The position numbers and the translations under genes were made by a program. Source: Holdemania sp. Marseille-P2844 (GTDB taxonomy: Bacteria; Bacillota_I; Bacilli_A; Erysipelotrichales; Erysipelotrichaceae). From it: DNA of 64,000 bases. Of the stretch, positions 1-64,000 are shown piece by piece. The DNA lies in contig NZ_LT635451.1 in the NCBI RefSeq assembly GCF_900120005.1, forward strand, positions 62,001-126,000, read 5' to 3'. Under the pieces are notes generated by a model. That model had not been told where the DNA came from, did no database searches, and worked only from the letters and a program-made list of their open reading frames with translations. Numbering within the stretch: position 1 is the first letter of the stretch; every line of letters begins with the position of its first letter.

Positions 1-1
1 A

Positions 2-1393
2 TTTGAAGGATTGCTTAACTTCTACGATGCAGATTATTACAAAGGAATTTACAGCGATTCAGGACGCTCTCTGTATGATCTGTTTATTGATGTTGTGACG
101 GATATGGGATTGGACCCTTGGCAATATGCAATAGATGATTACTACAAAACAATTGTCACACATAATCCCATCCCAATTTGTAAACACGCTGAAGCGCTTC
201 AAATGATTGCGAATGCCGGCCGGGGATATCTTTCTTATGATGCCAATGGAGTGCTCGTGCTGAATACTAATTTTATTCCTGATTATTCGTTTTCCGCTGA
301 GGACAAAGCTCCATACAGCAATGTATCCCTACTAAAAAAAGGGTGGAATAATCACTATGCAACATTCGGAAATAACGAAACAGATCAAGAAAGTTTCTTT
401 CTTCCGGAAAATTCAGATTACATTGATATCGCGTATGTATCACGATCAATGTCTGATTCATCAGGATCTTTTACGAAGGCCCCTGAAATAACGATTAACC
501 TTGAGTCTGGCCTTGTGACTATGGGGATTATTTTAGAATTTGGAAATACGATTGCGTCTGAGTTTGAGGTTTGCACCTATTTAAAAGGTCAACAAGTGGA
601 AGTAAAGCAATATAAAAACACATCCTCTTTCATTAACTGTAATCGAAGTTGGCAGAAATTCGACAAGGTTATCCTGCGCTTTTTGAAATCGTCTGAAGGA
701 AATCAGCATATCTGCGTAAATCGAATCAGTTTCGGCGAACTCTCAGATTATTACATCAGTTTTGGAGAGTACATTGAGAAAACGCCAAAAGGAACAGTTG
801 AAGAAAAAATTAAGACACTGTATGTTACGGCGACACGTTTCGCAAAACAAGGTGTCGAGGAAGAAATATCATCAGTCGACTTCTCATCGACGGAATCGGG
901 CCTCTATGAGACGATTACGTTTGATGAACCCAGATATGATATCCGGGTCGAAAACGCCACTCTGATTGAATGTGGAAGCTATTATGTAAAGATTCAATAC
1001 GCTGCGGTAACCGAAGATTCTACAGCTCATATTTACGGAAAGAAGTTTGCTTTAAGTTACGTGAATGTCGGTCGGATGGTGCATGAAAAGGGAACGGATA
1101 AGTATTTCAGCAACGATCTTGTAGATGATGTTGGACAGGCGAAGCTCATGGCAAAATGGCTTGGTGATTATGTGTTTGAAAACAAGCAATATGAGTTCAA
1201 TTGGCGTGGAGATCCATGCGTTGATAGTAACGATATCATTTATATTCAAAACAGGTTTAATGATCGAATGCCTTTCCGGATCATGAACAATGAGGTTACC
1301 TACAACCAGAACGCATACAGCGGAAAGATTAAAGGGAGGAGAGTTTATGTGGACGCAACCGAAGATAAATTGGGATATCGAGGACAAGATTAA
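2..1393 (+). CDS. Phage tail/baseplate structural protein, 5' end cut by the window
   Basis: The reading frame is open from the first bases, so the gene probably starts off the left edge; a TTG at 11 is the first possible start inside the window but lacks a convincing ribosome site. About 463 residues are visible. The N-terminal part (LYDLFIDVVTDMGLDPWQY, then IANAGRGYLSYDANGVLVL) resembles the region of siphophage tail or baseplate proteins where a local solution domain is evaluated, and the rest is beta-rich. No catalytic motif is seen. It stands first in a run of small structural genes leading to the lysis cassette, which is the normal place of tail-tip proteins in Gram-positive siphophages. 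The tail assignment rests on context and general resemblance, so the precise role is inferred. Confidence 0.6.
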   Translation, partial: FEGLLNFYDADYYKGIYSDSGRSLYDLFIDVVTDMGLDPWQYAIDDYYKTIVTHNPIPICKHAEALQMIANAGRGYLSYDANGVLVLNTNFIPDYSFSAEDKAPYSNVSLLKKGWNNHYATFGNNETDQESFFLPENSDYIDIAYVSRSMSDSSGSFTKAPEITINLESGLVTMGIILEFGNTIASEFEVCTYLKGQQVEVKQYKNTSSFINCNRSWQKFDKVILRFLKSSEGNQHICVNRISFGELSDYYISFGEYIEKTPKGTVEEKIKTLYVTATRFAKQGVEEEISSVDFSSTESGLYETITFDEPRYDIRVENATLIECGSYYVKIQYAAVTEDSTAHIYGKKFALSYVNVGRMVHEKGTDKYFSNDLVDDVGQAKLMAKWLGDYVFENKQYEFNWRGDPCVDSNDIIYIQNRFNDRMPFRIMNNEVTYNQNAYSGKIKGRRVYVDATEDKLGYRGQD

Positions 1394-1748
1394 TGTTTCA
1401 GATTACAACCGGATAAAGAATAATATGCAGTATTTAATTAACCTGGCATACGAATTATATCCGGAATTTGGAATTGTTGCTCTTGGACAAGATAAAACGT
1501 ATTCAGATTTACCCTACGCGAGTATTTGGAATGCGATAGAAAGAGATATCGATGCAATTTATGCAAACACCTTCCCAATCCAAGACCATCAAGAAACGAA
1601 TACTTATTATCCTAATAATAAGTATATTTCGGCTATCGACCTTAATCGGATTGAGGCTTTTCAGTTGAAAATGAAAGAATTATTGGAAAATCAAAAAAGA
1701 GGACGTCATCGTCTCTCTTTTAGATTAGGGGGTGATCTATACGCTTAA
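1347..1748 (+). CDS. Small phage tail protein, function unknown
   Basis: A 133-residue protein starting at ATG 1347, preceded by the strong ribosome site GGGAGGAG at 1334-1341; this start overlaps the end of the preceding tail gene by 47 bases in another frame. The sequence (WDIEDKINVSDYNRIKNNM near the start, AIDLNRIEAFQLKMKELLE near the end) has two similar D-x-N-R-I helices. Short proteins with such D-x-N-R-I-E helices are common among tail-tip genes of Firmicutes prophages. No enzyme motif or membrane segment is present. Its downstream neighbour overlaps it by 17 bases, suggesting translational coupling. Structural or assembly role is inferred from position only. Confidence 0.6.
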   Translation: MWTQPKINWDIEDKINVSDYNRIKNNMQYLINLAYELYPEFGIVALGQDKTYSDLPYASIWNAIERDIDAIYANTFPIQDHQETNTYYPNNKYISAIDLNRIEAFQLKMKELLENQKRGRHRLSFRLGGDLYA

Positions 1749-2232
1749 AACGAATTACAAAGACGATATATTCTCTGGCTCAAGGAAATATACTCTTGTT
1801 GAAAATCCGGACGGAACAATTTCTCTTGAGGATAAAACGGATTATGTTCAGCAGGGTGATACCTTTGCGGCAAAAGACGCAAACAGTATTTGCCTTGCGA
1901 TAGGAGTTAAACACGAAACTGAAATCATTGTTCCATCAACCGCAGTTTGGACACTTCTCACGGCTGAAAATGTAGGAACTTTAGATCCTCGCCCAAAGGT
2001 AAATCCTGATCCCAGTCTAAAATATCCATATTTTACAGATATTGATTTTGACTGCGATGAAGACGATGAAGTCTATCCTGAGTGGGATATTGACACCGCT
2101 GAATTGGGATGTTTGGGAAACTCTATCAGAGTATCGGCTGGCAAATTAAGAATTTACTGCAATGCTGATATGTCCGGGACTCAGCTGCGAGCATACCAAT
2201 ATACACAGAAGAAATCAAATACTGCATCATGA
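1732..2232 (+). CDS. Phage tail protein with duplicated C-terminal module
   Basis: A 166-residue protein with a GTG start at 1732, following the G-rich ribosome site TTAGGGGG and overlapping the upstream stop. The N-terminus (KDDIFSGSRKYTLVENPDG, then DKTDYVQQGDTFAAKDAN) looks like a small domain seen in prophage tail genes. From about residue 68 the protein is similar to the C-terminal part of the protein at 3856-4269: both contain W-T-x-L-T-x-x-N-V-x-x-L-D-P, then D-P-x-L-x-x-P-x-F-T-D, then I-R-V/L-R-I-Y. This indicates a domain duplicated inside the same tail module. Membrane segments and enzymatic motifs are absent. A tail or fibre attachment role is inferred. Confidence 0.6.
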   Translation: MIYTLKTNYKDDIFSGSRKYTLVENPDGTISLEDKTDYVQQGDTFAAKDANSICLAIGVKHETEIIVPSTAVWTLLTAENVGTLDPRPKVNPDPSLKYPYFTDIDFDCDEDDEVYPEWDIDTAELGCLGNSIRVSAGKLRIYCNADMSGTQLRAYQYTQKKSNTAS

Positions 2233-2246
2233 AAGGGATGATTTAA

Positions 2247-3128
2247 TTGGCAATAAAAAGTGTAAAAGTAACACTCAACGGGCAGAGTTACGATTTAACC
2301 TACAATTCAACGTCAAAAAAGTATGAGGCAACAATCACTGCCCCAGGGACCACGTCGTGGGGACAAAATAACCATGTTTATCCGCTGACTTTTACAGCAA
2401 CCGATGTCGCTGGTAACACCAAGTCAGACGCGTCTAAGACGATCCGTGTTAAGGAAACCGTCAAGCCGACAGCGGCGATTACGGCTCCGACCAATGGGTC
2501 TACCGTGATCACAAACAAGCCGACAATCACAGCGCAATTTAGAGATGCGGGCTCAGGAGTGCTAAAGTCGTCGATCGTCTTAAAGGTAGACAACACCGCA
2601 GTAGCCGCGGCGGATTACACCCTGACAGATGTATCCGGTGGTGTCGATCTCAGTTATACGCCTAAGACGGCATTGATGGACGGCAGCCATACGATTACCG
2701 CAAGCTGCAGCGACAATGACGGAAACACATCGGCAGCGGCCAGTGTAACCTACAAGCAAGACACTACGCCGCCGGAACTGACAGTAAGCCAGCCGACTAC
2801 GCCGACCAACAAGGCCGCTTGCACAATCACAGGCAAGACCTCTGATACGACATCCAGCCCAGTTACTGTCAAAGTCACGCTTAACGGTACGGATCAGGGC
2901 GCGATCACAATTGATGCCAGTGGCAATTTCAGCAAGGCGTTAACTCTCAAAGAGGGTAGCAACGCCATCGTGGTACGCTCGACGGACGCCGCTGGTAAAT
3001 ACTCCGAGGTCACCCGCACGGTCGTCTTGGACACTGTTGCTCCGGTCTTCGGTACGATCACTGTTACTCCTGATCCGGTCAATACAGGTGGTTCGATTAC
3101 GATCACCGTCGAGGTCACGGATGCCTAA
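2247..3128 (+). CDS. Phage Ig-like repeat protein (tail decoration or adhesin)
   Basis: A 293-residue protein starting with TTG at 2247 after AAAGGGATGA. It is made of tandem bacterial Ig-like folds of roughly 90 residues: about 1-75, 76-170 (beginning KPTAAITAPTNGSTVITNKP), 171-265 (beginning PPELTVSQPTTPTNKAACT) and a short final strand (VNTGGSITITVEVTDA). The repeats carry the D-x-A-G-N and D-N-D-G-N turns typical of such domains. Base composition is more G+C rich than the flanking tail genes, suggesting this segment was acquired separately. Ig-like domains on phage virions usually bind carbohydrate or mucus loosely. The stop codon overlaps the next start (TAATG). Confidence 0.65.
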   Translation: MAIKSVKVTLNGQSYDLTYNSTSKKYEATITAPGTTSWGQNNHVYPLTFTATDVAGNTKSDASKTIRVKETVKPTAAITAPTNGSTVITNKPTITAQFRDAGSGVLKSSIVLKVDNTAVAAADYTLTDVSGGVDLSYTPKTALMDGSHTITASCSDNDGNTSAAASVTYKQDTTPPELTVSQPTTPTNKAACTITGKTSDTTSSPVTVKVTLNGTDQGAITIDASGNFSKALTLKEGSNAIVVRSTDAAGKYSEVTRTVVLDTVAPVFGTITVTPDPVNTGGSITITVEVTDA

Positions 3129-3412
3129 TGGTAACCCGGGTATACGGTAATGCCGGCCTGTATTATGTAGAGTTCAAAAGGATATCAGAGGGATTGTGGA
3201 CTGCCACGATCCCTTTTCCTGATTCCTGCGAGTTGGTTATTGACTTATACGCAGAAGACGACGCTGGAAATCCAAGCTTTTACACGGCGTATAAGATTTT
3301 ATTTGATTCGAGCAAGCTGACCTACCGGTTGATTCCAAGTCCGTATCGTGCGGTGCTGTTATCTCAAAATATTACAGCGAAGTTGATGCCAACAATGGAA
3401 AGGAGAGGATAG
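3128..3412 (+). CDS. Small phage Ig-like/beta protein
   Basis: A 94-residue protein whose ATG (3128) overlaps the stop codon of the Ig-repeat gene in a TAATG junction, so its translation is probably coupled. The sequence G-L-Y-Y-V-E-F then ELVIDLYAEDDAGNPSFYTA looks like one more beta-sandwich domain with the D-D-A-G-N-P turn of Ig-like repeats. It could have been part of a longer Ig protein split by a frameshift, since the upstream protein ends in mid-domain, but the TAATG arrangement is also a normal phage gene junction. No signal peptide or enzyme motif is present. The role is unknown beyond a likely virion component. Confidence 0.5.
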   Translation: MVTRVYGNAGLYYVEFKRISEGLWTATIPFPDSCELVIDLYAEDDAGNPSFYTAYKILFDSSKLTYRLIPSPYRAVLLSQNITAKLMPTMERRG

Positions 3413-3413
3413 T

Positions 3414-3692
3414 ATGGTTGCAAATCCAGCCTATATTATTGGTGAAAATAAGGTAGTATCTTTACAACTTGAGAGCACAAAAGGAGAACATTTTGTAGTC
3501 AAGGAAGCTACATATAAACTCACATTAGATGAAGTGGAAGTGCTAACTGGAGATTGCAAAATAGACAACGAAAAATATGTTGTGTCTTGCCAGCTTGAAC
3601 CTCCGGATCCTGGGTTTTATCAGTTGGACATTAAATGCGTTATCGGGCCGGAAACTTTTATCTTTAGATACGGGGTGATCGTAAAATGCTGA
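3414..3692 (+). CDS. Small phage tail-module protein, unknown function
   Basis: A 92-residue protein starting at ATG 3414 after the ribosome site GGAAAGGAGAGG. It is beta-rich, with alternating hydrophobic residues (VVSLQLESTKGEHFVVKEA and LEPPDPGFYQLDIKCVIG), consistent with a single small beta-sandwich. It lies between two other tiny structural genes and its last codons overlap the start of the 56-residue gene at 3686 (ATGCTGA junction). No motif allows a function to be named. A decoration or tail accessory role follows only from the neighbourhood. Confidence 0.5.
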   Translation: MVANPAYIIGENKVVSLQLESTKGEHFVVKEATYKLTLDEVEVLTGDCKIDNEKYVVSCQLEPPDPGFYQLDIKCVIGPETFIFRYGVIVKC

Positions 3693-3856
3693 CAGTGGCC
3701 AATCCTACCATATCTAAGACAGTTGTCGCTACCGGCGAGCGTTTTATTGTTACCGTCGAGGTCACATCAAAAATGACCTGGACAGAGCTTAAAAAAGCCA
3801 AGTGGGCGGACATCAAAAAGTACACCTGGGCGCAGATCAAGGGGGTGGTTAAGTAG
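3686..3856 (+). CDS. 56-residue phage protein with three tryptophan octads
   Basis: A short gene reading from ATG 3686 to TAG 3854-3856. Its start overlaps the upstream stop and its stop overlaps the GTG start of the next gene, so it is fully stitched into the operon. The N-terminal half (VVATGERFIVTVEVT) resembles the final strand of the Ig-like protein upstream. The C-terminal half is a repeat of three eight-residue units, TWTELKKA, KWADIKKY and TWAQIKGV, giving an amphipathic basic tail with a tryptophan every eight residues. Such tails could sit on a membrane or on a surface polymer, but that is speculation. Confidence that it is coding is high because of the two coupled junctions and the in-frame repeat. 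Confidence 0.65.
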   Translation: MLTVANPTISKTVVATGERFIVTVEVTSKMTWTELKKAKWADIKKYTWAQIKGVVK

Positions 3857-4269
3857 TGGCAACCTCAACGGCGCATTACAACCTTGCAAAGCCGGCGGAT
3901 TCTGATTCGGCGGATAATACGGTACTTAACAGCAATTTTGACAAGATCGACACAGCGATTTACAACGCGACGTCAAAATATCTTCCTGGCTTTACGATTG
4001 CGGCGACCGCAACTTGGACACAACTGACCAGCGCGAATGTTTCTAGTCTGGACCCGGACTATCTACAATTCGATCCGACACTTAGCTTTCCGTGGTTCAC
4101 CGATGTGACCTATACTTGCGGGGCGGATGACATCATCGAGCCAATGTTTCCTATCGGCACGGAGGGTATTGGCTTATATTCAAGAATAAGCGCAAACAAG
4201 ATCAGGGTTTATGCAGATTCAAACAAAAATGGCACAGCTTATACGGTGCCACGTTGTAAGAAAGGATGA
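3856..4269 (+). CDS. Phage tail fibre-like protein
   Basis: A 137-residue protein with GTG start at 3856, overlapping the preceding TAG. The N-terminus (HYNLAKPADSDSADNTVLN followed by NFDKID) matches the short fibre-type signature found at the beginning of many tail-fibre and receptor-binding proteins of Gram-positive phages, where this part attaches to the baseplate. The remaining 80 residues resemble the C-terminal module of the protein at 1732-2232. It is short for a fibre and lacks a receptor-binding head of its own. The next five genes could provide variable tips, which would make this an adaptor; that link is inference. Confidence 0.6.
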   Translation: MATSTAHYNLAKPADSDSADNTVLNSNFDKIDTAIYNATSKYLPGFTIAATATWTQLTSANVSSLDPDYLQFDPTLSFPWFTDVTYTCGADDIIEPMFPIGTEGIGLYSRISANKIRVYADSNKNGTAYTVPRCKKG

Positions 4270-4274
4270 AGAAA

Positions 4275-4694
4275 ATGGGATTTTGTAAAAATATACTGCC
4301 TTCCAAAGGAAAAGATCCTTTAAAAACGGAACCAATTGATTGTGTAGTGTCTAATAAGCTCACAGGTGGTGTAACTGTAAGCTATCCTGCCGGTTATTAT
4401 CAGTTTAAACTGGCTTATACTTATCAACAATTTGACCGGTCCAACGAAAATATTTATTATCGAGATTCGGTTGGAACGTTGCATTGGCTTGGAAGCATGG
4501 GAGCGGACGATTATGGTTATTCTCCATACTACTCTATAGCCAATTTAATTTTGGATTTAACTCTTTTCGAAAGCACTGAAACACTAAAAAAGATGACGAG
4601 TTTTTCCCTTGTCTTTGGACCAAATAGCCGTGACCCACATTTTAGTTCTTTTGCTGCCGTAGGACTCAGAAGAGTCGGTGGGGGGGGGGGGTAA
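4275..4694 (+). CDS. FCKNI-family tail protein 1, ends in a G12 tract
   Basis: A 139-residue protein from ATG 4275; the ribosome site AAGGA at 4262-4266 is better spaced to this ATG than to the one at 4266. It opens with the family tag MGFCKNILPSKGK, shared with four following genes, and continues with a beta-rich domain of its own (SYPAGYYQFKLAYTYQQF). The last residues are a glycine run because the gene runs into twelve consecutive G residues at 4680-4691, immediately followed by TAA. Deletion of a single G, or a +1 ribosomal shift, would bypass this stop and continue 28 codons into the next gene in frame. No homologous function is recognised; position suggests tail tip or receptor binding. 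Confidence 0.6.
   Translation: MGFCKNILPSKGKDPLKTEPIDCVVSNKLTGGVTVSYPAGYYQFKLAYTYQQFDRSNENIYYRDSVGTLHWLGSMGADDYGYSPYYSIANLILDLTLFESTETLKKMTSFSLVFGPNSRDPHFSSFAAVGLRRVGGGGG
4680..4691 (+). repeat. Homopolymeric G12 tract at a gene end
   Basis: Twelve uninterrupted G residues directly before the TAA stop of the gene at 4275. Tracts this long are prone to slipped-strand changes and are a classic substrate of phase variation. With one G fewer the frame runs through the spacer and joins ATG 4777 in frame; with one G more it stops after about 33 codons. Confidence 0.85.
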
Positions 4695-4719
4695 TTTTAT
4701 CCCTCTATTCTTTAAAAAA

Positions 4720-4769
4720 GGCTTTGTTAAGCCATTTTATGAATGTTTGTATCACCTCGGGAAGAGGTG
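4720..4769 (+). promoter_or_regulatory. Spacer with two hairpins; the second sequesters the ribosome site
   Basis: The spacer between the G12 tract and ATG 4777 holds a 5-bp stem GGCTT/AAGCC with loop TGTT (4720-4733) and then a 6-bp stem CACCTC/GAGGTG with loop GGGAA (4753-4769). The second stem contains the Shine-Dalgarno GAGGTGG of the next gene, so initiation there should be weak unless ribosomes or polymerase passing from upstream open it. The same geometry occurs in the second G-tract spacer at 6120-6169. Confidence 0.5.
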
Positions 4770-4776
4770 GAAACTG

Positions 4777-5703
4777 ATGGGATTCTGTAAAAACATCTTG
4801 CCAAATGGATCTGGTGGTAATCCATTCCCTGGATATAAGCTGAAAACAGGTGTTTTGTGTAGCCTGCCACAAGCGAATCAGAGTAATACTGCACGCAGAA
4901 GCTTAGCTATCCCAGCTAATTGTATCCCAATTTGCATTAAGTGTTCTGGTACTTGGAATTGTTATTCTGGTAAAGGAGAAACTTCTAGTCTTGGTATTTC
5001 TATCTCCGATAACAATGGAAAATCGTTATTAAATGTAAACAAAAATTCAGGCCCACAATGGATGAATATTAGTAATGGTTTTTATCTCTATCCTTTGGGA
5101 GCGTATGATAATGATGTTGAAGCGGCTTCGACGATTAACCGGATCGACATTAATACTTGGGGTAATGGCGGCATGTATGACGCAACTACCGGGAAAATAG
5201 AAGTGACAGCTTGGCTTGAGAAGACAGGCGCAGGTGGAGCTAAGCCGGTTAAACCAAAAGAGTATAAGCGACTCTATCTATATAAAGATGGGGATCAATG
5301 CACAGACGTTACAGGAGGATGGACTTTCACGAAACCAGCATCTCCAGGAGGAAATTACACTTCGTCTTTTAATAAAGATGGTTGTTTATATTGTGGAGGT
5401 CAAAACACAGGTGACGCCAGGTTTAAAACTGTAAATTCGATAAATATGTCCGATTATGATCGGCTAATGATCGAATTTTATCATAACGGAAGCGCTGCTG
5501 ACGCCAATACACAATTTGGCCTTACTAATGGTGGAGTAAGTGTTGTGAAAATGGCTTTAGCTCAGTCTTTTGTTAATAAAATTACTTTAATGGGAACTAG
5601 TGATATGGTTAGCGATGTAATTGATCTGTGGTTGTGGACTGGTGGATATTCAACTACTCATCTCTATATCAAGCGAGTATGGCTCGAAACGGTAGGTGAA
5701 TGA
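4777..5703 (+). CDS. FCKNI-family tail protein 2 (two-domain)
   Basis: A 308-residue protein from ATG 4777, chosen because it starts with the family tag MGFCKNILPNGSGG and follows GAGGTGG at 4764-4770. The same frame is open back to the G12 tract, giving a hydrophobic linker (beginning NFIPLFFKKGF) if the upstream frame shifts. Two beta-rich domains follow: about 15-150, cysteine-rich (AIPANCIPICIKCSGTW), and about 160-308 (KRLYLYKDGDQCTDVTGGW), which has the look of a lectin-like jelly roll. It is the largest of the five family members. Receptor binding or surface adhesion is inferred from its place before the lysis genes. Its stop at 5701-5703 lies one base before the next ATG. Confidence 0.6.
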   Translation: MGFCKNILPNGSGGNPFPGYKLKTGVLCSLPQANQSNTARRSLAIPANCIPICIKCSGTWNCYSGKGETSSLGISISDNNGKSLLNVNKNSGPQWMNISNGFYLYPLGAYDNDVEAASTINRIDINTWGNGGMYDATTGKIEVTAWLEKTGAGGAKPVKPKEYKRLYLYKDGDQCTDVTGGWTFTKPASPGGNYTSSFNKDGCLYCGGQNTGDARFKTVNSINMSDYDRLMIEFYHNGSAADANTQFGLTNGGVSVVKMALAQSFVNKITLMGTSDMVSDVIDLWLWTGGYSTTHLYIKRVWLETVGE

Positions 5704-5704
5704 T

Positions 5705-6112
5705 ATGAATTTTTGTAAAAATATCGTACACCCTGGAAAAAAAGAAATTCCTGAATTTGAATGGGTTCAGATTGCTGAAAATTTAAAATTCAGTAATACG
5801 ACTTGTAAAGTTCCTAAAACTCCTGGTGTCTTTTTATACAAGATAAGCAGACTGGGAATGGGTGATAGCGCTGGTGGAAAGCACACAGAAATCATGAGTC
5901 CTGATGGATCTAAGCAAATGACGATCGTAAATAACAATGGTGGAACTACAGGGTTAGATGCGCGAACGCTGAATCACATTATTGACCTCCGTGAACTTGG
6001 CGACGAAACGGTATTTTCTGATAGTCTGTTTATCAAAACGATTTCTAAATCTTGCACAGTTGATTCGATTTTTGAATGTAAGAATGCCTTGAAAAAATTC
6101 GGGGGGGGGTAA
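5705..6112 (+). CDS. FCKNI-family tail protein 3, ends in a G9 tract
   Basis: A 135-residue protein starting at ATG 5705, one base after the preceding stop, with GGTAGGTGA just upstream. It opens MNFCKNIVHPGKK and then has its own beta-rich domain (GVFLYKISRLGMGDSAGG). It ends with three glycines read from nine G residues at 6101-6109, then TAA. Exactly as in the first tract, loss of one G would place the following 22 codons and ATG 6177 in the same frame, giving a fusion with protein 4. Apart from the tag it shares little visible similarity with its siblings. A GTG at 5696 is in frame but less likely to be the start. Confidence 0.6.
   Translation: MNFCKNIVHPGKKEIPEFEWVQIAENLKFSNTTCKVPKTPGVFLYKISRLGMGDSAGGKHTEIMSPDGSKQMTIVNNNGGTTGLDARTLNHIIDLRELGDETVFSDSLFIKTISKSCTVDSIFECKNALKKFGGG
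6101..6109 (+). repeat. Homopolymeric G9 tract at a gene end
   Basis: Nine G residues directly before the TAA of the gene at 5705, the second such tract in 1.5 kb and again at the 3' end of an FCKNI-family gene. The relative frame to the downstream gene is the same as for the G12 tract: one G fewer makes a fusion. Confidence 0.8.
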
Positions 6113-6119
6113 GAAATCC

Positions 6120-6169
6120 CCTTTATTTAAAGGATTTTTTACCATTTTTCGTCACTTTGAAACGAGGTG
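6120..6169 (+). promoter_or_regulatory. Second spacer with paired hairpins and masked ribosome site
   Basis: A 5-bp stem CCTTT/AAAGG with loop ATTT (6120-6133, followed by six T) and a 6-bp stem CACTTT/GAGGTG with loop GAAAC (6153-6169). In RNA the second stem forms with two G-U pairs where the first spacer has G-C pairs, while the GAGGTGG ribosome site for ATG 6177 stays the same. Conserved geometry with compensating or wobble changes favours a functional RNA structure over chance. The first stem plus T run could also act as a weak terminator. Confidence 0.5.
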
Positions 6170-6176
6170 GCGTAAG

Positions 6177-6560
6177 ATGAATTTCTGCAAAAATATTTTG
6201 CCGAATGGGAGCAAAGCTATTGTAAAATCTTATTCCTTCAGCACTTGCGGAGGTACTACTTTCGACACCGGGATATTTAATCCAACGGATTTAAAAAATT
6301 TCAGATTTGTTGGCTTCTGCGGCTGGGCTGGTCAAACTGCGACTTACCATCTCTACTTGTCTTCAGATGGTGGTAAAACCTATGAGCTATATAAGTCGGG
6401 AGCACCGAGTGGCTGGCAAGGATCAACGCCAGCGCCTCTTGTTTGGGCGTTTGATAAATACAGTAAAAAAATCAATCGCATAAAGATTACGACAAGCTGC
6501 ACGGACAGCCGAGTCACCAGCTGCTGCACATTAAGCTGGTTAGATAAGGCGGGTGTTTAA
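6177..6560 (+). CDS. FCKNI-family tail protein 4
   Basis: A 127-residue protein from ATG 6177 after GAGGTGG (6164-6170). It starts MNFCKNILPNGSKA, nearly identical in its first twelve residues to protein 2, then has a domain with an exposed-tryptophan pattern (GFCGWAGQTATYHLYLSSDG, PSGWQGSTPAPLVWAFDKY) and a cysteine-rich end. The pattern L-Y-L-S-S-D-G-G-K-T-Y-E-L is reminiscent of discoidin or carbohydrate-binding beta-sandwiches, but the match is loose. The frame is open upstream through the spacer as far as the G9 tract. Its stop is followed after one base by the next ATG. Confidence 0.55.
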   Translation: MNFCKNILPNGSKAIVKSYSFSTCGGTTFDTGIFNPTDLKNFRFVGFCGWAGQTATYHLYLSSDGGKTYELYKSGAPSGWQGSTPAPLVWAFDKYSKKINRIKITTSCTDSRVTSCCTLSWLDKAGV

Positions 6561-6561
6561 G

Positions 6562-6945
6562 ATGCCTAGTTTCAGCCGCAATATTCTTAATACCGCAGGT
6601 AAGCGCAAAGTGGGAAACAAAAGCATATCCGCCCAAGCCAACACGCAGACAAGATCGTCTACCCTAGATTTAGGCGAGCCCAAAAATATCTTATCAATCG
6701 TTAATATCTACGAGTGGTATTGGGGGTCGGGAGGCGTAAACGGGACTGTTCACATCAGAACAGAGGTTTCAAACGATCAATCGACATGGATTAATATATT
6801 TGAGACCGCCTCTTACCAATATAAAGATAGTACCTATCAGCAAACCACAAAAATAAATATTGGTAAATATCGATACGTCAGAGTTACAGGTTGGTGCGAT
6901 CGCGAAGCTTATCGGGTAGAAGCCAATGTAACTTATGAAGAATAG
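6562..6945 (+). CDS. FCKNI-family tail protein 5, divergent tag, discoidin-like
   Basis: A 127-residue protein starting at ATG 6562 directly after the stop of protein 4. Its tag is MPSFSRNILNTAGKRK, the same pattern as its siblings but with Ser in place of Cys and Arg in place of Lys. The body (NILSIVNIYEWYWGSGGVNG, then HIRTEVSNDQSTWINIFET and IGKYRYVRVTGW) follows the layout of F5/8-type C discoidin domains, which bind carbohydrates or lipids at surfaces. It is the last structural gene before the endolysin. Cell-surface recognition is inferred from that fold-like pattern. Confidence 0.6.
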   Translation: MPSFSRNILNTAGKRKVGNKSISAQANTQTRSSTLDLGEPKNILSIVNIYEWYWGSGGVNGTVHIRTEVSNDQSTWINIFETASYQYKDSTYQQTTKINIGKYRYVRVTGWCDREAYRVEANVTYEE

Positions 6946-6959
6946 AGAGGAGTGATCTT

Positions 6960-8363
6960 ATGGACTACACATCGCCTGCTGACCTCTGTCGGTGGGCAGA
7001 GCAGCAGCTCAACCGTAAGACAGTTTACAAGCTCGGCGGTATCGGCCGCTATGACGTGTCTGGCCACCGGGTGTTTGACTGCGTCGGCCTGATCAAGTGC
7101 TTTTTGTGGCACGACTACGGCCCGGGCAATACCAGCTACTACGGTAAGACGGCGCCGGACATCAACGCCGATCAGATGTACGCCCGGGCGACCGACAAGG
7201 GCCCGATCAGCACGTTCCCGGACATCCCGGGGCTGATGGTCTGGCAGCCAGGTCATATCGGGATCTACATCGGCAATGGTCAGGTTATCGAGGCGACGGC
7301 TAAGCGATGGGGATCCGTCGGCGGCTGCGTCGTCAAGTCACAATTTACCAACAAGTCCGCAGCGATGTACCGCGGGACATGGACACACTGGCTCAGGTGT
7401 CCTTTTTTAATTTACGAGGAGGGATCTAAGATGTATTTAAAACCAGGGTATCAGAGTATTGCCTGGCAAGGACAGATGATCCACGTTTACAAGCGTAAGG
7501 CTGATCAGGATATTGGCCTGCTGCAGTTGCCAGGGCAAGTAACCAAAACGATAGATAAAATCGACGATGACCACATTCATTACTGCAAGGTTAACTGGCC
7601 ATTTTTCAACAATCATCCAGATACTAAAGAGTACGGTATTACCTATGGACGTAATCAAGGATTTACCAGGGATGATCGGCCGGCACAAAAAGAGTATCAC
7701 AGCTTAATCATTACCAAAGACGGAAAATGGCTGAAAGGTGATTTTGAAAGCTGGGAATACCCGAAAGATGAGATCAAACTCGGTACTATGTATGCGGTTT
7801 GCCTACTGCATGAAGGAAAAGACGAAGCGGACATCTCATCTGCCTGCGGGAATGTTAAATACACTGCAGCCAATACCCAGACTATTTTGATGGGAAACAA
7901 AGATGAGATCGTTTTTGCGGTTGTATCGGGTAAGCTCGATGGGACAGCTTGCCGTCAGTTTGCTAAAGCGTACGGGATGACTGAGTGCTATCTGGGCGAT
8001 AGTGGAGGCAGCTCGCAGATGATCGTTGATGGTGTTAAAAAGGTGTATACAGGCAGACCCTTAACGGCGGCGCTGACGTTTTACAAGATCGATGCACAGC
8101 CAGATCCGGATCCAGATGTGCCTGTAATCCCAACAGGCCAGACGATGGTCTTTAAATGCACTAAAGCCAGCACATCAAAAGGGTATCCGCTGAGGTCATC
8201 AGCGCCATCAGGAGCAATCGTAAGCTATTTACAGCCGGGCGAAAACGTCAAGGTGGTCGATATTCAAAACAAGGGCAAAAATCAGTATACGTCTGCTGCA
8301 GAGCCGTGGTGCTTGACTGGGGACGGCCTGTGGTTTGCTTTTGATAAAGATTATTTTGAGTAG
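6960..8363 (+). CDS. Prophage endolysin: NlpC/P60 + NAGPA-like + SH3-like
   Basis: A 467-residue protein starting at ATG 6960 after AGAGGAG. Residues 1-150 are an NlpC/P60 (CHAP-like) peptidase: catalytic Cys in VFDCVGLIKCF, His in WQPGHIGIYIGNG. Such domains cut peptide bonds in peptidoglycan. Residues about 200-385 match the phosphodiester glycosidase family (NAGPA, PF09992): VNWPFFNN, TILMGNKDEIVFAVVSGKLD and YLGDSGGSSQMIVDG. The last 75 residues look like a cell-wall-binding SH3 domain (KGYPLRSSAPSGAIVSYL, GDGLWFAF). NlpC/P60 plus NAGPA is an unusual endolysin pairing. A very strong internal ribosome site and ATG sit exactly at the domain border (7416-7433), so a 310-residue C-terminal form is probably also made. 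No signal peptide is seen, so release depends on the holin downstream. Confidence 0.85.
   Translation: MDYTSPADLCRWAEQQLNRKTVYKLGGIGRYDVSGHRVFDCVGLIKCFLWHDYGPGNTSYYGKTAPDINADQMYARATDKGPISTFPDIPGLMVWQPGHIGIYIGNGQVIEATAKRWGSVGGCVVKSQFTNKSAAMYRGTWTHWLRCPFLIYEEGSKMYLKPGYQSIAWQGQMIHVYKRKADQDIGLLQLPGQVTKTIDKIDDDHIHYCKVNWPFFNNHPDTKEYGITYGRNQGFTRDDRPAQKEYHSLIITKDGKWLKGDFESWEYPKDEIKLGTMYAVCLLHEGKDEADISSACGNVKYTAANTQTILMGNKDEIVFAVVSGKLDGTACRQFAKAYGMTECYLGDSGGSSQMIVDGVKKVYTGRPLTAALTFYKIDAQPDPDPDVPVIPTGQTMVFKCTKASTSKGYPLRSSAPSGAIVSYLQPGENVKVVDIQNKGKNQYTSAAEPWCLTGDGLWFAFDKDYFE
7416..7433 (+). promoter_or_regulatory. Internal ribosome site and start inside the endolysin gene
   Basis: GAGGAGGG at 7416-7423, seven bases before an in-frame ATG at 7431 (codon 158 of the endolysin). 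It is the best Shine-Dalgarno in the neighbourhood and lies in the linker between the peptidase and the NAGPA-like domain. Several Clostridium and Enterococcus endolysins are known to use such internal starts to make a second, wall-binding subunit. Confidence 0.65.
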
Positions 8364-8376
8364 GAGGACTAAACTT

Positions 8377-8673
8377 ATGAAAAAAGTATTTATCAGTCAG
8401 CCGATGAGAGGAAAAACAGAAAACGAAATCCTCATGGAACGAAACCGAATTATCGAAGAAATCCAGGCATCTATCGGTGATCATGAGGTCCTGGACACCT
8501 ACTTCGACGACTTTGGCCCCGGAGCTAAACCGTTGCAGTACCTGGCTAAGTCACTCTGGATGCTTGCTGACGCAGATTGCGCTTACTTTGCGCCGGGGTG
8601 GAAGGATGCCCGGGGGTGCCGAATTGAGCATGATTGTGCCATAAATTATGGGATTACAGTCCTGAAGGACTAG
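8377..8673 (+). CDS. DUF4406 protein (deoxyribosyltransferase-like)
   Basis: A 98-residue protein from ATG 8377 preceded by AGGAGG at 8362-8367. The start KKVFISQPMRGKTENEIL and the later DADCAYFAPGWKDARGCRIE are characteristic of DUF4406, a small Rossmann-like family related to nucleoside 2-deoxyribosyltransferases and frequent in phages of Firmicutes. In the enzymes the S-Q-P-M-x-G stretch and the acidic residues after the second strand form the nucleoside pocket. It sits unexpectedly between endolysin and holin, so it may modify nucleotides late in infection or act in anti-defence. Biochemical activity is not established for the family. Confidence 0.75.
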   Translation: MKKVFISQPMRGKTENEILMERNRIIEEIQASIGDHEVLDTYFDDFGPGAKPLQYLAKSLWMLADADCAYFAPGWKDARGCRIEHDCAINYGITVLKD

Positions 8674-8686
8674 AGGAGGAAATGTA

Positions 8687-8944
8687 ATGGAAATCACAGA
8701 AATTATCACTCAGTTCTTAATGCCACTAGTGCTGGCCGCATGTTATGCAATCGGCGCTGCGCTTAAATCTACGGAGCGCTATCCAAACAAATACATCCCG
8801 GCCACTATGCTGCTTATTGGTGCAGTGCTTGCACCTTTGGCCACCGGCGACTGGTCAGCGCAGACCATCATGATCGGCGCGATCTCCGGATGGGCGTCTA
8901 CGGGTCTCAACCAGACAATCAAGCAGCTGTCCAATAAGGAGTAA
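8687..8944 (+). CDS. Phage holin
   Basis: An 85-residue membrane protein from ATG 8687 after AGAGGAGG. It has hydrophobic segments at about 9-26 (LMPLVLAACYAIGAAL), 38-52 (PATMLLIGAVLAPLA) and 58-72 (AQTIMIGAISGWAST) and a short charged C-terminal tail, the normal plan of small phage holins. Holins assemble in the cytoplasmic membrane and open it at the end of the lytic cycle so that the endolysin reaches the wall. The gene lies between endolysin and a coiled-coil membrane protein, the usual lysis cassette. The exact holin family cannot be fixed from sequence reading alone. Confidence 0.75.
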   Translation: MEITEIITQFLMPLVLAACYAIGAALKSTERYPNKYIPATMLLIGAVLAPLATGDWSAQTIMIGAISGWASTGLNQTIKQLSNKE

Positions 8945-8947
8945 GTC

Positions 8948-9268
8948 ATGCTGGAAGGACTTACCATCAGCGTGGCGGATATCTTATGGATCGCCGCAGC
9001 ACTAAGTACCTTGACTGCTGCCTGGAAAATCATTAAAAATAACCCGATAGCTAAGCATGAGAAACGTTTTGAAAAAGATGAAAAGCGACTTGACGATCAT
9101 GATGAGAAACTGGCGAGAGACCTTGCTCGCCTGCAGGATGCAGAAGCCGCCGACAAGATCATGTGCAAGTGCCTGCTTGCTCTGATCGATCATGAGATCA
9201 CCGGCAACGGCACGGAGCGCATGAAGCAGATCCGAACAGAGCTACAGCAGTACCTTATTGACAAATAG
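8948..9268 (+). CDS. Holin-associated coiled-coil membrane protein (XhlA-like)
   Basis: A 106-residue protein starting at ATG 8948, three bases after the holin stop, with AAGGAG inside the holin end. One membrane segment (about 6-25, VADILWIAAALSTLTAAW) is followed by a highly charged coiled coil (HEKRFEKDEKRLDDHDEKLA) and a helical tail. This resembles XhlA and similar accessory proteins that help holins in Bacillus prophages such as PBSX, although there the transmembrane segment is C-terminal. A second holin or antiholin is the alternative. It is the last gene of the prophage late operon and is followed by a strong terminator. Confidence 0.65.
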   Translation: MLEGLTISVADILWIAAALSTLTAAWKIIKNNPIAKHEKRFEKDEKRLDDHDEKLARDLARLQDAEAADKIMCKCLLALIDHEITGNGTERMKQIRTELQQYLIDK

Positions 9269-9274
9269 CAAACA

Positions 9275-9308
9275 CCCCACCTTCCAATGCCGGAGGGTGG
9301 GGCTTTTT
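9275..9308 (+). terminator. Terminator of the prophage late operon
   Basis: Eleven-bp stem CCCCACCTTCC/GGAGGGTGGGG with one U-G pair, loop AATGCC, followed by CTTTTT. It closes the phage late transcript right after the lysis genes. Confidence 0.9.
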
Positions 9309-9309
9309 A

Positions 9310-9561
9310 TTATGGCTTAACGGATTCGATATACCATTTACCGTTTGATTCCTTATATAGATTCCTCTGAACACCTGACACTTTGACGATCCAGCATTCA
9401 CCGCACATTCCGGCCAGAGATGCCTGAACGGGGACATGACCAATTATCTTCTCAACATTATATACATCCAGCGATTCTTTAAGCCTGAACGATCTTGGCA
9501 CGATCTGCCCATTAGTTAAGTAATCGCCATTGACTATAACTTGCTTTTTATAGACGTTCAT
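9310..9561 (-). CDS. Small prophage-end protein, function unknown
   Basis: An 83-residue protein on the minus strand, starting at 9561 with GGGTGAT as a fair ribosome site. It converges on the lysis operon and lies between the phage terminator and tRNA-His, the typical place of lysogeny-expressed moron genes. The sequence is beta-rich (KKQVIVNGDYLTNGQIVPRS, EKIIGHVPVQASLAGM) with two cysteines in C-G-E-C. No known domain, signal peptide or membrane helix is recognised. It could be a lysogenic conversion or superinfection factor, but nothing in the sequence proves this. Confidence 0.5.
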   Translation of the reverse strand: MNVYKKQVIVNGDYLTNGQIVPRSFRLKESLDVYNVEKIIGHVPVQASLAGMCGECWIVKVSGVQRNLYKESNGKWYIESVKP

Positions 9562-9608
9562 TGTATATCACCCATTTTAATTGTATTCAATATCAAGTGT
9601 TCTAAAAA

Positions 9609-9630
9609 ATATGGCAAAAGATATGGCAAA
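9609..9630. repeat. Direct repeat near the presumed attachment site
   Basis: ATATGGCAAA occurs twice, at 9609-9618 and 9621-9630, twelve bases apart, between the last phage gene and tRNA-His. Short direct repeats beside a core site are typical of integrase arm-binding sites, but no proof is available here. Confidence 0.35.
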
Positions 9631-9645
9631 TTTCATGAAATATAT

Positions 9646-9666
9646 AAAAAACGCCTTTGTTAGGCG
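9646..9666 (-). terminator. Terminator downstream of tRNA-His
   Basis: Read on the minus strand: CGCCT, loop AACAA, AGGCG, then six T. It follows the tRNA-His 3' end by about 16 bases and ends its transcript. Confidence 0.8.
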
Positions 9667-9682
9667 CTTTATTTTAACTTAA

Positions 9683-9760
9683 TGGGGCGATCGACGAGAC
9701 TCGAACTCGCGAATGCTGGAGCCACAATCCAGAGTGTTAACCAACTTCACCACGACCGCC
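9683..9760 (-). tRNA. tRNA-His (anticodon GTG)
   Basis: The minus strand folds as a cloverleaf: acceptor GCGGTCG/CGATCGC, anticodon arm CTGGA-TTGTGGC-TCCAG with anticodon GTG, and T arm with GTTCGAGTC. The extra 5' G (position -1, base 9760) pairs with C73, the hallmark of tRNA-His, and the 3' CCA is encoded (9683-9685). The 3' end faces the prophage, so it is the likely integration target. Confidence 0.95.
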
Positions 9761-9842
9761 ATCAGCGAATACTATTTTACCCTAGATGGCGGAATTTGTA
9801 AAGCATAAATTTCAAAAAAAGAAGAAGAGCGCGATCAAAAGT

Positions 9843-10559
9843 TTAACGCTCGTTTTTTAGCCAGCGAAGCACCTCGCTGTCCTCAACTAACTGACATTCA
9901 GATTCCGCATAACTGCCGGCGGTTAAATATAACTCGATTCGTCCTTTTTTCTCCGCGATGGACAAGGCAGTGAGATAAGCTTGATCAACAGCTAACAACA
10001 CCGTTGAAGGCAGCGTGTCGTCTGCCTGAGTGATTCGTTCGCCATTGCGGTTCTGCAGCTCCAGAACGCGTACCCCACGCAGCAGGCAGTCCATCATTTC
10101 CTGACCTTCTGGCCATTGTCCATAGACGTATAGATCGACCTTCTGTCCCGGCTGCATCAACTGGCCGCTGATCTCGCTGACCGCTATGGTCAAAGGGAAG
10201 ACCGCCTGACCTTCGTTCAATAAAGTTACGCTGAAATCTGCCATCGCTGCCGGCGTTTCAACCATTTCCCGATAGAACAAAGAACCGGCCGGAATTGTGC
10301 CCTCAAGCCGTGTCCAGGAACCGACAAGCTCTTCTTCCCGGCATAAAACGTCAGCTTGCAGGTAAGCGGAAGGCACGTCAATCCAGATCAGATCGTCCGC
10401 CGCGATCAAATGACGAGGCGGCAGGGTTGAGACGCTGACGGGAACAGAAACCAAAGACAGACGTCGGGCCAGCTCCTGCCGGAATAATAAAATCCCGCTG
10501 AGAATGAGGATAAGAGCTGCGGCAGAAACTGCGAGGGTCGTTGCGATTTTTTTCTTCAT
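9843..10559 (-). CDS. SAF-domain, CpaB/RcpC-like membrane protein
   Basis: A 238-residue protein with an N-terminal membrane anchor (about 7-27, TLAVSAAALILILSGILLF) and an extracytoplasmic SAF domain at about 45-105: STLPPRHLIAADDLIWIDVP is the pattern of CpaB/RcpC, the Flp/Tad pilus assembly periplasmic protein, as is the later MQPGQKVDLYVYG. In pilus systems CpaB stabilises the outer assembly; Gram-positive Tad loci carry similar proteins. Here no pilin, ATPase or prepilin peptidase gene is nearby, so it is an orphan in this window and may serve another surface function. The start at 10559 has TAGGAGGATTTT upstream on the minus strand, a strong ribosome site. Confidence 0.65.
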   Translation of the reverse strand: MKKKIATTLAVSAAALILILSGILLFRQELARRLSLVSVPVSVSTLPPRHLIAADDLIWIDVPSAYLQADVLCREEELVGSWTRLEGTIPAGSLFYREMVETPAAMADFSVTLLNEGQAVFPLTIAVSEISGQLMQPGQKVDLYVYGQWPEGQEMMDCLLRGVRVLELQNRNGERITQADDTLPSTVLLAVDQAYLTALSIAEKKGRIELYLTAGSYAESECQLVEDSEVLRWLKNER

Positions 10560-10635
10560 AGATAAAATCCTCCTACTATAAATATTGCGGAAAATCGCAA
10601 ATTGCCTTACAATTTTTTAAAATTTTAATGAATAG

Positions 10636-10668
10636 TATATTGCAATATAGAATAGCTAGTGATATGAT
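10636..10668 (+). promoter_or_regulatory. PadR-gene promoter with palindromic operator
   Basis: A perfect 14-bp palindrome TATATTGCAATATA (10636-10649) contains the -35 hexamer TTGCAA (10640-10645); 17 bases later follows TATGAT (10663-10668). A repressor bound to the palindrome would block the promoter, which fits autoregulation by the PadR protein encoded just downstream. Operator identity is inferred. Confidence 0.55.
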
Positions 10669-10689
10669 CTTGTTAGAAGGAGGGATTGG

Positions 10690-11007
10690 ATGAACGCTCA
10701 GTTTAAGAAAGGCGTGCTGGAAATGTGTGTGTTGTCCTTGTTAGCGCAGGATGATCAATATGGCTATGAGCTGACAGAAGCAATCTCGCAGAAAATGACG
10801 GTCGCGGCCGGAACGTTGTATTTAATTCTAAAGCGGCTGAAAGACGACGGCGATGTGGAGACCTATCTGGTGGAATCTGCAGAAGGTCCAGCCCGCAAGT
10901 ATTACCGGCTGACGGAAAAAGGCCGGTCCCACGAACAACAGTTACAAGGCGAATGGCGTGAATTTGTACGTTTAGTGGATGAACTCATCCGGAAAGGAGA
11001 AGCATGA
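10690..11007 (+). CDS. PadR-family transcriptional regulator
   Basis: A 105-residue protein starting at ATG 10690 after GAAGGAGGG. The opening FKKGVLEMCVLSLLAQDDQY followed by GYEL and then AAGTLYLILKRLKDDG is the winged-helix signature of PadR regulators, and the last helix forms the dimer interface (the short, subfamily-2 type). These proteins usually repress the operon they belong to. The stop overlaps the next start by four bases (ATGA), so regulator and the HAAS/DUF4097 protein are translationally coupled, the arrangement known for many PadR-DUF1700 pairs. The palindrome in its own promoter is the probable binding site. Confidence 0.9.
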   Translation: MNAQFKKGVLEMCVLSLLAQDDQYGYELTEAISQKMTVAAGTLYLILKRLKDDGDVETYLVESAEGPARKYYRLTEKGRSHEQQLQGEWREFVRLVDELIRKGEA

Positions 11008-12029
11008 ACAGAAAAGAATACATGGAACGGCTGCAGATGGATCTGGAGGCTGTTGACGAAACGACGGCGAAGGAAATTCTTCAGGATTTTGCCGATCATT
11101 TTGATCAGGGGCTGAGCGAGGGACGGAGTGAAGAGGAAATCAGCGCGGAACTGGGTGATCCTGCGGAACTGATCAGCGAATTGAACACCCGGCCGCATCA
11201 TCAGTCGCAGACGGAAGCTCAGCCGGACGCCAGCTCATTGTCTGCGGTTGTCATTGAGGCGGACAGCGCCGATATTACGCTCAGACAGGGAAATGGCAGT
11301 GAGGTGCTGGTCGAGTTCTATGACAGCCGCAATCCACTGCGGGTGCATAATTATCGTTTGGATACCTTTCAGGAAGGCGATATTTATCATATTCATGTGC
11401 ATCGCTTGCAGAACAGCTGGCTGCGGGCCGGGGCGGGCGAGCATCTGCGGCTGGACGTCACGCTGCCGGCTGCGTGCCTGGACATTAAAATCACCGGGAT
11501 GAGCGGCGATATCCGCCTGAGGGAAGCGATAAGCTGCGGTAAGCTTGCGGTCGTCACACAGAGCGGGGATATTGAAATCCGCGCCTTGGACGCCGAAGCG
11601 GTTCAGCTTACGTCGACCTCCGGTGATATCCAGGCGGCAGTGCGCGGCGAATTAGTCCAGGTGGCATCTGTCAGCGGCGATCTTGACATCGCTCAGGCGG
11701 AAGGGAAGCTGGGCAAGTTCCGCACGACTTCCGGCGATCTAAAGGTTCAGGGCTGCTTCCAGGCGATGCTGGCGGAAAGCAAAAGCGGCGATCTGGACTT
11801 GTCGATTGAAGAAGCCGAGAGTCTGAAGCTCGATACGATCAGCGGCGACATTCATTTAAAGCTGCCGCGCACAACCGGTTTTCTATGCAGCTTCTCAACG
11901 ATCTCCGGCGATCTTGGCCAGCATATCGGCTTACCGCTGCAGCGGCAGGGCCGCCAGCTGAGAGCCGGCGACGGGCATGCGCAAATCGCCGTGAAGACGA
12001 TCAGCGGCGATTTTAAAATCAGCGACTGA
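11004..12029 (+). CDS. HAAS (DUF1700) + DUF4097 beta-helix protein
   Basis: A 341-residue protein starting at ATG 11004 in overlap with padR. Residues 1-60 are a HAAS/DUF1700 helical domain (MNRKEYMERLQMDLEAVDE, with GDPAELISEL at its end), which commonly partners PadR regulators. From about 75 on it is a DUF4097 right-handed beta-helix: eight or more turns carry the repeated S-G-D-I/L box (GMSGDIRL, TQSGDIEI, STSGDIQA, SVSGDLDI, TTSGDLKV, SKSGDLDL, TISGDIHL). No signal peptide or membrane segment is visible, so it is probably cytoplasmic or membrane-associated. Members are linked to envelope stress responses in Firmicutes; the ligand is unknown. Confidence 0.85.
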   Translation: MNRKEYMERLQMDLEAVDETTAKEILQDFADHFDQGLSEGRSEEEISAELGDPAELISELNTRPHHQSQTEAQPDASSLSAVVIEADSADITLRQGNGSEVLVEFYDSRNPLRVHNYRLDTFQEGDIYHIHVHRLQNSWLRAGAGEHLRLDVTLPAACLDIKITGMSGDIRLREAISCGKLAVVTQSGDIEIRALDAEAVQLTSTSGDIQAAVRGELVQVASVSGDLDIAQAEGKLGKFRTTSGDLKVQGCFQAMLAESKSGDLDLSIEEAESLKLDTISGDIHLKLPRTTGFLCSFSTISGDLGQHIGLPLQRQGRQLRAGDGHAQIAVKTISGDFKISD

Positions 12030-12119
12030 CAACTGTTCTATCACCTGATAAAATGGCCCGGAGATGTTTGAATAACGCATCGCGCGGGCTTTGGGGAGAA
12101 TTAGGCAGACAAAAAGACG

Positions 12120-12150
12120 ACGGCGTCCGGCAGGGCGCCGTTTCGTTGTT
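12120..12150 (+). terminator. Terminator after the PadR operon
   Basis: Stem ACGGCG-T-CC / GG-G-CGCCGT around GGCA, followed by TTTCGTTGTTT. It separates the PadR/DUF4097 pair from the peptidase gene. Confidence 0.65.
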
Positions 12151-12193
12151 TCCGGTTTTATGCTATAATAAAACCTCTAAAGGAGTGCGGCTC

Positions 12194-12883
12194 ATGGAAA
12201 GCTTGAATATCAATGGGAAAACGCTGCGGCTGACGATTCAGCGCAAACCGATCCGCAATTTAATCCTGCGCTTGAAAACGCCGGACGAATTGCTTGTCAG
12301 CGCGCCTTACGCCTGTTCGACGGCGGAAATCCTGCGGTTTATCGAAACGAAGCGCAGCTGGATTGCGGCGCATGCCGAAAAGCTTGCCCAGCGGCAGGCC
12401 AGACAGGCGGAATCCTCGGCTGACGGGAGTCTGGCGGTATATGGCCGGCCGGTACAGCTGCAGTGGGTGATCGGCAAAGGCAAACCCCGCCTGCAATCGG
12501 AGCGGCTGGTTCTCTATGGTCCGGATTCGCAGCCGGAAACAAAGCGGCGGGCCTTCGATCAGTTTGCCAAAACCAGTCTGGAGGCCGAAATTGGACAGCT
12601 GCGGCCGCGCTGGGATCAGGTGATCGCCGATTATCATCTCGCGCAGCCTTCGATCCACTACCGGCGCATGACAAGCCGTTGGGGCAGCTGCATTCCGGCT
12701 AAATCCAAGATTACGCTGAATCTGAAGCTGATTCATTATCCGCTGGCCTGCGTTGATGCCGTGCTGTGGCATGAATACGCGCATTTGATCGTGCCGAACC
12801 ATTCGCAGCGGTTTTACGCGGTTATTTTGCATCACATGCCGGACTATGAAGTGCGCAAAGCCCTGTTAAATGGGGATTTGTAA
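12194..12883 (+). CDS. YgjP-like zinc metallopeptidase (M48-like, DUF45)
   Basis: A 229-residue protein; ATG 12194 is chosen because AAAGGAG lies nine bases upstream and the family starts at this point (the frame is open further upstream but without a ribosome site). The N-terminal part (RKPIRNLILRLKTPDELLVS) and the C-terminal half (RRMTSRWGSCIPAKSKITLN, then VDAVLWHEYAHLIVPNHSQR) are characteristic of YgjP/DUF45. H-E-x-x-H with a further downstream His forms the zinc site expected of a gluzincin. Relatives are cytoplasmic and linked to type I restriction loci or stand alone; the physiological substrate is unknown. It stands alone between a terminator and a two-component system. Confidence 0.9.
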   Translation: MESLNINGKTLRLTIQRKPIRNLILRLKTPDELLVSAPYACSTAEILRFIETKRSWIAAHAEKLAQRQARQAESSADGSLAVYGRPVQLQWVIGKGKPRLQSERLVLYGPDSQPETKRRAFDQFAKTSLEAEIGQLRPRWDQVIADYHLAQPSIHYRRMTSRWGSCIPAKSKITLNLKLIHYPLACVDAVLWHEYAHLIVPNHSQRFYAVILHHMPDYEVRKALLNGDL

Positions 12884-12965
12884 GAAAACTGTAAGGAAAA
12901 CAATGGAAACGCTTAAGATTTGTCTGGTAAGGTTATAAAAGAGAAAAGCGGGGAGGATAGGACTG

Positions 12966-13661
12966 ATGGAAAACTATAAAATCTTAGTTGTGGACGATGA
13001 TCATGAAATTGCCGACGCGATTGAAATTTATCTGAAGAGCGAAGGCTATGAAATTTTTAAAGCCTATAATGGCATGGAAGCCCTGGAAATCCTGAATCAA
13101 CAGAAGATCCACTGCATTCTGATGGACGTGATGATGCCGAAGATGGATGGCATTCAGGCGATCATGCATATTCGGGAAACCTCCAACATTCCGATCATTA
13201 TCCTGTCTGCCAAGTCAGAGGACATGGATAAGGTGCTGGGCTTGAACATCGGGGCTGACGATTATATCACAAAACCATTTAATCCGCTGGAAATGATCGC
13301 CCGCGTCAAATCGCAGCTGCGCCGCTACATGCAGTTGGGGGCGACGGCGGAAACCGGAACGGTGATCGAGGTCGGCGGTCTGAGCATTGATCTGGAAGCC
13401 AAGACGGTCACGCTGGAAGGCGAACCGGTCAAGGTGACGCCGATCGAATATCGAATCCTGGAGCTGTTCTTGACGAATCTCAACCGGGTGTTCTCGATCG
13501 ACGAGATCTATGAACGAGTGTGGAATGAAACCAGCTTCCAGAGTGAGAACACGGTCGCGGTGCACATCCGGCGGATTCGGGAAAAAATTGAGATCGATCC
13601 GAAGAATCCCCGGTATATAAAGGTGGTGTGGGGGATTGGATACAAGATCGAGAAAAACTAG
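12966..13661 (+). CDS. OmpR-family response regulator
   Basis: A 231-residue regulator starting at ATG 12966 after GGGGAGGATAGG. Residues 1-115 are the receiver domain: acidic pocket DDD (10-12), phospho-acceptor Asp in CILMDVMMPKMDG (about 53), Thr/Ser in IIILSAKSED and Lys in DDYITKPFNP. Residues 130-229 are the winged-helix DNA-binding domain (KVTPIEYRILELFLTNLNRV, AVHIRRIREKIE, VWGIGYKIEK). It resembles VanR/WalR-type regulators. Its last 26 bases overlap the kinase gene that follows, so the pair is made together. Target genes cannot be read from the sequence; envelope functions are common for this type. Confidence 0.93.
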   Translation: MENYKILVVDDDHEIADAIEIYLKSEGYEIFKAYNGMEALEILNQQKIHCILMDVMMPKMDGIQAIMHIRETSNIPIIILSAKSEDMDKVLGLNIGADDYITKPFNPLEMIARVKSQLRRYMQLGATAETGTVIEVGGLSIDLEAKTVTLEGEPVKVTPIEYRILELFLTNLNRVFSIDEIYERVWNETSFQSENTVAVHIRRIREKIEIDPKNPRYIKVVWGIGYKIEKN

Positions 13662-15570
13662 CGGGTTTCTGGCGTTCCTGCTTTTTTTCGTGCTGCTGAC
13701 GGGGCTGTTGTTCACCTCGTCGCTGACGGTGGAAACGCTGTATTCCGCGCAGGGCAAGCAGGCCCTGTATCCCAAACAGATGATCCAGCAGAGCCTGCAG
13801 GATCTGGCGCAGCTGCTTTATGATGAAACGCCGCTGGCCATGGAAGTGCAGGAAGACCTGTACTACAATCTGCATTATGTTGTCGAGCAGAAAGAGATTT
13901 ATTTCAACAGCGAAGATGATCTGAAGCTGACTTACGATCAGTTTTTACAACAGTATGGCGGCAAAGGCATGCTGACGCTGACCTGGCAGCAGGGCGAAAC
14001 GCCGCAGATCACCTACCGCGGCGGCTACTTTCTGATCGATCAGAAGACGATTACGCGGGAAACCGCGGAAACAGCGGTCAGTCTGCTCAAGCTGTATTCG
14101 CAGGAAAAAGTCGAGCGGCTGGCGTTGGTGATTCCCGATCAGCTTGCTTACAACACGCCGATGTATTACAGCTATACTTATTTTCAGGAATCCATGAATA
14201 ATCTCAAGATCTGCTTCTATTCTTCCTTGTGCCTGTTTTTTATCACGCTGGCCTACGGCGTGTTCAAGCGGACGGCAATTACAGCCTTTAACGAGGGGCT
14301 GGCGCAGTTTACCGCGAATTTCTGGATTGAAGTAAAGCTGGGCCTGGTGCTGGTGCTGACAGTGATGATGCTTTCTTTGTGGCTGCCGCTGCCGTTATCG
14401 GCTACGGTGACGTTCTGGGAATTCTATGTTTTAGTCAACGAGCTGCATTTCCATGGCCTGAAACCTTTCCATCATAATATCCTGAATTCTGCGATGAAGA
14501 CTGTCAGGCTGATCAGCGGCCCCTATGGCTATCAGAAAAAATGGCTGACAGAATTTCTGCTTTTAGTGGTGTTCGAGGTCGTCTGCGCGTTTATTTTATG
14601 GACGATGATGTTTTCTTCCTTCTTAGGCTTTATCGGCATTCTGGTGTTCGTCTTGATCTTTGCGGCGGCATTTCTTGTTTTGTTTCTCTATATCCGGCGG
14701 ATGATGACATTCATGCAGGACTCTGCGACGCTGGCGCAGCAGGTGGAAAATATTCGCCGCGGCCGGCTCAACGAAAGCTTTGAATTGAGCGAAGGCAGTC
14801 TGCTGCAGCCGGTCAGCGATAATCTTGAAAAGATCCGCGAAGGCGTCAGTCATCAGGTGGAGGAGCAGCTTAAGAGCGAAAAGCTGAAAATTGAATTGAT
14901 CACGAATGTATCGCATGATTTAAAGACGCCGATCACCTCGCTGATCAACTACTCCGATCTGTTGACGAAAGCGGAAATCCAGCCGGAATACGCGCGGGAT
15001 TACGTGCGGATCATCACGCAGAAAAGCGTGCGGCTGAAGAATCTGATCCAGGATCTGTTTGAGATCTCCAAAGCCGCCAGCGGCAACCTGCAGATGGATC
15101 TGCGCAGGCTGGAAATCAACGGACTGCTGATGCAGACGCTGGCTGAGCTGGACGAAAAGATCGAGGCCAGTTCCTTGGAGTTCAAGATTCAGTATCTGGA
15201 CACGCCGGGCTATATTCTGGCCGACGGCGGACGATTGTATAATGTTTTTGACAATCTGATTACCAACGCGATCAAATATTCGATGGAAAATACCCGCGTT
15301 TACATCCAGATTGAACGCATGGATGATCAGATTTGCATCAGTTTTAAAAATATTGCGAATTACGAGCTGAAATTTGATCCCGGTTCTCTGACCGAACGGT
15401 TTGTCCGCGGCGATGTATCCCGCTCCACCGAGGGCTCCGGACTGGGACTGGCGATTGCGGAAACTTTCGTGACTTTGATGAAGGGGCAGATTGAGGTCAG
15501 CGCCGACGGTGATCTGTTTAAAATTGAAATTCGATTTGCGGAATTGCCGCAGGACCACGCTGAAATGTAA
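13636..15570 (+). CDS. Membrane sensor histidine kinase
   Basis: A 644-residue kinase with a TTG start at 13636 inside the end of the regulator gene. A first membrane segment (about 10-30, FLAFLLFFVLLTGLLFTS) precedes a 160-residue extracellular region, followed by several further helices (192-212, 236-255, 298-350) and a short HAMP-like linker. The HisKA box is ITNVSHDLKTPITSLINYSD (His about 430) and the ATPase has NVFDNLITNAIKYS (N box) and EGSGLGLAIAETFV (G2 box). The layout of an outer domain plus a second multi-helix block is unusual for a VanS-like kinase and may mean the protein senses membrane lipids or antibiotics. It works with the adjacent OmpR-type regulator. Confidence 0.93.
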   Translation: MDTRSRKTSGFLAFLLFFVLLTGLLFTSSLTVETLYSAQGKQALYPKQMIQQSLQDLAQLLYDETPLAMEVQEDLYYNLHYVVEQKEIYFNSEDDLKLTYDQFLQQYGGKGMLTLTWQQGETPQITYRGGYFLIDQKTITRETAETAVSLLKLYSQEKVERLALVIPDQLAYNTPMYYSYTYFQESMNNLKICFYSSLCLFFITLAYGVFKRTAITAFNEGLAQFTANFWIEVKLGLVLVLTVMMLSLWLPLPLSATVTFWEFYVLVNELHFHGLKPFHHNILNSAMKTVRLISGPYGYQKKWLTEFLLLVVFEVVCAFILWTMMFSSFLGFIGILVFVLIFAAAFLVLFLYIRRMMTFMQDSATLAQQVENIRRGRLNESFELSEGSLLQPVSDNLEKIREGVSHQVEEQLKSEKLKIELITNVSHDLKTPITSLINYSDLLTKAEIQPEYARDYVRIITQKSVRLKNLIQDLFEISKAASGNLQMDLRRLEINGLLMQTLAELDEKIEASSLEFKIQYLDTPGYILADGGRLYNVFDNLITNAIKYSMENTRVYIQIERMDDQICISFKNIANYELKFDPGSLTERFVRGDVSRSTEGSGLGLAIAETFVTLMKGQIEVSADGDLFKIEIRFAELPQDHAEM

Positions 15571-15654
15571 GCTCAGCGGCTTTCCTGGATTCTGATCTGA
15601 TAAAACAGGCCGGCGCGGGGCAGACTAAGGACAGAATGAAAAGGAGGCAGTTTC

Positions 15655-16158
15655 ATGAAGAAAATCATTCTGTGCGCCGGAATCTGTCTGGCGGTGCTGG
15701 CCGGCTGTTCCTGGAATAAAAACAATTCGCAGCCCGCGCCTTCCGCTTCGCCCAGTCCGTCGCCATCCGCTCTGCCGACGATTGATCCGGCCATCACGGA
15801 AGCCAGCGATATCGTCGGGGAAACAACGGCGTTTGGAACGCCGATCGTGTCCGTTCAGATGAAGGACGGCAAAATCAGCTGGGTTTCGATCGACGAGATC
15901 ACCGAAGATACGACGAAGAAAGCGCTGGGCGATCAGTATAAGCTGGGTGAACAGGCGATCGCCGGCTGGAGCGAGCAGATCAAAGCGCTGGAAGACTACA
16001 TCGTCGCGCATGGTCTGGACGCTGTGGACGTCGATGAGGAAGGCAAAGCGGCGAACGAAGATCTGCGGACGCAGTGCACGATCACGATTCAGAACTATTT
16101 GCAGACGGTAGAAAAAGCGGTCAGTCAGGCTGAACATCCTGAACCTGTGCAGAAATAA
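15655..16158 (+). CDS. Lipoprotein, function unknown
   Basis: A 167-residue protein from ATG 15655 after AAAAGGAGG. The N-terminus KKIILCAGICLAVLAGCS is a type II signal peptide with lipobox L-A-G-C, so the mature protein is anchored by Cys20 on the outer face of the membrane. A Ser/Pro-rich stalk (PAPSASPSPSPSALPTIDPA) leads to a small domain of about 110 residues that lacks a recognised fold. It follows the kinase gene by 85 bases and could be part of its stimulus pathway, for example as an accessory sensor, but this is only positional. A strong bidirectional terminator lies after it. Confidence 0.7.
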   Translation: MKKIILCAGICLAVLAGCSWNKNNSQPAPSASPSPSPSALPTIDPAITEASDIVGETTAFGTPIVSVQMKDGKISWVSIDEITEDTTKKALGDQYKLGEQAIAGWSEQIKALEDYIVAHGLDAVDVDEEGKAANEDLRTQCTITIQNYLQTVEKAVSQAEHPEPVQK

Positions 16159-16184
16159 CGCGGCCGGGCAACGATCTGAAGCAT

Positions 16185-16230
16185 GAAAAAAACCGGAACT
16201 TCCGAAGTGGGGATTCCGGTTTTATTTTTG
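16185..16230. terminator. Bidirectional terminator between convergent genes
   Basis: Perfect arms AAAACCGGAA (16189-16198) and TTCCGGTTTT (16214-16223) with a run of A before and T after. It serves both the lipoprotein gene (plus) and the peptidoglycan-binding gene (minus). Confidence 0.9.
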
Positions 16231-16231
16231 T

Positions 16232-16726
16232 CTAGTCGATTAAGGCGATGATCTTATCCCAGGTCTTTTCGCCAATTTTGCCATCCGGCGTCAGACTGTG
16301 GGCATTTTGAAACGCAATGACCTTGGCTTCGGTTTTGGCACCGAAAACGCCGTCGGCTGTAATCGGGGTCGACGGCAGCGTAAGCCGATTCAGATAGTTC
16401 TGCATTTTCTGGACTTCCAGTCCCGTGTCGCCGTATTCCAGCGGCGGCTGCCCGCTGCCGGGATCCGGGTCGGGATTCGGACCGGGGCCGGGATTCGCCT
16501 TGTATTTAGCGATAATTTTATCCCAGGTCAGGGTACCGATGATTCCGTCGGCCGTTAAACCGGTGTGTCTTTGGAAAATCATGACAGCGTTTTCTGTGGC
16601 GGGTCCGAAGGAGCCGTCTTCTTTTAAAACAGGAAGGTCAGGGTACGAAGAGCGCAGGACGTTCAGATACTGCTGCATTTTCTTGACCGCCAGCCCGGTA
16701 TACCCTCTGCGAATAACATAAGCCAT
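16232..16726 (-). CDS. Double peptidoglycan-binding-domain protein
   Basis: A 164-residue protein whose start is set at 16726 (MAYVIRRGYTG) because GGAGGA lies just upstream on the minus strand; a longer in-frame start at 16753 has none. Two PG_binding_1 domains occupy about 1-70 (GLAVKKMQQYLNVLRSSYPD, ADGIIGTLTWDKII) and 95-164 (EVQKMQNYLNRLTLP, PDGKIGEKTWDKII), separated by a Pro-Gly-rich linker (NPGPGPNPDPDPGSGQPP). There is no signal peptide and no hydrolase domain, so either it is exported by another route or is released, as in some sporulation and phage-derived proteins. It is divergent from another PG_binding_1 protein at 16865, which suggests a joint role. Confidence 0.8.
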   Translation of the reverse strand: MAYVIRRGYTGLAVKKMQQYLNVLRSSYPDLPVLKEDGSFGPATENAVMIFQRHTGLTADGIIGTLTWDKIIAKYKANPGPGPNPDPDPGSGQPPLEYGDTGLEVQKMQNYLNRLTLPSTPITADGVFGAKTEAKVIAFQNAHSLTPDGKIGEKTWDKIIALID

Positions 16727-16864
16727 GTGAGTAAATCCTCCTTTCATTAACAAGGTATGTCTAAGGGAGAGGACCGAAAGGGAACGTGCCTAACGGGAAT
16801 TCATTTGGTTATTGGCCTTTTCTCTTCCGCGTGAGCTGCATACGGTATACTGGAGGTGAAAACC

Positions 16865-17545
16865 ATGAGAATTTTGATTTACAACGATCAAACCGATAAG
16901 ATGGAAACGTATTCGCTGCGCTGCTGCGATAACATGCCTTATACGGCTTGCTGCCGGTTTACAGTCGGCGAGTTCATGCGTAATTCCCACAGCCGAACGA
17001 TTGGCTGGTCGACCCGGCGGTTTCTGCGGTCAACCGATGAACTGATCCGGCGGTTTGGCATGAAGCCGCGCATCAGCCGGGCGTTTCGGCGGGCGTGGAG
17101 CGCTGAGGAACCGATGATTTTGACGCACATGCTGGGGACGGGAGTTGATCTGGGACGAAACCTGTCGCTGTCGGGGCTGCAGCAGCTGGTCACGCTGGCG
17201 GAAGATCAGGAGTTGTTAGATGTGATCACCGACCTGCAGCATACCCGGATTGAAGCCCACATGCATCATCAAAATGAAGCGGCCAGCGACTTTGTTCCGT
17301 TCGCGCAGATTCAGAAAGGCGATCAGAAGACCGAGGTCTGTGTGGCGCAGGATGCGCTGTGGGCGCTGGGCTATCCAGTCACGAAGATCAGCGGCGTGTT
17401 TGACGCGGAACTTGATCGAGTCGTACGGGCGTTTCAGCGGGATCAGGGGCTGGTTGCGGATGGAATTATCGGAAGACTGACCTGGGAAGCGTTGATGTCC
17501 CAGCTGCGGCCGGTTCCCGGTATTGATGATGACATCGCAGACTGA
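16865..17545 (+). CDS. Protein with C-terminal peptidoglycan-binding domain
   Basis: A 226-residue protein; ATG 16865 follows GGAGGTGA, while an in-frame GTG at 16856 sits inside that ribosome site. The C-terminal 65 residues are a PG_binding_1 domain (AQDALWALGYPVTKISGVFD, AFQRDQGLVADGIIGRLTWE). The N-terminal 150 residues are rich in Arg, Cys and Leu (RCCDNMPYTACCRFTVGEFM) and match nothing I recognise. No signal peptide or membrane helix is present. It is divergently transcribed from the double PG-binding protein at 16232-16726, only 138 bases apart, so both may be co-regulated. Enzymatic function, if any, is unknown. Confidence 0.7.
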   Translation: MRILIYNDQTDKMETYSLRCCDNMPYTACCRFTVGEFMRNSHSRTIGWSTRRFLRSTDELIRRFGMKPRISRAFRRAWSAEEPMILTHMLGTGVDLGRNLSLSGLQQLVTLAEDQELLDVITDLQHTRIEAHMHHQNEAASDFVPFAQIQKGDQKTEVCVAQDALWALGYPVTKISGVFDAELDRVVRAFQRDQGLVADGIIGRLTWEALMSQLRPVPGIDDDIAD

Positions 17546-17568
17546 ACTTCAACGGAAAGAAAAGAATG

Positions 17569-17598
17569 AAATGGCCTGATTTCAGGGCCATTTTCGTT
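17569..17598 (+). terminator. Terminator after the peptidoglycan-binding gene
   Basis: Arms AAATGGCC (17569-17576) and GGCCATTT (17586-17593), followed by TCGTTT. Compact and upstream of the next promoter. Confidence 0.75.
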
Positions 17599-17628
17599 TG
17601 CGTGGATCGTGGGAAAAGGTGTTATAAT
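17598..17628 (+). promoter_or_regulatory. Promoter of the MalY-type gene
   Basis: TTGCGT (17598-17603), a 19-base spacer and TATAAT (17623-17628), ending 25 bases before the ATG at 17654. The -10 is perfect; the spacer is slightly long. Confidence 0.5.
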
Positions 17629-17653
17629 GAAAAAAAGAGGGAGAAGACCAACC

Positions 17654-18802
17654 ATGAATTTTGATGAATACATCGACCGCAGAAATACGCACTGCGTCAA
17701 GTACAGTCAGGCTAAAACCGCACAGCGGCCTCAGGATGCGCTGGTGATGACGCTGGCGGACATGGATCTGCCTTGCTGCAAAGCGATCACACAGGCCATC
17801 GTCGAGCGGGCGGCGCATCCGTTTTACGGCTATCAGCAATTTGACGAGGTCTTGCCAAAACGGGTGTGCGCGTGGGCAAAGGAACACAGCGGAGCAATTC
17901 TGGATCCGCAGACAATTCAGATCGCGCCCAGCGTCAACACTGCGATTGCACTGTGCGTGAGGGCGCTGACGCAGCCGGGGGACGGAATACTGATCCAGAA
18001 TCCTTCGTATAGTCCATTCCGCAAAGTCGCTGAGCTGAATCAGCGGCGCTGCGTGATCAACGAACTGATTCAGAAGGACGATCATTATGAACTGGATCTG
18101 GCTGATTTTGAAGCGAAGCTCAGCGAGGTAAGGATGTTTATTCTATGTTCGCCGCACAATCCAACCTCCCGGGTATTCAGTCCGCAGGAGCTGGACGCGA
18201 TGTTATCGTTGTGCCGTCGATATCACATCGCCGTGATCGCCGATGAGATCCATGCGGATTGGGTATATGGGACAATGACGGCGGCCAGCGCTCTTGATCA
18301 GAATGTAATTACCCTTTTATCGCCAAGCAAGACGTTTAACCTGCAGGGGATGCAATGTTCGTTTATGTTTATCCCCGATGCTGATCAGGCGCAGGCGGTC
18401 CAACGCGAGCGTGATGCGCTGGCGTATATGAATAATCAGACTTTCTCGCACGCAGCCGCGCTGGCCGCTTACAGTGAGGAAGGCGCGGCGTGGCTGGACC
18501 AGGCGAAGGCGTATGTGCAGGAAAACACGCGGGTTTTTTGCGCGATGCTGAAAACGGCCGGTGTGTCGCTGAAGCCGATGCGGCTGGAATCGACGTTTCT
18601 GTTGTGGGTAGACTGCAGCGGCTGTTGTAAAACCGACGCGGAAGTCGTCGATCTGTTTGAAAACCGCTGTCATATCTATGGCAGCACCGGTTCGCATTAT
18701 CAATCCGGCAAACCGTTTATCCGCTTGAATATCGCCGCGCCCCGCAGCGTGATTGTGAGGGCGGCGGAGCGGCTGATCCGCGCGCTTTCGCAGTCGTGCT
18801 GA
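17654..18802 (+). CDS. MalY/PatB-type PLP cystathionine beta-lyase
   Basis: A 382-residue fold-type I aminotransferase-like enzyme. ATG 17654 (MNFDEYIDRRNTHCVKYS) is the usual start of the family; the longer frame from 17609 covers the promoter. Characteristic stretches are LPLADMD-like VMTLADMDLPC, HPFYGYQQF, FILCSPHNPTSRVF with the cofactor Asn, VIADEIHADW and the PLP lysine in LLSPSKTFNLQGMQ. Such enzymes release homocysteine, pyruvate and ammonia from cystathionine, or cleave cysteine and thioether conjugates. PatB- and MalY-like proteins may also act in regulation. It is a single-gene unit with its own promoter and a strong terminator. Confidence 0.9.
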   Translation: MNFDEYIDRRNTHCVKYSQAKTAQRPQDALVMTLADMDLPCCKAITQAIVERAAHPFYGYQQFDEVLPKRVCAWAKEHSGAILDPQTIQIAPSVNTAIALCVRALTQPGDGILIQNPSYSPFRKVAELNQRRCVINELIQKDDHYELDLADFEAKLSEVRMFILCSPHNPTSRVFSPQELDAMLSLCRRYHIAVIADEIHADWVYGTMTAASALDQNVITLLSPSKTFNLQGMQCSFMFIPDADQAQAVQRERDALAYMNNQTFSHAAALAAYSEEGAAWLDQAKAYVQENTRVFCAMLKTAGVSLKPMRLESTFLLWVDCSGCCKTDAEVVDLFENRCHIYGSTGSHYQSGKPFIRLNIAAPRSVIVRAAERLIRALSQSC

Positions 18803-18831
18803 AGGAAAGAAAGACGCCAGAGCATAAAAAT

Positions 18832-18859
18832 AAGAACACCGCCGGTCGGCGGTGTTCTT
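18832..18859. terminator. Bidirectional terminator
   Basis: Perfect 12-bp arms AAGAACACCGCC/GGCGGTGTTCTT with loop GGTC. It lies between the convergent MalY-type and SIS genes. Confidence 0.85.
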
Positions 18860-18887
18860 TGGCAAGGCTAAGTCGGGAAGCGCTGGC

Positions 18888-19637
18888 CTACAAGTTGCGG
18901 ATGCGATAGAAGTATTTATCGACGAGTTTGTCGTTATGCTCCGCTGCCGAGGCGTCCATAAAGGCGATGTGGCCGTTGAAGTAGACATCCGGATCCAATC
19001 CGCGCTGGACAAGCAGCTCCACCGTCTGGGTCAGCACGGCGTTTTGCAGATAAACGGCCGGGATCGTCGAGGTCGAGCCGATCTTCATCGGGAAGCCTTC
19101 GATCTGGACCGCCGCGTCGCCGATCAGCGAACAATTATCTAAGACAATATCGCAGACGTCTTTTAATTTCCTGCCGCTTTTATGCTTGGTCGTCAGATAA
19201 TCGCTGTATTCGACGGCCGTGATCGCGATCGTCGGAATGCCTTTTTCTTTGGCGCGCAAGGCGGCGTCCACCGGTACGATATTGTTGCCGGAATTGGAAA
19301 TGATGATCATGCAGTCATTGGGCGTGACACGGTGATAATCGACGATATGGCGGCCGATCTCGTAGGTGTTTTCCATCAGGTAGCTTTTGGTGATGTCAAA
19401 AGTGCCGGTGACGCTGGGTTCCAGCAGCGCGGCATAATTGGCGACGGTGGCGGCGCGCCAGAAGGCGTCTTCAATGACCAAATGGGAATGGCCCGCGCCC
19501 AATCCATAGATCAGACCTCCCCGCTGCGACACGTCGGCGCACAAAGTGGCAGCTTTCATGATGTTTTCGCCCTGACTGTCCATAACCTTGGCGATGATTT
19601 CGTTCATGACGTTGAAGTAATTTTTCCAGGCTTCCAT
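18888..19637 (-). CDS. SIS-domain phosphosugar-binding protein (UPF0309-like)
   Basis: A 249-residue protein; 19637 is chosen because AAGGAGATT precedes it on the minus strand and family members start here (MEAWKNYFNVMNEIIAKVMD). The longer frame to 19853 is hydrophobic nonsense over the promoter. The sequence ENIMKAATLCADVSQRGG, then GAGHSHLVIEDAFWRAAT and MIIISNSGNN, shows an SIS domain that binds phosphorylated sugars. UPF0309/YckI-like members are often near amino-sugar catabolic genes and are thought to act as isomerases or sensors; here no sugar operon is adjacent. Histidines in G-H-S-H are conserved in this subgroup. Substrate unknown. Confidence 0.85.
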   Translation of the reverse strand: MEAWKNYFNVMNEIIAKVMDSQGENIMKAATLCADVSQRGGLIYGLGAGHSHLVIEDAFWRAATVANYAALLEPSVTGTFDITKSYLMENTYEIGRHIVDYHRVTPNDCMIIISNSGNNIVPVDAALRAKEKGIPTIAITAVEYSDYLTTKHKSGRKLKDVCDIVLDNCSLIGDAAVQIEGFPMKIGSTSTIPAVYLQNAVLTQTVELLVQRGLDPDVYFNGHIAFMDASAAEHNDKLVDKYFYRIRNL

Positions 19638-19783
19638 AAGAATCTCCTTTTCCTCATTGCTTTCATTGTAACAACTTCGTTTGTAAAAAAGAAGTCCAAA
19701 ACGGAAGAAAAAAACAAAATGAAAGAATTTACAAAATGTAACAAATTGAAACTTATTTTCATGGAAATTCGCGAAGAAAGGTC

Positions 19784-19811
19784 TTGAACAAAAAATGAAA
19801 TCGGTTACAAT
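19784..19811 (+). promoter_or_regulatory. Promoter of the 34-codon mini-gene
   Basis: TTGAAC (19784-19789), 16-base spacer, TACAAT (19806-19811). Transcription would start about 30 bases before the small ORF. Confidence 0.55.
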
Positions 19812-19851
19812 AAAGCTATAAAGAACCAAGACCGGAATGGAGTGAAACATC

Positions 19852-19956
19852 ATGAACCAGAAGAAAGGCTTAGTTTTTGGCGCCCCTCAAAATGGAGATG
19901 TTAGAGCTGAAGGTGTTTTCGGCGGGGTTCTTTTGGAAAAAATCAGTTGTTTTTAA
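19852..19956 (+). CDS. 34-residue mini-protein in its own transcription unit
   Basis: A tiny ORF with ATG 19852 and TAA 19954-19956. A GGAG ribosome site lies ten bases upstream, a promoter (19784-19811) before that, and a strong terminator starts at the stop codon, so the whole unit is only about 170 bases. The sequence begins NQKKGLVFGAPQNGDVRAEG and ends GVLLEKISCF. The stretch G-A-P-x-x-G-D-V faintly resembles the start of glucose-type PTS IIA domains (A-P-x-S-G-E-V), but the protein stops where that domain would go on, so it is either a relic or a chance match. It could be a leader peptide, a small regulatory protein or a sORF inside a regulatory RNA. Confidence 0.4.
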   Translation: MNQKKGLVFGAPQNGDVRAEGVFGGVLLEKISCF

Positions 19957-19983
19957 GATGGATTTAGACTGTCCATCTTTTTT
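19955..19983 (+). terminator. Terminator closing the mini-gene unit
   Basis: AAGATGGA / TCCATCTT arms, nine-base loop, six T. It follows the stop codon of the 34-residue ORF directly. Confidence 0.85.
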
Positions 19984-20234
19984 GTCTACTCAATGGAACG
20001 ACGCAATAAGAAAAGGATGCGTCACAGCGGTCAGACAAGAGAGGCAGCGGTGTAAATCCACCTACGCCTGAATGAGGATCCTTGAAAAAGCCGGCGGCAG
20101 GAAGCATACAATACGGCGGCAGGGATCAGAAGTTCAGGAATACTTTTGCGGGCTATGCCGCAAGGGGTTCCGAGATTCGGAATGAGGTATGGAAGGTACA
20201 TTGTTTGATGAATAAATAAAAGGAGGAATTCATT
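19984..20234. other. Intergenic stretch without a gene
   Basis: About 250 bases between the mini-gene terminator and the ankyrin gene. TTGAAA near 20091 and TACAAT near 20116 (19-base spacing) could be a promoter for the ankyrin/EF-G operon, and TTGCGG-GCTATG-CCGCAA forms a 6-bp hairpin near 20150. No coding potential beyond short chance frames is seen. Confidence 0.4.
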
Positions 20235-20903
20235 ATGGATCAAACAAACAAAGAGTTCTGGGATGCGGCGGCAGCCGGCGATTTCGCGAAAGTCTGCGCC
20301 TGTGTTTCCAAAGGGGCGAACGTTAACGTTTCCAACGGCGACGGACGGACCGCTTTGATGCGCAGCGCCAAGCGCGGCTATGAAGATATCGTGCGGTTTC
20401 TGCTGGATAACGGAGCCAATGTCCGGGCTCGCGACGTCAACAATAAGACGGCGTTGATGGGTGCGGCGAAAAAAGGTCATCTGGGCATCGTCAAGATGTT
20501 GGTCGAAGCTGGATCCGATGTGAATTCGCATGACGACAACGGCCGGACTTCTCTGATGCGGGCTTCGTTCTTGGGTCAGAGTGAAGTTGTGGAATATCTG
20601 GTGGAAAATGGAGCGAATGTCAACGCCCGCGACAGCAAGGGGCGGACCGCGTTAATGGAAGCGGTTCTGGCGTGCAAAGTTGACGTCATCAAATATCTGA
20701 TCGAACATGGCGCGGATATCAACATGCAGGATAATGCGGGCTGCACGGCGTTGATGAGAGCGAGTTATAGCGGTTATGTCGATTTGGTTCTGTACCTTCT
20801 GGACCAGGGCGCGGATAAGAGCATCAAAGATTTCCAGGGCAATCTTGCAATTCATTATGTCCGCGAGCACTGCTTCGCTGAGCTGAAAGAGCATTTGAAG
20901 TAG
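20235..20903 (+). CDS. Ankyrin-repeat protein
   Basis: A 222-residue protein from ATG 20235 after AAAAGGAGG. It consists almost entirely of six ankyrin repeats of 33 residues from about residue 6 on, each with the turn N-G/D-x-x-x-G-R/K-T-A-L-M and the ending V-x-x-L-L/V-x-x-G-A-D/N (for instance GRTALMRSAKRGYEDIVRFL). No signal peptide is present, so it is cytoplasmic. Ankyrin proteins bind other proteins; in Firmicutes single ones of this size are common and uncharacterised. It lies only 11 bases upstream of the EF-G paralogue and probably shares its transcript, which hints at a common partner. Confidence 0.9.
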   Translation: MDQTNKEFWDAAAAGDFAKVCACVSKGANVNVSNGDGRTALMRSAKRGYEDIVRFLLDNGANVRARDVNNKTALMGAAKKGHLGIVKMLVEAGSDVNSHDDNGRTSLMRASFLGQSEVVEYLVENGANVNARDSKGRTALMEAVLACKVDVIKYLIEHGADINMQDNAGCTALMRASYSGYVDLVLYLLDQGADKSIKDFQGNLAIHYVREHCFAELKEHLK

Positions 20904-20914
20904 GGGGAAGCAGC

Positions 20915-22987
20915 ATGAGAGATTATTTAGCGAATGAAGTCCGCAACATCGTTCTGATGGGACACAGCGGCGCGGGCAAGTCCAGCGTCGTGGAAGCTGC
21001 ATTATATTTTACCAAGGCAACGGACCGGCTGGGCAAAACGATCGACGGAACCAGCGTGATGGATAACGACGCGGAAGAAGTGAAACGCGGGCTGTCCGTC
21101 TATACCTCCATCGCTCCGGTGGAATGGAAAGAATGTAAAATCAATTTTATTGATACGCCGGGTTATCTGGATTATGAGGGCGAAGCGCAGTGCGGCATCG
21201 CGGTCGGCGATAACGCGCTGATCGTCGTCGGCGCTAAAGACGGCGTGGAATCGGGAACGGAAAAAGCGTGGAAAATCGTTACCCGTAAGAAACTGCCGAC
21301 AATTTTCTTCATCAACAAGATCGACGAGGAAAATGCTTCGTTTGATCAGACCTACAATCAGCTGCGCGAACATTTCGGCAAGACGGTCATTCCGTTTGAA
21401 GTTCCGATTCAGCGCGAAGGCAAGGTTGTCGGTTCGGTCAACATTCTGCGTAAAAAAGCATGGTATTATGACGATCGAACGACGCCGAAGGAAGTCCCGG
21501 ACGAGCTGAAAGACATCGTTGAGGAATATTACAGCCAGATCGCGGAGGCGATCGCAATGGCCGACGACGAGCTGATGGAAAAATTCTTCAGCGGCGAGAG
21601 CTTTGACGAACATGAAGTGGCCAAGGGCTTGCGGATCGGCGTGCGCAACGGCGATATCCGACCGGTTTACTGCGGCAGTGCGACGCAGGTTACCGGCATT
21701 GAACGGTTGTTGGATCTGATTCGCGAATACTTCCCGAGCTATGCGGAAAAAGGCATGATTGAAGCGCTGGATCCGGATGGAATTCCGATTCTGATGGAAA
21801 CCAACGAACAGGAAGCGTTCACAGCGCAGGTCTTCAAAACGATTATTGATCCATTTGTCGGCAAGATTTCATTATTGAAGGTCATGACCGGCGTTATGAG
21901 CACGGATGCGCAGGTCTTAAACGTTCAGAAGGATAAAATTGAAAAACTGAATCAGATTTACATCGTCAAGGGCAAGCATCAGATCGCGGTCGGCAAGCTG
22001 TTTACCGGTGATATCGGCGCGGTGGTCAAGCTGCAGTTTACGGATACCAACGATACGCTGGCAACCCGGTCCAAGCCGGTGACGTATGCGCCGATTGAAT
22101 TCCCGAAGCCGATGCTGGGCGTTGCGATCTGGCCGAAGACCAAAGCGGATGAAGACAAGATGAGCATGGGTCTGCAGCGGATGTGCGAGGAAGATCCGTC
22201 AATTCGTCTGGATAAGAATAAAGAAACCAAGGAAACGGTGCTGTACGGCATGGGTGTGCAGCATATCGACGTCATTTTAAGCAAGCTGAAATCAAAATAT
22301 AAAGTGGAAGTCGATACGACGGAACCGAAGGTTCAGTACCGTGAAACAATCCGCGGTACGGTCACGGCGGAAGGCAAGCATAAAAAGCAGTCCGGCGGGG
22401 CGGGGCAGTATGGTCATGTCTTCGTTAAATTTGAACCATGCGACGGCGATGAAATGGTGTTTGCGGAATCCGTCTTCGGCGGCGCGGTTCCAAAGCAGTA
22501 TTTCCCGGCGGTTGAAGCAGGTCTGCGGGAATGCATGGAAAAAGGCGTACTGGCCGGATACAAGGTTGTCGGCGTCAAGGCGACGCTGACCGACGGCTCT
22601 TATCACGAGGTTGACTCCAAGGAAATCGCGTTTAAGGCCGCGGCCCGTCTGGCCTATAAGGCCGGCATGCCGAAAGCCAAGCCGATTCTGTTGGAACCGA
22701 TCGGCAAGGTTGAGGTTCTGATTCCTGAAGAATATACCGGCACGATCATCGGTGATTTCAACAAACGCCGCGGTATTATCCTCGGTATGGATCTGGTCGA
22801 TGAAAAAGAACAGAAGATTACCGCTGAAGTGCCGATGGCGGAAATGATGAAATATTCGACCGAACTGCGTTCAATGACGCAGGGCCGCGGATCCTTTATC
22901 ATCGAATTCGATCGTTACGAACCGGCGCCGCAGCCGATTGCCGATAAGGTGATCAAAGCTGCGAATGTTGCGAACGACGAAGATTGA
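20915..22987 (+). CDS. Elongation factor G paralogue (FusA2-like GTPase)
   Basis: A 690-residue translational GTPase. G1 is GHSGAGKSS (residues about 16-24), G3 is DTPGYLDYEGE, G4 is FINKID and G5 GSAT. Domains II to V follow, with the domain IV stretch KKQSGGAGQYGHVFVKFEPC and the C-terminal EF-G fold. Differences from standard EF-G, such as H-S-G-A-G-K in place of A-H-I-D-A-G-K and G-L-S-V-Y-T in the switch I region, place it in the FusA2/EF-G-like group, whose role is not settled (ribosome rescue, recycling or stress have been suggested). The main fusA lies elsewhere, as no rpsL/rpsG/tuf are adjacent. Starts at ATG 20915 after AGGGGGAAG. Confidence 0.88.
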   Translation: MRDYLANEVRNIVLMGHSGAGKSSVVEAALYFTKATDRLGKTIDGTSVMDNDAEEVKRGLSVYTSIAPVEWKECKINFIDTPGYLDYEGEAQCGIAVGDNALIVVGAKDGVESGTEKAWKIVTRKKLPTIFFINKIDEENASFDQTYNQLREHFGKTVIPFEVPIQREGKVVGSVNILRKKAWYYDDRTTPKEVPDELKDIVEEYYSQIAEAIAMADDELMEKFFSGESFDEHEVAKGLRIGVRNGDIRPVYCGSATQVTGIERLLDLIREYFPSYAEKGMIEALDPDGIPILMETNEQEAFTAQVFKTIIDPFVGKISLLKVMTGVMSTDAQVLNVQKDKIEKLNQIYIVKGKHQIAVGKLFTGDIGAVVKLQFTDTNDTLATRSKPVTYAPIEFPKPMLGVAIWPKTKADEDKMSMGLQRMCEEDPSIRLDKNKETKETVLYGMGVQHIDVILSKLKSKYKVEVDTTEPKVQYRETIRGTVTAEGKHKKQSGGAGQYGHVFVKFEPCDGDEMVFAESVFGGAVPKQYFPAVEAGLRECMEKGVLAGYKVVGVKATLTDGSYHEVDSKEIAFKAAARLAYKAGMPKAKPILLEPIGKVEVLIPEEYTGTIIGDFNKRRGIILGMDLVDEKEQKITAEVPMAEMMKYSTELRSMTQGRGSFIIEFDRYEPAPQPIADKVIKAANVANDED

Positions 22988-22999
22988 TAGAATTAAAGC

Positions 23000-23037
23000 G
23001 GAAAGGACTGGATAAAATCAGATCCTTTCCTTTTTTT
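23000..23037 (+). terminator. Terminator of the ankyrin/EF-G unit
   Basis: GGAAAGGA (23000-23007) pairs with TCCTTTCC (23023-23030), followed by seven T. Confidence 0.88.
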
Positions 23038-23124
23038 CGCTTTCGCTTTGATCAATGAAATACCGTCGGACAGCGTCTTTAAAATTGGAAAGATGAAAAT
23101 TCCTTTCGTTTCTTAGTGCATTAT

Positions 23125-23150
23125 AAAAAGCTGGCCGCAGCCAGCTTTTC
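23125..23150 (-). terminator. Terminator of htrA
   Basis: Perfect 10-bp arms AAAAGCTGGC/GCCAGCTTTT around CGCA, directly after the protease stop on the minus strand. Confidence 0.85.
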
Positions 23151-23154
23151 AAGA

Positions 23155-24300
23155 CTATCCTTTTTTCTCCTGCAGGGTGACGGTGAGTTCGACGATCCTG
23201 CCATCCCGCTTGACGGTGATTTCAAGCTGATCGCCGACTGAGCTGTTGTTGAGAATCGTGGTGACGTCAGAGATGGCTTCAATCGCCGTATCGTTGATCG
23301 AAACGAAGCAGTCGCCCGGCTGCAGCCCGCCGTTGGCGGCGCTGGAGTTTTCGACGACAGATTGAACGTAGACGCCCGGCGTTTTATAGCCGTACTGAGC
23401 GGCCAGCTGCGCTGTCGTCAGATCCAGCGCAGTGATGCCCAACGATACGCGGCCGCCGACATAACCCTGCGATATCAGATCCTCAATAATCGGTTTTGCA
23501 TCGTTGACTGGAATCGCGAAGCCCAGGCCCTCGACGTCTTCACCGGAAGATTTGGCGACGACGATGCCGACCAGTTCGCCATTGGCATTGAACAGACCGC
23601 CTCCGGAGTTGCCCGGATTAATGGCGGCGTTGGTCTGAAGCAGGTTCCGGCGCTCATTGTTCAGAATGATTTCCCGGTCGAGCGCGCTGACGATACCGTT
23701 GGTAACCGTCCCGCCCAGCTGGCCTAACGGATTGCCGACGGCCACGACCGGCTCGCCGACCGACAGCGAATCGGAATCGCCCAGAATTGCCGGGGTCAGA
23801 CCGGAAGCGTCAATCTTGATAACGCCGATATCCATTTTGGAATCCGTTGCGACCAGCTGCGCCTGGTATGTCGTACCATCATGCAGCGCAACGGTGATCG
23901 AACGGGCGTCCTGAATCACATGGTTGTTGGTGACGATGTAGCCATCCTCGGAAATGATCACCCCGCTGCCGGCGCCTTCCGTGACAAACTGGCGCAGGAA
24001 CAAGCTGTTGGTCACCGATTCCGTGCGGATCTCCACGACGCTGTTCTGCGTCCGGGCGGCGACGGTCGGAATATTGATCGAGGTCACAGGCACATTCTCA
24101 AGATTCTGAGGCAGGCGCTCTACGCTCTGGACAACGACGCTGCCTTTCTGACTTTTAGCGGCCAGCGTCCCGGCAGAAAAGCCGATCACTCCGGATAACA
24201 GCGCGCAAGCGGCTAATCCGAGGCGGAAGGTTCTTTTCATTGACCGCAGTTCTTTTTGAATCGCCGCGGTATCGGAATCCAAAAATTCAGAATCGAACAT
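23155..24300 (-). CDS. htrA: HtrA/DegP-like membrane serine protease
   Basis: A 381-residue protein starting at 24300 with AAGGAAA upstream. A short cytoplasmic N-terminus precedes one membrane helix (about 29-48, GLAACALLSGVIGFSAGTLA). The trypsin-like domain (about 85-275) has the triad His in YIVTNNHVIQD, Asp in DSKMDIGVIKID and Ser in INPGNSGGGLFN. A PDZ domain follows (about 285-378; AAQYGYKTPGVYVQSVVENS, GGLQPGDCFVSIND). HtrA acts outside the membrane as quality-control protease and chaperone for exported proteins, normally under CssRS-type stress control. Upstream lies a perfect 21-bp inverted repeat (24394-24414), a possible operator. It is a single-gene unit. Confidence 0.93.
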   Translation of the reverse strand: MFDSEFLDSDTAAIQKELRSMKRTFRLGLAACALLSGVIGFSAGTLAAKSQKGSVVVQSVERLPQNLENVPVTSINIPTVAARTQNSVVEIRTESVTNSLFLRQFVTEGAGSGVIISEDGYIVTNNHVIQDARSITVALHDGTTYQAQLVATDSKMDIGVIKIDASGLTPAILGDSDSLSVGEPVVAVGNPLGQLGGTVTNGIVSALDREIILNNERRNLLQTNAAINPGNSGGGLFNANGELVGIVVAKSSGEDVEGLGFAIPVNDAKPIIEDLISQGYVGGRVSLGITALDLTTAQLAAQYGYKTPGVYVQSVVENSSAANGGLQPGDCFVSINDTAIEAISDVTTILNNSSVGDQLEITVKRDGRIVELTVTLQEKKG

Positions 24301-24629
24301 TTTTATTTCCTTCTTTCTTATCGTTTTTATTATAGGAAGAATCCGTGAAGTTTGTGTGAAGAAATTGTAAACTTGCCTTGACGGGCGACGACTTTTTAGA
24401 CAAAATGTCTAAAACTGAGCAATTCCCGCGTCAAAAATCTGAAATCAGGCTGAAAACGTTTGAATTATAAACTTTGCGCAGTGAGAGCATAAGGCGGCTT
24501 CCCATGCCGGACCCCAATCCCTTTGTCTCATAACGTTTCCGGTTATGTCAAAAGTTTCTTCTTGCCTGCGCTCTGTTTTGCTTGTAGTTTGTGACAGTGC
24601 GAAATTCAGTTTCCGTTAAGGAAGCTGAT
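24301..24629. other. Intergenic region between htrA and the glycosyltransferase gene
   Basis: No ORF of substance. It must hold the htrA promoter (minus strand TATAAT near 24330 is a fair -10) and it contains the perfect inverted repeat at 24394-24414. Nothing else stands out. Confidence 0.5.
24394..24414. promoter_or_regulatory. 21-bp inverted repeat upstream of htrA
   Basis: TTTTAGACA, centre AAA, TGTCTAAAA: nine-bp perfect arms about 95 bases upstream of the htrA start. The form is that of an operator for a dimeric regulator. As a terminator it is less likely because no gene ends beside it. Confidence 0.45.
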
Positions 24630-24657
24630 AAAAAAATACGCGGTTAATCGCGTATTT
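24630..24657 (-). terminator. Terminator of the glycosyltransferase gene
   Basis: On the minus strand AAATACGCG, loop ATTAAC, CGCGTATTT, then T run. The stop codon of the gene lies in the loop. Confidence 0.8.
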
Positions 24658-25912
24658 CCTGAATTGATTTGGCGATGGTATGCGTGATTGGACTCCATTC
24701 GATCTTCTTGAACAACGCTTCGATCGCAATCGGAACATAGGTGAAAATAAAGATCGGAAAGGAGAAAGTATACAGGATTTTTTTCATAGCGCTGCAATGG
24801 ATATTGTTCCATTCCGTAACGGTGGTCAGGATGCCGAATGCGTACAGGATCAAATAGTAATTCGTGACGGAAGCGGTGATGGCGCCCAATGTTACGGATA
24901 AGACTTCCGGGTCACGCTGAACAAACAATGTCCATACCAGAGCCAGTGAGTTGATCAGCACGCTGAACAGGGAAACGAACAACGCCGGCGCAATCGTCAT
25001 CGTCATATCGTAGCTGCTGAAATCGTGCTCCTTGAGAATCCGTTTGACCAGGGAAGTGCCGTACTTACCGAAAACCTGATAGAAGCCCTTGGACCAGCGC
25101 AGCCGCTGTTTCCAAGATTGTTCAAACGTGCAGGGCTGTTCGTCATACAGCACCGCATCGCCGCAATAGCCGATCTTTAACCCGTGCAGAACGCTGTCGA
25201 CGGAGAATTCGATATCTTCGGTCAGTAAGTGATGCTTCCAGCCGTTGTTCGCTTTAACGATCTGATTGGAAATCATGAAGCCGGTGCCGGAGATCGCACA
25301 GCTGGAGCCGCACATCATCCGCGCCTGGTTCAGATATTTTGATTCGCGTAAAAACCACAGCGAATACCCGGCGGAAATCCAGTTGGAATCGTAATTCTTG
25401 GAGTTGCGGTAGCTGGTGATGATTTCATAGCCGGAATCGAAGACTTTGTTCATTTCCCGAATATAGTTCGGATCGAGCAGATTGTCGGCGTCGAAGACGA
25501 AATAAGCCTCAAACCAATCTTTGGGATATTCCTTCATGATGTGCTTGAACGCGTAATCCAGCGCGTAGCCTTTGCCAACCTTGAGCTGATTGAAACGTTC
25601 ATATACAACCGCGCCTTCCATCTGCGCCAGCTCGGCCGTGTTGTCAGTGCAGTTATCAGCGACCACAAATGCCGTGACAAGCCCGTCCGGATAATTCTGC
25701 GCCTTAATGCTCTGAAGCAGTTCGCGGATGACGGTCGCTTCGTTGCGCGCGGCGATGATGACGCCATAGCGGTGCATCTGCTTCGCTTCAGGCGCCGGCT
25801 TCTTTTTGCCAAACAGGACGATCCCGGCATAAATGATCTGATAGAGATAGAGAAGCAGGAATAAGAGAAAAATTGTAAAATTAAATGCGTTTAAACTTTC
25901 TAGCATATACAT
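24644..25912 (-). CDS. Membrane family-2 glycosyltransferase
   Basis: A 422-residue processive-type GT2. One N-terminal helix (about 9-30, FTIFLLFLLLYLYQIIYA) is followed by the catalytic domain: VIIAARNEATVIRELLQSIK, VVADNCTDNT, the D-x-D in YFVFDADNLL, the acceptor Asp in LLTEDIEFS and the Q-R-x-R-W motif in KQRLRWSKGFY. Three or four C-terminal helices (about 300-400) form the channel part. This is the plan of poly-N-acetylglucosamine, cellulose and hyaluronan synthases, but the presence of a single gene without partners suggests a glycolipid or wall glycan role instead. Product unknown. The start at 25912 has AAAGGACC upstream. Confidence 0.85.
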   Translation of the reverse strand: MYMLESLNAFNFTIFLLFLLLYLYQIIYAGIVLFGKKKPAPEAKQMHRYGVIIAARNEATVIRELLQSIKAQNYPDGLVTAFVVADNCTDNTAELAQMEGAVVYERFNQLKVGKGYALDYAFKHIMKEYPKDWFEAYFVFDADNLLDPNYIREMNKVFDSGYEIITSYRNSKNYDSNWISAGYSLWFLRESKYLNQARMMCGSSCAISGTGFMISNQIVKANNGWKHHLLTEDIEFSVDSVLHGLKIGYCGDAVLYDEQPCTFEQSWKQRLRWSKGFYQVFGKYGTSLVKRILKEHDFSSYDMTMTIAPALFVSLFSVLINSLALVWTLFVQRDPEVLSVTLGAITASVTNYYLILYAFGILTTVTEWNNIHCSAMKKILYTFSFPIFIFTYVPIAIEALFKKIEWSPITHTIAKSIQEIRD

Positions 25913-26137
25913 GGTCCTTTCTTCGGATTTTCACCCTGTAAAAAGCAGCACCCCCCAAAATCCGGATGCTGGATTCTATTTTAAACGGCTGAAGAAGAAA
26001 TGCAATCTCTGTGAAGAAAAATTCACATTAGTCATGAAAGTTTTTGTTTATTTTAAGAAAAATGTAAGAAACTTTCAGACTTCTTAAGAGATGAGCTCAG
26101 ACCTTAGTATGTCATCAAAACGACGTTAATTATACAT

Positions 26138-26162
26138 AAAAAACCTGAAAAAATTCAGGTTT
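26138..26162 (-). terminator. Terminator of the flavoprotein-ThrE operon
   Basis: Minus-strand arms AAACCTGAA/TTCAGGTTT, loop TTTT, followed by T run. It closes the three-gene unit 28949-26174. Confidence 0.85.
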
Positions 26163-26173
26163 CGCATGATTTT

Positions 26174-26596
26174 TCATGATTTTTTCATCGAAAAGGAGAA
26201 GAAAGCACTGGTCAGGGCAATTCCCAGCGCCAGTGCGCCGGCGCAGCCCAACGTGTGAATGCCGATTTCCAAAGCGTTCATCGTGTTGCCCTGGATGATG
26301 GCCAGCATCGTATAATACATGCCGCCTCCGGGAACCAGGGGGATCAGGGCGCAGATCAGAAACGTCGTGACCGGGGTTTTCATGCGCCGGGCAAGCAGCT
26401 CGCTGACCAGACACAGTCCGCAGGCTGCCAGAAACATTGCCAGCACTTCGCCGCCGTGAACCTGCATCACCAGTTCATAGATCAGACTGCCCAGGGTTCC
26501 GGTGAGCGCCGCCGCCAACAGTTTCCGATCATGAATATTAAACAAAATGCCAAAGCCGATTTCAGCGAGAAAGGCTCCGATCAGTTTGATCACCAT
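26174..26596 (-). CDS. Threonine/serine exporter, small subunit (ThrE_2, YjjB-like)
   Basis: A 140-residue, four-helix membrane protein. The ATG at 26596 overlaps the end of the large subunit gene, which explains the short form chosen over the longer frame from 26908. The sequence EIGFGILFNIHDRKLLAAAL, FLICALIPLVPGGGMYYTML and GCAGALALGIALTSAFF matches the ThrE_2 half; the P-L-V-P-G-G-x-x-Y stretch is the family mark. With the ThrE_1 half upstream it forms a split exporter of threonine and serine, as in YjjP/YjjB of E. coli (there linked to succinate export). Proton-driven export from the cytoplasm is the family's accepted role. Confidence 0.88.
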   Translation of the reverse strand: MVIKLIGAFLAEIGFGILFNIHDRKLLAAALTGTLGSLIYELVMQVHGGEVLAMFLAACGLCLVSELLARRMKTPVTTFLICALIPLVPGGGMYYTMLAIIQGNTMNALEIGIHTLGCAGALALGIALTSAFFSFSMKKS

Positions 26597-27360
26597 AGCG
26601 GGTTTCCTCCCAGCATCATCCACAGACTCATGACCAGGCCGGGTCCTAACGCCACGGCAATCGCGATCAGGAAAGCCTCGACGCCGCGGGTCATCCCGGA
26701 GATCAGATCGCCGGACAGGCTGTCGCGGATCGCGTTGGTAATCGCCAGACCGGGGACCAGAAGCATCAGACAGCCGATGATTAACGCGTCTAACGACGAC
26801 GCCAGTCCGGTTTGATTGAAGACGATCGCCAACAGCGCGGTGAGAGCCGAGCACAGGCTGATTGCGAAGAAGGACGGAAACTGGCGTTGTTCTAAAATCG
26901 AACTGCATCCTTCAATCAGGCCGCCGATGACCAGCGCGCAGCACAGATCGGGAAATTGCCCGCCGAAGAATAAGGTGAATCCACCCGCGCCTAACGCCCC
27001 AGCCGCAATCCGGCGCGAAAGTGAGTACGGGTGAAGCCGGGCGATCGCACGCAGCTGTGTTAGAAATTCGTCCAGCGTCAGCGTCCTGCTTTGGCGGGAG
27101 AGCGTGTTGATCCGGTCGATCCGGTCGATATCCAGACCGCGCGACTTGATCCGGACGATCTTGCTGACGGAACGCCCGCCGGCGACGATCGTGACGAAGA
27201 TGCCGGTCGGCAGCACGATGCTGCTGGCCTCCTGGGCGCCGTAATTCAGGCAGATCCGGCAGATCGTGTCCTCGACGCGGTAAATCTCTGCGCCGCTTTC
27301 CAACAACAGCTGGCCGGCGTAGGCTGCACTTTGCAGCAGCTGATCAAAATCGTGGGTCAT
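26590..27360 (-). CDS. Threonine/serine exporter, large subunit (ThrE_1, YjjP-like)
   Basis: A 256-residue protein. The cytoplasmic N-terminal 110 residues (GQLLLESGAEIYRVEDTICR, then ASSIVLPTGIFVTI) are the conserved head of ThrE_1, and five hydrophobic helices follow (about 120-250), with CLMLLVPGLAITNAIRD as the family motif. The gene overlaps the FAD enzyme upstream by four bases (ATGA) and the ThrE_2 gene downstream by seven, so all three are one operon. Both subunits together form the exporter. Why an FAD oxidoreductase is coupled to it is not clear. Confidence 0.88.
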   Translation of the reverse strand: MTHDFDQLLQSAAYAGQLLLESGAEIYRVEDTICRICLNYGAQEASSIVLPTGIFVTIVAGGRSVSKIVRIKSRGLDIDRIDRINTLSRQSRTLTLDEFLTQLRAIARLHPYSLSRRIAAGALGAGGFTLFFGGQFPDLCCALVIGGLIEGCSSILEQRQFPSFFAISLCSALTALLAIVFNQTGLASSLDALIIGCLMLLVPGLAITNAIRDSLSGDLISGMTRGVEAFLIAIAVALGPGLVMSLWMMLGGNPLW

Positions 27361-28949
27361 TTTCTGAATCCCACGCTTTCTCCATCGCGAAGAATCTGTT
27401 CACCAACACGCAGCCCGTCGATCGCGGCCGACACGATTCCGCCGGCATAGCCCGCGCCTTCGCCCGCCGGGTACAGACCCGGGGTGGTTAAGCTCTGAAA
27501 TTGTTCGTTCCTTAGGATCCGTACCGGCGAGGAAGACCGGGTTTCGACACCCGTCATCAGCGCGTCGGTTTCGATAAACCCGGGAATTTTCTGATCAAAA
27601 TAACGCAGCGCTTCCGTCAATGCCCTATTGATGGAGGGGGAAAACAGCGGATGCAGATCCGTCATCGTCACCCCGCGGCTGTAGCTGGGAATCACAATCC
27701 CGTAATCGTGGGAAGGCTGGGCGGCCAGGTAGTCCGCGATCCGCTGGCACGGCGCTTTGCCGCAGCGGCCGCCCAAAATCCACGCCCGGTGTTCAAGTTC
27801 CTGCTGATAATGCATGCCATCCAGCACGCCCTCGCCGAAATCGCTGCGGCGCACCTGGACTAACAGAGCACTGTTGGCATTGGCCTGATCGCGGGCGTAT
27901 TCGCTCATTCCGTTGGTCACGATCGCTTCGTCCTCGCTGGCGCTGGCGACGACCATGCCGCCGGGACACATGCAGAACGAATAAACGCCGCGGCCTTCCC
28001 GCGTCTGACAGGTCAGCCGGTATTCCGCGCTTTTTAAACGCGGATGGCCGGAGGCTTCCTTATATTGATTCTGATCGATCAGTTTTTGCGGATGCTCGAC
28101 ACGCACGCCGACCGCAAAGTCCTTGGCTTCCATCGCGATCCCGGCTTCGTGCAGCATCGTAAACGTATCGCGCGCACTGTGGCCCAGCGCCAGCACCAGC
28201 TGGCGGCAGGCGATCCGCTGATCCCCGGCCGCAATCGCGCAGACTCCGTTTTCATCCGTGAACAGCGCGGTCATCGGTGTGTTGAAGCGGACCTCGCCGC
28301 CCAGCCGCTGGATTTTCAGCCGGATGTTTTTGACGATCTGCCGCAGCCGGTCGGTGCCGATATGCGGATGCGCCTGATAGCCGATCTCCGGATCCGCGCC
28401 CGCTTCAATCAGCTCGTCCATCACTTTGACAATCCGCACATCTTTGACGCGCGTCGTCAGCTTGCCGTCGGAAAAAGTACCCGCGCCGCCTTCGCCGAAC
28501 TGCACATTGCTTTGCGGATTCAGCGGCCCGCCTTGCCAATAGGTTTCGACGTCCTTCACACGCTGATCGACGTCTGCGCCGCGCTCCAGCACAATCGGCC
28601 GCAGTCCCGCCTCGGCTAACAACAGCGCCGCGAACATGCCGCACGGGCCGAAGCCGACGACAACCGGCCGCGGGCCGTCAAAGGAAACCGGCTTGGGCGG
28701 CTGATAGCGATAAGGTTCAGCCGCGCTGACATGGGTCAGTTTCTTTTTGAGGATCTGAGCTTCGCCCGGCGTTTCAACCAGGACGGTATAGACAAACCGC
28801 AGCGGTTTCTTGCGCGCGTCCAGCGATTCCTTCACGATTTTCCAGGATGTCAGACGGCCCGGACGCAGCCGCAGTTTCTTCATAATCAGGGATTCCAGGC
28901 TTTGCGGATTTTCATCCAGCGAAAGCTGTAAATTGGATATTTGCAGCAT
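27357..28949 (-). CDS. COG2509-type FAD-dependent oxidoreductase
   Basis: A 530-residue flavoprotein starting at 28949 after an AGGAG site. Residues 1-80 form a small N-terminal domain (LRPGRLTSWKIVKESLDAR). The FAD-binding motif is VVVGFGPCGMFAALLLAEAG followed by L-E-R-G. Further family stretches are GGLNPQSNVQFGEGGAGTFS (written here as PLNPQSNVQFGEGGAGTFSD), ALGHSARDTF, SFCMCPGGMVV and the C-terminal GLYPAGEGAGYAGGI. This is the NAD(FAD)-utilising dehydrogenase group COG2509, widespread in anaerobes and uncharacterised; a link to tRNA or sulfur chemistry has not been shown. It leads an operon with the split ThrE exporter. Confidence 0.85.
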   Translation of the reverse strand: MLQISNLQLSLDENPQSLESLIMKKLRLRPGRLTSWKIVKESLDARKKPLRFVYTVLVETPGEAQILKKKLTHVSAAEPYRYQPPKPVSFDGPRPVVVGFGPCGMFAALLLAEAGLRPIVLERGADVDQRVKDVETYWQGGPLNPQSNVQFGEGGAGTFSDGKLTTRVKDVRIVKVMDELIEAGADPEIGYQAHPHIGTDRLRQIVKNIRLKIQRLGGEVRFNTPMTALFTDENGVCAIAAGDQRIACRQLVLALGHSARDTFTMLHEAGIAMEAKDFAVGVRVEHPQKLIDQNQYKEASGHPRLKSAEYRLTCQTREGRGVYSFCMCPGGMVVASASEDEAIVTNGMSEYARDQANANSALLVQVRRSDFGEGVLDGMHYQQELEHRAWILGGRCGKAPCQRIADYLAAQPSHDYGIVIPSYSRGVTMTDLHPLFSPSINRALTEALRYFDQKIPGFIETDALMTGVETRSSSPVRILRNEQFQSLTTPGLYPAGEGAGYAGGIVSAAIDGLRVGEQILRDGESVGFRK

Positions 28950-29007
28950 GGTTGATCAACTCCTGTCCTCCATTATAACAAATCTTATGACAGTGTGCGC
29001 TCTTTGC

Positions 29008-29035
29008 TTGACGAATTTTACAAGATCGTTACAAT
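29008..29035 (+). promoter_or_regulatory. Promoter of the M20 amidohydrolase gene
   Basis: TTGACG (29008-29013), 16 bases, TACAAT (29030-29035), 33 bases before the ATG. Confidence 0.7.
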
Positions 29036-29068
29036 GAATGAGAGAGAATCACGAAAGGAGTCTTCCGT

Positions 29069-30169
29069 ATGAATCAAGCGACACAATTCCGCCGGGATCT
29101 GCATCAGATTCCGGAAACCAGCTTCACAGAATTTAAAACCAGGGAGTATGTTGTTTCCGTCTTAAAAACACTGCATTGCGAGCTCATCGAGCTGTTGGAA
29201 ACGGGCGTAGCCGCCTACTTTGACGCCGGCCGGCCGGCAACGCTGGCGTATCGCGCCGATATGGACGCGCTGCCGATCCAGGAAGAAACGGGGCTGGAAT
29301 TCGCCTCGCGCCATCCGGGGAAAATGCACGCCTGCGGCCACGACGGCCACATGGCGATGCTGCTGGGATTTGCCCAGGAGCTGGATCAGCTTGACCGCAG
29401 CGGTTGGAAAAACAACATTCTGTTAATCTTCCAGCCCTCGGAGGAAACGGTCGGGGGCGCCAAGCCGATCTGCGATACCGGGATTTTTGAAAAGTACAAC
29501 GTCAAGGCGATCTTCGGCACGCATCTGTGGCCGTTTATCCCTGCCGGGACCGTAGCCAGCCGGCCGGAGGAGATGATGGCGCACGCCAGCGAGGTCACGG
29601 TGACGGTCAAGGGCAAGAGCACCCATTGCGCCAAACCGGATGAGGGCATCGACGCGCTGGCGATCGGCGCGGAGCTGTTATGCCGTCTGTACGCGATGGA
29701 AAAGAAAATCGCTCCGAACCAATACCGGATTTTAAAGTTCGGAAATTTCCACGCCGGCACGGTGCGCAACATCCTGCCGGAAACCGCGGTGCTGGAAGGC
29801 TCCTACCGGTCGTTTCAGGACGCCACGTTCGACTGGATGATTGATCAGACGAAGGCGATCATGCGTCAGCTGGAACAGGAAACCGGCTGCCAGATCGTGT
29901 TTGATTACACGGAAGGCTATCCGGCCGTGATCAACGACGCCCCGCTGTTTGCGAAGGCGCAGGCGCTTCTGCCGCAGCTGCAGGTGCTGGACAAGCCGGA
30001 AATGATCGCGGAGGATTTCGCGTTCTATCAGCGGAAAATCCCGGGCGTGTTCTTCTTCTTGGGCACAGGCACGGGGATCGCGCTGCATAACTGCCATTTC
30101 AATTTTGACGAACAGGTGCTGCAGGAAGGGATTAAGACCGATCTGGCGCTGATGAACATTGATCTGTAA
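29069..30169 (+). CDS. M20-family amidohydrolase
   Basis: A 366-residue enzyme from ATG 29069 after AAAGGAGTC. It is a typical M20D amidohydrolase: FRRDLHQIPETSFTEFKTRE, ADMDALPIQEETGLEF, the metal ligands in MHACGHDGHMAMLLG, FQPSEETVGGAKPI, HLWPFIPAGT, and the C-terminal EDFAFYQRKIPG with a final HNCHFNFDEQ. The lid or dimer domain lies at about 175-290. Enzymes of this type remove the acyl group from N-acyl amino acids, indole-3-acetyl or hippurate conjugates, or N-acetyl-diaminopimelate; the substrate cannot be told from sequence alone. Single-gene unit with its own promoter and terminator. Confidence 0.9.
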   Translation: MNQATQFRRDLHQIPETSFTEFKTREYVVSVLKTLHCELIELLETGVAAYFDAGRPATLAYRADMDALPIQEETGLEFASRHPGKMHACGHDGHMAMLLGFAQELDQLDRSGWKNNILLIFQPSEETVGGAKPICDTGIFEKYNVKAIFGTHLWPFIPAGTVASRPEEMMAHASEVTVTVKGKSTHCAKPDEGIDALAIGAELLCRLYAMEKKIAPNQYRILKFGNFHAGTVRNILPETAVLEGSYRSFQDATFDWMIDQTKAIMRQLEQETGCQIVFDYTEGYPAVINDAPLFAKAQALLPQLQVLDKPEMIAEDFAFYQRKIPGVFFFLGTGTGIALHNCHFNFDEQVLQEGIKTDLALMNIDL

Positions 30170-30186
30170 ACATAGGAAACGCTAGG

Positions 30187-30213
30187 AAGGCTGGGTGTGA
30201 CTCAGCCTTTTTT
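30187..30213 (+). terminator. Terminator of the amidohydrolase gene
   Basis: AAGGCTG (30187-30193) pairs with CAGCCTT (30203-30209), followed by six T in all. Confidence 0.85.
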
Positions 30214-30361
30214 AGGTGTGGCGGGCATTGAAATGTTTTCCGCCATCTCAAAAGACCGGCATAAAGGTTAAAAAAGGCAGCGGACTTTCCGGGTAAACGG
30301 GAAGAAGCAGCCATACTAAAGATGAAGAATAATGAAAAATGAATCGGAAAAGAGGGGTGTT

Positions 30362-31249
30362 ATGAAAAAAATTGCGGTGATCACCGGTGCAGACAGCGGT
30401 TTGGGTCGGGAATATACGCGGCTGATCCTGGAAGAATCAAATGTGGATGAAATCTGGGCGCTGGCCAAAACACCGGCCCGGCTGCAGCGGCTGGTTCAGG
30501 ATTTCGGCGCCCGGATCGTTCCGGTCGAAATTGATCTGACGCAGCTGGACGCTTTGGCGGATTTTCATCGTCGTTTAAGTCTGGAAAAACCAGAGATCCG
30601 CTGGCTGATCAACAACGCGGGGATCGGCAAGTTCGGTCCGTTTGAAAAGCTGGAAGCGTTGGAAGCGGCGCGGATCGTCGATCTCAACTGCCGCGCGGTC
30701 GTGGAAATGACATGGAACTGCCTGCCCTATATGCCCCCGGGCAGCCGGATTGTCAACACGGCTTCCCAAGCCGCCTTTCAGCCGCTGCCGTATTTCAGTG
30801 TCTATGCGGCAAGCAAGGCGTTTATCGACCGGTTTTCTCTGGCGTTAGCCGTCGAGCTGAAGCCGCGGGGGATCACGGTGACCTCGGTCTGTCCCTGCTG
30901 GATGAGAACCCCGCTGCTCAATAAGGCGCAAACCACGGCCAGACCCGACGTTGTGTGGATGTTTCCGATCACGGATCCGGCCCCGGTCGCCCGGGCGGCA
31001 ATTTCTGACAGTCAGAAAGGCAGACGCCGCTCCGTTTATGGAACGCTGACGCGGCTCGCTATTTTGGGGGCGAAGCTGCTTCCAACCGGAATCACAATGG
31101 CCGTGTGGCTGATGCAGCAGGGGCTTAACGGCATGCATGTCTGGCATTGTCCGCACCCCTCTAAGCCCGGGGAGGCAGAAACGCATTGCGAAATGTTGAA
31201 ACTGCTGGAAATTTCAATTCAGGCCAGTCATGCCGGTATGCCGCGGTGA
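30362..31249 (+). CDS. Short-chain dehydrogenase/reductase
   Basis: A 295-residue SDR; ATG 30362 follows AGAGGGGTG. Cofactor motif T-G-x-x-x-G-x-G in VITGADSGLGREYTR, then LINNAGIGKFG (N-N-A-G), the catalytic Ser in NTASQAAFQPL and Y-x-x-x-K in SVYAASKAFIDRFS. The protein is a little longer than typical single-domain SDRs (about 250) because of a C-terminal extension with a hydrophobic stretch (LAILGAKLLPTGITMAVWLM), as in DltE/YdfG-like and 17-beta-hydroxysteroid dehydrogenase-like members. The substrate is unknown. It is transcribed alone, just upstream of the T-box leader, with no clear terminator between. Confidence 0.85.
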   Translation: MKKIAVITGADSGLGREYTRLILEESNVDEIWALAKTPARLQRLVQDFGARIVPVEIDLTQLDALADFHRRLSLEKPEIRWLINNAGIGKFGPFEKLEALEAARIVDLNCRAVVEMTWNCLPYMPPGSRIVNTASQAAFQPLPYFSVYAASKAFIDRFSLALAVELKPRGITVTSVCPCWMRTPLLNKAQTTARPDVVWMFPITDPAPVARAAISDSQKGRRRSVYGTLTRLAILGAKLLPTGITMAVWLMQQGLNGMHVWHCPHPSKPGEAETHCEMLKLLEISIQASHAGMPR

Positions 31250-31288
31250 AAGATTGTCATTCATTTTCAGAAAAATTTCATTTCCTGC

Positions 31289-31317
31289 TTGACAAGTTCC
31301 CGCTTCAGATTTATCAT
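31289..31317 (+). promoter_or_regulatory. Promoter of the T-box/ABC transporter operon
   Basis: Perfect -35 TTGACA (31289-31294), 17-base spacer and TATCAT (31312-31317). Transcription would start shortly before the T-box stem I. Confidence 0.8.
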
Positions 31318-31330
31318 ACAGTCATTGATA

Positions 31331-31608
31331 TAACAGCGATGAAAAGAAAAAGTAAACCTGAACTGCTTATCCAGAGAGTTCCCGGTTGGTGCAAGGGAAT
31401 ATGAGAAGCAGGTTGAACACATCTTGGAGCAATTCACCGAACGAGGAATCAAGTAGGCTGGATCGGAACCTGTACCCGTTATCGTACTAGAGTATAGAAG
31501 TTTTGTACTCGAAGAGGCTGGACTCCGCGAGGAATCTGGTAAATTAAGGTGGAACCACGAAGGGAAAAACGACCCTCTCGTCCTTAGCTGCAGGACGGGA
31601 GGGTTTTT
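31331..31608 (+). promoter_or_regulatory. T-box riboswitch, probably histidine-specific
   Basis: The leader has the standard parts: AGTA of the specifier loop (31351-31354), the AGAGAG and GGTTGGTG elements of the stem I apex (31373-31390), the 3' specifier strand GAACACATCTTGGAGC (31415-31430), the T-box AATTAAGGTGGAACCACG (31542-31559) and a terminator CCCTCTCGTCC/GGACGGGAGGG plus T run (31573-31608). Aligned to well-known glycine leaders (specifier, then A, then the UUCUUGAGC strand), the specifier is CAC, histidine. The antiterminator bulge TGGA, however, would pair best with a tRNA having U73, not the C73 of tRNA-His; read one base later the codon is ACA, threonine. Uncharged tRNA promotes read-through into the transporter genes. 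Confidence 0.88.
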
Positions 31609-31688
31609 GTTTTAGCGGCGCGGGCTGAAACGCATCCTGTTCGGGATTCAATTTCATTTCATGCTATATCAAAAAAGAAAAAGGAGAA

Positions 31689-32492
31689 ATGAAAATGAAA
31701 ATCGGAAAATTGGGAATGGGTTTGATCGGATTGGCGCTGGTGGCGATGACGGGATGTCAGAGCGCCGCCAAGCCGCAGGGGGACAGCTGGAGCGCAATCG
31801 AAGACAGGGGGAAGCTGGTCGTCGGGATTGACGATACGTTTGCACCGATGGGCTTCCGCGATGAAAACAACGAGCTGGCCGGTTATGATATCGAGATGGC
31901 CAAGGCCGTTTCAGAAAAGCTGGGAATTGCCTTTGAATTTCAGACGATCGACTGGTCGATGAAGGAATCCGAATTGAATGCCGGCAACATCGACTTAATC
32001 TGGAATGGTTATTCAATTACGGACACGCGGAAGCAGCAGGTGGCGTTCTCCGAGCCTTATCTGGAAAACCGCCAGCTGATCATCACGCTGGCGGATTCCG
32101 AGGTCAATGCCAAAGCGGATCTGGCAGGGAAAACGATCGCGGTGCAGAAGGAATCGAGCGCCTTGGAAGCGGTCAGCGCCGATGCTGCGTTCACGTCTGC
32201 GTTAAAAAACGGCGCGCCGGAGGAATTCGATACGAACATCGACTGCTTTATGGATCTGGAAGCCGGCCGTTCGCAGGCGATCGTCGTCGACGAAGTGCTG
32301 GCGCGGTATGTGATGAAGCAAAGAGGTCAGGAAAAATACAAGGTGCTGGACGAGAATTTTGGAACGGAACAATACGCAGTCGGAATGCGCAAGCAGGATA
32401 CGACGTTGCTGGAGAAGATCAACGAAGCGATGAAGGCCTGTAATGAAGACGGCACAACGGCGGCGCTGAACGCCAAGTGGTTCGGGGAATAA
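31689..32492 (+). CDS. Amino acid ABC transporter, substrate-binding lipoprotein
   Basis: A 267-residue protein from ATG 31689 after AAAGGAG. The signal peptide IGLALVAMTGCQSAAK carries the lipobox M-T-G-C, so the mature protein is lipid-anchored outside. The SBP_bac_3 fold is clear: GKLVVGIDDTFAPMGFRDEN, ELAGYDIEMAKAVSEKLG, the ligand Asp/Arg region NAGNIDLIWNGYSITDTRKQ and KTIAVQKESSA. These proteins bind polar amino acids such as His, Arg, Lys, Gln or Cys. The T-box upstream ties it to the supply of a single amino acid, most likely histidine. It is the first of three genes of a complete importer. Confidence 0.92.
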   Translation: MKMKIGKLGMGLIGLALVAMTGCQSAAKPQGDSWSAIEDRGKLVVGIDDTFAPMGFRDENNELAGYDIEMAKAVSEKLGIAFEFQTIDWSMKESELNAGNIDLIWNGYSITDTRKQQVAFSEPYLENRQLIITLADSEVNAKADLAGKTIAVQKESSALEAVSADAAFTSALKNGAPEEFDTNIDCFMDLEAGRSQAIVVDEVLARYVMKQRGQEKYKVLDENFGTEQYAVGMRKQDTTLLEKINEAMKACNEDGTTAALNAKWFGE

Positions 32493-32494
32493 GC

Positions 32495-33127
32495 ATGATC
32501 CGTCAGATTCTGCCGTCGTTACTGGCCGGCGCCGGGGTCACGCTGCAGGTATTCTTTATAACGCTGATCCTGTCGCTGCCGCTGGCTTGTCTGCTTCAGG
32601 CGCTCCAGCAGTTTTCCGGCCGCGCCTTAAAGCCGCTGTTTCGCGGCTACATCACGCTGATGCGGGGGACGCCGCTGTTATTGCAGCTGATGTTCATCTT
32701 CTTCGGCATGCCGTATCTCGGCCTGACGCTGAGCCGGGAACTGTCGATTTTTATCGCTTTCACCTTGAATTATACCGCTTATTTTATCGAGATTCTGCGC
32801 GGCGCGTTAAGCGCAGTCGATCCCGGACAGGCGGAAGCCGGGAAGATGCTCGGATTCTCCCGCCGCTATATCTACTTTCGGATTCAGCTGCCGCAGGCGC
32901 TGCGCACGGCGATGCCTTCGATTGGCAACGAAGTCCTGAATTTGGTCAAGGACACGTCGTTGATCTACGTTTTGGGGGCTTCAGAGCTGCTGAAAGCCGG
33001 CCGTTCCGCCGTCAACACGTATGCGACCGCACTGCCGTTTGTCGTCGTCGGGATTCTCTATCTGGCGATGTGCGGCGGGTTCAGCTGGCTTTTGGGACGG
33101 ATTGAGAAACGCATCAGTTATTATTAG
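32495..33127 (+). CDS. Amino acid ABC transporter permease
   Basis: A 210-residue membrane protein; ATG 32495 lies two bases after the preceding stop and uses GGGGAA as ribosome site. It has the five-helix HisM/HisQ/GlnP plan: VTLQVFFITLILSLPLACLL, YITLMRGTPLLLQLMFIFFG, AFTLNYTAYFIEILRGALSA and the E-A-A-like coupling loop in GQAEAGKMLGFSRRYIYFRI, where it meets the ATPase. A single permease gene implies a homodimer in the membrane. The last helix lies at about 180-205. It belongs with the lipoprotein and the ATPase on either side. Confidence 0.92.
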   Translation: MIRQILPSLLAGAGVTLQVFFITLILSLPLACLLQALQQFSGRALKPLFRGYITLMRGTPLLLQLMFIFFGMPYLGLTLSRELSIFIAFTLNYTAYFIEILRGALSAVDPGQAEAGKMLGFSRRYIYFRIQLPQALRTAMPSIGNEVLNLVKDTSLIYVLGASELLKAGRSAVNTYATALPFVVVGILYLAMCGGFSWLLGRIEKRISYY

Positions 33128-33138
33128 GAGGGCAAGTC

Positions 33139-33801
33139 ATGAGCTGCATCGCAGAAAATTGCGCCAAGACCTTCGGCAGGACGCCGGTCTTTGAAAATGT
33201 GTCATTGCGCGTGGATCCGGGTGAGATCGTGTGTCTGATGGGACCCTCCGGCGCTGGAAAAACCACGCTGCTGCGCTGTCTGTGCGGGCTGGAGCTGCCG
33301 GAAAAGGGCACGATTTCACTTTCCGGCACGGTGCTGTGTCAGGATGGCCGCTGGCAGTCGCCCATGGAATACCGGCAGAAGATCGGACTGGTGTTTCAGA
33401 ACTGGAATCTGTTTCCGCATTGGACCGTCTTACAGAATTTGATCAAGGCGCCGGTTCATCAGAAACGGATGAATCGGGCGGAAGCTGAAAAAAAAGCCCG
33501 CAGGCTTTTACAACAGCTGAATTTGGCGGAGAAGGCGGACGCCTATCCCAATTCACTTTCCGGCGGGCAGAAGCAGCGGGCTGCGATCGCGCGGGCCTGC
33601 ATGCTGGCGCCGGAAATCCTGTGCTTTGATGAACCGACCAGCGCGCTGGACGAACAATCGGCGCTGGAAGTGTCCAACATCATTCAGTCGCTGGCGAAAC
33701 AGGATGGTTTGGGGATTCTGGTCGTCACCCATGACGAACAATTCGCGCACCGCACCGGCACGCGTTTCGTCCGGCTTAGCGAACTTCAGTCTAAAAAATA
33801 A
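33139..33801 (+). CDS. Amino acid ABC transporter ATP-binding protein
   Basis: A 220-residue ATPase from ATG 33139 after AGGAGGG. Walker A GPSGAGKTT, Q loop in GLVFQNWNLFPH, signature LSGGQKQRAAIAR, Walker B ILCFDEPTSALDE and the switch His in LVVTHDEQFAH are all intact. It is of the HisP/GlnQ type and about 20 residues shorter than usual at the C-terminus. It energises uptake by the adjacent permease. Its 3' end overlaps the convergent Sfp gene by 16 bases, and its terminator lies inside that gene. Confidence 0.93.
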   Translation: MSCIAENCAKTFGRTPVFENVSLRVDPGEIVCLMGPSGAGKTTLLRCLCGLELPEKGTISLSGTVLCQDGRWQSPMEYRQKIGLVFQNWNLFPHWTVLQNLIKAPVHQKRMNRAEAEKKARRLLQQLNLAEKADAYPNSLSGGQKQRAAIARACMLAPEILCFDEPTSALDEQSALEVSNIIQSLAKQDGLGILVVTHDEQFAHRTGTRFVRLSELQSKK

Positions 33802-34346
33802 TCATGAACCGTATCCCTCAGGGAAGCGCTCAGGCACATCGTGCCGGGCGTTCCTTTTTTTGTGACAAAGGGGATCAATCGGTAGTTTGGGGTATCGTGC
33901 AGCTGGCCTGCTTCATCAATGACGCTGAAGCGGGAAAAATCTTCCCCGATGCCTTTTCCCGACCATTTGACGACGCTTTCCTTCGCCGTCCACAGTGAAA
34001 AAAAGGCTTCCGGATACTGGGTTAGCCAGGCCTGTTCCCGGGGGTGAAAGAACCGGCGGGTAATCGCTTCCTGACGGCAGGGATGGGGCTGTTCGATGTC
34101 GATGCCCACCGGCGCGCCGGCGATCAGGCAGATCCACTCCTGCCGGCAATGGGAGATGCTGAAATGCAGCCCCGGCAGATCGGCGAAGGCTGGCTTGCCC
34201 CGGGCGGAAACAACCTTTTGTACCGGGACAAAAGGCAGCAGGTGCTGATCTGCCAGCCAGGACAGTGCCTGATTCAGCCGCTGCGCGCTGTCGCTTCCGC
34301 TGAAATCAGCGCTGAAGCGCCACAGTCCCCGCAGCGGCTCATTCAT
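33786..34346 (-). CDS. Sfp-type 4'-phosphopantetheinyl transferase
   Basis: A 186-residue enzyme that transfers phosphopantetheine from CoA to carrier domains. Family motifs are FSISHCRQEW, APVGIDIEQPHP (metal-binding Asp and Glu) and FFSLWTAKESVVKWSGKG. It is shorter than Bacillus Sfp (224 residues), mainly because the N-terminal half is reduced, but the catalytic core is complete. The gene is the last in the NRPS operon; its start overlaps the end of the acyl carrier gene by eight bases. Its likely clients are the two T domains of the NRPS and the stand-alone acyl carrier protein. Confidence 0.9.
   Translation of the reverse strand: MNEPLRGLWRFSADFSGSDSAQRLNQALSWLADQHLLPFVPVQKVVSARGKPAFADLPGLHFSISHCRQEWICLIAGAPVGIDIEQPHPCRQEAITRRFFHPREQAWLTQYPEAFFSLWTAKESVVKWSGKGIGEDFSRFSVIDEAGQLHDTPNYRLIPFVTKKGTPGTMCLSASLRDTVHDYFLD
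33822..33860 (+). terminator. Terminator of the ABC operon inside the convergent sfp gene
   Basis: Imperfect stem from GGAAGCGC through GGCAC-ATC-GTGCC to GGGCGTTCC, then seven T. It functions on the plus strand although it lies within the minus-strand coding sequence of the Sfp gene. Confidence 0.7.
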
Positions 34347-34566
34347 GCGCGCCCAGTTCGGTCAAGGTAGCCAGAATATCTTTTACATTGCGGATTTTGC
34401 GGATGCTGCGGACATTGATCTCAACGTCAAACGTTTCTTCCAGCGCTGCGACAATATTAACGATATCGAAGGAATTCAGCTGGAGATCGCGGACCAGATC
34501 GGTTTGTACGCTGACGCCCGGCTGACCCGTTTCAGCGATGATGATCGCGATAATTTTTTCAAGCAT
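34339..34566 (-). CDS. Stand-alone acyl carrier protein
   Basis: A 75-residue carrier protein. Four helices and the phosphopantetheine site are visible in QTDLVRDLQLNSFDIVNIVA, where the serine in N-S-F-D is the attachment point (canonical D-S-L/F-D is changed to N-S-F-D). It starts nine bases after the acyl-AMP ligase gene and overlaps the Sfp gene. In such clusters the ligase loads a fatty or aromatic acid onto this protein, which then hands it to the first condensation domain. That handover is inferred from domain logic. Confidence 0.88.
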   Translation of the reverse strand: MLEKIIAIIIAETGQPGVSVQTDLVRDLQLNSFDIVNIVAALEETFDVEINVRSIRKIRNVKDILATLTELGAHE

Positions 34567-34575
34567 AGTCGGCCG

Positions 34576-36237
34576 TTACCTCTTTTCTAAAACGGTGCTG
34601 CGTTTGATTTTTTTGGTCGCCGTTTTCTCAAATTCAGAATCGCGCAGCTTAATCATCTGGATTTGTTTGTATGCCGGCAGCGTTTCGTTGACCTGATCGA
34701 TCTGCGCCTGCAGCTGTTCTAATATTTCATACGGCGACATTCCGGCGGTCAGCTCGGGATCCGGATAGACCATCAAAGCCAGCCGCACGTCGTCGGCATG
34801 GGCGGAGGAGTTCAGCCCGAAGGCCATGACCTCCTTGATCAGCGGCAGCGAACTGACATAACCTTCAATCTCTTCCGGGGAGACTTTCTTACCATTCTTA
34901 AACACGATCAGATTTTTCTTGCGGCCGGTAATCGTCAGATGTCCGTTTTTATCCAGACTGCCCAGATCGCCGGTCATAAACCAGCCCTCGTCAAACGCTG
35001 CGGCCGTCAGTTCTTCATTTTTATAATACCCCTGCATCAGGGACACGCCCTGAACGAGAATTTCGCCGTCCTTAAGCTTCAGCTTGTAGCTGGGCAAAAC
35101 ATGACCGACAGTGTCGACGCGGCGGTCCTTATTGCGGTTGACCGCCAGTAATGGGGAACATTCCGTGATCCCATAGCCCTGGATGATCTGAAAGCCGAAG
35201 GCTTCCATTTCCTCGCCGATTGTGGCCGACAGGTGCGCGCCGCCGCAGATGATCAGCGACAAATGTCCGCCGAAAGCGTCGCGGATCGGCTGCAAAAACG
35301 CGGGGTGCAGCGTGATCCCGAATTTGCGGCAGAACTGAAACAGCTTCATATATTTGCGCAGGGCTTCTTCTTTGCCTTGTTTGCGCAGCGTGCGCCAGAT
35401 ATTCTGATGAAGCGTCTCGACGATCAGCGGCACGGCCATCAGTGTCTCCGGAGCGAAGGCTTTCAAATCGCGCATCATCGTTTTTAATGAGCCGTTGACC
35501 CCGACCGTGCTGCCGTGCAGAAGCATGTTGATGACGGAACAGGTCAGGCCATAGGTGTGATAGAAGGGCAGCGAGGTGAAGACCGTTGCACCGACCCCGA
35601 CCAGGCGCATCGAGTCGGCGGCGTTGGTAAGAATGCCAACCTCCGACAACATCACCGGCTTGGAGGTGCTGGTCGTACCGGAGGTGTAAACGATCGAAGC
35701 GGTAAAATTTTGCGGATGATCGGGAAACGACCAGACGCCCTGACGGCGTTTGACGAGGGCCTGCCCCTGCTTCAGCAGCGTCTTCAGCGTGAATTCGCCT
35801 TCGCCTTCCATCAAGATCAACTGCTTCAGCGTCGGATTTTCCTGGCATAACAGGCTGCCGACAGGCTGGAAGGCCGGGGAAAGGAAACAGGCTGTGCAGT
35901 CCGCCTGCATGACCATGCTTCGCAGCACGTCGTCGGATTGTTCGATGTCGATGCACACGGCGGTGCGGCCGCTGATGATCAGCGCGAAGTAAACAAGCAG
36001 CCATTCGATACTGTTTTCGCTGATGATCGCGACGTTGCCTTCAGGCAGCGCCAGCCGGAAGGCTTCGCTTAACGCCTGGACGTTTTGCTTCAGCTGGCTG
36101 AAGGTCAGACTGCGGCGTTCGCCCTTGGGGGAGTAGCTGACCAGCGCTTCTTTTTCGGCAAAACGGCGGCTTGTGCCGTCGATAAACTGGCGGAAGGTAG
36201 CGTAGTCGTCGGCCGGGTAATAGGCATAATTTTTCAT
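34576..36237 (-). CDS. Acyl-AMP ligase (ANL superfamily, FadD/FAAL-like)
   Basis: A 553-residue adenylating enzyme starting at 36237 after AAAGGGACC. Core motifs: SIVYTSGTTSTSKPVMLS (A3; the usual G-T-T-G is G-T-T-S-T), YGITECSPL (A5), WFMTGDLG (A7), GRKKNLIVFKNGKKVSPEEI (A8) and TKKIKRSTV with the catalytic C-terminal lysine region. It activates a carboxylic acid as acyl-AMP; with the carrier protein gene nine bases downstream, transfer to that carrier is the probable second step. This gives the NRPS an acyl starter. The nature of the acid (medium-chain fatty acid is the common case) cannot be read from the sequence. Confidence 0.88.
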   Translation of the reverse strand: MKNYAYYPADDYATFRQFIDGTSRRFAEKEALVSYSPKGERRSLTFSQLKQNVQALSEAFRLALPEGNVAIISENSIEWLLVYFALIISGRTAVCIDIEQSDDVLRSMVMQADCTACFLSPAFQPVGSLLCQENPTLKQLILMEGEGEFTLKTLLKQGQALVKRRQGVWSFPDHPQNFTASIVYTSGTTSTSKPVMLSEVGILTNAADSMRLVGVGATVFTSLPFYHTYGLTCSVINMLLHGSTVGVNGSLKTMMRDLKAFAPETLMAVPLIVETLHQNIWRTLRKQGKEEALRKYMKLFQFCRKFGITLHPAFLQPIRDAFGGHLSLIICGGAHLSATIGEEMEAFGFQIIQGYGITECSPLLAVNRNKDRRVDTVGHVLPSYKLKLKDGEILVQGVSLMQGYYKNEELTAAAFDEGWFMTGDLGSLDKNGHLTITGRKKNLIVFKNGKKVSPEEIEGYVSSLPLIKEVMAFGLNSSAHADDVRLALMVYPDPELTAGMSPYEILEQLQAQIDQVNETLPAYKQIQMIKLRDSEFEKTATKKIKRSTVLEKR

Positions 36238-36252
36238 TGTGAGGTCCCTTTC

Positions 36253-37788
36253 CTAAAGTTCGTGGAATGTCCATTCCAGCTGCGCATGGATCTTGTCGTA
36301 ATCGTTTAAGAGCTCCAGGAACTCGTCGACCAGTTGCGGATCAAACTGCGTGCCCTTGTTGCGGATCAGTTCGGCCCGCGCCTGATCGAGCGAGAGCGAC
36401 TGACGGTAGGCCCTAAACGAGGTCATCGCGTCGAATGCGTCGGCCACGGCGATCATCCGCGATTCCAGCGGAATCTGGGTACCAGCCAGACCATCGGGAT
36501 AACCCTTGCCGTCCCAGCGTTCGTGATGACCGCGGATGATGCCGGCGATATCCTGAAAGAAGCTCATCGTGGAAAGAATCTGACAGCCCAGCTCGCTGTG
36601 GCGGCGGATCTGCGCAAATTCTTCCTCGCTTAACGGTCCCAGCTTGGTCAGAATGGAATCCGGTACGCCGATCTTGCCGACGTCGTGAAACAGGCCGGCC
36701 AGGCGGATCAGCTCCAGCCGCTGCGGATCCTGAATTCGTTTTTTAGCCAATAACGTCGTGTAATAGCTGACCCGATCGGAATGGCCGCGGGTGTAAATAT
36801 CTTTCGCTTCGACCATCAGCCGGACCGCCGTAATCGTTTCCATATAGCTGTCTTTGAGCTGCTTGTTCGTTTCTTTCAGCTGATGGTTGCGGCTTTGCAA
36901 GACCGTATGCAGAACCATCCGCGCGATCGCCGAACCCGCCTGACGGCTGTAGAGCGTCAATAACTGAATCAGTGTTTCGGCCGGGGCCTGCCTGAAATGA
37001 ATTCCGATCATGCCGAGAAAATGCCCGCTTTCATCATGCAGCGGCAGGGCCAGGCGCTGTTCGCACAGATCCGGCTGACGGGAGCTTTTTATCCGCTGGA
37101 TCGCGTCGAGAAAATTCGGATAGTACAGCCGCATAAACTGTCCCGCGTCCAGCTCATAATCGCCGCTGCCGCTTAATAACAGCGAGGAAACCAGCGACAC
37201 TTTTTCGCTGAAGGAGGGGATGTTCTGCGGGTTGAGCATCACGAAGACGTCGTCTTCATGACACAGAGAACGCACCTGTTCCACGATCGCCGCGATCAGC
37301 TGCTGCGGATTCTGATCCTGATACAACGTCGTGACGTTGCCGAGAATTTCGTTAAGTCCGTCGCGGTAGCGGCGGATTGTCTGCATCTGGCGGATCGACT
37401 TGACGCACGATTCAACCAGCAGTTCCAGCTGATCGAATTTATCGCTTTTTTCATAGTAGCCCTGGATGTCCAGCTCACGGATCGTCTTGACCGGCGGCGC
37501 CAGATCCTTGTGGCCGGTTAGCAGGATGATAAACAGATCGGTGTTGAACTTGCGGATCTCCTCGACGACCTTGTCGCCGCAGATTGGATTCATCAGAAAG
37601 TCCAGCAGCAGGATGTCGTAGTGATCCAGACGGATTTTTTCGATAGCCCGCCGCGGATTGCTTTCAATGTCGACGGTGTAGCCGCAGCCCTCAAAATAAG
37701 AGCGCAGCGCCAGCGTGATCATTTCATCGTCGTCCAACACCAGCAGGCGGAACTCGTTATGGATCTGACCTTTGCGATTTTTACGCAT
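36253..37788 (-). CDS. Response regulator with HD-GYP domain
   Basis: A 511-residue protein; the ATG at 37788 overlaps the stop of the kinase gene (TGATG) and has GGAG upstream. The receiver domain (about 12-130) has D-D-D and phospho-acceptor Asp in DILLLDFLMNP, with LLTGHKD. A GAF-like or linker section with predicted helices follows, and the HD-GYP domain is at about 320-505: GHSDRVSYYTTLLAKK, AGLFHDVGKIGVPDSIL, HHERWDGKGYPDGLAG and AVADAFDAMTS. All metal ligands are present, so it is expected to hydrolyse cyclic di-GMP or a related dinucleotide. Having such a regulator in an NRPS operon is rare. Confidence 0.9.
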   Translation of the reverse strand: MRKNRKGQIHNEFRLLVLDDDEMITLALRSYFEGCGYTVDIESNPRRAIEKIRLDHYDILLLDFLMNPICGDKVVEEIRKFNTDLFIILLTGHKDLAPPVKTIRELDIQGYYEKSDKFDQLELLVESCVKSIRQMQTIRRYRDGLNEILGNVTTLYQDQNPQQLIAAIVEQVRSLCHEDDVFVMLNPQNIPSFSEKVSLVSSLLLSGSGDYELDAGQFMRLYYPNFLDAIQRIKSSRQPDLCEQRLALPLHDESGHFLGMIGIHFRQAPAETLIQLLTLYSRQAGSAIARMVLHTVLQSRNHQLKETNKQLKDSYMETITAVRLMVEAKDIYTRGHSDRVSYYTTLLAKKRIQDPQRLELIRLAGLFHDVGKIGVPDSILTKLGPLSEEEFAQIRRHSELGCQILSTMSFFQDIAGIIRGHHERWDGKGYPDGLAGTQIPLESRMIAVADAFDAMTSFRAYRQSLSLDQARAELIRNKGTQFDPQLVDEFLELLNDYDKIHAQLEWTFHEL

Positions 37789-39665
37789 CAAAAGGGACTC
37801 CTTTCTTCAGATTTTGGCAGGTTTTCTTCCTGCAGGACTTCGCTGTTGAGCGGAATCGTGAACCCGAACACCGCGCCGCCGCCCGGGTTATCGTTAAACC
37901 ACAGTTCACCGTCAAACTTTCCCTGGATCAGCGCTTTGGACATATACAATCCCAAACCGGCTCCGGCGGTGCCCTTGGATGTGATCATTTCCTTTAATAA
38001 ATGACGGCGCACGGAATCGGAAATGCCGCTGCCGTGATCGCTGACCGAGAGCGAGAGCTGGTCGTCTTCCTGCCAGATCTTTAAGCGAATGGTGTGGTCG
38101 GATTGGGGCAGCTGGGCGTCGATCGCGTTGGCGATGAAGTTGTTGACGATCTGAACGAGGTTGTTGATATCCCCATGCAGCACAACCGCAGGCGGCACGC
38201 AGTTTTCTGCGATGAGCTGGCAGTTGTGGACGGTCAGCTCATGGCGCATGAGCAGCGTCGTCCGCCGCAGCAGTTCCTCGGGCGTGAAGGTGACCTTATC
38301 GGAGGCGTTCATACTGGCGGCCTGGCCTTTGACGGCCGTGATGATGTCGGACATGTACGAACACGAATCCTTGCAGCGGTGAATCCAGTCCGTCATTTCC
38401 TGAGCGATCTCCTTGTAATCGGCCGGGGTGACCTCCGGATCGCCGAAGCTGCGCTGACATTCGTCGACCAGATCGTCCATCGCGTTGAGCGCTCCGGCAA
38501 TCGACATGATCGGCGTTTTCAAGTTGTGCGCAATGCCGCCGACCATCTGACCTAACGAAGCCAGCCGTTCCCGTTCCATCATCCGCTTCTGTGAATTCTG
38601 TAATTTCTGCATGCTTTCCTTCAGCTTGGTGACGTCCTTGTAAATAACGCTGAATCCGACGATCACCTTATTCATGATTAACGGCGTGACCTCGACCATG
38701 TAGTAATGCAGATGACCGTCGGCGACGATCGACTGTTCATAGGCGATCGAACTGCGGCTTTCGCGCGACGATTCGACGGAGCTGATCAGATTGTAGACGG
38801 CCGTCATCGCGCTGGGATCGTGATCGCGGTGGATGTTGATCAGCGGCTTGTTGATCTCAATCCCGCAGCGGCTGCCGATGATCTGGGCGAACGGCTGGTT
38901 GTAGTTGAGCACCAGCCCGGTCTCGCTGAGGATCAGATAACAGTCGGAAATCCAGTCGAGGATGTGCTGCGTCGCAATCGGCGTGATGTTGAGGAAATTC
39001 AGCTTCTCAATCGCGATGCCGTGGAAGATGACCGTGAACACAAAGCTGATCGGTGTCGCAGCGATCGACAGGTTCAGAATTTTGAGCGTTGCGAGCATAC
39101 TGACGACTAACGGAATCAACGTACCTAAGGAGAACATGACGGCCTGCTGCATATACAGACGGTTGTTGCTTTTAAAGGCAAAGTGCAGGATGATGCAGAT
39201 CGCGGCGATCATGCACAGGTAGCTGTAGCCGCCGCTGATATACATGTAGGGGCCGAACACGACCTCGCTGGCGATCACGCTGAAATGCTTGTAATGCAGA
39301 TGATGCAGCGGATTGGTCCAGATCATGATGTTAGTGAGCACCGGGACGATAAACAGGCCGCGGACTTTCTTCGGCAGACTGTCGTAATGATGGGTGAAGA
39401 CCAGCGCGATCAAAAGCAGCAGCACCGGCGCCATGCTTGTGCCGAAATTGGACAATGCGTCCCAGATGTAAAGCATGATTTCATCGCCGGGCGCGGTGAA
39501 GCGCATGCCGATCAGAGCGGTCATCCATTCGATCAGAATCATCGAGAACGCGACATAGATTTTATTGATCAGGTGGCTGCGGTTGGTGCGCAGGTTGCGC
39601 GAGACGATCAGCACCAGACCGATGATGGAGATGTAGAAGGTAATCAGGGCGCCGTTGGTTATCAT
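37788..39665 (-). CDS. 7TM-PAS sensor histidine kinase
   Basis: A 625-residue kinase whose ATG (39665) overlaps the NRPS stop. The N-terminal 220 residues form seven membrane helices (histidine-kinase 7TM type; ITFYISIIGLVLIVSRN, MAPVLLLLIALVFTHHY, YLCMIAAICIILHFAF and others). A PAS domain follows at about 235-355 (DCYLILSETGLVLNYNQPFA). The HisKA phospho-site is in GGIAHNLKTPIMSIAGALNA and the ATPase has VNNFIANAIDAQ, DHGSGISD and GAGLGLYMSKAL. It probably phosphorylates the REC-HD-GYP protein that follows. 7TM receptors sense small ligands, so it could respond to the peptide product of the cluster. Confidence 0.9.
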   Translation of the reverse strand: MITNGALITFYISIIGLVLIVSRNLRTNRSHLINKIYVAFSMILIEWMTALIGMRFTAPGDEIMLYIWDALSNFGTSMAPVLLLLIALVFTHHYDSLPKKVRGLFIVPVLTNIMIWTNPLHHLHYKHFSVIASEVVFGPYMYISGGYSYLCMIAAICIILHFAFKSNNRLYMQQAVMFSLGTLIPLVVSMLATLKILNLSIAATPISFVFTVIFHGIAIEKLNFLNITPIATQHILDWISDCYLILSETGLVLNYNQPFAQIIGSRCGIEINKPLINIHRDHDPSAMTAVYNLISSVESSRESRSSIAYEQSIVADGHLHYYMVEVTPLIMNKVIVGFSVIYKDVTKLKESMQKLQNSQKRMMERERLASLGQMVGGIAHNLKTPIMSIAGALNAMDDLVDECQRSFGDPEVTPADYKEIAQEMTDWIHRCKDSCSYMSDIITAVKGQAASMNASDKVTFTPEELLRRTTLLMRHELTVHNCQLIAENCVPPAVVLHGDINNLVQIVNNFIANAIDAQLPQSDHTIRLKIWQEDDQLSLSVSDHGSGISDSVRRHLLKEMITSKGTAGAGLGLYMSKALIQGKFDGELWFNDNPGGGAVFGFTIPLNSEVLQEENLPKSEERSPF

Positions 39666-42600
39666 CGGGATTCACCTCGTTTCTGACAAAGCTGGGCCAG
39701 CTCGCGGTCGGGACGCGGAAGCGGCCAGCGGTAGCCTTCCGCTTCCAGCGCCTGCAGCGTCACAGCGGCGTCGGGCTGGATTTGAACGGGCTGCTTTTCC
39801 AGCTGATTAAGCTGTTCGATCAGACTGCCGATCACATCGCTGCCTGAACCGGCTTCCCGCTGCAGCGCAGCGGCGAATTGTTCGTCGCCGACGATGGGCA
39901 GCTGCGGGAAAATTTCCTTAAATGATAGCAAATGAGGATTCATCAGATGCAAAACGGTCAGGCGGGAACGCAGGCCGGCGACGGCCGCCAGGGCGCATTC
40001 GTCAACCGCTGTGACCTCCGCCGCGGTCTGTGCCAGCGCCGGATTCAGACAGCCGACCTGCAGGATGGCCTGACACAGCCGCCAGAAGGCGTTGGTTTGC
40101 GGATGGCGCTGGAACTGACCGTCCCGATGCCGCCCGCACAGCCGGCCTAAGCGCAGGATCCGCGCCGGCTGGCCGGCAGCGATTGCCTGACGAACGGCCT
40201 GTTCGGCTAGAAATTTGCTTTCAACGTACAGATTTTCGTTCCAGTTCTGCCCGATGTCGAGATCGGTTTCGCAAAAGCTTGCCGGTTTCTGCGGATCGGC
40301 GGGCAGATACGACCCGCTGACGCTGAGCGTGGAGACATGCACCAGCGGGACGTTGATTTGCCGGGCGAGGGCAAGCATGTTGCGGGTGCTCTCGACGTTG
40401 GCGGCCAGAAAGGCATCGCGGCGGCCATAGTGACTGACCTCGGCGGCGCTGTGCACGACGCACGTCAGCGAGGCTTGCAGCCGTGATCGCTCTGCGGCGG
40501 ACAATCCCAGATCAGAGCGGGTCAGATCGCCATGCAGGCAGACAAGTTTGTTCTGATAACGGCCGACCCATTCCGGGCCGAATAACGCCTGCGCTTTTTC
40601 CAGCAGCGTGGCTTTATCTGAACGCGACAGGACAACGATCGAACACGACAGGTTCTGTGTCAGCAGCACGTCGATCAGATGCAGGCCGAAGAAACCGGAA
40701 CCGCCGCTGATCAGCGGGCTACGCCAGTTGACCGGTGCATCGGATTGCAGCGGGAACTTGTCTAACCGGGGGGAGACCGGCTTTTGGACTTGCCATTCCG
40801 GCTGTACTTTCTGACGCTGTTCAGCTAACGTCGGATGGGCGTAGAACTCTTCCAGTGTCAAATGCAGGCCGAGATTGTAATATTCTGTCAGTAACGTCAA
40901 AGCGCCCAGCGAAGTGCCGCCCTGATCGAAAAATGACAGATTTTCGTCCAGTTCGGAACGCTTCAAGACCTTCCGCCACATCGCCGCCAGATCGGCGGGG
41001 CCGGCTTCTTCCACAACCGGCGGCATTTCAATTTCGGGCTGAATTCCTTCGAAAGTACAAGGACGGTCGGCAGCGGCAGTTTCAATCAACGCCGCCAGCG
41101 CCCGCCGGTCAGTTTTGCCGGAGGCGGTGAGCGGCAGATGATCCAGCCACGTCAGCGAGGAGGGGATCATGAAGTCCGGCAGCATGGATTGTAACGCCGG
41201 CCGCCAGTCCGTTTCTTCGCTGCCCGAGACAAACGCGTGCAGCGAGAGCACCTCGTGATCCTGAATCCGCGGGATCACGGCGCATTCGCGGATGCCCGCA
41301 AGACGCAAAAGCTGCTGCTCAATTTCCTGCAGCTCAATGCGGTGGCCGTTCAGCTTGATCTGACTGTCGCGCCGGCCAAGATATTCCAGCTTGCCTTGCG
41401 GATTGACGCGGACTAAATCGCCGGTGAAGTAAAACCGCCGCTGAGGCTGCTGCGGAGCCTGAACGAACGCCGTGTTTTTAGTGGGGGCGTTGATATAGCC
41501 CAATCCGACTCCGGCGCCGCCGATCACCAGCTCGCCGCTCTGCATCGGCAGACAGCGCTGACGGGCTTTGTTTAAGACATAGGTTTCGTAATTGGCCAGC
41601 GGCATACCGATGGTGACCGGGGTTTTGGAAACTTCATCCCACGTGGCATACACCGTCGTTTCCGTCGGACCATAACAGTTGAGGATCCGGGCTGAGGTGC
41701 AGGAGGCGGTCTGGCGCACTAACGGCGCAGGCAGCGCTTCCCCGACATGGATGATTGTTTTGACCGAAGCCAACGCTTCCCGGAATGCGGCGTCGGCCAT
41801 GTTCATCTGCATTCGCGTCGGCGTAAACTGCACGAAATCACAGCCCTCATTCTGGATTAAGGCGGCCAGCTCCCACGGCAGGCGCAGCTGGGATTCATCG
41901 GCGATCACTACCGTCATATCCAACGCCAGAGCGATCAGACTTTCCGTCAGGAAGACATCGAAAACCGAATTGGTCGCGCATAGAGCCCGCCGGCATCCAC
42001 CGATCAGCGGCCGCATTGATTCCAGAAATGCCGCGGTGTTGCGATAAGTGATCTGCGTTCCTTTGGGCAGACCGGTGGAGCCGGAGGTAAACAGGCAATA
42101 ATGCACGGCGTCCAGCGGACGGGCCGGCGCCTCAAACGGCACCGAACCCTGAGCGAGCACGGAACAGGTTGGAAGCGATAGATTCAATTTCTTTAATAAA
42201 GCCGGAGTTCCAACGATCAGATCGGCGCCGGCCTGATCCAGCATCGTTGCGATCCGGGCTGAAGGGAAGTCTGGATCCAGCGGAACATATGCCCGGCCGC
42301 AATGCATCAGTGCGAGCATTGCGACAAACAGTCCCTCGCCCCGCTCACACAGAATTCCAGCCGGCTTGGCCGAAGCGTTCTGCATCAGTGCGCCGGCCAG
42401 ACGATCCGCCTGTTCGATCAGCTCGGCAAAGGTCGTCGTCTTTTGATGAAAGCGCAGGGCCGGCTGGTCTGGATGCAGCCGGGCGCGCTGGCGAATCTGC
42501 ACGTCCAGCGGCAGTCCGCAATATGGCACGCGCAGAGCGTTGGGCGCGTCCAGGCAGCGGTAGCGATCCAGCGGCGCAAGCACGTCCAATACAGTCCAGA

Positions 42601-45600
42601 CCGGATCCTCCTTCGTTAAAGTCATGACGATGTGTTCCAGACTGCGCTGGTAGAAGCGGATCGTTTCTTCGCGGTAGCGCTGGTTCTCAAATTCAAAGCA
42701 GAAATGCCAGCGGCCGGCTTCCCAATAAACTTCCTCGGTTAACGGCAGTTTGCTTAACCCGGTCGCCACTGGCTGACAGCCCAGTGGCTGCCCGGCTAAG
42801 CGCAGCTGGTCCGCCGCGATCGGCCGCAGCGAAAACAACAGGCCGAAGACGGCGTTGCCGCCCACCTGGCGGGGCAGATTGAACATCCGGATTAAATCTT
42901 CCAGACTGACCGCCTGATGATCCTGAATTGCCGCCAGCTGATTCTGCACGCGCGCCAGCAGCGCGCTGATCCGCATCTGAGGGTCAAGCTGAAGCGCCAA
43001 CGGCAGCGTATGCATGAATAACCCCGGCATCGCCTGCGTCGCCGCCTGCGTCCGGCCGCTGACCGGCATTCCGACAACGACCCGGTCGCTCTGGTTCCAG
43101 CGGGCCAGCTGAATCAGCGCCGCACAGGCAAACAGGGCGGCCGGCGTCAGCTGCTTCGCAGCGCAGAACGTGCGGATCTTTTCCGAGCCTTCCAGACTCA
43201 GATCATAGATGAGCTGACTGCCTCCCTGATGCGGCTGTTCCCGCCGGTCCTGCGGCAGAAGCAGCGGTTTTGGCAGCGGTGTCAGCGTCTTTTTCCAATA
43301 CGCAAGATCAGCTTCCGCAGGGCCATCCTGCATCGCCCAGGCCGCGTCTTTGTAGGTGAGCGCCGGCGAGCTGCAGACACGTCCCTGATAGAGCTGATCG
43401 AGATGCGAAAGCAGTAACGGCGTCGTCAGCCCGTCGCTGATCAGATGATGCATGTCCAGTCCCAGCGCCCAGCCTTCTTTACGATGAATGAAGGCGGCGG
43501 AAAACAGCGGCGGTCTGGCCAGATCCATCGGCCGGATTAATGTTGCCGGATCCCAATCCGGTCCTGCTTCGATGATCTCGACGTTGAAGGCGACCTTGTC
43601 GTGAACCTGCATTCGGATTTCTCCATCATCCAGGACAAAGCCGGTGCGCAGCAGTTCTTCTTCCTGCACCAGTTGGACTAACGCTTGACGTAAGCGGTCG
43701 ATATCGAGTGTGTCGGGCAGCGTGAACAAGCCCGGCATGTGGTATGCGTCGTTTTCCGGGTCGGCAAGCAGATCCGCCAGAATCGCTTTCTGTTGAAAGC
43801 TCAGCGGATAGGTTTTTTGTTTTGGAGCCGCTTGCGGCTTTGGCTGCGGGGCAGACTGCCCGCCGTCCAGCACTTCGCCGATCGCCGCGGCGGTGCGCAG
43901 GTGGTAAAGATCCGCCGTTTTTAAACGGATCTGAAATTTTTCTTCGATTAAACTTAACAATTCCATCGCGATCAACGAATCCCCGCCGTAAGCGAAATAA
44001 TCGCTGTCCAGCTGCATGTCCGGCCGTTTTAGAAGCGTACGCAGCTGATCGAGCAGCCAGCGCTGAGCCGCGGAAGTGGCGGCGGATCTGAGGGGCTGAG
44101 GGGACTGGGGCAGCGGCGGCAGCCGGCTAGGATCCAGTTTGCCGTTAGCGGTGAGCGGCAGTTCGTCGACCGCAAGATAAACGGACGGGACGACCGGCGC
44201 GGGCAGCTGTTCCATTAAGGCGCGCCTGAGACCGGCCGGATCGACCGGCTGATCGCTGACGATGTAGGCTGCCAGGGTGCGGCGGTCATTCTGAAGCACG
44301 ACCGCGGCGTTTTGAATGTGCGGCAGCCGGCGCAGCTGAGCGGTGATTTCCTGCGCTTCAATCCGGTACCCGCGCACCTTGAGCTGCTGATCCTGACGGC
44401 CGGCGATCACGATCTCGCCATCCTGCGTCCAATAAGCCAGATCGCCCGTGCGATAGGCACGTTCTCCCTGTAAACAAGTCAGCGGCTGGAAGCTTTCGTC
44501 GGTTTTGGCGCGATCCTGATCATAGCCCAGCGCCAGGCAGGGACCGCTGATCCACAGTTCGCCAATACTCTCGCAAGGCAACGGCTGGCCTGTGGGATCG
44601 AGCACGAGCAGGCGGCAGCCGGGCAGGGGCTGGCCGGCGGTAATCCGGCGGGCGTGCGACAGCTCTTTCATGCAGACGCCGATCGTCGCCTCGCTGGGAC
44701 CATATTGATTATAAAGCCGCGCCGATGTCCAGCGCTTGAGCTGACGCAGCAGGACGGAAGGATAAGCTTCCCCACCGCAGACCAGACAGTCCAGCCGGGA
44801 GACCGCCTGACAAAATGCCGGATGTCTGAGATATGCCTGCAAGCGCGAAGGCGTCAGGGAAAGCATGCCGATGTGATGGCGGCCGATGTAATCGGCCAGC
44901 TGGGCCGGGTTCTCCGCCGCTTCCGCATCAGCGAAAACCACGCTTCGTCCATTCAATAACGCGCAAATCGATTCGATCAGGAACGCGTCGAACGCCGGGC
45001 TGCATAACGAAAGCACCGGATTTTGCGGATAGACGCCGGCCATCGCGTCGATAAAGTTGCATAAACTGGCGGAACCGACCAGGACGCCCTTGGGGGTTCC
45101 GGTCGTGCCCGAGGTGGTGACGATATACGCTGTCTCCGGCGGCGTGAAGGGACGCGGGGCGTCCGCAAGCGCGGCCGGATGAAACTGATCATCTTCGATC
45201 GTTTTCCAGGCCCAGCGCCGCTGCGGGTCCAGCTGTTCGCGCAGCGCGCAGGAACTGATGATCAAGTCTGCGCCCGTTTGTGCAAGCAGCGTTTTCAAGC
45301 GGTTTGCGGGTTGGACAGGATCAAGGTTGATCCACACGGCGTGGCTGAGCATCGCCGCAAGCATGCCGGTGATCAGAGCTTCGCCCCGCGGCAGAAGCAG
45401 CGCGATCCGCAGCGGTTTTTCCTGCGGTAAAGTTAAAATCTGCGCGGCTAAAGCTTCCGCCTGAGCATTGAGCTGGGCAAAGGTCAGATTGCGGTCCTGA
45501 TCGACAATCGCGATCGTCTGTCCCTGATTTTCTGCGATCTGACGCCAGCGGGCGGTCAGCGTTGAAGAGCAGACGGCTGCAGCTTGTGGATTGAAAGCAT

Positions 45601-46942
45601 ACAGAACGCGGTCTTCTCCGGCTTCTTCCAGCACGCGCAGTTGGCTCAACGGCGTATCCGGATGAGTCAGCACGTCCTGGAGGATCACGGTCAGGCTTTG
45701 ATGCAGCTGCGCGATCCGGGCTTCGCTGAAGCTCTGGACCTGATAATCGTAGTCGATCTGCAGGGCGGCGGTTTCGCGATGGCTGACGTGCAGGCATAAT
45801 TCCTCCATCTGCCAGCCGCTGAAATGCCAGGCACCGCTGAAATGGACAGTGGTGTCCGAAGGTGGGGTTAAGCGTGTGTCTTCATAGGAAAGCGCGATCG
45901 AAAACAAGGCTTCCAGTTCCGGCTGCTGAGCGCGGGCCAGTTTCATGATTTCGGTAAACGGATATTTCTGATGCTTTAACAGGCGGTACCATTGATCGTT
46001 GAGCGTCTGGCAGCACTGATCCGCTGTCTGCGCGGGATCTGTTTCGCAGCGAAAGGGCAGCGTGCTGACGAACATCCCGCCGGCATTTTTTTCTTTGGAT
46101 TGGGAACGATTGATTACCGGTACGCCGATCACCGGCGCTTTCTGGGCGTGAACCCGGCTGAGATAAACGGTCAGTCCCAACAGAATCATGATAAACGGAG
46201 AGATCTGACGCTCGCTGCAGAAGGCTTGAAGCCGCCGGCTGAGGCTTTCTGAAAGCGGGCGGCTGAACCGCTTTGATATTGGACTTGGGGGATAGACCGG
46301 CGCGGTCCGCAATGGTTTTGGCGCTTCCCATGCCGCGGTTTCCCGCTGCCAGAATTGCTGGTCGCGCTCGTAGCGGGGACTGCGCAGGTAGGCTTGTTCC
46401 TGACGCAGGTGTTCCCGATACGGCGTCAGCTCAGCTTCCTTGAGACTCTCGCCGCGGCATGCGCGGCAATACAGCGCGGCGATGCGGTTGTGCAGCAGCA
46501 CCTGCGCCCAGCCGTCGGAAATCAGATGATGCGCCAGAATCAGCACGCCGCCGCACGTTTCCCCGATCTGAAAGCCATAAAAATGGATCAAAGGCTGATC
46601 CAGATATGGCATCGGCGTCTGTGTCATTGCCTTTTGCCAAACGGCGAATTCCGCTTCGCTTACCGCTGAGAAATCCAGCACGGGAAAGGATTGGGAAACA
46701 AACGGAACAAAATACTGGCGCGGCCGGCCTTCGATCAACGTCAGCCGCGTTCGCAGCGTTTCATCATGTTGGACGACGGCATTCAGCGTTCGCTGCAAAG
46801 CTTCGGCGTCAAAGCCTTCGTCGATAAACAAAGTGGTACTGATGTGATTGATCGGCGTGTGCGGCAGCGCTTGTTCCAGATTCCAGATATTCTGTTGACT
46901 GAATGACAGGTCTTCAGTGTGGGGCTGCGAAAAGGTTTTCAT
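39662..46942 (-). CDS. Two-module NRPS, C-A-T-C-A-T-reductase
   Basis: A 2426-residue synthetase starting at 46942 after AAGGAGG. Domains: C1 (about 10-440, HHLISDGWAQ), A1 (455-955, A3 VTTSGTTGTPKG, A5 YNQYGPSEATIG), T1 (Ser in YGGDSLIAM, about 987), C2 (1050-1480, HHLISDGLTT), A2 (1490-1960, FTSGSTGLPKG, NCYGPTETTV), T2 (QGGTSLGAL, about 2007) and a thioester reductase (2065-2426, SGGSGFFGLHL, Y-V-E-S-K). Both condensation motifs are intact and there is no thioesterase. Reductive release gives a peptide aldehyde or alcohol, and the starter C1 domain implies an N-acyl group. By-eye pocket residues are D-A-I-S-V-G-Q-I-G for A1 and D-V-T-Q-I-V-C-V-Y for A2; neither matches a code I know. Related gut synthetases make dipeptide aldehydes that inhibit proteases. 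Confidence 0.93.
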   Translation of the reverse strand: MKTFSQPHTEDLSFSQQNIWNLEQALPHTPINHISTTLFIDEGFDAEALQRTLNAVVQHDETLRTRLTLIEGRPRQYFVPFVSQSFPVLDFSAVSEAEFAVWQKAMTQTPMPYLDQPLIHFYGFQIGETCGGVLILAHHLISDGWAQVLLHNRIAALYCRACRGESLKEAELTPYREHLRQEQAYLRSPRYERDQQFWQRETAAWEAPKPLRTAPVYPPSPISKRFSRPLSESLSRRLQAFCSERQISPFIMILLGLTVYLSRVHAQKAPVIGVPVINRSQSKEKNAGGMFVSTLPFRCETDPAQTADQCCQTLNDQWYRLLKHQKYPFTEIMKLARAQQPELEALFSIALSYEDTRLTPPSDTTVHFSGAWHFSGWQMEELCLHVSHRETAALQIDYDYQVQSFSEARIAQLHQSLTVILQDVLTHPDTPLSQLRVLEEAGEDRVLYAFNPQAAAVCSSTLTARWRQIAENQGQTIAIVDQDRNLTFAQLNAQAEALAAQILTLPQEKPLRIALLLPRGEALITGMLAAMLSHAVWINLDPVQPANRLKTLLAQTGADLIISSCALREQLDPQRRWAWKTIEDDQFHPAALADAPRPFTPPETAYIVTTSGTTGTPKGVLVGSASLCNFIDAMAGVYPQNPVLSLCSPAFDAFLIESICALLNGRSVVFADAEAAENPAQLADYIGRHHIGMLSLTPSRLQAYLRHPAFCQAVSRLDCLVCGGEAYPSVLLRQLKRWTSARLYNQYGPSEATIGVCMKELSHARRITAGQPLPGCRLLVLDPTGQPLPCESIGELWISGPCLALGYDQDRAKTDESFQPLTCLQGERAYRTGDLAYWTQDGEIVIAGRQDQQLKVRGYRIEAQEITAQLRRLPHIQNAAVVLQNDRRTLAAYIVSDQPVDPAGLRRALMEQLPAPVVPSVYLAVDELPLTANGKLDPSRLPPLPQSPQPLRSAATSAAQRWLLDQLRTLLKRPDMQLDSDYFAYGGDSLIAMELLSLIEEKFQIRLKTADLYHLRTAAAIGEVLDGGQSAPQPKPQAAPKQKTYPLSFQQKAILADLLADPENDAYHMPGLFTLPDTLDIDRLRQALVQLVQEEELLRTGFVLDDGEIRMQVHDKVAFNVEIIEAGPDWDPATLIRPMDLARPPLFSAAFIHRKEGWALGLDMHHLISDGLTTPLLLSHLDQLYQGRVCSSPALTYKDAAWAMQDGPAEADLAYWKKTLTPLPKPLLLPQDRREQPHQGGSQLIYDLSLEGSEKIRTFCAAKQLTPAALFACAALIQLARWNQSDRVVVGMPVSGRTQAATQAMPGLFMHTLPLALQLDPQMRISALLARVQNQLAAIQDHQAVSLEDLIRMFNLPRQVGGNAVFGLLFSLRPIAADQLRLAGQPLGCQPVATGLSKLPLTEEVYWEAGRWHFCFEFENQRYREETIRFYQRSLEHIVMTLTKEDPVWTVLDVLAPLDRYRCLDAPNALRVPYCGLPLDVQIRQRARLHPDQPALRFHQKTTTFAELIEQADRLAGALMQNASAKPAGILCERGEGLFVAMLALMHCGRAYVPLDPDFPSARIATMLDQAGADLIVGTPALLKKLNLSLPTCSVLAQGSVPFEAPARPLDAVHYCLFTSGSTGLPKGTQITYRNTAAFLESMRPLIGGCRRALCATNSVFDVFLTESLIALALDMTVVIADESQLRLPWELAALIQNEGCDFVQFTPTRMQMNMADAAFREALASVKTIIHVGEALPAPLVRQTASCTSARILNCYGPTETTVYATWDEVSKTPVTIGMPLANYETYVLNKARQRCLPMQSGELVIGGAGVGLGYINAPTKNTAFVQAPQQPQRRFYFTGDLVRVNPQGKLEYLGRRDSQIKLNGHRIELQEIEQQLLRLAGIRECAVIPRIQDHEVLSLHAFVSGSEETDWRPALQSMLPDFMIPSSLTWLDHLPLTASGKTDRRALAALIETAAADRPCTFEGIQPEIEMPPVVEEAGPADLAAMWRKVLKRSELDENLSFFDQGGTSLGALTLLTEYYNLGLHLTLEEFYAHPTLAEQRQKVQPEWQVQKPVSPRLDKFPLQSDAPVNWRSPLISGGSGFFGLHLIDVLLTQNLSCSIVVLSRSDKATLLEKAQALFGPEWVGRYQNKLVCLHGDLTRSDLGLSAAERSRLQASLTCVVHSAAEVSHYGRRDAFLAANVESTRNMLALARQINVPLVHVSTLSVSGSYLPADPQKPASFCETDLDIGQNWNENLYVESKFLAEQAVRQAIAAGQPARILRLGRLCGRHRDGQFQRHPQTNAFWRLCQAILQVGCLNPALAQTAAEVTAVDECALAAVAGLRSRLTVLHLMNPHLLSFKEIFPQLPIVGDEQFAAALQREAGSGSDVIGSLIEQLNQLEKQPVQIQPDAAVTLQALEAEGYRWPLPRPDRELAQLCQKRGESR

Positions 46943-47026
46943 CCCGGTCCTCCTTAAATTTGAAAGTGTGTCAGGAAGCGGTGAGGCATCAGGCTTTGAA
47001 GCTCAAAGTAAACATTAACTATGAGA

Positions 47027-47055
47027 ATTATATCGGTTCAATAATCAAAAAACAA
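47027..47055 (-). promoter_or_regulatory. Promoter of the NRPS operon
   Basis: On the minus strand TTGTTT (47055-47050), 17 bases, TATAAT (47032-47027). It is 85 bases before the NRPS start. Confidence 0.65.
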
Positions 47056-47274
47056 GACGCGGTTCATGACTTTTTGATTCAATTTTCATCCTGCTTTTTC
47101 GAATGCTTTCCTTTTTGCGAAATCGCTGCTTTTTTCGTTCTGAAACTCAACCTCTTGATGCGGACACGAATTCATTTCGCAGATTTTTGACGGCTGCGGA
47201 ATTTTCAGGTAAACTTAAAATCAGGAATGAGGAAAATTCAATGAGGAAAATTTGATGAACGCAGCATCAGAATC

Positions 47275-47321
47275 TTTTAAGCCCGCGCAGCGCGCCGGTG
47301 ATCCGGCAGGAAGGCTTAAAA
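47275..47321. other. Nested inverted repeats forming a possible three-way junction
   Basis: TTTTAAGCC (47275-47283) pairs with GGCTTAAAA (47313-47321); inside lie CGCG-CAG-CGCG (47284-47294) and CCGG-TGAT-CCGG (47295-47306). All three helices are perfect. It could be a structured RNA, a cruciform or an operator cluster between divergent promoters. It lies upstream of the predicted start of the HTH-gene transcript. Confidence 0.45.
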
Positions 47322-47365
47322 TAATCAATTTACTGCGGTTTAAGCGTCAGGCAAGAAAACGTTGC

Positions 47366-47395
47366 GTGACAAATCCGCAGGGTGTCCCTTACAAT
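47366..47395 (+). promoter_or_regulatory. Promoter of the HTH membrane-regulator gene
   Basis: GTGACA (47366-47371), 18 bases, TACAAT (47390-47395), 19 bases before the ATG at 47415. Confidence 0.5.
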
Positions 47396-47414
47396 CGGGT
47401 TGAGGTGAAGAGCA

Positions 47415-48380
47415 ATGAAAACACTGGGTGAAAAAATCGCCGGGCTGCGGCAGGAGAAAAACATGACGCAGCAGGCGTTCGCGGACGTCATGGGCGTGAC
47501 CCGTCAGGCAATCTCGAATTGGGAGCGGGATAAGACGGAACCGGATGTCGCCGCGCTGAAGAAGATCGGACAGGTGTTCGGCGTCGATATGAACGAGCTG
47601 TTAACCGATATCCATCTTAAACGCAGGGAAGTCGATACACGGCCGTTAACCCGACTCTTTTTGGCGATTCTGGCGACTCATTTGGGATCGTTGCTCTGGT
47701 TGTGCGCCACGACGTCCACGATGAAGGAAGCGCTGAGCCGGTATGGCTTTCGGTTTGTCTTCGTGCTGATCGCGCTGTCGATCTATGCGGCGTTTACCTA
47801 TTGCATCCGCAGCCGCGATTTCTCGCTGTTGTCTGGTTATGATCCGCATGCGCCGTATGATCTGGATGTGATGGCGGACATGACGGCGGCGATGGCAACG
47901 ATGATTCTGACCGATACGCTGAGCTTTTCAATTCTGAGCTGTTTGTTGGAAGGGCAGCTTTCTGAATCTCTGTCGATGGTCTTGTTTGTGATGTACCTGG
48001 CAGGCTTTGTCCTGTCCATTCTCCTCGTTAATGTGAAATATAAGGACCGGATTTATCGGGATCCGGATTATCCCGACAAGATCCGCAGCGGGAATCGCAT
48101 TTCAATTTTCTTCGCCGCGACACTGATGGCGGGAGTGATGATTCTGATTCTTTCCGGCATGTTGGGCTGGGTGGGTCATAATTCCCCCAAAGCTGCATTT
48201 CAGGTCCTTCTTTTTCTGCCCTATATCCTGTTGAATGTCGTCTGGATGATGATTGAGCAGGATAAACTGCACCGGCTGATTGAGCGTGGTGAAATCTATC
48301 GCTTCGGCAAAAATACGCTGGGCGTGGCGGTGGCGGATGGAATTCTGCTGGGATTGATCCTGTTGATCAGCTGGGCTTAG
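47415..48380 (+). CDS. XRE-type HTH regulator with membrane domain
   Basis: A 321-residue protein from ATG 47415 after GAGGTGAAG. Residues 5-60 are a clear XRE helix-turn-helix (KIAGLRQEKNMTQQAFADVM, GVTRQAISNWERDKTEPDVA). After a linker come about six hydrophobic segments: RLFLAILATHLGSLLWLC, FVFVLIALSIYAAFTYC, ILTDTLSFSILSCLLEG, MVLFVMYLAGFVLSILLV, IFFAATLMAGVMILILSG and VAVADGILLGLILLISW. A DNA-binding domain tethered to the membrane suggests that it senses an envelope or membrane signal. It is divergent from the NRPS operon and could control it, but no direct evidence exists. Confidence 0.85.
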   Translation: MKTLGEKIAGLRQEKNMTQQAFADVMGVTRQAISNWERDKTEPDVAALKKIGQVFGVDMNELLTDIHLKRREVDTRPLTRLFLAILATHLGSLLWLCATTSTMKEALSRYGFRFVFVLIALSIYAAFTYCIRSRDFSLLSGYDPHAPYDLDVMADMTAAMATMILTDTLSFSILSCLLEGQLSESLSMVLFVMYLAGFVLSILLVNVKYKDRIYRDPDYPDKIRSGNRISIFFAATLMAGVMILILSGMLGWVGHNSPKAAFQVLLFLPYILLNVVWMMIEQDKLHRLIERGEIYRFGKNTLGVAVADGILLGLILLISWA

Positions 48381-48459
48381 CAGAGCGGGATGCGTTCAGC
48401 TTTCTGGAAATTCCAGAATCGTGGAGAATAAGGAAAGGTGATCATAACGAAGGGGCTGA

Positions 48460-48660
48460 AAAGGTCAGAAGGAATCGAATGATCAGCTCGTCATTGACTT
48501 TCCGGTTCCTTCTTCCATTCGTCAGCGCCTCAGCAAATTGGAAAAATACGGGCGGCAAGAAGATGTTTATTTCTACTTTGACAGCAGCGAGCGGCTGGAG
48601 AATGCGGTGAAAGATTATGTTGATGAAAGCGTGCTGACACAAGACAAAGAGAATGGTTGA
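48460..48660 (+). pseudogene. Remnant of a coding sequence, no start codon
   Basis: A 66-codon open stretch ending at TGA 48658-48660 encodes a plausible soluble sequence (VPSSIRQRLSKLEKYGRQED, then VYFYFDSSERLENAVKDYVD) but has an in-frame stop right before it and no ATG, GTG or ribosome site at its head. Composition and codon use look like a real protein of this genome, so I read it as the C-terminal remnant of a deleted gene. No family is recognised. Confidence 0.35.
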
Positions 48661-48879
48661 TTCAGAAATAGGGTTGGGAGGTTCGGATAGGCAAGAGATG
48701 ATTGATTTAATACGTGGGAAGCGACGATGCGGTTTTATGGCAGCGCTGATGGAAGGAAATTGACGATCCGCGATCAAAGTGAGAACGGGTTCAAGATTAA
48801 CAGACGCGATGAGGAATTAAGGATAAAAAGACGCTTAATTTATACCTGTGTAGGGAAAATGGATTTTTTTAGAAAAAGA

Positions 48880-48908
48880 TTGACAAATTATTTTGAAGAT
48901 TTTATAGT
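48880..48908 (+). promoter_or_regulatory. Promoter of the PTS/BglG operon
   Basis: Perfect TTGACA (48880-48885), 17-base spacer, TATAGT (48903-48908). The transcript starts just before the RAT element. Confidence 0.8.
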
Positions 48909-48922
48909 AGAGACACAGATAT

Positions 48923-48994
48923 CCAGAATTGTTACTGGGAACAGGCAAGATCAGTATCTGATGCGTTTTTTGCATCTGTTACTGATCTTTTTCT
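48923..48994 (+). promoter_or_regulatory. RAT antiterminator overlapping a terminator
   Basis: CCAGAATTGTTACTGGGAAC followed by AGGCAAGA (48923-48950) has the form of the BglG/LicT-type ribonucleic antiterminator. It overlaps the 5' arm of a strong terminator: AAGATCAGTA (48947-48956) with TACTGATCTT (48980-48989), inner helix GATGC/GCATC and a T run. The two structures exclude each other. Binding of the downstream BglG-family protein stabilises the RAT and lets polymerase pass. Confidence 0.9.
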
Positions 48995-49023
48995 ATGTCA
49001 GAAACGAAAGGGGCTGTTTTCTT

Positions 49024-49905
49024 ATGCAGGATCACTATGTGATAACAAAACTGATCAATAACAACGTGGTGTTTTCCACGGATGCCGGCGGCCGGGAAAT
49101 CATTGTGTTCGGCAAGGCTGTTGGATTTGGAAAGAAGCGTGGGGATAGCATCGACAATTCAAAAATCATCAAGGTTTTTGAACCTTCGGATACGAAGGAA
49201 AAGAATTTCCTGATGAATCTGGTTGAGTATATCGACCCGGTGTATATCGACATGGCCACGAAAATCATCGCTTTATTTGAATCCCGGCTGCATTGCAAGG
49301 TCAATGTGATGATGAATATCAGTCTCTCCGATCATATTCACAATGCCGTGCGGAACAAGCAGGAGGGCTTCCAGGTGCCGCTGGATATTCTTGAGGAAGT
49401 CAAGACGATGTATCCGCGGGAATTTCTGATTGCGAAAGAGGGACTGGATCTGATCGAGAAAGAAACCCGGACGACACTGGGGGAAGATGAAGCCGGCTAC
49501 ATTGTGCTGCATTATATCAATGCCCAGGGACAGCATTTCCGCAGCGACGCGAAGGTCAGACTTTTGTTTCAGGAGCGCGTGATTCAGGAAATCGAGCGGG
49601 AATACGGCGTGAAGCTGGATCATCTGTCGGTCTATTATTCCCGGTTTCTGACACATCTGAGCTTTCTGGCTGCCCGCCTGCATGACGGACAGTTATTGGA
49701 AGCTTCGCAGAGTACGCTGTACCCGCTGCTTGTGCAGAAATATCCACGCTTAGAAGCGTGTACGGAACTGATTGCCGGGATTATCTTAAACGAGTTTCAC
49801 ATGCCGGTGGGCGAGGAAGAAAAGGGATATCTGGCGCTGCACATCCACAATCTGCTTAAAAATTTGAAAATGGAGGAGAGTTCTGATGGAACAACGTTTA
49901 AATAA
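49024..49905 (+). CDS. BglG/LicT-family transcriptional antiterminator
   Basis: A 293-residue protein; ATG 49024 follows AAAGGGG and matches the family start. Residues 1-55 are the RNA-binding CAT domain (YVITKLINNNVVFSTDAGGR, then KAVGFGKKRGD). Two PTS-regulation domains follow, about 65-170 (ISLSDHIHNAV with its regulatory His, and LIEKETRTTLGEDEAGYIVL, HYIN) and 172-285 (VYYSRFLTHLSFLAARLHDG, GYLALHIHNLLK). Phosphorylation of these histidines by the PTS controls dimerisation. The RAT sites at 48923 and 51290 are its expected targets. Its 3' end overlaps the next gene by 20 bases, so the two are coupled. Confidence 0.95.
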   Translation: MQDHYVITKLINNNVVFSTDAGGREIIVFGKAVGFGKKRGDSIDNSKIIKVFEPSDTKEKNFLMNLVEYIDPVYIDMATKIIALFESRLHCKVNVMMNISLSDHIHNAVRNKQEGFQVPLDILEEVKTMYPREFLIAKEGLDLIEKETRTTLGEDEAGYIVLHYINAQGQHFRSDAKVRLLFQERVIQEIEREYGVKLDHLSVYYSRFLTHLSFLAARLHDGQLLEASQSTLYPLLVQKYPRLEACTELIAGIILNEFHMPVGEEEKGYLALHIHNLLKNLKMEESSDGTTFK

Positions 49906-50773
49906 GGATCAGTGTACCGGCTGCGGGAACTGCCTGACGGCCTGTCCGCTGGATTTGCTTCGCCTGTCGGCCCAGCATAACCGCCGCGGCGTGTGCTTCG
50001 TTGAAAATGTCGATCCTCAGCGCTGCATCGCTTGCCGGCGATGCGAGCTGATGTGTACGGCGGGAGCGATTGATTTTCTTGAAAACAATCAGCCTGTCAG
50101 CAATACTCTGATTGACAAGCAGGCAATCCCGCCGCATGCGGGTTGTTATCTTGGTTCGCTGACAAAAGCGTTGGCTGACGCGATCGAACAGTTGGGTGTG
50201 CGCGAGCAGGTGGTGATCTTTAAGAAGAAAGCCGCCGATGTCAATCTGAATTGCGAACTGCACGATTACGCGGACGAACAGTTTTATCAGGACGGTCTGG
50301 CCTATAAACGGGCGCATCCGGAAAAGCTGGTCATTTTGATTTGTTCCAGCAGCAAAGCGCCGTCCACCGCCCTGAACCAACAACGCTTCAACGCGCTGCG
50401 AGACGAGTCGGTTACAATCATCAATACCTTAAACTGGTTTGAGCGCGATGAAGCGGGACAGCTTATCGGCGGCGGATCGCGGATGCTTGAACAGCTGCGC
50501 GACTTAGGTTACGCTTCCTATCTGGCCCGCGGCAGCGTGCGCTCGCCCGAAGCGATAGGACGGCTGACGCAAAGCTTACGTAAGGCGTTGATGCTGCAGC
50601 GGCAAAACCGGCCGTTTGCGGTTGTAGAGATTGTCTTTCCCTGCTTTTACCGTCTGGCAGGCCGCCCGCAGCGGTGGATGAGCGCTCAGGAAATTGAACC
50701 GCTGCGTCAATGGTTCGCAAGCAAAATTGAGCCGGAATATCCGGAAGAAATTCTCAAAGAAGGAAAGGAGTAG
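49886..50773 (+). CDS. Ferredoxin fused to a degenerate KorB-like domain
   Basis: A 295-residue protein from ATG 49886 after AATGGAGGAG. The first 60 residues are an eight-cysteine, two-cluster ferredoxin (CTGCGNCLTACPLDLL and CIACRRCELMCTAGAI). Residues 85-295 follow the beta subunit of 2-oxoacid:ferredoxin oxidoreductases: AGCYLGSLTKALADAIEQLG and VREQVV match P-G-C-G-H-x6-A-I-x-E-L-G-I-R-E, and FAVVEIVFPCF matches F-V-E-V-L-S-P-C. The thiamine diphosphate motif G-D-G-D is replaced by ICSSSKAPS, so cofactor binding is unlikely. No alpha or gamma subunit gene is near. It sits between antiterminator and IIA genes of a sugar PTS, where an iron-sulfur protein is unexpected; a redox sensor role is one idea. 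Confidence 0.75.
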   Translation: MEQRLNKDQCTGCGNCLTACPLDLLRLSAQHNRRGVCFVENVDPQRCIACRRCELMCTAGAIDFLENNQPVSNTLIDKQAIPPHAGCYLGSLTKALADAIEQLGVREQVVIFKKKAADVNLNCELHDYADEQFYQDGLAYKRAHPEKLVILICSSSKAPSTALNQQRFNALRDESVTIINTLNWFERDEAGQLIGGGSRMLEQLRDLGYASYLARGSVRSPEAIGRLTQSLRKALMLQRQNRPFAVVEIVFPCFYRLAGRPQRWMSAQEIEPLRQWFASKIEPEYPEEILKEGKE

Positions 50774-50777
50774 AACG

Positions 50778-51266
50778 ATGGGATTATTTAAACAGGGCCG
50801 GCGGACGGCGGCCCGCTTGATCGTCAAAGCGCCGGTTTCCGGCGAAGTGAAACCGCTGGCCAGCCTGAACGACGGCGTGTTTTCAGAAGCGCTGCTGGGA
50901 CCGGGCTGCGTTATCCAGCCGGGTGAAGACGAACTGACCGCGCCGTTTGCGGGCGAGGTTGTCATGGTGGCGGCGACGAAGCACGCGATCGGGTTGATGA
51001 GCGATGAGGGCGTCGAGCTGATGCTGCACGTCGGTCTGGACACCGTCAATCTCAACGGCGAAGGCTTTCAGGTGGAAGTCCAGCCGAAGATGCACGTGCA
51101 GGCGGGGGAGCGGCTGATGCGCTTTTCACGCGAACAGATTCAGGCTGCCGGCTATCCGGACGGCGTTGTGATGATCGTTACCAACGCCCGTTTGTTCAAA
51201 CAGGTTGAAACACTGAAGGAGGGGATGATCAAAGCCCAGGAAAATTTATTATCCGTATCGAAGTAA
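50778..51266 (+). CDS. PTS glucose-family IIA component
   Basis: A 162-residue protein starting at ATG 50778 after AAGGAGTAG. It has the glucose-type IIA (Crr) fold: LIVKAPVSGEVKPLASLNDG, VFSEALLGPGCVIQPGEDEL, FAGEVVMVAATKHAIGLMSD and the phospho-acceptor His in VELMLHVGLDTVNLNGEGF. The first His in K-H-A-I-G-L is the partner residue of the active site. It takes phosphate from HPr and passes it to the IIB domain of the protein encoded downstream. The N-terminal extension (GLFKQGRRTAARL) is short and basic, perhaps a membrane contact. Confidence 0.95.
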   Translation: MGLFKQGRRTAARLIVKAPVSGEVKPLASLNDGVFSEALLGPGCVIQPGEDELTAPFAGEVVMVAATKHAIGLMSDEGVELMLHVGLDTVNLNGEGFQVEVQPKMHVQAGERLMRFSREQIQAAGYPDGVVMIVTNARLFKQVETLKEGMIKAQENLLSVSK

Positions 51267-51289
51267 TTCACATCCACGAATCCCGATAA

Positions 51290-51325
51290 CCAGAATTGTT
51301 ACTCACGCGGGCAAGATCAGTATCC
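51290..51325 (+). promoter_or_regulatory. Second RAT-like site between IIA and IIBC
   Basis: CCAGAATTGTTACTCACGCG and then GGCAAGATCAGTATC repeat the first RAT nearly word for word (identical over CCAGAATTGTTACT and GGCAAGATCAGTATC), but the following sequence no longer forms a good terminator: only ATCCGAT/ATCCGGG-like pairing and no T run. It may be a decayed or reduced internal switch. Confidence 0.65.
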
Positions 51326-51391
51326 GATTCATTTTCCCATCCGGGCTTAGAGTGAACGTTATTAAATCATATTAAAATAAGGAGAATGAAG

Positions 51392-52777
51392 ATGAAAGAA
51401 CTTGCAAAACAATGCATCGAACACGTCGGCGGCGCTGCCAATATTCAAGCCGTCTCCCATTGCGCGACCCGGCTGCGGCTGACGCTGCGGGATCAAAGTC
51501 AGGTGAATGAAGCGGCGTTGACTGCTTTGCCGGAAGTCATCAAGGTGATGCAGGTCGGAGCGCAGACGCAGATCATTATCGGCAGCGACGCTCCGGAATT
51601 GTACGGCGTGGTCAGCCAGCTGGTCGAGCAGGCCCAGAGTGAAGCCCCGGCCAAGTCCGCGGAAGCGGCAGAAAAACAGCCGGTGGCGAAGAATAAAAAG
51701 AAGGCGGCTGCGGGGAAATTCTTCGATGCCTGCAGCAGCATGTTTACTCCGCTGGTGCCGGCGTTTACGGCAGCCGGGATGATCAAGGCTGTGCTGGCGA
51801 TTCTCGTAGCTGTTTTCGGACTGGCGAAAACCTCGCAGGAATACATCATTATCAATTATGTTTCCGATACGATTTTCTACTTCCTGCCGATTTATTTAGG
51901 CGTCACCGCCGCTTCTTATTTTGGCTGCAACAAATATATTGCGGCCGCCGTCACGGCCATGTTTGTGCATCCGGCCTATGTCGGTCTGGTTTCTGCAGGC
52001 GAGGCCGTTGCGTTTTTCGGCATGCCGGTCGTTCTGTATAATTATTCCTCGACCGTCTTTCCGACGATTCTGACCGTCTGGTTCATGGCGTATGTCGAAC
52101 GGTTTGCACGCAAGGTTTCACCCAAGGTCGTCAAAGCGATCATGGAGCCGATGCTGACGCTGCTGATCACCTTTCCGGTGGGCCTGTTAATCCTCGGTCC
52201 GATCGGCGCGGTTCTCGGCGAGGTCTTAATGCAGATCTTCGCGGCGATCGACGCTTCCGTCCCATTCTTAGTTCCGATGATCGTCGGCGCCGTTTCGCCG
52301 TTTCTGGTCTTTGTCGGCATGCACCGGGCAGTCGGTACGCTGGAAACGATGCAGATCGCTCAGATGGGTTTTAGCTCGCTGTTAGGCACAGGCATGTTGG
52401 CAAGCAACATCGCGCAGGGAGCGTCCACACTGGTGCTGTCATTGAAGTCGAAGGATGAAAAGGTAAAGCCGCTGGCCTTTACCGCCGGCGTGACCGCGTT
52501 GTGCGGAATTACGGAACCGGCGCTGTACGGGTTTACCGCTAAAAATAAGAAGTCGTTGATCGCGACGGTCATCGGCGGAGGCGTCGGCGGCTTCTATGCC
52601 GGCATCACGCATGTCGTTCGCTTCGCCAAGGGCGCTCCGGGTTTGCCAACCTTGCCGGTTTTCATCAGTCTGGATAATCCGATGAATTTGATCAATGCCT
52701 GCATCACAGTGCTGATCGCCTTCGCGGTGGCCTTCATCGCGGCATGGATGATGATCAAGCCGGAGGAGATCCAGTAA
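51392..52777 (+). CDS. PTS glucose-family IIBC permease
   Basis: A 461-residue membrane enzyme; ATG 51392 is preferred over 51386 because AAGGAGA lies too close to the latter. The IIB domain (1-85) carries the phospho-cysteine in VSHCATRLRLTLRD. After a linker rich in Ala and Lys comes IIC (about 110-455) with about ten helices and the substrate motif region ALCGITEPALYGFTAK (G-I-T-E-P). It belongs to the trehalose/sucrose/beta-glucoside branch, which uses a separate IIA such as the one encoded upstream. The sugar is unknown; no hydrolase is in the operon. It imports and phosphorylates the sugar. Confidence 0.93.
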   Translation: MKELAKQCIEHVGGAANIQAVSHCATRLRLTLRDQSQVNEAALTALPEVIKVMQVGAQTQIIIGSDAPELYGVVSQLVEQAQSEAPAKSAEAAEKQPVAKNKKKAAAGKFFDACSSMFTPLVPAFTAAGMIKAVLAILVAVFGLAKTSQEYIIINYVSDTIFYFLPIYLGVTAASYFGCNKYIAAAVTAMFVHPAYVGLVSAGEAVAFFGMPVVLYNYSSTVFPTILTVWFMAYVERFARKVSPKVVKAIMEPMLTLLITFPVGLLILGPIGAVLGEVLMQIFAAIDASVPFLVPMIVGAVSPFLVFVGMHRAVGTLETMQIAQMGFSSLLGTGMLASNIAQGASTLVLSLKSKDEKVKPLAFTAGVTALCGITEPALYGFTAKNKKSLIATVIGGGVGGFYAGITHVVRFAKGAPGLPTLPVFISLDNPMNLINACITVLIAFAVAFIAAWMMIKPEEIQ

Positions 52778-52810
52778 CCCGCCGACTGAATAAGCAAAAA
52801 GGGAAATAAG

Positions 52811-52842
52811 GGAAGTCTGAGGAAAAACGGACTTCCTTTTTT
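52811..52842 (+). terminator. Terminator of the PTS operon
   Basis: GGAAGTC (52811-52817) pairs with GACTTCC (52830-52836), then six T. Confidence 0.88.
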
Positions 52843-53003
52843 GTCTCTGCGTTTCAGCGGCAGAAGCCACAGTTTTATGGGACTATCGAAAAGAATGATC
52901 CCAGATATAAAATAAGGATAGCGAACAGCTAGGTTTATCTTGGAAAGACAGGGGGAAAGTGAAGGAAACGGAACTGAATTTCCAGGGTTTTATGAACGAA
53001 AGC

Positions 53004-53032
53004 TTGTGCTGAAAAACAAACTGGGTTATAAT
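53004..53032 (+). promoter_or_regulatory. Promoter of the pyr operon
   Basis: TTGTGC (53004-53009), 17-base spacer, perfect TATAAT (53027-53032). It gives a leader of about 125 bases before pyrB. Confidence 0.8.
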
Positions 53033-53066
53033 ATTCATGGCTTTAATTTAGTGCAGCGACACTAAG

Positions 53067-53145
53067 AAGGCATACACAAATTTTAAGATGAATCTGCGTT
53101 CTTTTCGTGTAACCTTCAAAAGCCTGTTTTTGAAGGCTTTTTTTT
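53067..53145 (+). promoter_or_regulatory. Transcription attenuator of the pyr operon
   Basis: A perfect 9-bp terminator stem CCTTCAAAA (53113-53121)/TTTTGAAGG (53128-53136), loop GCCTGT, followed by eight T. An alternative helix pairs AAGG (53067-53070) and TACAC (53073-53077) with CCTT (53113-53116) and GTGTA (53107-53111) and would break the terminator. The usual PyrR-binding loop is not seen. A short frame from ATG 53088 runs through the terminator in frame with pyrB, so coupling to translation is also possible. Confidence 0.75.
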
Positions 53146-53165
53146 ACAGAAACGGAGGATTCCTG

Positions 53166-54041
53166 ATGAACGATCTATACCAACTCAGCTCTCTTTCTAC
53201 CGATGAGATTCAGCACATTCTCGATGTTGCCGAACAATGCCGCCAGGGCCAGTTCATCGACAGCGAGAAAGGAAAAATCGTTGCCAACCTGTTTTTTGAA
53301 CCATCTACCCGAACCCAGTACAGCTTCAATACCGCCGAGGAAAAACTGGGGATGAAGGTGATCAACTTCAACGCTCAGGCCTCTTCGATGCAGAAGGGCG
53401 AAAGCTTCTACGATACGGTCAAAACGTTTGAGAGCTTCGGCCTGGACGCCGTGGTCATCCGCGACCGGCAGGATGAATACTACAAGCAGCTGCAGGGCCG
53501 GATCAACATTCCGATCCTCAACGCCGGCGACGGCAAGAAAGACCACCCGACCCAGTCGCTGCTCGATTTGATGACGATCCGTCAGGAGTTCGGTCATTTT
53601 GACGGCTTGAAAATCGCGATTGTCGGCGATATAAAATACTCCCGCGTCGCCCATACCAACATCGAGGTTATGCAGCGCTTGGGCATGCAATGCTTCATCA
53701 GCGGACCGGAGGAATACCGCGATCCGCAGTACGATTACATTGATTTCGATCAGGCGGTCAAGGATATGGATGTGATCATGCTGCTGCGGGTGCAGCACGA
53801 ACGGCATGAACAGGCGATGTCCCTGACTCAACAAGAATACCATGCGCGCTACGGTCTGACCTTGGAGCGGGTGAAAGCGATGAAGGACACCGCGATCATC
53901 ATGCACCCGGCGCCGTTTAACCGCGGCGTGGAAATTGCCGATGAGGTCGTAGAATGCGAAAAATCCCGCATCTTCAAACAGATCAACAACGGCGTATTCG
54001 TGCGCATGGCGGTGCTGAAACGCGCAATGGAGGGACGATAA
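53166..54041 (+). CDS. pyrB: Aspartate carbamoyltransferase, catalytic chain
   Basis: A 291-residue enzyme joining carbamoyl phosphate and aspartate, the first committed step of pyrimidine synthesis. ATG 53166 follows GGAGG; the frame is open to 53088 but that part overlaps the attenuator. Motifs: carbamoyl-phosphate site FFEPSTRTQYSF, DRQDEYY region, GDGKKDHPTQSLLDL, GDIKYSRVAHTN and the aspartate loop region LLRVQHERHE, with HPAPFNRGVE near the end. No regulatory chain gene (pyrI) follows, so it is the simple Bacillus-like form. It is the first gene of an eight-gene operon, ending right at the pyrC start (TAA-ATG). Confidence 0.96.
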   Translation: MNDLYQLSSLSTDEIQHILDVAEQCRQGQFIDSEKGKIVANLFFEPSTRTQYSFNTAEEKLGMKVINFNAQASSMQKGESFYDTVKTFESFGLDAVVIRDRQDEYYKQLQGRINIPILNAGDGKKDHPTQSLLDLMTIRQEFGHFDGLKIAIVGDIKYSRVAHTNIEVMQRLGMQCFISGPEEYRDPQYDYIDFDQAVKDMDVIMLLRVQHERHEQAMSLTQQEYHARYGLTLERVKAMKDTAIIMHPAPFNRGVEIADEVVECEKSRIFKQINNGVFVRMAVLKRAMEGR

Positions 54042-55328
54042 ATGAGTTTTTTAATGCAGAACGGCGAGGTGCTCTACCGCGGCAAGGTCCGCAAAATGGA
54101 CGTCCTGGTTGACGATCTGGGCCGGGTCACGGCTGCGGATCAGATCGATCTGACGGCGGAGGACGTGGACGAGGTGATCGACGCGTCAAGCCTGCTGATC
54201 GCACCGGGGCTGATCGATCCGCATGTGCATCTGCGCGAGCCGGGCTTTGAATACAAGGAAACAATCGCTTCCGGTACCGCAGCTGCGGCCAAGGGCGGCT
54301 ACACGACGATCATGGCAATGCCCAACCTCAATCCGGTACCGGACTCGCTCGAACACTTAAAGGTGCAGCAGGACCGGATCCGCTACAACGCAAAAATCCA
54401 GGTCATTCCCTATGCCGCCATCACTCAGGGGCAGAAGGGCGTCGGCGAGCTGGTCGATTTCTACGCGCTGGCCTCGGAGGTGATCGCCTTCTCCGACGAC
54501 GGCAAGGGCGTGCAGGAAGAAGCGATGATGCGCGAAGCGATGTTAGCGGCCAGGCGCAACAACTGCCTGATCGTTGCGCATTGCGAGGATGAAAGCCTGA
54601 TCGCCAAGGGCGCCTGCATCCATGCGGGCCGCAAGGCGGAGGAACTCGGCTTGATTGGCATCAGCAGCGCCAGCGAATACCAACAGATCGAACGCGATCT
54701 CAGACTGGCGGAGGAAACCGGCTGTCAATATCATATCTGCCACATCTCGTGTAAGGAATCCGTCGAGCTGGTCCGCCAGGCGAAACAGCGCGGCGTCCAA
54801 GTCAGCTGCGAGGTCACGCCGCATCACCTGTTATTGTGCGAGGACGACATCAGCGCCGACGACGGCCGCTTCAAGATGAATCCGCCGCTGCGCACTAAGG
54901 CCGATCAGGAAGCGCTGATCGCGGGCATTCAGGACGGCACGATCGACATGATCGCAACCGACCACGCGCCGCACAGCGCCGAGGAAAAAGCGAAGGGTCT
55001 GCAGGGCAGCGCAATGGGCATCGTCGGCCTTGAAACCGCGTTTGAGCTGATCTACACCTATCTTGTCCGCACCGGCAAGATCACGCTGGAGAAGTGCTTT
55101 GAGTTAATGAGCTACAACTGCGCCGACATCTTCGGCATCGAGGGCGGCGAAATCATCAACTTTGAAAAGGCCAATCTGGCTGTCTTCAACTTAAATCAAC
55201 GCGAAAAAATCAATCCGAAAACCTTTGTCTCCCAAGGCAAAAGCACACCGTTTGAAGGCTGGTGGGCGATGGGCCGCTGCGTGATGACGGTGGCGGACGG
55301 ACAGATCGTGTATAGAGAGGGGCTATAA
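54042..55328 (+). CDS. pyrC: Dihydroorotase
   Basis: A 428-residue zinc amidohydrolase that closes carbamoyl aspartate to dihydroorotate. Metal ligands are seen in IDPHVHLREPGFEYKE, the His in VAHCEDESL and YHICHISCKES, and Asp in IATDHAPHSAEEK. NPPLRTKADQEAL is the substrate-side stretch. It is of the type I (Bacillus PyrC) class. The ATG at 54042 directly follows the pyrB stop, and carA begins three bases after its end. Activity takes place in the cytoplasm, second step after pyrB in the pathway. Confidence 0.96.
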   Translation: MSFLMQNGEVLYRGKVRKMDVLVDDLGRVTAADQIDLTAEDVDEVIDASSLLIAPGLIDPHVHLREPGFEYKETIASGTAAAAKGGYTTIMAMPNLNPVPDSLEHLKVQQDRIRYNAKIQVIPYAAITQGQKGVGELVDFYALASEVIAFSDDGKGVQEEAMMREAMLAARRNNCLIVAHCEDESLIAKGACIHAGRKAEELGLIGISSASEYQQIERDLRLAEETGCQYHICHISCKESVELVRQAKQRGVQVSCEVTPHHLLLCEDDISADDGRFKMNPPLRTKADQEALIAGIQDGTIDMIATDHAPHSAEEKAKGLQGSAMGIVGLETAFELIYTYLVRTGKITLEKCFELMSYNCADIFGIEGGEIINFEKANLAVFNLNQREKINPKTFVSQGKSTPFEGWWAMGRCVMTVADGQIVYREGL

Positions 55329-55331
55329 ATA

Positions 55332-56417
<1,086 letters not shown>

Positions 56418-56418
56418 G

Positions 56419-59400
56419 ATGCCGAAAAGAACGGATATTCATAAAATCTTAGTCATTGGCTCAGGACCGATCGTCATCGGTCAGGCCGCGGAATTTGACT
56501 ACGCCGGCACCCAGGCCTGCCTGGCCCTGCGCGAGGAGGGCTATGAGGTCATCCTGATCAACTCCAATCCGGCGACGATCATGACCGATACCAACATCGC
56601 CGACAAGGTCTACATGGAACCGCTGACGCTGGAATATGTGTCCCGCATCATCCGCAAGGAACGCCCGGACGCGATTCTGCCGACGCTGGGCGGCCAGACC
56701 GGCTTAAACATGGCGATGCAGCTGGCGAAAAAAGGTGTGCTGGAAGAATGCCGGTGCGAGATTCTCGGCACCGACTTTGAATCCATCGATCAGGCGGAGG
56801 ACCGCCAGCGCTTCAAGGACCTGTGCCTCAGGATCGGTCAGCCATGCCTGGAATCCTATGTTGCCCGCACGATTGAGGAAGTCGTAGAGTATGCCAACAA
56901 GATCGGCTATCCGGTCGTACTGCGGCCGGCATTTACGCTGGGCGGCACCGGCGGCGGCTTTGCCTACGACGACGATGAAGTCATCGCGCTGGGCAAAAAC
57001 GCCCTCAAGCTGTCTCCGGTCAGCGAGGTTTTAGTTGAAAAGTCGATCAAGGGCTATAAAGAAATTGAATTTGAAGTCATGCGCGATCACAACGATACCG
57101 CGATTGTGATCTGCAGCATGGAAAATATTGATCCGGTCGGCGTGCATACCGGCGACTCGATGGTCGTCGCTCCCTGCCAGACGCTGTCCAACAAGGAATA
57201 TCAGCTGCTGCGCAACGCCGCGCTGATGCTGATCCGCGAATTAAAGATCGAAGGCGGCTGCAACGTGCAGTTCGCGCTCGATCCGTTCTCCTTTGATTAC
57301 TACGTCATCGAGGTCAACCCGCGTGTATCCCGGTCCTCGGCGCTGGCGTCCAAGGCGGCCGGCTTCCCGATCGCCCGCGTTTCCAGCAAGATCGCCGTCG
57401 GCCTGACGCTGGATGAAATTCCGATTGCCAACACTCCGGCTTCCTTTGAACCGACGATCGACTACGTCGTGACCAAGATTGCGCGCTTCCCGTTCGATAA
57501 GTTCGCCAAGGCGGATCACACGCTGAGCACGCAGATGAAGGCGACCGGCGAAGTCATGAGCATCGGCCGGACGATGGAGGAAAGCCTGCTGAAAGCGGTG
57601 CGTTCACTGGAAATCGGCGTCGATCACATCTACCTTGAAAAGTTCGATTCGCTGACAACCGAAGAACTGCTGGAAAACATCAAGACCCCGACCGATGAAC
57701 GGCTGTATGCGATCGCCGAGCTGTTCCGCCGTAAGGTTGACATGATGCTGATCTACGATGCGACCAAGATCGACGCGTTCTTCCTTGATAAGATCCACCA
57801 CATCATTTCCGTGGAGGAACGGGTGAAGGCCGATCCAAGCGAGGAAAATATCCGCAAAGCGAAGCGCTTAGGCTTCTCCGATAAATATCTGGGCAAAATT
57901 CTGGGCAAGAGCGAGCTGGAAATGGTGCAGTGGCGCCGCGAGCACAATCTGCGGCCGGTCTACAAGATGATCGACACCTGCGCTGGGGAGTTCAGCGCCT
58001 ATGTCCCATACTTCTATTCCACCTACGAGGAGGAAAACGAAAGCATCGTCACTGACAAGCCGTCGATCCTCGTGCTGGGCTCCGGCCCGATCCGCATCGG
58101 GCAGGGCGTGGAATTTGATTACTCTACAGTCCATGCGATCTGGGCGATCCAGCAGGCCGGCTATGAAGCGATCGTCATCAACAACAATCCGGAAACTGTT
58201 TCGACCGACTACTCGATCAGCGATAAGCTGTACTTTGAACCGTTGTGCATCGAGGACGTCATGAACGTCATTGATCTGGAAAAGCCGCAGGGCGTCATCG
58301 TGTCGTTGGGCGGCCAGACGGCGATCAACCTGGCGGACCGGCTGAACAAGCTGAATGTGCCGATCATCGGCACCGGCACCGAAGCGATTGACAAGGCGGA
58401 AAACCGCGATCTGTTTGAAAAGGTCGTCACGGAATGCGGCATCCCGCAGCCGCTCGGTCAGGCCGTCACCAACATTGAGGACGGTCTGAAGGTTGCCAAC
58501 CGGATCGGCTATCCGGTCTTAGTGCGGCCAAGCTATGTGCTGGGCGGCCGGGCGATGCAGATCGTGCATCAGGATGAGGAACTGATCGAATACCTGACCA
58601 GCGCGGTTAAGATTGATCAGGATCAGCCGGTCTTAGTCGATAAGTACATCCACGGCTGCGAGGTCGAGGTCGATGCGATCTGCGACGGCCAAGACGTGTT
58701 TATCCCGGGCATCATGCAGCTGGTCGAAGCGACCGGCGTGCACTCCGGCGACTCGATGAGCGTCTATCCGCCGTACTCCCTGAGCGACAAGGTCAAGGCG
58801 ACGATTCAGGAATACACGGTGAAGCTGGGGCTGGCGATCGGCATTGAAGGGCTGTTCAACATTCAGTTCATCGTCGATGAGAACGACGAGGTGTCGGTCA
58901 TTGAGGTCAATCCGCGTTCCTCGCGCTCGGTGCCGTTCTTATCCAAGGCGACCGGCGTGCCGATGGCCAACATCGCGACCAAGGTCATGCTTGGGCAAAG
59001 CTTAAAGGATCAGGGTTATACGACCGAGGTCATGGCGGAAAAGAAACGGTTTTACGTCAAGAGCCCGACGTTCAGCTTCTCCAAGCTGCACGGGCTGGAC
59101 GCCTATCTGTCCCCGGAAATGAAGTCCACCGGTGAGGCGATTGGCTATGACGATTCACTCAACCGCGCGTTGTACAAGTCGCTGCAGGCCTCCAACATGC
59201 GCGTCGTCAACTACGGCACGGTGCTGGTGACCTTGGCCGATCAGGACAAGGACCGGGCGATTCCGCTGGTCCGCCGGTTCTACGATCTGGGCTTCAACAT
59301 CGAAGCGACCTCCGGCACGGCCAAGCTCTTGAAGGCGCATGGCATCAAGACCCGCGAAAAGAAAAAAATCTCCGAAGGCTCCGAGGAAATTCTCGATTCG

Positions 59401-59598
59401 ATCCGCAAGGGCCACGTCACTTATATCCTCAACACCTTGTCCTCCAACGATTCCCGCACCTCTAAAGACGGCTATCAGATCCGCCGGTGCGCCGTGGAAA
59501 ACAACGTGACTGTCTTTACCTCGCTGGATACCGTCAACGTCTTATTGGATGTGCTGGAAGAAATCACAATGGGCGTTTCGACGATTGATCAGAATTAA
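56419..59598 (+). CDS. carB: Carbamoyl phosphate synthetase, large subunit
   Basis: A 1059-residue enzyme built of two homologous halves. Each has an ATP-grasp domain: [20 protein letters not shown] and [14 protein letters not shown] in the first (1-400), [20 protein letters not shown] and [20 protein letters not shown] in the second (550-930). The oligomerisation region lies between and the allosteric MGS-like domain at about 935-1059 ([20 protein letters not shown]). It makes carbamoyl phosphate from bicarbonate, ammonia and two ATP. Length and all motifs are normal. It follows carA directly and precedes pyrK by nine bases. Confidence 0.96.
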
Positions 59599-59607
59599 GG
59601 AGGAGTT

Positions 59608-60363
59608 ATGGGAGAGCGCATAAAACAATATCGGATCATCTCCAACTGGAATCTCGCCGACCAGGTCTATGAAATGGAACTGGAAGGGGATTCCTCCTGG
59701 ATCACCCATCCCGGGCAGTTTCTCAACGTCACGATCGACAATGCCTACCTCAAGCGGCCGATCAGTATCTGCGACTGGAATGAGAACGGCCTGACGATCA
59801 TCTACAAGGTCGTTGGCTTCGGTACGAAGCAGATGTCTCAAAAACAGCCGGGCGAGCTGCTGGAATGTCTGGTCGGCCTGGGCAACGGCTTCACACCGGA
59901 AGCCTTCGATGAAAAAAAGGTGCTGCTGGTCGGCGGGGGCGTCGGCGTGCCGCCGCTCTACGGACTGGCGAAAACGTGTTTGAAGCAGGGGAAGCAGCCG
60001 GTTGTGATTCTCGGCTTTACGGCGGAGAAGGATATCTTCTACATCAAGAAGTTTGCGGATCTGGGCTGCGACGTCAAGCTCAGCACCAATGACGGCAGTC
60101 AGGGCGTCAAGGGCTTTGTCAGCGACGTCATGATTCAGGAAGGTCTGACCAATCTGCCGTACTTCGCCTGCGGCCCGATGCCAATGCTCAAGGCAGTCTG
60201 GAGAACCTCAAACGCTCAGGGTCAGCTGTCCTTTGAGGAACGCATGGGCTGCGGCTTCGGCGCGTGCATGGGCTGCAGCTGCGAAACGATTTCCGGCCCG
60301 AAACGCATCTGCAAGGAAGGCCCGGTGCTTTCCAGTCAGGAGGTCTTATGGACGAAAGATTAA
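59608..60363 (+). CDS. pyrK: Dihydroorotate dehydrogenase electron-transfer subunit
   Basis: A 251-residue flavoprotein with [2Fe-2S] cluster. ATG 59608 follows AAGGAGG. The FAD domain (1-100) has YLKRPISICDWNENG (R-P-I-S-I), the NAD domain (100-215) LLVGGGVGVPPLYGLAKTC, and the cluster cysteines are in MGCGFGACMGCSC with a fourth Cys in RICKEG. It passes electrons from the FMN of PyrD to NAD+, the arrangement of the class 1B enzyme of Gram-positive bacteria. The last 16 bases overlap the start of pyrD, as usual for this pair. Confidence 0.95.
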   Translation: MGERIKQYRIISNWNLADQVYEMELEGDSSWITHPGQFLNVTIDNAYLKRPISICDWNENGLTIIYKVVGFGTKQMSQKQPGELLECLVGLGNGFTPEAFDEKKVLLVGGGVGVPPLYGLAKTCLKQGKQPVVILGFTAEKDIFYIKKFADLGCDVKLSTNDGSQGVKGFVSDVMIQEGLTNLPYFACGPMPMLKAVWRTSNAQGQLSFEERMGCGFGACMGCSCETISGPKRICKEGPVLSSQEVLWTKD

Positions 60364-61265
60364 AGGTCACGCTGTCCGGCTGGGAGCTGGACAACCCGGT
60401 CATTCCGGCCAGCGGAACTTTCGGGTTCGGCTATGAGTTTGCGGATTTCTACGACATCAACATCCTCGGCTCGATCGCGACCAAGGGCACGACCCGCGAG
60501 GCGCGCTTCGGCAACCCGACGCCGCGGATTGCGGAGTGCGAACGGGGCATGATCAATGCCGTCGGGTTACAGAACCCGGGCATTGACAAGGTCATCAGCG
60601 AGGAATTTCCGAAGTTGAAGCAGGTCTACCAGAAAAAAGTCGTCGCTAACGTATCCGGCTTCTCCAAAGAGGAATATGTCGAATGCGCGAAAAAGATGGA
60701 CGCGCAGGACATCGTCGGCATTCTGGAGGTCAACATCAGCTGCCCGAACGTGCATGGCGGGGGCATGAGCTTCGGCGTCAGTCCGGACGCCGCGGCCGAG
60801 ATCACCCGCGCGGTCAAGGCGGTGACCACCAAGCCGGTCTACATCAAGCTGTCGCCGAACGTCACCGACATCGTTGCGATTGCCAAAGCTTGTGAAGACG
60901 CCGGGGCGGACGGGATCTCGATGATCAACACGTTATTGGGCGCGCGCTTCGACCTGCGCACGGGCAGGCCGATCATCGCCAACGTCATGGGCGGCTTCTC
61001 CGGCCCGGCGATCAAACCGGTCGCCTTACGGATGGTGTATCAGGTTTATGAAGCTGTCAAACTGCCGATCATCGGGATCGGCGGCATCGCCAGCGCCGAG
61101 GACGTCATCGAAATGATGTACGCCGGGGCCACCGCGGTCGAGATCGGCGCGGAAAACCTGCGCAATCCGTATGTCTGCAAGGAAATTATCGAACGGCTGC
61201 CATCCTTGATGGATGAACTGAACATTGAAAAATTGAGTGACGTAATAGGGAGGGCTCACCAATGA
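60348..61265 (+). CDS. pyrD: Dihydroorotate dehydrogenase B, catalytic subunit
   Basis: A 305-residue FMN enzyme. ATG 60348 after CAGGAGG is the right start; the longer frame from 60264 overlaps pyrK. Motifs: NPVIPASGTFGFGYEFADF, GSIATKGTTREARFGNPTPR, ANVSGFSKEEYVECAKKM, NISCPNVHGGGMSFG with the catalytic Cys of the class 1B type, and GIGGIASAEDVIEMMYAGAT for the FMN phosphate. It oxidises dihydroorotate to orotate and works as a heterotetramer with PyrK in the cytoplasm. Its stop overlaps the pyrF start (ATGA). Confidence 0.96.
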   Translation: MDERLKVTLSGWELDNPVIPASGTFGFGYEFADFYDINILGSIATKGTTREARFGNPTPRIAECERGMINAVGLQNPGIDKVISEEFPKLKQVYQKKVVANVSGFSKEEYVECAKKMDAQDIVGILEVNISCPNVHGGGMSFGVSPDAAAEITRAVKAVTTKPVYIKLSPNVTDIVAIAKACEDAGADGISMINTLLGARFDLRTGRPIIANVMGGFSGPAIKPVALRMVYQVYEAVKLPIIGIGGIASAEDVIEMMYAGATAVEIGAENLRNPYVCKEIIERLPSLMDELNIEKLSDVIGRAHQ

Positions 61266-61969
61266 TGAAAGAACGAGATGTAATGATCGCCTGCGACTTT
61301 TCAACCAAAGCGGAAACGATGGCGTTTCTGGACCTGTTTACCGAGGAAAAGCCGTATGTGAAAATCGGCATGGAGCTGTTGTATGCCGAAGGACCGGACA
61401 TGGTCCGCGAGATCAAGGCGCGCGGCCATAAAATTTTCCTTGATCTGAAGCTGCACGATATTCCCAATACCGTGAAGAAAGCGATGCGCAACATCGCGCT
61501 GCTGGACGTCGATATGACCAACGTTCACGCCGCCGGCACAATCGAAATGATGAAAGCCGCGCAGGAAGCGATCGACGAGGTCGGCGCGCATACGAAGCTG
61601 ATCGCCGTCACCCAGCTGACCAGCACCAGCGAAGATCGGATGCGCAATGAGCTGTGGATCGATCATCCGATTGCGGATACCGTTCAGCATTACGCGCACA
61701 ACGCGGAAATCGCCGGTCTGGCCGGGGTTGTGTGCAGCCCGCTGGAGGCCGGTCTGGTACATCAGGTCTGCGGTGAAAACTTCCTTACCGTCACGCCGGG
61801 CATTCGCTTTGCGGATGACGCCAAGGGCGATCAGGTCCGCGTCACCACGCCGGCCAAGGCTCGCGAGATCGGCGCCGATTACATCGTTGTCGGCCGTTCG
61901 ATTACCGCCAGCAAGGATCCGGTGGCCAGCTACCGCCGCTGCATCAGAGAATTTGTGGAGGGGAAATAA
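61262..61969 (+). CDS. pyrF: Orotidine 5'-phosphate decarboxylase
   Basis: A 235-residue TIM-barrel enzyme that makes UMP from OMP. The start at ATG 61262 overlaps the end of pyrD. Conserved residues: [17 protein letters not shown] (first Asp), [17 protein letters not shown] (Lys), [17 protein letters not shown] (the D-x-K-x-x-D catalytic set) and [20 protein letters not shown] for the phosphate loop, with [10 protein letters not shown] near the end. It is of the prokaryotic short type. It is followed after two bases by pyrE, the enzyme that supplies its substrate. Confidence 0.96.
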
Positions 61970-61971
61970 CC

Positions 61972-62610
61972 ATGAGCACAGAGAAAAATATTGCCAAGCA
62001 TTTACTGGACATCAAAGCGGTTTTCTTAAAGCCGAACGATCCGTTTACCTGGGCCAGCGGGATCAAAGCGCCGATCTACTGCGATAACCGCCTGACCTTA
62101 TCTTATCCGGAGGTCCGCGATGATGTGGAGCACGCGATCGCCGAGATCATCAAAACGTACTATCCGCAATGCGAGGCAGTCATGGGCACCAGCACCGCCG
62201 GCATCGCGCATGCTGCGCTGGTCGCTCAGATTCTGAACCTGCCGATGGGCTATGTCCGTTCCAGCGCCAAGGATCATGGCCGCACCAATCAGATTGAGGG
62301 ACGCTGCGAGCCAGGAACGAAGGTCGTCGTCGTCGAAGATCTGATTTCCACCGGCGGCAGCTGCATCGACGTCGTCAACGTGCTGCGGGAAGCGGGCGCG
62401 GAAGTGCTGGGCATTGCGTCGATCTTCACCTATGGCCTGCAGAAGGGGATCGACCGGCTGGCGGCCGCAAACGTGAAGAACGTATCGGCTTCCAACTATG
62501 ACGCGCTGATTGAGGTCGCTGTGGAAACCGGCTATATCAGCGCTGATGATGTTAAAAAGCTTCAGGCGTTCCGGGCGAATCCGTCGGATTCCAGCTGGAT
62601 GAGTCTGTAA
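61972..62610 (+). CDS. pyrE: Orotate phosphoribosyltransferase
   Basis: A 212-residue enzyme that attaches ribose phosphate from PRPP to orotate. ATG 61972 follows GGAGGGGAAATAACC. Motifs: [20 protein letters not shown] (orotate site), [33 protein letters not shown] (flexible loop with catalytic Lys) and the PRPP loop [18 protein letters not shown]. It is the last gene of the operon; together the eight genes cover every step from glutamine and bicarbonate to UMP. A terminator follows about 20 bases later. Confidence 0.96.
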
Positions 62611-62630
62611 CTTGAATTTTTGAATAAAGA

Positions 62631-62663
62631 AAGGGCTGAATTGTAAAATCCGGCTCTTTTTTA
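62631..62663 (+). terminator. Terminator of the pyr operon
   Basis: AAGGGCTG (62631-62638) pairs with CGGCTCTT (62651-62658) using two G-U pairs, followed by T run. Confidence 0.7.
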
Positions 62664-62674
62664 TTAAAAAAATA

Positions 62675-62725
62675 CAATTATAACCGGATATTTATATCAA
62701 TTTATGTTATTCATCAATTATAACC
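62675..62725. repeat. Direct repeat CAATTATAACC
   Basis: The 11-mer CAATTATAACC occurs at 62675-62685 and 62715-62725, with a period of exactly 40 bases (about four helical turns), in an AT-rich stretch upstream of the small ORF at 62747. This is the spacing of cooperative regulator sites, but no regulator is known. Confidence 0.4.
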
Positions 62726-62746
62726 ATAAAACTAAGAGAATTTTCT

Positions 62747-62977
62747 GTGAAAAGAGAATGGAATGAGATTCTCCTGAAGCAGGAGAATAAGCTGTATATC
62801 CAGTTCGCCCAAGAGATTGGATCCGCAGAAACAGAAAATGTGAAGCTGGAAAATTATTGGATATTCGGGATAATTATCCCGAACTATGTATTACGAACCG
62901 ATATTTTCTCAGGCGGTAATGTGGAGAAAATTAAGGCGATGCCCATTGTGGATTTTCTGTTGAGCCATGAATTTTAA
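62747..62977 (+). CDS. Small hypothetical protein, doubtful
   Basis: A possible 76-residue protein with GTG start at 62747 and no convincing ribosome site (GAGAA at 62734-62738 at best). The sequence (KREWNEILLKQENKLYIQFA, then ENYWIFGIIIPNYVLRTDIF) could be a real soluble protein or the remnant of a longer one. The region is clearly richer in A+T than the flanking pyr genes, which fits acquired or decaying DNA. No family, membrane helix or signal is recognised. It ends shortly before the large bidirectional terminator at 63003. Confidence 0.3.
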   Translation: MKREWNEILLKQENKLYIQFAQEIGSAETENVKLENYWIFGIIIPNYVLRTDIFSGGNVEKIKAMPIVDFLLSHEF

Positions 62978-63002
62978 AAATTATATTTTAAAGAACAGAC
63001 AT

Positions 63003-63063
63003 AAAAAAGCTGATGATTCACTCCAGGAAAGAAGCTTCATTCCTGTGTGAATCATCAGCTTTT
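63003..63063. terminator. Large bidirectional terminator
   Basis: Perfect 17-bp arms AAAAGCTGATGATTCAC (63005-63021) and GTGAATCATCAGCTTTT (63047-63063) with an inner AGGAA/TTCCT helix. It ends the minus-strand hydrolase gene and any plus-strand transcript. Confidence 0.9.
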
Positions 63064-63069
63064 CTTATT

Positions 63070-64000
63070 TTAGCTCTCAGGGATTTCCACGGGCAATTTG
63101 CCTTCAGGAAGCAAGGTTCCATTGAGTACGGAGATGACCGACTGCACCGCGGCAGGGGTATAGCCATACGTACAAAGCACGGTCGGAGCATCTTTTAGAT
63201 ATTGCAGATCATACGGACTGCCCGCGCAGATGACGACAATCGGCTTTTCAGTTTCAAGCAGCTGATCCAGTAATTTTTTCTGGTTTGGAGAATCCGCCAT
63301 ATTGTAGACCAATAAAACAAGGGTGTCGTAACCGGAGGCCCGCTGCAGGATATCGTCGATTTCCGATTGTGTCGGATCCTGATGAACATTCACGGCCTTG
63401 CCAAATAAGGAATCCGCGGCCACTTCGCCGAAGCTCTTTTTATCGAATTCCAGCGGATAGACGCAAGGAAAGGAAATAAACAAGGTGCTGTCTGTCGGCA
63501 GCGGCAGCGCGGAAATCTCATCGCGGATCAACGTCATGCTTTGGTCTGTCGTATCCTGAACGAGCACCTGATGCGATTCCAGATCAATATCGTAAGGTGC
63601 ATGATTGGATTCGCCGTTGTCCTCAAACAAGCCATAATCATTCTTAATCCGCAGAATGGAAAGAACCGCGTCGTCCAGTCGCTCGGTGCTGATGGTTCCC
63701 TGATTGACAGCTTCAATCAGGGCCTCGATCACCGGTGTTTGAACATCTTCGCTGTCCGGCTGCAGGACTTTGCCATCGCCCAGAATCACCATGTCCACGC
63801 CGGCCTGAATTGCCTGAACTGCCGCTTCTGCCATCCCGTAATGCGCTTCAATGGCATCCATCTGCAGGCTGTCGCTGATGACGATTCCGTTGTAGCCCAA
63901 CTCATTTTTCAACAAATCGGTGATGATCGTTTTGGATAAAGTTGCGGGAATCTTTTCTTTTTCAATTTTAGGGAACAGGATATGCGAGGTCATAATCGCG
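63070..64000 (-). CDS. Family-3 glycoside hydrolase (NagZ/beta-hexosaminidase-like), 5' end outside window
   Basis: About 309 residues are visible and the frame is open to the right edge, so the N-terminal part of the barrel is missing here; the ATG at 63993 is internal, since MTSHILFP is the middle of the GH3 domain. The nucleophile is the Asp in GIVISDSLQMDAIEAHYGMA. The remaining part has the C-terminal sandwich domain (TLFISFPCVYPLEF, VICAGSPYDLQYLKDAPTVL, AVQSVISVLNGTLLPEGKLP), which makes it one of the two-domain enzymes like Bacillus NagZ/YbbD rather than the single-domain E. coli NagZ. These release N-acetylglucosamine from wall fragments outside the cell. Signal peptide cannot be checked. 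Confidence 0.88.
   Translation of the reverse strand, partial: AIMTSHILFPKIEKEKIPATLSKTIITDLLKNELGYNGIVISDSLQMDAIEAHYGMAEAAVQAIQAGVDMVILGDGKVLQPDSEDVQTPVIEALIEAVNQGTISTERLDDAVLSILRIKNDYGLFEDNGESNHAPYDIDLESHQVLVQDTTDQSMTLIRDEISALPLPTDSTLFISFPCVYPLEFDKKSFGEVAADSLFGKAVNVHQDPTQSEIDDILQRASGYDTLVLLVYNMADSPNQKKLLDQLLETEKPIVVICAGSPYDLQYLKDAPTVLCTYGYTPAAVQSVISVLNGTLLPEGKLPVEIPES

Follow-up and report, generated by a model that had tools for sequence, protein, structure and literature searches.

Homopolymeric tracts at the ends of tandem prophage tail genes in Holdemania are candidate switches between neighbouring genes

The window, i.e. the whole 64,000-nucleotide stretch of Holdemania sp. Marseille-P2844 DNA that was analysed, contains a tandem array of small genes located between a phage tail module and a gene for an NlpC/P60-like protein. 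The array genes have a common start, MxFCKNILP, and are variable in the remainder. Two of the genes end in a run of G followed by a stop codon, and the inner junctions at 4777/5705 and 6177/6562 have no tract. The features of the array are as follows:

4275..4694, + strand, array gene 1, currently in the short form (139 aa), ending ...GLRRVGGGGG, with relatives in prophages L017 and L031
4680..4691, + strand, G12 tract, preceded by GGT at 4677-4679
4692..4694, + strand, TAA ending the short form of array gene 1 (tract length 0 mod 3)
4692..4777, + strand, extended-frame tail of array gene 1 (G10 or G13), VILSLYSLKKALLSHFMNVCITSGRGGN, with TGA 4775-4777 overlapping ATG 4777
4752..4770, + strand, predicted hairpin TCACCTC-GGGAA-GAGGTGG, which pairs the ribosome-binding site of the next gene (4764-4769) with a probability of 0.99, reached by 1% of shuffles
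4777..5703, + strand, array gene 2, 308 aa, two domains, 3' end without a tract
5705..6112, + strand, array gene 3, currently in the short form (135 aa), ending ...KKFGGG
6101..6109, + strand, G9 tract ending array gene 3, with TAA next and the layout seen at G12
6110..6180, + strand, short stop of array gene 3 (TAA 6110-6112) and its extended tail (G10), VRNPLYLKDFLPFFVTLKRGGVR, with TGA 6178-6180 overlapping ATG 6177
6150..6172, + strand, predicted hairpin pairing the ribosome-binding site (6164-6169) that precedes array gene 4, probability 1.00, reached by 1-1.5% of shuffles
6177..6560, + strand, array gene 4, 127 aa, end without a tract
6562..6945, + strand, array gene 5, the last in the array, without a tract, with a weak F5/8 type C match

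An earlier note on this DNA described gene 4275 as a 139-residue frame ending with GGT, twelve G, and TAA, which is exact (positions 4677-4694); a second in-frame ATG for this gene is present at 4266, where it overlaps the stop of the preceding gene. The same note stated that loss of one G leaves a frame open for 28 codons into ATG 4777. This was confirmed: in the G11 frame, the stretch 4692..4777 becomes a fusion linker, NFIPLFFKKGFVKPFYECLYHLGKRWKL, and the reading ...GGGGNFIPLFFKKGFVKPFYECLYHLGKRWKL-MGFCKNILP... passes through the 28-codon linker without a stop, in frame with ATG 4777. At the tract of array gene 3, the G8 or G11 frame leads to fusion with the gene at 6177. The placement of the tract as a frame switch, claimed in the earlier note, is thus supported. 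The analysis adds what happens in the remaining registers and a second tract, at 6101-6109.

The number of long G runs in the window is higher than chance would yield. In dinucleotide shuffles, 0.38 G9 matches are expected per window, and the observed count, in which overlapping matches inside one run were counted separately, was reached by no shuffle. There are just 12 runs of G8 or longer in the 3.68 Mb genome, and four of these 12 form the 3' ends of short tail genes, across three prophages (G12 and G9 in the window, G10 in prophage L011, and G8 in prophage L017). Runs of G9 were absent from two congener genomes (3.8-3.9 Mb). Among Gly codons of the neighbouring genes, GGG is scarce (26 of 182), and a run of GGG codons is therefore not a matter of codon bias. 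The IMG copy of the genome, which may be the same assembly, has identical tract lengths. Exact lengths may still carry some assembly error, but the layout is repeated in records of different projects.

Long G runs were also observed at other sites. In a surface-polysaccharide cluster of the same host (L014; G000:C14:478468, 481774), runs are located at 5469-5478 and 8775-8782. The first, G10, breaks a glycosyltransferase-61 gene, which would read on with G9; the second, G8, is the end of an FrhB-like gene and adjoins the next start. Within the host's own genome and one congener, runs of G9-G10 (L019, 5182-5190; L053 and L054, near 1500) are positioned directly 5' of a likely ribosome-binding site and start, where they could tune initiation.

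The phage group of the window comprises five tracts: W12 and W9 of the window, L011, L017, and L031, the last from a prophage of another strain. The relatives of gene 4275 in L017 and L031 are 63% and 62% identical to it, respectively, and all three orthologues end with GLRRV and glycines. A comparison of related prophages had been suggested in the earlier note, and the orthologue tracts indeed differ, as slipped-strand variation predicts: G12 in the window, G8 in L017, and G10 in L031, one per register, in proteins that at 62-63% identity are not very close relatives. The five tracts share three outcomes. In the short register, a stop is met no more than two codons past the tract. In the extended register, a tail of 21-34 residues is followed by a stop at or just past the next start (TGATG, ATGA, or TAATG; in L011 and L017, the stop lies 11 and 17 nt downstream of the A of the ATG). 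In the third register, the two genes are fused. The complete three-way layout was recovered in 0.7-6% of dinucleotide shuffles per spacer, figures that the partial homology of the five spacers keeps from being simply multiplied. An array gene, IEKYQRFRGNYAKDFF..., is nearly identical in L011 (6941-7441) and L017 (4321-4851), with unlike tract genes in front of it, which points to recent exchange of modules.

The window genes had no DNA or protein match in phage and plasmid records, scans of GTDB genomes at the family, order, class, and phylum levels revealed nothing outside the host's own genome, and pattern scans with GGGGGGGCGCTTAAA and WLEKIGG returned mostly unrelated genes. Viral contigs were also scanned for a G9 run with GAGGTG and ATG following at the right distance. 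Most of the 26 stretches obtained look like chance. In two, L096 (gene starts MLDH...) and L117 (MFxLIES...), small genes of the tail region are arrayed in tandem; within each array the genes start alike, and every gene except the last ends in a G run. L096 led to Lactobacillus crispatus phage vB_Lcr_AB1 (MW476490.1, locus L121). Three of its array genes bear tracts, G7, C8, and G8; the C8 run reads GGTAACCCCCCCCTAATCC (L121 4920-4960), and its registers are arranged as at the G runs.

This brings the total to 12 tracts, 11 of G and one of C, in three phage lineages, with lengths of G7-G10 and C8 outside the window. In all 12, one frame stops 0-2 codons past the tract (TAA or TAG directly follows in nine of the 11 G tracts), and the stop of the extended frame ends between -1 and +17 nt relative to the ATG of the next gene. 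Stop-on-start overlap or adjacency is seen in the extended frame only. The present lengths put six tracts in the short register (W12, W9, L017, L117a, L117b, and L121c) and five in the conserved extended frame (L011, L031, L096b, L121a, and L121b); the remaining tract, L096a, is read in a different frame, which likewise terminates at the next ATG. The final gene of each array has no tract. Phage phiAQ113, with a single array gene, has neither tract nor tail, and the same is true of P185, whose homologue of AB1 ORF57 ends with ...NIVW and a stop where the AB1 tract starts, with no array gene behind it.

The tails encoded at the 12 tracts are 20-34 residues long, basic, and hydrophobic; in AB1, the tail peptide starts KSLLHTIASMVEYAF.... 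Profile comparisons indicate that the tail is a natural protein end. PHROG 14460 has 127 positions, and AB1 ORF59, annotated in its short form, covers positions 1-107 (148 bits), while in the extended frame it covers positions 1-127 (187 bits). AB1 ORF57 scores 195 bits against PHROG 11842 with the tail and 166 bits without it, and the profile score of L096a rises from 78 without the tail to 88 in the frame now present and to 95 in the conserved one. The profiles of PHROG 14460 and PHROG 11842 thus span the tail, and proteins behind them have this tail, which the annotated short form of AB1 ORF59 lacks. Between different phage groups, the likeness of the tails was not above chance. A role of the tail as a degradation tag was considered and set aside; its last residues are largely dictated by the ribosome-binding site.

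The ribosome-binding site downstream of the tract is predicted to be folded in part of the phages. In W12, W9, and L031, the GAGGTG of the next gene is paired with a probability of 0.99-1.00 by a local hairpin, and shuffled upstream sequence matches this pairing in 1.0-1.5% of cases. For L017, shuffles are as high in 2.5% of cases with one size of the folded segment and in 30% with another, and for L011 in at least 10%. Taken together, the five starts of the group are more paired than 46 others in these phages (Mann-Whitney p of 0.0003-0.006, depending on segment size). In L096, L117, and L121, sequestration of the site does not stand out from shuffles. A ribosome in the extended register would cross the hairpin and stop on the next start codon, and in the short register it would come off 61-82 bases sooner. 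With the ribosome-binding site held in the hairpin, the short register should lower and the extended register should raise expression of the next gene in the window's group. Coupled translation is well motivated in this group and only plausible in the others. A search for terminators in the spacer, as in attenuation, revealed only weak matches to the consensus.

The structure predicted for the product of gene 4275 is beta-rich (pLDDT 74). A fold search returned beta-sandwich matches of middling quality, too weak for a family name, and a weak F5/8 type C match was found for one array gene of L017 as well as for the last array gene of the window. We infer that the array products are likely to be receptor-binding proteins.

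We propose, with a probability of roughly 0.6, that the tract acts as a contingency (phase-variation) switch at the junction of adjacent genes in a tandem array encoding small tail proteins. As at contingency loci, a run of at least seven bases is found at a coding end, a one-base change gives a defined product, and tract lengths differ. Replication slippage would change the length of the tract; it is the simplest source of such change, and we infer that it operates in vivo. In the first register, translation would stop right after the glycine run, and the short form would be made. In the second, a tail of 20-34 residues would be added, and termination at the next start would allow coupled re-initiation there, with the hairpin acting as described above. 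In the third register, which is open in the window's group only, two genes would be fused. A phage population would then hold mixed sets of tail proteins, which may affect host range. Against the switch stand the intact mutS gene of the host, the lack of a hairpin effect in L096, L117, and L121, the unlikeness of the tails between phage groups, the flat codon-position differences given below, and the tract-free junctions inside the same arrays.

The poly-G phase variation of Campylobacter, Neisseria, and Helicobacter is similar in that a coding G run is involved, gain or loss of a base alters the product, and relatives differ in length. Those loci are, however, bacterial genes, while here the tract ends tandem phage tail genes, in one case as a run of C, and its register also sets the position of the translation stop relative to the next start. 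Phage stocks with mixed tail proteins are known from the invertible tail-fibre segments of Mu and P1 and from the retroelement diversification of Bordetella phage. The outcome proposed here is the same, but gain or loss of a base suffices, and neither a recombinase nor a reverse transcriptase is needed. In phage lambda, the tail assembly chaperone is made as two products of a tail gene, gpG and gpGT, by a ribosomal slip at a set register; at the tracts described here two products would likewise result from a frame change, but the register drifts with tract length. According to PMC8295292, the small RNA RepG reads a G-repeat in the untranslated leader of Helicobacter tlpB, and the length of the repeat tunes expression, also of a co-transcribed gene; the resemblance lies in tuning by G-run length, and the difference in that the tract here is translated and sets the frame. 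Searches of the open-access literature for tail-gene phase variation and homopolymers yielded only variation of bacterial surface genes or unrelated work.

The tracts might instead be a by-product of array evolution, with glycine-rich linkers at domain ends turning into slipping G runs and spacers being remnants of longer genes. The arrays are modular and fast-changing, which fits such an origin, and array gene 2 has a linker, GAGGAKPVKPKEYKR, between its two domains, the first of which ends in GAGG. This first domain resembles a complete protein elsewhere (L046, 45%), so that array domains are also joined by other means. Purifying selection on tail residues was not detected either: differences between the L011 and L017 spacers are flat over codon positions (7/12/12). 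On the other hand, the C8 tract of AB1 encodes proline (C7 would give the immediate stop and C8 gives the extended form) with the register layout unchanged, which argues that a frame switch and not a polyglycine linker is kept. The combination of a short stop and a stop-on-start is present in 11/11 spacers, in unrelated phages, versus 4-21% of shuffles per spacer; multiplying the shuffle chances, with each clearly separate junction represented by a single tract, gives a rough figure of about one in a million. The cassette is also absent where no array gene follows, and GGG is a rare Gly codon here. We consider a by-product unlikely.

Slippage of the ribosome or of RNA polymerase at the G run, programmed or not, could yield both forms from one DNA. 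Homopolymers favour both kinds of slippage, and a stop codon immediately following the run is reminiscent of known +1 frameshift sites. A programmed site, however, needs a fixed register, and the present registers are spread over three, even among orthologues, which makes a fixed programmed frameshift unlikely and the explanation as a whole improbable. Transcriptional slippage on G runs is possible as an additional source of mixed products.

The earlier note saw the tract mainly as a toggle that yields either a stand-alone protein or a fusion of the two genes. One part of this holds, since the fusion junction is in frame and stop-free in all five tracts of the window's group, but it is just one of three registers. 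The fusion frame is closed in L096b, L117a, L117b, L121a, and L121c, that is, in Lactobacillus-type phages and in L117, and L096a is not fused. None of the 12 tracts is now in the fusion register, and no natural fused relative was found. Fusion as the main purpose of the tract is thus very doubtful. As a candidate for the conserved frame, the fusion frame had fitted the first five tracts; it was dropped, being closed in L096, L117, and L121. It is just as doubtful that the main function of tract and flank is to offer a block of homology at which recombination can reshuffle the array genes, as suggested by direct repeats in the window (gene starts, 28 nt in three copies; tract plus flank, 27 nt in two, the G9 copy matching 4683-4709) and by the little-changed gene next to differing tract genes in L011 and L017, because the register layout of stops and starts and the poly-C case are left unexplained. 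Inverted repeats within 3800-7000 are weak only.

The switch between neighbouring genes may have a wider form, which we put forward tentatively and with the odds somewhat against it: homopolymer, stop, tail peptide, and next start would make up a general cassette between tandem receptor-binding genes in unrelated Gram-positive phages, slippage would set the reach of the array by coupled translation, and the result would be a host-range switch without a recombinase, matched by the poly-G of host surface-sugar genes.

Annotation shows such tail proteins in one arbitrary state of the tract. Phage vB_Lcr_AB1 has already been isolated, so the switch is testable at once. Switches of phage host range are usually ascribed to mutation, inversion segments, or retroelements; if the proposed mechanism is true, a homopolymer switch in tail genes would be a simple route to mixed phage stocks.
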